22,295 nt of DNA from Ectocarpus siliculosus (taxonomy: Eukaryota > Sar > Phaeophyceae > Ectocarpales > Ectocarpaceae): contig FN648413.1 in the NCBI GenBank assembly GCA_000310025.1, forward strand, positions 1-22,295, in the 5' to 3' direction. The notes under the pieces were generated by a model. It saw nothing but the letters and a program-made list of their open reading frames with translations. It searched no databases and was not told the origin of the DNA. A program made the position numbers and the translations under genes. Below, one piece after another: positions 1-22,295 of the stretch. Within the stretch, counting starts at the first letter, position 1. Every line of letters begins with the position of its first letter.

Positions 1-299
1 GAGCATAGGGTTTTATTGCCGGTCGGGATTCGGATACCCCCCTACAACTAGAAGCCTTCTTCTTGCCTATGTAGCAACCAAGAAGGCTCGAAATACAGGG
101 GGGTACTGCTGTAACCATGTGGAGGTGGACTTTTCACGAAGGGTACTGAACTCCCCAATAACGTCTTGTGTTGTGATCGGAGACAAATTAACTCCCTCTT
201 TTTTTTTTTTCGAAAACGGTGGGCTGGGACGGGCGGAACCGATGAACAAAGAATTTCAGCAGCGGCACAAAGAGAACGTGAACGGAAGCCGCCAACCGC

Positions 300-605
300 C
301 ACACGGACGATACTACTACGGTGCCTTTCGGAATAAAAAGTCATAGGCACCGCAGGTAGAAACGGACGGTGTGGCGAGATACTACGGTGCTCTTCAGAAT
401 TGAAGGTAAAGGCACCGCAGGAATAATGGCGGTTTTCCGCTCAATGCCTAACGGAGGCCAACCCTCGACCTTTTCCTAACCCGCGGTGGCCTCTACGGCA
501 GACCGCCCCTTCGTCCCACGGGAGGAGCTGCAGTGTGGCGAGATGCTATTCCGAGATGATACTACTACTCAGAATTGAAGGCATAGGCACCCAGGAGTAA
601 CGGTG
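300..605. repeat. Degenerate tandem repeat, three copies
   Basis: Copies are visible at about 300-353, 368-433 and 531-605. Each has a block like 'cgagatactacggtgc', then 'cagaattgaagg', then 'ataggcacc-caggagtaa'. Spacing is irregular and the copies have diverged. By analogy with the right-hand gene, this could lie beside a gene end, but no coding sequence was identified here. Confidence 0.6.
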
Positions 606-1328
606 GCCCCAGCCGGTGCGCCGAACGCATGTACAGCGAGAGAGGGTTGATGCTTGTGGCGCCGAGAATACATTGGACGTCGCATGAGAAACGAAAACGC
701 AACTAGCTAATATTGTTCGTCCGACAATTTTTTTTTTCGTGGCAATCTTGTAAACCGGCCCATGGTCGACTCCTGCGCGACGCCTCTTTCTCTCTACTAA
801 AAAAGGAGCGCCTGTTACGTTTTACGTTTAGGGTGGACTATTGCAGGGTGCATCGAAGGGAGACCTGCGACCTGCGCGTGTGAAAGTTGTTGTATCTGCC
901 TGGCACATGAACAGTCTGGGCTCCTGCTGTCGCTAATGAAAACCAAGATGGCGGCAGGCAGTACTGTAGTAGGGTGGACATCGAAAACCAAAGGGGGCGT
1001 GTCTGGTGGCTTCCTATCTATCCGGAGACTAACTCGCGTCGGTCGGCATGCATGTTGGCTTGGCAGGTTGCGGTTATCTGCCACCACCCATACCCCGGTC
1101 CGTGCCAAAACAATGCGCGGATACGCGGACCTACCGTAATTCCGCACCAAAGAGACCGAAAATGACGAATGAATGCTGCTTGCTGTGATTTGACAAATAA
1201 TCGCAAGTAGATGTCAGCCAGCCGTCGATAGCAACCTAATTGGCGCGCGACGGAGAGCCTAATCTAAGCCACTGACTGGTGGTAGAAAAAAAGGCACCGC
1301 GAAGCAATATCTAACCCTCCACCCAGCT

Positions 1329-1673
1329 TTGATTGGTAAAAAACACATCGAGTCCAACGCAAACCCGCCGGCGCCTTGGTGTACCCCAACAACAGTCAAG
1401 ACTCCCTCCAAGGTCTTGGTGGGGTCCCACGTCTCCCACTCCGATGCATATACTCTCCAATTGCCCGACTTCTCGAAGGCAGACCGAGCTGAGGAAAACT
1501 TGAAAGTCGCGAAAAAGCTGAAGACAGCAGCACCCGACTACAATATACCTAGCGGCCAGACAGACGAAAAAACAGATAACCCCCCCCCCCCAATTGGTCC
1601 ATATTTTCCGAATTGCCCACCGAGGGATGACATCGTGGGACAGACTTTGACAAAATGGGTACGACGGAAGTGA
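1329..1673 (+). CDS. Doubtful open frame of 114 codons
   Basis: An ATG-initiated frame that is Lys/Pro rich in its second half and interrupted by a poly-C tract that codes for prolines. It matches no family I know, has no signal peptide or membrane segment, and no neighbouring exon joins it convincingly. Its base composition resembles the surrounding non-coding DNA. It could be an exon of an unknown gene, a degraded transposon fragment, or chance. Confidence 0.15.
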   Translation: MIGKKHIESNANPPAPWCTPTTVKTPSKVLVGSHVSHSDAYTLQLPDFSKADRAEENLKVAKKLKTAAPDYNIPSGQTDEKTDNPPPPIGPYFPNCPPRDDIVGQTLTKWVRRK

Positions 1674-1829
1674 TCCGGTTAACGCGCTCGCTCCTCTTCT
1701 CTTCTATCAACGGCATATTATAATATACACCTCCAACATTTCCTTTCTATGTACCAAGTGCATTTGGGTGGCCGACGCCGGGAGAATTTTCCTAGAATTT
1801 TCCTTTCGTTCTATTGTGAATCCGGAAAT

Positions 1830-2310
1830 TCGTGCAAAACCGACCGTGGCAATGTCGACACTGAGACGGAAACCCGCATAAAACTCGTGGACCCTGGCGT
1901 TCTTGACAAAACAATACACGACAAAAAGAACAGTAATATCACTTCTTGGCCAACGAGGTGATCAACGAACCGAACGTCTTGCTCGCTTTGGCGGAAACCC
2001 GCACAAGAAAAACCATAACAAATGAGGGACCGTGCCGGTATTAATATCCGGACGGAAACCTGCTCTGGTAAAAGAACTCTGACGGTAGCGATGTTGAGAC
2101 GGAAACCCGCACAGTAATACCCGCACAAACTAGGGACCCTGACGCCATCAATACCGAGACGGAAACCCGCACCGATGGAGAACCCTGACGGTATGGATAT
2201 TGAGACTGAAACCCGCACAGTAACACCGGCACAAGCGAGGGACCCTGACGGCATCAATACCAAGACGGAAACCCGTACCAACGGAGAACCCTGACGGATA
2301 ACTAACTGAC
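1830..2310. repeat. Higher-order tandem repeat downstream of the PsbP-domain gene
   Basis: Units sharing 'gagacggaaacccgcac' recur at about 1860, 1992, 2050, 2105, 2158, 2205 and 2263. From about 2105 they alternate as a longer and a shorter unit (A-B-A-B), with conserved blocks 'gggaccctgacg-catcaatacc' and 'ggagaaccctgacgg'. The array encloses a second, decayed copy of the 3' end of the coding region (1939-1992), so the repeat includes coding DNA. Confidence 0.75.
1939..1992 (-). pseudogene. Decayed duplicate of the C-terminal coding end of the PsbP-domain gene
   Basis: Read on the minus strand this stretch gives AKASKTFGSLITSLAKK and then a stop. The real terminus at 2322-2378 gives AKVGKTIDSLIASVTKKK and then a stop. 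Frame and stop are kept, about half the residues match, and flanking non-coding bases (a gacaaa-aga-caa-atcacttctt block on the plus strand) are also shared. It is therefore a segmental copy of the terminal exon end and its 3' flank. It may be a relic of tandem duplication or, less likely, an alternative last exon. Confidence 0.75.
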
Positions 2311-2321
2311 AAAGAACAACA

Positions 2322-5300
2322 TCACTTCTTCTTGGTGACAGAGGCGATCAACGAATCGATCGTCTTGCCCACTTTCGCGTAGTCGGACTCGTTGCACTGT
2401 GCGGTTATCGTCGCAAGTTGCCCCTGCTCCGGGAAGAGAACCCACATAGTCTGCGGGAAAAAACAAGACATGGTTGTTGTTAATGCGGGGTTAAAAAAGA
2501 CAATTCCATGGTATCTGTTGGCGCGGGAAAACGCGACACCATGGTATTTGTTGATGCCGGAAACCACCCAATACCATGGGGTTTGTTGGTTCGGGATCAG
2601 CACACAATACAATGGTGTTAGTCGATGCGGGAAAACACAATTCCCACCGTGGAATTTCTTGAAGCGGCAAAAAGGAGGGGTTGGGGGTTGGGGTTGGGGG
2701 GCTTAAGGAACGCAAAGGAACGGAGAGGGGAGGAAGTGAGGAGGCGTTTGGCGGGAAGGAACACGTGAAGTACGCTCGGGTTATTCAAAACGAAAAAACT
2801 CAGACCCCCGTTTCCCCGATTACTTGCCTGGCTGTGCGGCGATGCTAATCAAACACACATATATATATATATACACACATCCGCCCGTCCCCCTGTGGGT
2901 AGGGTCCTTTGGCTTGTAGAAAGCGTGTTCGCGGATTGTATCCCGCTGTGAGACTGACGTCTTATCATTGGTCAGCCGGGTACGTAGCGCGGTCGATGCT
3001 ACAAGTAAAGCCCAGGTATGTGCCCATTTTTTCTCCCACTCACTGCTGTAAGGACTTCAACACATCCCCTTGGACTATTTTGGTATTATCTCGAACGAGT
3101 AGTCTTTCCGTGTGTGAATGCTTCCAAAAACAAGACACACAAAACATATCCCGCGTAACTCCCTTGTGCGTAGAGGCCTTTGACTAGAAAGCGTGTTCGT
3201 GTTCTGTATCCCGGTGCCAGACTGACGTCTTTTCATTGGTCGGCCGGTCAGCGCGGTCGATGCTACCCCAGTATCCCGCCGGCGTTTCTCCCGCCTACTG
3301 CAAAGACTTTCAACGCCCCCCGTGCGACTGGCTGTGTTTATATCTCCAACGGGTAGTCTTTCTATCATTTATGGTGTACTGCTGTGTTCTCTGAAAAAGA
3401 CACAAAACCAATCCGTATTTTTCTGACAAAAAAAACGAACGGTATTTTCTGAAAAAAAAACACAAACCCAATCCGCGTACCCCCCCCCCCCCGTTGTTCT
3501 GACCTTGATGTGCTTCTCCGGGCGGCCCTCCTGATCGACGATGTAGTCGTACACGTAGGAGTTCTTGTAGGTGTACGACTCCAACATCCTGCTCGAGACG
3601 CCGCTAGCCTCCGGAAGCACGGTCTTGCTAACTTCGTCCAGAGTACCGAATGAACCTTTTCGTTTTTATCAAGGGAGGACAGGTGGAGGGACACAGCAAA
3701 AACACACGCGTAGCAAGATTATACGATCTGAGCGGAGATTGCTTTGTTGTTGTCGCTGCGGGAAGCACGGTCTTGCTCGCTTCGTCAACGGCAACGAATG
3801 GACTTCTTGTTTGGGGGGGGCGAGGATGGCGGGGGGAGAAACGAGGTGACCACAGGTGAACATACAAAATTACACACAGAGCAAGCAAGATATACTATAT
3901 TTTGTCTTCGTTGCTTCGGGAACAATTCTACTACAGTACCGAATGAACCTTAAAGTTTTGGGGGGCGTTGATGACGGGTGCGTAGAGAAATCAGGTAATC
4001 GCTGACGCAACCAAGACAAAAATGCACGGGTAGCAAGGTACACGATTTTTTCCGCACGGTATATCACCCCCACGACTTATAAGACGCTTTGAAAACATGT
4101 GCTTGTGGTATATTATGGTATATACCGTATACGACACAAGATAACACACCCCCTAGACCGATTTTCAAACCTGGATTACGCCACGACGAAGAGCATGCAC
4201 GAACGAAACGATACATTTTCGGAAATTTCTCGAGGAGATGGTTCCAACGCCGCCGTTTTCGGCGCTCTGAACTCTTCCTGCTGATGAGAAATCGCTTACC
4301 CAAGGATGAGAAATCGCTCACCCAAGGTAGTGAAATCACTTACCTAAGGTAGTGAAATCGCTTACCCAAGGTAGTGAAATCGCTCACCCAAGGTAGTGAA
4401 ATCGCTTACCCAAGGTAGTGAAATCGCCTCGTGCGGGCGTGTAGGCCACAAAGGCGTTTGCCCCGGGAGTCGTCGGGCTCGTGTACACGACTATCTTCCG
4501 CCTCCCCGAAATCTCGGCGTCGTTCCTCTCCCACCCGTCTGGGACCTGTTGCGAAAAGCGGAAGAAAAAAAAAATGACCGTGTGGAGGATTCCTGTCGGA
4601 AGCATAACCAACCACTGTGCACATACAAAGTGCAGTCGTGGTTCCGTTTTAGCGGTCCATATTGTCAAAAAGTGTTGTAACCGTTACTGAGGGCATCGCC
4701 GCTAAACCGGATTGGCAGTAGTTTGACTACCGAGGTGCAGCCGTGCCACGAGATCTTGGGACCACTATTGAGGGCATCCCGTAAACAGGGAAGGAACTAA
4801 CCGCCAACACCGGGACTTTTTTTTTTTTTTTTTTTCTTCACTTCAAATCAGCGCTCACAGCACTAGGTGCCGTTTATTCCAACCCGTGGTCACACAGAAG
4901 AGCCTCTCTTCTACCCTCCCCTCCTGCGGTACTTCGCCTTCAATTTTTAATGCGAGAAGAGTTCAGCACTCTCTTCCCTCTGTGTACACACGAACTAGCG
5001 CTATCCACTTGGCCAGGAGCGGAAGCGAGAGAACTGTATAGGAAGATAAGATCCATCCCTCTGTGTACACACGAACTAGCGCTATCCACTTGGCCAGGAG
5101 CGGAAGCGAGAGAACTGTATAGGAAGATAAGATCCATCGTGGTAACTGGCCATCGGGAGAGTGGCCAGAAATGCACCGTTGAGACCTTTCTCTTCCAGAG
5201 TCTTTGGCCGCTTGCCGAGGGTAGAGGCGGAGAGGCTTCGACTCTCCTCCCTCTGCCCTCTGGTCACTACCTCTCTACCTCTCTCTCCTCTCTGCATCTC

Positions 5301-8300
5301 ACGAAAGGAAGCTAGCCGCCCTTGGGGTGGGAGAATGCTGCGACGGCACTGGCCCCTGCCTCTGACGGGAGCCTGTGTTCTCGCTAGTACTTTGTTATTC
5401 AGTAGATAGAGAAGCGTATTTAAAACAAGCAAAACAGAACGGAGCACGCAGAGCACGGCGGCATTCCCCGTTGCAGCCATGAATCACGACTAAACGCTGA
5501 GCTATAGTATTTTTCTGTCTGGAATATAGAACGCAGTTGGAGGCACCTATTCGGCAGAACCTGTTGTTGTTGTCGTCGTCGTCGTTGCTCATTGTCGTTG
5601 TCTTCACAAGGGCCACCTTTCCCATCTCTGCTCAGCACCTTCATTTCATGTCCGCGCTGGCCCAACTGATGCGCACGCCTTGCCACACGTTCCAACTACA
5701 ACCCTACCATACAGGGGCACCTTACCATACGCGCGAGTTTACCCCACGTGGAAACTCCGCCCTCCACGAAAATCCTCCCCCCTCGCGACGTTAACTAACC
5801 TCAACAAATATGAACAAAATGGTAGATATCGGGGGGGGAAACTAACATGTGGCGAGTATCATTCCACTCGGACACTCACGTCGAAATTGAAGCCCAGGGC
5901 ATCGTCCGTGAACGTCTGCGCGTTGCCAGCCGCGGGCAGCAGAGCGAAGCCGGCGGCGGCGGCGGCCGCCGCTGCCCCCGCGCCGCGGAGAAAGTCTAGG
6001 CGGCTTGCTGCCGCTGCCGAGGAAGAGGCGGTTTCTCCTCTTCCCGTTGTCGGTGGGGGCGGTGACGTTACGGCCGGTGGGCTCGAGGGTACGAAGGCCT
6101 GCGGGTGGTTGGGGGTCCGAGAGGTAAATAATAAGCATCCCGTCCGACTTGGGTATATCTCGAGCGGGTGTTGTAATCTTTTTAGAGAGTACACATAATC
6201 TCACAGAAAGACCACCCGTTCGAGACAATACCACAGTCGAAGGAGATGTGTTGAAGTCTTTACAGTGAGTGGGTATTGTAATCTGTTCTGTGTGTGTAAT
6301 TATTTTTCCCAACAAGGGATCGATCAGTTCCCTGGTGTGGTGTTTCAAAACCGTATACCCCCAGCCCTTTGAAGGCTTCGTTGCCGGCGAGGTATGTATA
6401 CGGTCGCTGATTGATTGGGGTTGTGTTGCAAAATGGTCGGATGTCCGGGCTGCGGGCGGTCCGATGCATCCTTGGTATGGGCTCGATGGCCGGTTGGTGT
6501 GGAACCTGAAAGGCTAATAATCCTGTTGAGATGTGACCTTGTGATGGGTGCATCCCTGGCAATCGCCACTACTTTGTAATGTACGATGATCCGATTACTG
6601 AATCAACATACCGAAGAGTATTCCGGTATGTTCTCCTTAGGTAAATACCTACGTACTGTTGTTTACAGCATTACAAATACTAATGCCTGACATTGAGTAT
6701 TCCAACAGGAACCTCTATATGAGGTAAATGGCTACATCTATGCCAACAGGTTGGGAGGTTAACATTGGTATGGATTGATTGGCCATATCGTGTGCGGATA
6801 AGGTAGCATTGGGATGTACATTGTAGCGATTGTGAGCAGGAGAGGAGGGAGGCGACGGAACCCGCTTTTTTGCGTAGTGTGAAGGAGCATCGAGGTTGAA
6901 GATGAAAAGCCAAGGCAAGTCAAGTCCTGTCGACGATGCCATGTGTGACGGCGGTGCACCATGGAGTGTTCCACGGAAGCCCACGGAATTCCATGACCGA
7001 GGGTAAGAAGTGCAAGAGTCAAGTCTTGCCGACGACGCCATGACCGACTCTAAGGTACACAACGAGGTGCAAGCCGAAAGATGGATGCCTTGGTAAACGG
7101 GAGCTTCATAACAGTTGTTGTCAAACCCTTAGCGGTGTGGCAGTGATTGAGCACACCTGGTAGGTGCCGTTAGGTGTTACAGTTTTACGTAGAGCGGCGC
7201 CGGCGGTTGGCCCCACTTCCCCACCTCGTAGGCAAGCATTACTCTTTTCTTGTTAGAGGCGGAGATATGGCACCCCCCCGCTACATAGACCGACAGCGCG
7301 ATTGATCCACAGCCAAGGGGGTGCGGAAACAGCGCGATACGTCGGTGGAAAGCTGTTGATGAGATGTGTCCAACAACCACCATTTACGGTGTTGGCACAA
7401 TAAGCTTGGTTGTGGAGCAATCGAGCTTTGAAAGTCGGTCTGGGGGGGGGTGCCATCTCTCCGCCTCTTACGGAATACCACGGTACGGTATTCGGTACGG
7501 TACAGACAATCTTGGTTGTGGAGCAATCGAGCTTTGAAAAACGGTCTGGGGCGGGGTGCCATCTCTCCGCCTCGTACGGTACGCTTCGCTCTCTTGTAGA
7601 TGTAACAGAGATATTAGCCTTCATTTGTTAGGAGGATGTTTCTTTTGAGCGGGTCGGCACGTCGGCGCCCCTACTGCCGGACGACAAACAAGGCCACCAT
7701 CTTACTTCTGTCGGAGCAAGGCCCTCTCTGCCCCGATGATACCATGTTCAAGGAACGGGGCTAGCGGGTGTCCTTTCTGGAAAGCGAGCCGGCCCTAACA
7801 GCGAATGGTGAGTCCATCCAACAGCGCACGCCATCTACAACCGAACGGATTGCACGCAATCAGCGCCACGAGGCGGAATGACCCTGCCAGAGTACGCGAT
7901 AAAACCCCATCGGGCGACGCCATAGCTAAGCGGGGGGTTATGTGTACAGTAATGTCAACGGCCAACCCGGGAAAAATCGGGCGACTTGCGAGAGGGCGGG
8001 GAGTTGGCATCATGCGAACGGCCAATTTCGCATGTTTTCAAGTTCAACTTTTCTGCTCGATTCTCTCAGGAAATTGGCGTGCTCGACGGGAAACTTTTCC
8101 TCAATCTTTTCAAAGCCTGCCACCACGTAATGCGTTCGTGTGTGTGTTCCAGAAGGTCCAAATACAAAACACGATCTGCATCTCGGCAAAGAAGAGAGAG
8201 AGAGAGAGAGAGCGAGCAGCTGCTGGGGAATCTCGCCGCATCATGAACAAACAACATGTGTCGCCGAGTCAAAGCTTAAGCTTTGTCGGAAGCGGAGATG

Positions 8301-8363
8301 ACTGACCTGAACACCGGAAACAAGGGTCACGCACGCGGAACCCAACGCTCTGATCTTCACCAT
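2322..8363 (-). CDS. PsbP-domain thylakoid lumen protein, five exons, 230 residues
   Basis: Exons in coding order: 8363-8307, 6098-5880, 4545-4410, 3655-3504, 2450-2322. Together they total 693 bases and all phases agree. Residues 1-19 (MVKIRALGSACVTLVSGVQ) are a signal peptide. The transit peptide starts at Ala20-Phe21 (AFVPSS), the usual start in red-lineage secondary plastids. Residues 50-79 (SRLDFLRGAG, an alanine-rich core, LLPAAGNA) form a thylakoid-transfer signal, and the mature protein probably starts at Gln80. The mature 151 residues read as a PsbP domain: GFNFD-VPDGWE near the start, then VVYTSP, FTTLGSFGTLDEV, NSYVYDYIVD and a C-terminal GQLATITAQC. PsbP relatives work in the lumen at photosystem II or in photosystem assembly; the exact paralogue cannot be assigned. 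The Tat-like motif has R-L where R-R is usual. Exon 1 was chosen because its phase-0 donor (CAG|GTCAGT) precisely completes the signal-peptide/AFVP junction. Confidence 0.88.
2451..2660 (-). repeat. Tandem array built from the intron 4 acceptor
   Basis: On the minus strand about five units read TTTTCCCGCATCAACA followed by a-ACCATGGTATTG. They are diverged, with a period of about 38-45 bases. The last unit runs directly into the true 3' splice site TTTTTTCCCGCAG|ACT, so the polypyrimidine tract and acceptor belong to the repeat unit. Confidence 0.75.
2906..3370. repeat. Dimeric repeat of about 230 bp, with an inverted relative at 6170-6275
   Basis: Copies lie at about 2906-3133 and 3172-3367. 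Both contain 'tagaaagcgtgttcg', 'agactgacgtctt-tcattgg', 'gcgcggtcgatgctac', 'aagactt-caac' and 'gggtagtcttt'. The second half is found again in inverted orientation within intron 1 of the same gene at about 6170-6275. This suggests a dispersed element of unknown type. No protein or terminal inverted repeat was seen. Confidence 0.7.
3740..3960 (-). repeat. Diverged copies of the exon 4 start inside intron 3
   Basis: The first bases of exon 4 and its acceptor read on the plus strand as 'ggaagcacggtcttgct' followed by 'aacttcgtccagagtaccga'. A close copy lies at 3746-3800 (ggaagcacggtcttgctcgc, then ttcgtcaacggcaacgaatg). A second, weaker copy is at 3908-3955 (ttcgggaacaattctactac, then agtaccgaatgaacctt). 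The copies sit only on the intronic side of the splice site. Confidence 0.65.
4125..4282 (+). mobile_element. Truncated copy of the TA-target inverted-repeat element (family A)
   Basis: It starts CCGTATACGACACAAGATAA directly after a TA, as the complete copy at 13861 does. It continues with the same accgattttcaa, gaacgaaacgatac and acgccgccgttttcgg blocks. It stops where the 22-bp splice-site array begins, so the right inverted repeat is missing. It is non-coding and was probably mobilised in trans by a transposase not present here. Confidence 0.75.
4283..4428 (-). repeat. 22-bp tandem array made of the exon 3 / intron 3 splice junction
   Basis: Six full 22-bp units (starts 4283, 4305, 4327, 4349, 4371, 4393) plus a 14-base partial in exon 3. 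On the minus strand each unit reads GATTTCACTACCTTGG|GTAAGC, with the exon end to the left of the bar and the donor to the right. The true splice falls at 4410/4409 in the unit nearest the exon. The other five units keep a usable donor (GTAAGC or GTGAGC). The unit at 4327 has TTAG|GTAAGTG, closer to consensus than the real site. Confidence 0.9.
4546..5879 (-). other. Intron 2 of the PsbP-domain gene
   Basis: The donor GAC|GTGAGT is at 5879 and the acceptor CAACAG|GTC is at 4546, in phase 0. It contains a 19-base T run at 4817-4835, a perfect 81-bp tandem duplication, and a GTC/GTT-rich stretch at 5561-5600. No other gene was recognised. Confidence 0.85.
4976..5138. repeat. Perfect tandem duplication, period 81 bp, two copies
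   Basis: The block starting ccctctgtgtacacacgaac and ending ataagatccatc occurs twice with an offset of exactly 81 bases. I see no difference between the copies. Identity implies a recent duplication, or an assembly artefact. Confidence 0.92.
7249..7473 (+). mobile_element. Inverted-repeat MITE-like element, family B
   Basis: The left end reads TTAGAGGCGGAGATATGGCA and the right end TGCCATCTCTCCGCCTCTTA followed by cgg. These are inverted copies of each other. Just inside lie a diverged ccgacagcgcgattgatcc and caatcgagctttgaaagtcg, also inverted. The internal part shares 'gaaagctgttgatgagatgt' and 'accaccatttacggtgttgg' with the copy at 21249. There is no coding capacity. The left target site is diverged. 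Confidence 0.75.
7474..7579 (+). mobile_element. Half element of family B next to the full copy
   Basis: Only the right half is present: cttggttgtggagcaatcga, gctttgaaaaacggtctggg, then the terminal gccatctctccgcctcgtac and gg, followed by TA. It directly abuts the full copy, as if by unequal exchange or partial re-insertion. Short cggtacggta repeats occur at the junction. Confidence 0.65.
8193..8212. repeat. GA dinucleotide microsatellite
   Basis: An uninterrupted (GA)10 run within intron 1 of the PsbP-domain gene, just downstream of its first exon. Confidence 0.9.
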
Positions 8364-8573
8364 GACGAGAAGGGGTGCCTTTGCAATGATGGCTGTCTCC
8401 TAACACGATCTCTGCTCGTGGTCAAGGGGGGCAGTGTTGGCCTCGGGGGCGACGCCAAATGTTCTTTGAAAACGGATGGGGGTGACGCAGTAGTGCCTCG
8501 CTGCCCCACGCACGATGGATCTGATCTATCTGTGGATGCTGCCCAGTAGCTACACTGACTGTGCGCGCGCTCC
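8364..8573. promoter_or_regulatory. Divergent intergenic spacer, likely bidirectional promoter
   Basis: These 210 bases separate the start codons of the minus-strand PsbP-domain gene and the plus-strand DEAD-box helicase gene. They must contain both 5' untranslated regions and at least the core promoters. I see no clear TATA box. The spacer is GC-rich with a G run near 8426-8431 and has ggtgacgcagtag near 8481. The assignment follows from gene positions, not from a recognised motif. Confidence 0.6.
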
Positions 8574-9254
8574 ATGGCAAATCATTGGCGAGCAGCAGTC
8601 GTCTTGACAATGCTGAGCGCTCTGAGGTCCAGCAGGGCCTTCCTGCCGTCGCCTGCGGGCCGCGCGGGCCGCAAGCTGTCGGCACGCGGTGGAGTTGTTG
8701 TTGCAGCGGACTGCTGCACACGCTCTGCGGCTACAACCGCAGCCTGTTTCCGGAAAGCTCGACACAGCAGCAGCAGCAGCAGCAGCGAGGCCTGGGCGGA
8801 GAGACATGGCGCGCTGCAGGCGTCCTCGCGAGGGATTCTCACGTCGGCGACGAGGTTGTCGGCAGCGGCTGGCGCGGTGAACCCGACCTCTCGCACGTCG
8901 TCCACAACTCTTGAAGAGGTACGTAGCACCGCCGTCCGTCACAGCGACGTGGAGGGAGGGCCGCTGCCGAGTCAGATGGCTGTAGCATATTGTATCAACC
9001 GAAACATGACGCAGTGGGGCACCTTGGATGAATAGAAAGGAGGAGTCTTTGGCTCTAGTATTGTCGTCCGTGGCAACGAGAGCAGCGAGGTTATCCGCTC
9101 GGTAAAGCTCACGCGAGGGTATCTACAAATATATACGTTCTTTGTCCGAAAACCCAAGTTTTGGCGGTGTTCTGTTTCTCCTGCGGCTCTGCGGTCTCCC
9201 CTTCGCCACTCAAACCGCTAGCCCGCATGTTGATGTTGCCGTTACAAATGTACC

Positions 9255-9287
<33 letters not shown>

Positions 9288-12200
9288 ACTATAACGCAGC
9301 ATCCAAGTTCCAGTTTGTTTTTGCTCATGGCGTTCGAAATTCGAAACGCTTTTGTCTATTCTCAGCCGTCGACTGCTGTTGCTGCGGTAGGGTGACATGT
9401 AGATGTCAAATCCCCCTGGACCGATTCTCCAATGGATGTCGATTGCTCCGCAGCAGAGGAGAGGGGCGGTGCCGAAAGTGGCGGCCTTGGAAGCATCCCG
9501 TTGAGAGCTTTCCGAAGACGTATCGGTTGATTTATCCATCCTCTTCGTCGTCGAGTAATCGAGATTTGCGATCCGGTCCAGGGGGTGTGGTATCTTACGT
9601 CATGTTACCCATGGTTATCATGTGTCACGTCCTTGCGGTTGCACTATTATATTTACTGTTGTGCACGACGACAAGCAGCGCAGGTACATCCGGATGCCTT
9701 CCATAAGTGCGGGTATGTGGCAATCGCTTTCACCCGCACAACAGTATAAGCGGGAACCTGCACTATATTACCGGGAACCCGCACTTTTCAATGTGTCATC
9801 TGTCTTGGTTACAGTATCACCCGCACTTCGAAGCCAAGCACAATATACTTCGAGTATCGTCTACCATAAACCAAGAAACCAATCTCACAAACCAAGAAAC
9901 AAAAATGAACCAACACCCCCGCAATATTTATTGGTTAATGATACAACCCGCGCTATACAGGGGGCAACGCCGCCTGCCCATAGTCTACTTGTCAGCCTGC
10001 CGCTGCTGCTATAATGATGTGTCGCGCCCCGCTGTTCCTCATTGCCGTTGCGGGTAGATCACGACCGGGCAGTTCAACGACCTCGACCTGTCGAAGAACA
10101 CGCACGCCGCGATCTCGGACGTTCTGGGGTACGCTAACATGACCAAGGTCCAGGAGCAGTCCATCCCGGTCTGCCTCACAGGTGCGGGTGAAACCGGACC
10201 GCCTACTAGGATTTTAAGAGTATCTACTACAATAGAAAAATAATAGGGAGAGCGCACGCAGAACCTAACCCTAACCCTAACCCTAACCCTAACCCCAAAG
10301 CACGGATTCAATACTTTATCCCATATGTTTGCTTAATCAATTTTGCTGCATAGACTGCTGGTGTGACCCTAAACCCTAACAATCTTACTCTCACCCTAAC
10401 CCTAACCTATGTGCAGACTTTTCGACGGTAGGCTATGATGCAGACAACACCGCAAAGTATGAGGTGGACGAACTATGCCCGTTCGAAAGGGTTCTGCACA
10501 TGTACTTCGAAAGAAGGGTAGACGATGTACCCAACAGCCTTGAGGGTAGACTATGTACGCACTACTCTGCTGTATTACCTGTCTGCATAGTCATGGAGAG
10601 CTGCAGCAAAGAGCGCTATGATGCCCTTGTTGCGCTGTCCCTCAGTCCTCACCGCCATGGCCTCAACTTGGAACTGTCTGCGTGTTTACGTTTTTTGGTT
10701 TGGTTTTCGCTTTCTGCAGGCGTTGACGTCCTCGCCAAGGCTAAGACGGGTACCGGCAAAACAGTCGCGTTCTTGATCCCCGCCATCGAGCGGGCGGCAA
10801 AGAGGGGTTTCGGGAAGGGCGTGTCCGCGCTCATCATCAGCCCCACGCGCGAACTCGCCCAGCAGATCGCCGTCGAGGCCCAGCAGGTGTGTATGCCTGC
10901 CTGAGTCTGTGTTTTTTTGTTTCTTGTATTTGTTTTTGTGTACTTAATTAGCATCGGCCACTTACCGGCTCACCAATGGAAGGTCAGTCTCTGTACGGCG
11001 TGTGTGTCTGTGTCTATGTGTGTCTTTGTTACTGACATCGACCGCGCTAACCGGCTGACCTATGAAAATACCTCAGTTTCGAGTGCGTCTGCGCGCGAAA
11101 CGACTTGGATGAGGACGCGCAATAGATAAAACTCTCGAGGACGCGTGGTCAATGGTCTAACCGCTAAGGCATGCAAAACATAAGAGTACGCCCCCCCCCC
11201 CCCCCCCCCCCNNNNNNNNNNNNNNNNNNNNNNNNNNNNNNNNNNNNNNNNNNNNNNNNNNNNNNNNNNNNNNNNNNNNNNNNNNNNNNNNNNNNNNNNN
11301 NNNNNNNNNNNNNNNNNNNNNNNNNNNNNNNNNNNNNNNNNNNNNNNNNNNNNNNNNNNNNNNNNNNNNNNNNNNNNNNNNNNNNNNNNNNNNNNNNNNN
11401 NNNNNNNNNNNNNNNNNNNNNNNNNNNNNNNNNNNNNNNNNNNNNNNNNNNNNNNNNNNNNNNNNNNNNNNNNNNNNNNNNNNNNNNNNNNNNNNNNNNN
11501 NNNNNNNNNNNNNNNNNNNNNNNNNNNNNNNNNNNNNNNNNNNNNNNNNNNNNNNNNNNNNNNCCCCCCCCCCCCCCCCCCCCCCCTCCCTTGCCCCCCT
11601 CCCCTGCCACCCTCCACTCTCCCTGTTGCGTGCTCCTCATCCTTATCCGCACGATGATGGTGGTCTCCAATGGTCGTGGTATCTCCGATGATGGCGGTAT
11701 CTCCGATGGTGGCGGTGTCTCTGATTGTGGTGGTATCTCCGATGGTCGTGGCATCTCCGATGGTCGTGGCATCTCCGATGGTGCTGGTATTGTAAACCAT
11801 GGTGACGGATCGATCTCCGCAGATCATGTCCTTTCACAGGCTGAAGCTCATGTGTTCCGTTGGGGGCGTCAACGTCAACCGGGATCTGAACCAGCTCAAC
11901 TCGGGGGCCCCGGACATCATGGTGGCGACGCCGGGAAGGTAAAGACGAGGTCTATACCCCTTACCCATTCCAGATGTTTTGTTGTTGTGGGCGTTGGTGG
12001 TGGTGTTTTTTTGCCTTGGTTTCTTTCACGGGACTGCTTTGGTCTGTTGAAGTGAAGAACCGAGGATGACTTCATAGTGGTGTTTTCAACCTTGCCTGAC
12101 TCGCGAAGCTCCTTGATCTGTAGGAGAACCAACGATCACTTTGCCTTGACTCGTTGAGGCTCCTTGATCTGTTGGAGAACCAACGACTTCATTCAGTACT

Positions 12201-15200
12201 ACTCCTAGTGTTTTTCGACCTCGCCTTACTTATTCCCTCGCCTAATCCTCCAGGCTCCTTGATCTGATGGAGAATCACGGCTTGGGGCGAGACATGAGGG
12301 ACCTCGACACCCTTGTTTTCGACGAGGCTGACCAACTCCTCGAGATGGGCTTCCGCCCTGCCATCGAGAACATCCTCAGGAACCTGCAAGCGAGCAAGGT
12401 GACAAGAGGAGAAATATTAAATGTATTTTTTTATTTACAGTGATTTTTTGGTGTGTAGAGGAAAATTTTGTAGCATACTTCCCGTGAACCGAAAGTGAAG
12501 AAATTTCCGGGAAATTTCAGCAACACACACGTACGTACACACCCGGTTGATCCTCAGCCGACCGACGATCTTCCTGTTCTTATCCGTGCCATTCTCATCC
12601 AACTGTACCTTTTGACTGATGTATTGACTGATGACCTCTTTTTCCGTGTCGTTGGCATCCAATTGTGCCTTCTGACTTAGACCTCTTCGTGCGTATCGTT
12701 CTCATCCAATTGTACCCTCTGACTGCTGCCTCTTTCATGCGTATCGTCCTCCTCCAATTTTACCTTCAGACTGCTGCCCTTCTTTTACCCTTGCCGTTCT
12801 CATCCTATTGTACCTTGTGACTGCTGTACCTCTTGTGCCCTTGCCGCTCTCCACCCAACGCGGTACCTTCTGACTGCTGTACGTCCTTTCGTGTTGATTG
12901 GGTTGTCATCCCTGTACACCTTTCTCATCGAATCGTGCCTACTGCTGTACAACCTCTTTTTTGTGTTCCTGCTTTTGTTGGTCGCGCCTGCCGTGTCTTG
13001 GCGTGGCATGGCGCGCCAGACCTATCGGCAGACCCTAATGTTCAGCGCAACCATGCCCGGAGACGTTCAGGCCATCGCTAGCATCGCCATGAAGCCAAGC
13101 TACGAGGTCGTCGACTGCGTTGGGGAGGAAGAAAACACCCACCAGCACGTCCCGCAGAAGTGAGTGGTACAGTACGTCTTCCATGGGTTTTTCATTGTAC
13201 GTTTATGTTCACCAGCACATTCCGCAGAAGTGAGTGGTCGGGGAGGAAGAAAAACACCCACCAGCACGTCCCGCAGAAGTGAGTGGTACAGTACCTCTTT
13301 CATGGTCTTTTCCATGGTACGTTTTATGTTGACCAGCACATTCCGCAGGAGTGAGCGGCACCGTTTTCCATGGTACATTTTTGCTAGCATCAATGTGTGC
13401 CTCTTTCCCGCACTAGTGAGTGGTACCCTGTTCCACGGTCTTTTCCATGGTACGTTTATGTTCACCAGCACATTCCGCAGGAGTGAGTGGTACGGTTTGT
13501 CATGGTACAAATTTTCTAGCAAATGTTTGAGTGCCTCTTTCCCGCACAAGTGAGTGGTACCCTGTTCCATGGTACTGTACGCTCGCGTACCTTTTGTTAA
13601 TGGTACGCTTGTGTAAATAAGAGTTCCCACCAGAACACTCAGCACATCCGCAGAAGTGCAGGGGTTCCCACTGAGGCGTTCCGCAGAAGTGGTACCGTTT
13701 TCCGTGGCACGTGAGTTCCCACCACGACGTCCGGCATACGTGAGTGGTTATATGCACGCCTTTGCCCTTGGTAGCTATGTAGGGGTTCCCACCGAGGCGT
13801 TCCGCAGAAGTGGTACCGTTTTCCATGGTACATTGAGTTCCCTCCACCACGTCCTGCATACCGTATACGACACAAGATAACACACCCCCTGGACCGATTT
13901 TCAAGCTCGATTACTCCACGACCAAGAGGATGTACGAACGAAACGATACGTTTTCGGAGAGATCTCGACCAGCAGGCTTCAACGCCGCCGTTTTCGGCAC
14001 CTCTACTCTCTCTGCTGTTGATAAGTCGAGCTTTGAAAATCGAGCCAGGGGGTGTGTTATCTTGTGTCATATACGGTACGCAAGGGTTACGCCTATGCCC
14101 TTGGAAGTTATGTGGGTAGTTTTGTAATAGGGGTTCCCACCAACACGCCGCCACGCGAAAGCGTGTGGTACCTTTTTTCCATGTGTGTATGTGTACTTGA
14201 GCAGTGGCACAAGGTGGTGTGGGCTATGCAACCCAGATAAAAGCGACGCATAGAGTGCAGAGAGGCGAGCGGAGTGGCCTAGACTATCTGTCGTTGACTT
14301 TTATTGGCTTGCGGACCCTTCGGGTCCATTTTATTTTCGTATACCTTTTTTTGGGTAAGTTGGCCTGTGACCACCGGAATCGATCCCGTCAAGTGCTAGA
14401 CTAGTACGGACAGAAGAAGGTACCGGGCAGAAAGAACGGAACGGCTTTTAATGTGAAGACAACAACAACAACATGCTGACACGTTGGCTTGCGGACCCTG
14501 CGGGGCCATCTTATTTGAGTATACCTTTTTTTTTGGGTGAGGTAGCGTGTGACCACGGAATCGCTCGGTAAAGTGTCTGATCAGTACGAACAGAAGAAAG
14601 TACTGGGCCGAGATATCGGAACGGTTTTTAATGTGATGACAACAGCAACAGGAACATATTTTGATGGTGTTGTGTGTTTGATCAGTAAGGACAGATGAAG
14701 GTACTGGGCAGAGAGATCGGAACGGTTTTTATTGTGAAGACAACAGCAACAGCAACACATTTTGATGGTGTTGCGTGGCACGTTTGTTTTTCCGTCTGTC
14801 TGTCCGTTGATCGTTCTCCCGACAAAAAACAAACAAAAAACAAACAGGTTTGCCGTGGTGCCGATGGCGGAGCAAATACCCCGACTCTTGGCGACGATCC
14901 TCAAGGCTAAGGAGGACCCCGACCACAAGATCATCGTGTTCTTCGTGGCCGCGAGAATCGTACAGGCAAGTCAGTCGTTTTATTTGTGGTCAATCGAGGG
15001 TACAGCAGTTGTCGTTGATGGGGGTGAGGATCGTACAGGCAAGTCAGTCGTTTTATTTGTGGTCAATCGAGGGTACAGCAGTTATCGTTGATGGGGGTGA
15101 GGATCGTACGGGCAAGTCAGTCGTTTCATTTGTGGTCAATCGAGGGTACAGTACAATTAGTAGTAGTAGATTGTGGGGATGTTTGGACTTTGTTTTATAT

Positions 15201-18200
15201 TTATGGCCGATCGAAGGTACAACAGTTATCGTTAATGGAGGTGAGGATCGTACGGGCAAGTTTGTCGTGTTATGGCCAATCGAGGGTACAACACCAGTAA
15301 CAGTAGTTGATAATGGGGATGAGGATCTTCCAGGAGAGTCGTTTTATGGTCAATCGAGGGTACAACAGTTCGGTTGACGGGGATGGGGATCGCACAGGCA
15401 AGTGAGTCGTTTTATGGCCAATCGAGGGTACAGCACGTAGTAGTATAGTAGTTGATTATCCGGATGTTCCGACTTTGTTTTAAGATTGTAGTACCATAGT
15501 GTACCGCACAATCATTGTGGGACTGCCGTGTTTATCACATGCAAGTCAGTCGTTTCCTGGTCAATCGACGGTACAACAACAGTTGATGTAGGTTGAGGGG
15601 ATGAGGGTTGTCCGGGCGTTCTTTTGTGGTTAATCGAGGGTAAAACAGCAACATTACTTGATGATGGGGGATGTTTCGGCCTACTATGTAGTTTAACGAG
15701 TCTAGTCGCAAATCCATTTTGCAAATCCTCTGGGGCTCTGTTTCTGTAGATGGCCGTTGTCCAACCACAAGAATAGATGAGCAACGAAGTCACAACATGA
15801 TGTCCAACTTGCGTTTCTGCGGTTCCTCTTTTTGCTACCCACGACGATAAAAACCAACACAGCTGCACGCCGAGCTATTCACCCAGATGGGAGTAGACGT
15901 GCTCGAGACCCACTCGCGGAAGTCGCAGGCGGCCCGGACCCGCGTCGCGGAGGCCTTCCGCAATGGCAAGGGTCAAATCATGTTCACCAGCGACGTGTCG
16001 GCGAGAGGAATGGACTACCCCGACGTGTCTCTCGTCATTCAGGTGGGGGTGTTACTCATACTCATAGCCGTGCATGCCGTAGTCGTTAGACCATTAGTCA
16101 TGCGTCCTCTCGAGAGGACTGAGCATTGTTCCCACGGGACCGATCACCGATGGTCAATCGTTCTTTCCTGGGGGGGGTGGAGGGGGGGGGGTGGGGTACT
16201 CATAGTCGTGCAGGCCGTAGTCGTTAGACCATTGACCTCGCATCCCTACAAAGCCGGGACGGAGCACGCCGGGTTCTCACCGGAACAGGCGCTCACATCA
16301 CCAAGCGCGAAGCGCCGTGAGGTATTCGGCGAGTCGCATCAAGGGTGCGCTGCATCCTGCTGATGGTGCTCGGCATCTTTAGGGGGGTGGCTTTTTTTCA
16401 GGGTTGTTCACGGAGTAGAATCGCTCCGCGGAGCTTTTTTTTTCGTTTGGAATTTTTCACGGAGCGGTTTTTGCCTTTTGTAATAGTCAAGGAGCGGAGC
16501 GGTTAAACCCAGTGGAAAAGTCTCACGGAACGGAGCGGGATTGCGTGTTGATGCTACGGACCGGAGCGGCGCGGTTAATCAGCAGTCCGATTTTTTCACG
16601 AACCGCGCATAACCGAGGCCTTGAGGACGGTGCACCGTGAGAGAAAACCCCGAAATCATCCGGATATCCGTACAAATGTCGTCGTCGTCTGCATTCTCGT
16701 CTGTCTCACTTTCCGCTTGTCCTTGGTTTTTTGCCCCGCCCACTCGGTTCTCTTTGTGGAAGGTCAGTCTCCGGTCCGATCCGATTCAACCTTGCTTTAT
16801 TTTGCGGTAAATACGCGTTTTCCTTTGTGAAAGGTCGGCGTCCCGTCCGATGCCAACTCGTGTTGCGGTCATTTACGCGGTTTCTTTGTGGAAGGTCACT
16901 CTCCCGTCCGATTCAACGTTGCCTTTTTTTTGCGGCAACTACCCGATTTTGTGATAGGTCGTCTCCAGCCCGATACTAATTTTTTTTTGCGGGAATTACC
17001 CGGTTTTTCTTTGTAGAGCGTCGGTCTCCCGTCCCGTGCTAACTTGTTTTGCGGTAATTTCGCGGTTTATTTGTGGAAGGTCGGTCTCCCGTCGGACACT
17101 AACCAGTACGTTCACCGCCTGGGCCGTACCGCGAGAGCTGGGAAGGGAGGCAGCGGTCTCTTGGTCCTTGCGGAGGCTGAGAAGGGATTCATCAGGGAGG
17201 TACGTTGTTGGATGTTGCTGTTGGATTTTGCTGTTGGTTGTTGTCAATGTTGTTGTTGTTGTTGTTGTTGTTGCTGTTGCTGTTGCTGTTGCTGTTGTTG
17301 TGAGTGATGCTGTTGGTGTTGGTGGTGGTGTTGGTGGTGGTAGGGGTGGGGGTATTAGCTTGACGTGGACAGCCAGCCTGGCCAGTCTGCAGCACTTTTC
17401 CCCTATTCTACATGTACATCCACTCTGTCAAGACAGCAGCGTTGTTGGTTTTACGATACAAGTTCAACAATCCCCAATGTCAACACCGGCGGTTTGCACC
17501 TATGTTTTCGGTTTTTACAAAGTTCTCTATCACAAACGTCCAAACTAGTGCTTTTTTTTTCGAGTAGTTTTCACTACCCACTATTGACTCGGAGAAACGT
17601 GTGTTTTTGTGGTGTGGTGTTTTCGCGTTTTCTTCTTCGTTGTTTTTTTTTCGCGTATATTTGTTCTTCTGTCGACCATTTGTCACTCCTCCCTCTTTAC
17701 TCCGAGAACCGTGCGGTTTACTGTCGTGTTTTTTTGTCGCGTGTTGTACTTCTATTTGTTTTTGCAGGTGGGAGATCTCCCACTGGAAGAGGATGAGCGA
17801 ATGGATCCGGGCACTATGATAGAGGCCCGGCAGATGGTAGCGGGAGCGGTACACCGCGTAGACCCGGTGACCGTCAGCAAGGCTTACCAGGCGTGGCTGG
17901 GGTGAGTGTGAGATTGCCGTCGATGACTATTCTGTTGTTGCTGTTGGTGGTGTTGCTGTTGGCGTGAGATTGCCGTCGATGACTATTTTGTTGTTATTGT
18001 TGTTGCTGTTGGCGTGAGATTGCCGTCGATGACTATTCTGTTGCTATTGTTGTTGTTGCTGTTGGCGTGAGATGGCCGTCGATGACTACTCTGTTGTTGT
18101 TGTTGTTGTTGCTGTTGTTGCTGTTGGTGTTGCTATGCTAATGATTTGACGCCTGGCTACTTCTTCAAATTTCCGTTTCCATTTCTCGACATTCTCCTTT

Positions 18201-18791
18201 TTATGTCTACCCTGTTGCTGTCGTTGCTGCTGTTGTTGTTGTGCTAAACGAAATGCGCTTTGACGCCTGGCTACCATTAAAATTAGATTGCCTTTCACGT
18301 CTCACAATTTTCCTCCTTCGATGGCGTGTGTTTTTTTATCTCCTTCACTCCATACCAAAAATAGTTTCTACAAGGGTGCCCTCAGGAGGCTGAGGTGGAC
18401 ACCCGGAACCCTCGTAAGCTCGGCCAACTCTTGGGCGGTGGATGTCTGGGGCCTGGCGTCCCCGCCCCCCCTCCAGGCCAGAACTATCGGGAAGATGGGC
18501 TTGAGAGACGTTGACGGTCTCGTGATCGACAGAACCCCGCAAGAGCCGAGGGGAGGGGGGGGAGGTCGTGGCCGCGGAGGGGGGGGTGGTAGGGGGGGAC
18601 GCGGCGGTGGTGGGCGCGGGGGGGGGAGGGGTGGGGGGGGAGGGGGCCGGGGACAGCGGCGCAATATGAGCGGGGGGGGACGAGGAGGCGGCGGGGAAAA
18701 CGGTTACCGGAGAGGGCCGGGGAGGGGGGGGGGTGGTGGTGCGGGGTCTGGCGTTGGCAGGGGGGGTGGGGGGCGAGGCGGTATGCGGTAG
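8574..18791 (+). CDS. Plastid-targeted DEAD-box RNA helicase, Mss116/RH26-like, eleven exons, 671 residues
   Basis: Exons: 8574-8918, 10058-10181, 10720-10886, 11823-11938, 12254-12398, 13020-13159, 14848-14965, 15863-16042, 17080-17199, 17768-17901, 18365-18791. They total 2016 bases with all phases consistent. The N-terminus is a signal peptide ending ALRSSRA, then FLPSPAGR, a red-lineage plastid presequence. A Ser7 run lies in the leader. Core motifs in order: Q motif (F121, GYANMTKVQ 139-147), I AKTGTGKT 164-171, Ia PTRELAQQI 198-206, GG 226-227, Ib TPGR 248-251, II DEAD 274-277, III SAT 308-310, IV IIVFF 374-378, [11 protein letters not shown] 427-436, [12 protein letters not shown] 457-466. 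AYQAWLGFY and IGKMGL mark the C-terminal extension seen in Mss116-like plant RH25/26/31. The tail from about 592 is Arg-Gly-Gly repeats that would bind RNA. The expected role is ATP-dependent remodelling of plastid RNA. Intron 7 uses a GC donor. A match to transcript data would settle whether an extra exon lies in intron 1. Confidence 0.92.
8763..8786 (+). repeat. AGC microsatellite inside the coding exon
   Basis: Seven consecutive AGC codons encode seven serines in the presequence of the helicase. Length changes in whole codons would alter only the transit peptide spacer. Confidence 0.9.
9255..9283. repeat. CTG trinucleotide run
   Basis: About nine to ten CTG/GCT triplets in intron 1 of the helicase gene. 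Confidence 0.9.
9390..9610. mobile_element. Diverged inverted-repeat element related to family A
   Basis: The left end GGGTGACATG and right end CATGTTACCC are inverted copies. Inside, tccccctggaccgat on the left faces atccggtccagggggtgtgg on the right. The internal ttccgaagacgtatcgg and gtgccgaaagtggcgg blocks resemble family A. A target duplication is not clear. The copy is older than the one at 13861. Confidence 0.65.
10182..10719 (+). other. Intron 2 of the helicase gene
   Basis: ACAG|GTGCGG donor and TTTCTGCAG|GC acceptor, phase 1; the split Gly codon joins PVCLT-G-VDVLAK. It contains two telomere-like tracts and loosely repeated 'agggtagac-atgtac' blocks at 10425-10560. Confidence 0.88.
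10262..10407 (+). repeat. Interstitial telomere-like CCCTAA tracts
   Basis: About five CCCTAA units lie at 10262-10296 and a second, broken set at 10367-10380 and 10393-10407. The complementary TTAGGG is a telomere repeat type known in many eukaryotes including algae. They sit in intron 2, well inside a gene, so they are interstitial and not a chromosome end. Confidence 0.88.
11128..11190 (+). repeat. Dispersed tRNA-like fragment with A-box-like sequence
   Basis: The block ctctcgaggacgcgtggtca followed by atggtctaaccgctaaggca resembles the 5' half of a tRNA, with TGGTCAATGG in the place of the A box. It runs into poly-C. Related copies lie in reverse orientation at 16050-16110 and 16190-16250. 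No B box or complete cloverleaf was found, so it is not called a tRNA gene. A tRNA-derived SINE head is one reading. Confidence 0.5.
11212..11563. other. Assembly gap of 352 N flanked by poly-C
   Basis: About 21 C bases precede the gap and about 23 follow it. The gap probably reflects a long C homopolymer or C-rich repeat that stopped sequencing. Its true length is unknown. Confidence 0.97.
11660..11790 (+). repeat. 18-bp minisatellite running up to the intron 3 acceptor
   Basis: Seven or so copies of ggtcgtggcatctccgat with small changes. The last similar block is cggatcgatctccgcag, which is the true 3' splice site. The acceptor may thus have arisen from a repeat unit. The resemblance covers only about 8 to 10 bases, so this is weaker than the other cases. 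Confidence 0.7.
11939..12253 (+). other. Intron 4 of the helicase gene with two copies of the exon 5 start
   Basis: AAG|GTAAAG donor, CTCCAG|G acceptor, phase 2. Exon 5 begins gctccttgatctgatggaga. Near copies lie in the intron at 12107-12131 (gctccttgatctgtaggaga) and 12158-12184 (ggctccttgatctgttggag). Both lack a correct AG with a pyrimidine tract. Confidence 0.88.
12399..13019 (+). other. Intron 5 of the helicase gene with a repeat of about 55-60 bp
   Basis: AAG|GTGACA donor, GCGCCAG|ACC acceptor, phase 0. From about 12590 to 12960 some seven diverged units share 'ctcatccaattgtacctt' and 'tgactgctgtacctctt'. A second possible acceptor at 13031 (CGGCAG|ACC) would remove four residues (TYRQ). 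The upstream one is preferred because RQTLMFSAT is the usual family wording. Confidence 0.8.
13122..13860 (+). repeat. Repeats copied from the exon 6 / intron 6 junction
   Basis: The junction block accagcacgtcccgcagaag followed by tgagtggtac is repeated at about 13211, 13260, 13332 and 13463, with shorter relatives (cccgcac-agtgagtggtac) at 13408 and 13541. The copy at 13240-13294 reproduces about 54 bases, including 38 bases of coding sequence from ggggaggaag onward, with one extra A. All retain GTGAGT or GTGAGC. Later units (13640-13860) change to gttcccacc-aggcgttccgc with gcagaagtgg. Confidence 0.88.
13861..14076 (+). mobile_element. Complete inverted-repeat MITE-like element, family A, TA target
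   Basis: This 216-bp element is bounded by TA on both sides (13859-13860 and 14077-14078). The left end CCGTATACGACACAAGATAA is matched inverted by TTATCTTGTGTCATATACGG on the right, with one mismatch in 20. The repeat continues through cacaccccctgg and an imperfect gattttcaagctcgatta. It has no coding capacity. TA duplication fits the Tc1/mariner superfamily, but the end sequence alone does not prove it. The empty site survives at 13733-13742 in the neighbouring repeat unit. Confidence 0.88.
14306..14770 (+). repeat. Repeat of about 180 bp, two copies and a partial third, with a hairpin
   Basis: Copies start at about 14306 and 14486 (ttggcttgcggaccct) and a partial one at about 14670. Each has a run of T, tgtgaccac-ggaatcg, tagtacg-acagaagaa-gta and then aacaacaaca-type DNA. 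The first carries an exact inverted repeat ggaccc-ttc-gggtcc. Confidence 0.75.
14957..15440 (+). repeat. 73-bp array made of the exon 7 / intron 7 GC-donor junction
   Basis: Units start at 14957 (the true junction), 15030, 15103, 15247, 15324 and 15389. The first three are spaced exactly 73 bases apart. Each begins ATCGTACAGGCAAGT or a close variant, followed by gtcaatcgagggtacagca and gttgatgggggtgag. The GCAAG donor core is kept in units 1-4 and 6; unit 5 has lost it. Confidence 0.9.
14966..15862 (+). other. Intron 7 of the helicase gene, GC-AG type
   Basis: The donor reads GTACAG|GCAAGT, the standard form of a GC-AG intron, and the acceptor ACACAG|CTG. Phase 0 gives [19 protein letters not shown], which aligns without a gap to the family pattern. 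An alternative GT six bases upstream would delete Val-Gln and is less likely. Confidence 0.82.
16043..17079 (+). other. Intron 8 of the helicase gene
   Basis: CAG|GTGGGG donor and GTGGAAG|GTC acceptor, phase 0, joining [19 protein letters not shown]. The donor side has two tRNA-like fragments in reverse orientation (16050-16110 and 16190-16250) separated by a G-rich tract. The middle (16400-16620) has cggagcgg repeats. The acceptor side has a large array. Confidence 0.87.
16050..16255 (-). repeat. Two tRNA-like fragments, reverse orientation
   Basis: Read on the minus strand, both copies contain atggtctaacgactacggc-tgcacg-ctatgagta and end in C-rich DNA, as at 11128-11190. One (16050-16110) also has the ctctcgagaggacgcatgac start. 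The shared structure at three places indicates a dispersed repeat family. Confidence 0.65.
16750..17098 (+). repeat. Array made of the intron 8 acceptor and exon 9 start
   Basis: Six units of about 60-75 bases with starts near 16754, 16826, 16886, 16948, 17010 and 17071. Each carries ctttgtggaag, then gtcggtctcccgtccgat, then a T/G stretch with tttgcggtaattacgcggt. In the last unit, GTGGAAG|GTCGGTCTCCCGTC is the real splice site plus the first 14 coding bases of exon 9. Units at 16754 and 16886 keep GGAAG|GTC, so they are credible decoy acceptors. Confidence 0.88.
17200..17767 (+). other. Intron 9 of the helicase gene
   Basis: GAG|GTACGT donor, TTTTTGCAG|GTG acceptor, phase 0. It opens with a long GTT/GCT trinucleotide stretch (17205-17305) and later is T-rich up to a good pyrimidine tract. 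No gene was seen inside. Confidence 0.88.
17902..18364 (+). other. Intron 10 of the helicase gene with donor-proximal repeats
   Basis: GG|GTGAGT donor and AAATAG|T acceptor, phase 2, joining AYQAWL-G-FYKGAL. Four units start at about 17902, 17962, 18012 and 18065. Each holds g-gtgagattgccgtcgatg, then actattctgttgttg and GTT-rich filler. The last three read GGCGTGAGA where the first, real junction reads GGGGTGAGT. Confidence 0.87.
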
Positions 18792-19944
18792 ATTTACGTT
18801 AATGAAAATAATTTAGTGGGTGGGGGGTCGCCGGTGTTTCAGACCAGGCCCGCTGCCGAGAGGTTGTTGTTGATGGTGGTACGCATAGGGGTGTGTGGCT
18901 GTGGAGGGAGGATGCCGATCTTAGACCTCGACGTCGATCTTCAATCTCGTGACTTGTTCCGTTGGTTTGAGTTGCTGGGTTTTGGTTGGACCGCGGAGGT
19001 TAGGATTGCCGAAGGCGGTGGTACGATGCCAGATTTAGCGATAGACTTCCCCCTTTAATACAGTCATGACATGGGTAGGGTGGTGACGGTGGGGGTACAC
19101 GGCCAGGAAGACCGGATTCAGCGATAGGCTTCCCTTTTTACGTGATCCTGGGCACCGTTGTGTTGTTGGTTGGGGACGGAAAGCAACCCGAAAATCTGAA
19201 CAGTTCACGGCAACGTGTGGCGCGTTCTCCTCTGTCTGGCCATTCATGCGTATGTCGAACGTGCTTGAAGTTGGTGGGGAGGTGGCGAACCGCGTGAGAG
19301 AAAAAATGATGACCATTTCGCGATACTGTATGCATACCTGGCGCAAAAACTGTCCCTATATGCTGTCTGGGGAATCTTAGACATACAGGTACTTTCTGAC
19401 GCTATGAATTCATTGCTAATCTGTCTCAAGACTCTTTTCTATGATAGATTCGTTGTGTCATATTAAGAAGAGAAAAAAAAACTGTGTTGCCCCTGCGCCG
19501 AGAACGCGACCGTTTGGAGGTGAAAGTACGACAGTTTCGAGATGAAGTACGACAATTTCGAGAAGAAGAACAAGATGGTTGCTACCGCAGCAGTTGTGCT
19601 GCACGAGTGTTCGCGTTCACTCATGGCGTTCTGGTTCTTGGTAACTCATTCATGATCGTTACGGGAGGCGAAGTGGCACGGCATGTACATTTATTCAGGA
19701 ACAACAACGTTGCACCAAGGTTTGCCCCTTCTGTGTCGTTTCGGCCTCGACTCGCGGTTTTTGCGCATTGCATAGCGTTGCGTTTTGGGTACAAGAGGTG
19801 CAGTATCCACGACAAGATCAAGGCGTCCATAGCCAGTCGCTGGCGGGCGTGAACCGCGGACATTTTTTTGGGTCCAGGGGACGCGTTGCAGCGTCGTCGA
19901 CGCGCAAGCGTAGCGGCAACGATGCAATACACGCCCCATCTACG

Positions 19945-20130
19945 GTAGGTTGCGCAAGATAACACACCCCCTGGGCGAAGTTTCGAAGCTCGATTTCTCT
20001 GCAGCAAAAACAACAATGAGGGTGCCGAAAATGGCGGCGTTGTAACCAATGCTTCGAGGGAACGTGTTGTTTTCTCGATTTTGTACATCCTCTGTTATCT
20101 TCGTGTGGAGGAATCGAGCTTTGAAAATCG
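19945..20130. mobile_element. Diverged, incomplete family A element
   Basis: The left end gcaagataacacaccccctg and inner gaagctcgatttctc match family A, and the right side has ggaatcgagctttgaaaatc followed by ggtccc. The outer right inverted repeat is missing; a short tandem tggcgccagcc pair follows at 20144-20164. The internal ggtgccgaaaatggcggcgt block also occurs in the copy at 9390. Confidence 0.65.
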
Positions 20131-20989
20131 GTCCCATCTGTTCTGGCGCCAGCCTGGCGCCAGCCTACAGTACATGTGTTTTGACGCATCAGTCGGGATC
20201 ACACAGGAGGACGGGAGCTCACACCCCAGACAGAAAGATTCGTTTCGTTATTGCCCCGTGTATTTTATCTTTTCTTAGTATGACCCAAAGAATCTATCTC
20301 TATTCCTACAAAATAGAGTAGTCTAAGATAGATGAACATGCGATGAATCCATAGCAGCGTCAGCGGGGGCTACCTGTATTGTAATTCCACGTTTGTGTTC
20401 CCTCCTGCGGTGCTTCTTGTTTGTTTTCACGACAACGGTCTTCACGCCCATCCCTCGAAAACAGGCGAAGAGCTGCAATACCCCTGGGCAGTGCACGCAA
20501 CAGAAGAGGTTCAAGCCCCTATCCAAAGGCAGGAACTTAGGAATAATAACAGCTGCTAGTTGCCTTTTGTTGGGCCTCGCCATGTAGGGCACAAAAGTAA
20601 CAAGGATGCGAAGGAGGAACAAAAACAGCTCTTGACAGGCATATTTACTCGGCCTCGTCATTGCAAGAAGTAACAAGGAGACGGAGGAGGAACAAACAGC
20701 TGCATGTTCCCTCCACCTTTGCTTTTTCCTCGGTCGGAGTCATCAACGCAAATACAGATACATGTATGGGGTCCCTGTGCGAGGCCATACAATAAAGAAG
20801 GCATCTCGCCCTGTCTTGACGCAGCTGTATTCTTTCGACAGAGATCTCATAGTGAAGTCGATTCAAACCCACTCTGAATAGTGCCTGGTCGCCGGCATAA
20901 GGCGGCCAAATCCCTTGGGATTACGCCGGTTGACTGAGGGACCACTGCTGCTATAGGCTCAAACACCAAGGACCCAAACGAACAAACAG

Positions 20990-21520
20990 CTGCTGCCTCA
21001 TTACTCTGCTCCGCTTCATAGTTGAAGGAATAAACAGCCGCTGTCTCGTCACTCTCCGCTTCATACGAGGGAATAAACAGTCGCTGTCTCGTCACTCTCC
21101 GCTTCATACGAGGGAATAAACAGCCGCTGTCTCGTCACTCTCCGCTTAATACGAGGGAATAAACAACCGCTGCCTCATCACTCTCCGCTTAATACGAGGG
21201 AATAAACAGTCGCTGCCTCATCACCCTCCCTTCATAGTTGAAGGAATACCATAAGACGCGGAGATATGGCACCCCATCTAGACCAGCTGATCTAGACCGA
21301 CTTCCAAAGCTCGATTGCTCATAACCAAGGCGGTACAGAAAGAGACCGACACGTCGGTCGAAAGCCGTTGATGAGATGTTTACTTCCAAACCACCATTCA
21401 CGGTGTTGGCATAAGGAACAATCGAGTTTGAAAGTCGGTGTAGGGGGGGTGCCATCTCTCCGCCTCTTACGGTAAACAGCTGCTGCCTCATCGCTCTCCA
21501 CTTCATCCTTCTCGGTAGGC
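20990..21520. repeat. 43-bp tandem array interrupted by an inserted element
   Basis: The block taaacagccgctgtctcgtc followed by actctccgcttcatacgagg starts at 21031, 21074, 21117, 21160 and 21203, exactly 43 bases apart. A diverged unit precedes it near 20992. The unit at 21247 is split by a family B element and resumes at 21473. No coding role is evident. Confidence 0.9.
21249..21472 (+). mobile_element. Complete family B inverted-repeat element inserted at TA
   Basis: This 224-bp element lies between TA (21247-21248) and TA (21473-21474). The left end CCATAAGACGCGGAGATATG and the right end CATCTCTCCGCCTCTTACGG are inverted copies with three differences in 20. Removing the element and one TA restores ggaaTAaacag, the exact sequence of the neighbouring 43-bp units, which proves the insertion and the 2-bp target duplication. 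The internal sequence matches the copy at 7249. Confidence 0.9.
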
Positions 21521-21609
21521 CTTATCGACGCCTCCAAGTTCTCCACGAGGACGACGAAAAAATAGACTCTTTGAAATAGACAGATGGATTCGTTGTGTCA
21601 TATTAAGAA

Positions 21610-21642
<33 letters not shown>

Positions 21643-21754
21643 AGAACGCTGCAAAGTTATCCCGTATCTATCGGGGGCTTGCATGGACTCATCACCGCCT
21701 CCATTTCATTTTCAGCGACGATTGAAAAAAAAAAGCTGCCGAACTCCTGTCCTC

Positions 21755-21970
21755 CACTTTCTCGCTAGGCCTTCGCCTAGACTCGAGAAATTCCTCCGAA
21801 AAAAGCAAAAAAACCTTGCCTACTTATTTCCCATCCTCATTCGGTCGCTCGACCTGCTTGAACTTGAGAATATCCTCCGAAAAAAAATACGAGAAAAAAA
21901 TGTTTCCTACGTCAACCGACGTATATATTTCTGATCCTCATTTGCTTCGCTCAGCCTGCAATTCCTCCGA
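21755..21970 (-). pseudogene. Re-copied 3' coding ends downstream of the right-edge gene
   Basis: The last coding segment of the right-edge gene (EEFLKFKQAERANEDQK, stop) is copied about every 100 bases further downstream. The copy at 21824-21877 reads EDILKFKQVERPNEDGK and a stop in the same frame. The copy near 21926-21970 has lost six bases plus frame but keeps the tgatcctcatttgct block. A third at about 21755-21800 is more decayed. Each is joined to a tcctccgaaaaa segment. Confidence 0.8.
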
Positions 21971-22067
21971 AAAACAACAAAAATGTGGAGATCACCTTAA
22001 TAAATAAAGGGTACAGTTTCCCAACGCATGTCGAGGACAGTTCTTGATTTCACCAACGCCGCCCCGT

Positions 22068-22295
22068 CTATTTCTGATCCTCATTTGCTCGCTCGGCCTG
22101 CTTGAACTTGAGAAACTCCTCAAAGGTTGGTGGTGCCGAGTATGACCCGCTCTGCTGTCTGTCGCTGTCGTCCTCCGGTTCATGAACGTCACCGAGCTGC
22201 ACCTTCTCCCCTTTCTGCTTCTTGGCCGACTGCTTGTTGGAGAAAAGGAAAACGAAAAAAAGAAGCACGATGCCGGAGAAGACACGGGGAACGGC
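22068..22295 (-). CDS. 3' end of an unrecognised gene, cut by the window edge
   Basis: An open frame of 75 codons ends in TAG at 22068 and is open to the right edge. The C-terminal part is hydrophilic and acidic to mixed (GDVHEPEDDSD, then PPTFEEFLKFKQ, ending NEDQK); I do not recognise the family. Upstream residues read as a hydrophobic segment (IVLLFFVFLF). In DNA terms this is a pyrimidine-rich tract ending CTCCAACAAGCAG, so it could instead be an intron end, with the exon starting at a CAG or TCG codon near 22230. The existence of the coding end is supported by the in-frame downstream copies. Confidence 0.6.
   Translation of the reverse strand, partial: AVPRVFSGIVLLFFVFLFSNKQSAKKQKGEKVQLGDVHEPEDDSDRQQSGSYSAPPTFEEFLKFKQAERANEDQK

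Follow-up and report, generated by a model that had tools for sequence, protein, structure and literature searches.

Two neighbouring genes and their introns

The window, a stretch of 22,295 nt of Ectocarpus siliculosus DNA (contig FN648413.1), carries an MSS116-like DEAD-box helicase gene and a PsbP-domain gene on opposite strands (Table 1). Joined, the helicase exons read as one uninterrupted frame of 2016 nt, with 671 codons before the stop, whose product matches the Pfam DEAD and Helicase_C domains; the 600 residues submitted align with an Ectocarpus sp. protein at 97% identity. The product of the PsbP-domain gene, taken without its 5' exon, matches Pfam PsbP (E = 9e-15), and the gene model was aligned with six homologs; the comparison with solved structures gave no convincing relative (best E = 0.1). 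Homologous proteins support the predicted exon boundaries in both genes and, in these structures predicted from DNA, the outer splice site fits the aligned homologs. The fourteen introns counted in an earlier note on this DNA are confirmed, ten in the helicase gene and four in the PsbP gene. To the right of the window, 10 kb consist of N only.

Table 1. Genes, exons and intronic repeats in the window.
Feature	Position	Strand	Details
MSS116-like DEAD-box helicase gene	8574..18791	+	11 exons
Helicase exons 1-6	8574-8918, 10058-10181, 10720-10886, 11823-11938, 12254-12398, 13020-13159	+	
Helicase exons 7-11	14848-14965, 15863-16042, 17080-17199, 17768-17901, 18365-18791	+	
PsbP-domain gene	2322..8363	-	5 exons, 4 introns
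PsbP exons 1-5	8363-8307, 6098-5880, 4545-4410, 3655-3504, 2450-2322	-	
Helicase intron 4, copies of exon 5 edge (n = 2)	12108..12182 (about 12108-12131, 12159-12182)	+	junction p = 0.0025
Helicase intron 6, donor copies (11 listed)	13160..13862	+	junction p = 0.0025
Helicase intron 7, donor array	14953..15435	+	73 bp x 6.8 (TRF); begins 13 nt inside exon 7; junction p = 0.0025
Helicase intron 8, acceptor copies (5 listed)	16745..17079	+	with part of exon 9 edge; junction p = 0.0025
Helicase intron 9, repeat	17206..17341	+	begins after 6 nt of intron (TRF)
Helicase intron 10, array	17908..18117	+	53 bp x 4 (TRF); begins after 6 nt of intron
PsbP intron 3, donor array	4288..4427	-	22 bp x 6.4 (TRF); includes last 18 nt of exon 3; junction p = 0.0025
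PsbP intron 3, acceptor copy	3761..3803	-	43 nt of exon 4 start, 81% identical; blastn E = 4e-7; junction p = 0.0025
PsbP intron 3, second acceptor copy, shorter	junction near 3948	-	
PsbP intron 4, array	2452..2639	-	35 bp x 5.4 (TRF); ends 1 nt before exon 5; without exon sequence

Splice junctions copied into adjoining introns

Intronic copies of each splice junction were assayed against a null made of stretches of other introns, the junction's own intron being left out, with 400 draws and hence a floor of p = 0.0025. Thirteen introns were tested, and the floor was reached at 6 of their 26 junctions, where chance would give about 0.14 at p <= 0.005: the acceptors of helicase introns 4 and 8, the donors of helicase introns 6 and 7, and both the donor and the acceptor of PsbP intron 3. 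Five of the fourteen introns of the two genes are thus involved; the remaining intron, PsbP intron 1, is without a junction-spanning copy. At these six junctions the copy takes in both the exon edge and the splice site, and the signal is lost 60 nt into the exons. A blastn search of the introns with 15 of the 16 exons as queries, the PsbP 5' exon being left out, gave five matches outside low-complexity sequence, all of which lie in the adjoining intron and touch the exon edge, an exon-only query cutting matches at that edge. The copy at 13237-13278 in helicase intron 6 is nearly exact and includes 41 nt of exon 6 (blastn E = 1e-13), while the second copy in helicase intron 4 matches the exon 5 edge over 24 nt at 92%. 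The true donor of helicase intron 7 is GC. In PsbP intron 3, the donor copies resemble exon 3 and the acceptor copies exon 4.

The earlier note had placed the junction within the repeat in at least eight of the fourteen introns. Five of the eight are full cases, including PsbP intron 3 at both ends and helicase introns 4, 6 and 7, as it had proposed; in helicase intron 8 the acceptor is confirmed and the donor is not (p = 0.46). Two more, PsbP intron 4 and helicase intron 10, stand in part, since their arrays lie beside the junction and contain no exon sequence. Helicase intron 3, which had been offered as a weaker case, has to be withdrawn, its array ending 32 nt from the acceptor. Helicase intron 9, a third partial case of an array without exon sequence, was absent from that list.

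Repeat density, array placement and other genes

Tandem repeats make up 14.3% of the window, in contrast to 1.72% and 1.70% of two outside sets, which makes the window a hot spot for such repeats. In unit length, copy number and divergence its arrays are ordinary by comparison with intronic minisatellites; they differ in that the array end coincides with a junction. Of ten multi-copy intron arrays counted in all, seven adjoin a junction whereas 1.4 would be expected (P = 6e-5). Outside the window two of three do so (P = 0.077), so that the excess of array-junction overlap that had been predicted is significant within the window only. This count leaves out an 8-bp array, two-copy arrays, coding arrays, a poly-C tract by a gap and one array of the C3 sample lying 77 nt from an unverified exon end. 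The L030 array, about 26 nt from a lone supported donor whose next exon is unsupported, was counted as unanchored; in the count with a 30-nt zone the observed number was kept as before, though this array would fit.

Junction copies that include the exon edge are rare in the other genes sampled. The outside introns were those with both flanking exons supported by coding score or, in the eight loci of the DEAD sample, by protein hints; two introns of the C3 sample shorter than 60 nt were dropped from the junction test (42 to 40). Only 2 of 69 introns were positive, one in a DDX3-type helicase gene and one in PEX1, that is 2 of 138 junctions, not much more than the 0.7 that chance would give at p <= 0.005. 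Both are donor-end arrays in regions picked without regard to repeats, and the exon share of their copies is just 2 nt (DDX3) and 5 nt (PEX1). The DDX3 donor, which like its acceptor was placed by hand before the junction test, is less certain because the linker there differs among homologs. When the comparison is made among introns of at least 450 nt, the excess in the window falls to P = 0.038. The locus-wide pattern described in the earlier note is real in the window, though narrower than claimed there; it coincides with the local excess of tandem repeats and is rare elsewhere. Introner-like elements would place one sequence in many introns; on this point a search limited to window positions 3000-4200, a stretch outside which the main arrays lie, returned one dispersed repeat of 80 bp and some further short matches.

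Probable growth of existing introns from their ends

I propose, with a probability of about two in three, that the junction copies arose by local tandem duplications straddling exon ends, which were tolerated since splicing is predicted to use the outermost site. A duplication whose breakpoints fall on either side of the junction, one within the exon edge and one within the intron, would set the first donor, or the last acceptor, beside an unchanged exon, so that the mRNA should remain the same as long as splicing keeps to that site. Because any extra copy in the exon would change the protein, further copies would be expected to pile up on the intron side only, and this restriction would make arrays end at exon edges without further cause. 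The duplications would be neutral while the outermost site is used, and the copies would multiply inside the intron, littering it with decoys. The high density of tandem repeats in this region is probably why the process is so active here. The outcome would be longer introns and predicted decoy sites able to equal the true one, among which the true site probably wins through exon definition, aided by the exonic splice motifs described in Ectocarpus (exon-end motifs and a decoy model in PMC4476162; exon-end motif work as cited in PMC4476162 and PMC12477816). Decoy load has itself been put forward as the reason why intron-rich genomes rely so heavily on exonic splice motifs, Ectocarpus being among the species discussed (PMC4476162). 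In favour of the proposal, decoy donors equal or surpass the true donor in helicase introns 6 and 7 and in PsbP intron 3. Against it, decoys no weaker than the predicted donor are frequent in outside introns too (12 of 29 and 21 of 42 in the two samples), so that a strong decoy does not set an array apart.

The duplication process that the earlier note had anchored at exon ends is thus retained, at this locus, as a process that takes in exon ends. Active anchoring at junctions, chiefly donors, with arrays born at exon ends (for instance through short homology between the donor motif and intronic look-alikes), is possible but improbable. The seven junction-adjoining arrays of ten, against 1.4 expected, leave room for some attraction beyond neutral placement, but the window was chosen for its pattern and the corresponding value outside it is not significant. 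The closest match of the junction unit is its neighbour in two of five donor arrays (helicase intron 7 and DDX3) and the neighbour is close to the best match in PsbP intron 3 and PEX1; in helicase intron 10, however, the unit beside the junction unit is the least alike. Moreover, tandem triples of the donor consensus are not enriched genome-wide. A broader conjecture holds that intronic minisatellites in Ectocarpus start at splice junctions, usually donors, and extend inward from the exon edge. This would help to lengthen brown algal introns and would supply the strong decoys that drive the lineage's unusually dense exonic splice motifs; it is slightly more doubtful still.

Assembly artefacts are a very unlikely source of the arrays. 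The scaffold does contain gaps and poly-C edges, but the array copies have diverged from one another, and the PsbP intron 4 array is matched by an intron read-through in protein P0130, which is encoded on another contig.

Selection for arrays of reserve splice sites, also suggested in the earlier note, is marginally less credible than an artefact and was not borne out. Among the decoys listed, all three in DDX3 are weaker than the true donor, and in PEX1 three of four are weaker, two of these lacking GT, and one is equal. The nearest junction copies at donors lie 22 to 73 nt away, and the nearest decoy changes the reading frame in all six donor sets, some later copies keeping it. Genome-wide, donor-consensus triples in tandem number 6 against 33, 78 and 108 for three motif controls, which argues against reserve sites; the strict triple of CAGGTRAGT gave no match, as did its backward control, and is uninformative. 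Many listed copies do keep GT or GC, but the scan was anchored on the junction and favours such copies, so their retention is no evidence for selection. That the helicase intron 7 array was not seen in relatives, as described below, also speaks against this explanation.

The same intron bears on its own age. In all five read-through proteins of relatives the exon is left at the same residue, as judged by eye, and the four with a long enough read-through gave no sign of the array. Helicase intron 7 thus seems older than its array, which points to growth of an existing intron and not to gain, so that of the two the earlier note's suggestion of intron growth is favoured. Although there is a general model, with real cases, in which introns are gained when an exon segment carrying AGGT is duplicated in tandem (PMC4974935, PMC2891723), this is the least probable explanation here, given that the intron 7 position is common to relatives whose introns do not show the array and that the two ends of PsbP intron 3 carry different copies, not those of one duplicated segment.

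Growth by duplications straddling exon ends would offer a specific way for an existing intron to lengthen from its ends and for decoys as strong as the true site to arise. Such introns would be ready tests of how the spliceosome chooses the exon-adjacent site among near-identical neighbours. Several known systems resemble it in part. In the Rogers model of intron gain by AGGT duplication, as described in PMC4974935, a short tandem duplication likewise supplies splice-like sites, but helicase intron 7 seems to predate its array and the ends of PsbP intron 3 do not form one segment. In the potato RdRp gene, the duplicated segment also crosses an intron-exon boundary and includes both the exon edge and splice signals; the result there was a new intron (PMC4974935), whereas here an existing intron appears to have grown, with no new exon-intron structure predicted. 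Variable tandem repeats at exon-intron boundaries of human segmental duplications (PMC2812944) are similarly multi-copy, extend across the boundary and could provide alternative splice sites. In those recent paralogs, as reported, exons were changed or introns formed, whereas here the outer site fits the aligned homologous proteins and the repeats affect several introns of a single locus. Finally, NAGNAG and GYNNGY tandem splice sites (PMC2423196, PMC4267661) also set competing repeated sites beside the true one, but at a spacing of a few nucleotides, whereas the spacing here is at least 22 nt and the repeated unit includes exon sequence.

Gene models and junction-spanning copies

The gene for the MSS116-like DEAD-box helicase is predicted from the sequence to contain a single open frame of 2016 nt in 11 exons, and its product shares 97% identity with an Ectocarpus sp. 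12 AP-2014 protein. Judged by splice dinucleotides, intron 7 has a GC donor and all other helicase introns are GT-AG. The PsbP-domain gene, on the minus strand, is predicted to have 5 exons; its product shares 93% identity with a protein from Ectocarpus sp. CCAP 1310/34, and its intron 3 junction (DFTTLG / SFGTLDEVSK in the window) is aligned without gaps in 6 homologs. The two identities point to Ectocarpus or a near relative as the source of the window. These models, built from the sequence and homologous proteins, give 14 introns in all. The window lies at the start of scaffold C61 (251,689 bases; genome 189.5 Mb, 492 contigs), and the 10 kb to its right (L037) consist of N only. A helicase homolog (P0002) and a PsbP homolog (P0124), both of eukprot source, bear the consecutive gene numbers g3849 and g3850, which hints at a conserved helicase-PsbP gene pair, provided that both come from one genome.

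Each junction was scored by the ungapped matches reaching across both of its sides within its own intron, with stretches of the set's other introns as the null (82 introns scored, floor p = 0.0025). Six of the window's 26 scored junctions, belonging to 5 of 13 introns, were at this floor, against about 0.14 expected at p <= 0.005: the acceptors of helicase introns 4 and 8, the donors of helicase introns 6 and 7, and both ends of PsbP intron 3. PsbP intron 1 displayed no junction-spanning copy (200 draws). The earlier note had claimed a repeat including the junction in at least eight of the fourteen introns; the claim holds for five of them, but not for the count of eight.

Outside the window, 69 introns (138 junctions) were sampled, 29 in 8 DEAD-box loci and 40 in a 200-kb stretch of C3 whose models are gene-finder predictions with errors, so that the outside rate is rough. 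Two of these junctions were at the floor, against 0.7 expected at p <= 0.005, a count that is not significant by itself. Both are donors with clear arrays: that of intron 1 of a DDX3-type helicase (64 bp x 4, 2 nt of exon in the match), which falls in a variable linker, and that of PEX1 intron 7 (43 bp x 6.3, 5 nt of exon), whose junction aligns without gaps to VCP-like ATPases. Junction-spanning copies thus occur in 5/14 introns of the window versus 2/69 outside (Fisher P = 0.0012). The contrast weakens when only introns of at least 450 nt are retained (5/26 versus 2/52 junctions, P = 0.038). Taken together, these counts indicate that the density is local and partly tied to longer introns.

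Exon copies and array position

A search of the window's non-coding part with 15 of the 16 exons gave 16 matches of at least 32 bits, the cut-off, 10 of them of low complexity (CAG or poly-G). Five of the 6 others lie in the adjoining intron and run up to the exon edge, where they are cut off because the query held exon letters only: helicase exon 6 (41 nt), PsbP exon 4 (43 nt), helicase exon 5 (24 nt) and PsbP exon 3 (18 nt, twice). The sixth, in the 3' flank of the PsbP gene, repeats the end of that gene's last exon. When the anchor was slid into the exon, the junction signal was gone by 60 nt.

The window is a hot spot of tandem repeats: those with a period of at least 7 make up 14.3% of it, against 1.72% in the C3 stretch (0 to 10.6% per 10-kb piece) and 1.70% in the DEAD-box loci. 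One study of the Ectocarpus genome gives 3.35%, with filters that differ from those used here, and describes a fairly even genome-wide spread (PMC12477816).

Array position was analyzed for 10 multi-copy intron arrays with a supported junction, using a zone from 20 nt outside to 10 nt inside the junction. Seven of the 10 have an end in this zone, against 1.39 by random placement (P = 6e-5); broader zones lower the significance (30 nt, P = 0.0036, with the observed count kept unchanged). The comparison of array-junction overlap with random positions, which the earlier note had proposed for the whole genome, favors the junctions overall and in the window (5/7, P = 4e-4), but since the window was chosen for its pattern, only the outside part is unbiased, and there the result is 2/3 (P = 0.077). 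Duplication may also be truly attracted to junctions, beyond neutral placement.

Decoy splice sites

In 9 of 13 window introns, no other GT/GC equals or exceeds the true donor in strength. The exceptions are helicase introns 6 (a tie), 7 and 8 and PsbP intron 3, three of which carry donor-spanning copies. Outside the window, decoys at least as strong as the predicted donor were found in 12/29 and 21/42 introns, and strong decoys are therefore common. GT is missing from 2 of the 4 decoys listed for PEX1, and all 3 listed for DDX3 are weaker than the donor. Genome-wide, triples of the consensus AGGTRNGT, to which the arrays in the window itself do not conform, numbered 6 at 12-42 nt spacing, versus 33 for the reversed motif, 108 for a permuted motif and 78 for its reverse, control counts that take in overlapping matches, microsatellites and one apparent dispersed repeat. 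Single-motif frequencies were similar across motifs in a sample. The counts only show that donor-consensus triples are not enriched.

Age and growth of the arrays

A protein search with exon 7 of the helicase plus its read-through as query retained 5 of 9 candidates at E <= 1. These five proteins, presumably from other brown algae, depart from exon 7 at the identical residue and then diverge. Four of them have at least 32 read-through codons, a length in which the next 73-nt copy would appear, but by eye it is in none of them; the fifth has 21 codons only. Given the common exit residue and the copy not seen in four proteins, helicase intron 7 probably predates its array. For PsbP intron 3, the 38 read-through codons of a relative (P0128) hold no second exon-edge copy by eye. 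The array of PsbP intron 4 is matched in P0130, from another contig, which has the same last exon and a diverged matching intron with this array (E = 2e-41, 66% identity in 113 residues). The other units of an array match its junction unit with identities of 0.97, 0.91, 0.78, 0.86, 0.90 and 0.85 for helicase intron 7, and of 0.95, 1.0, 0.95, 0.91 and 0.86 for PsbP intron 3; helicase intron 10 and PEX1 have no clear slope.

A duplication straddling a junction would be harmless while the outer splice site stays in use, and the straddling copy could next multiply within the intron, the phase of the array being set by selection on the exon. Ectocarpus exon-end motifs are described as resembling human ones, with decoy sites proposed as a driver behind motifs of this kind (PMC4476162). 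Boundary-crossing duplications are published for potato (PMC4974935) and human (PMC2812944) genes, and intron sliding for Drosophila. Titles and abstract openings of the literature searched contain no report of junction arrays concentrated in one locus.

Among the other features of the locus, an 80-bp repeat has dozens of genome matches, several with an inverted partner less than 200 nt away, an arrangement that resembles the ends of small DNA transposons.

Coordinates of individual features in the window
Position	Location	Feature
1942-1993	PsbP 3' flank	copy of the end of the last PsbP exon, 81%
~4120-4200		80-bp repeat
4975-5138	PsbP intron 2	81-bp tandem pair, perfect
10264-10295, 10393-10407	helicase intron 2	telomere-like CCTAAC repeats
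11191-11590	helicase intron 3	gap with poly-C on its flanks
~13860-13940		stretch resembling the 80-bp repeat (by eye)
14966	helicase intron 7	GC start; read-through AS in 2 of the 5 proteins (P0133, P0134), compatible with GCAAGT
21009-21236	beyond both genes	43-bp x 5.3 array
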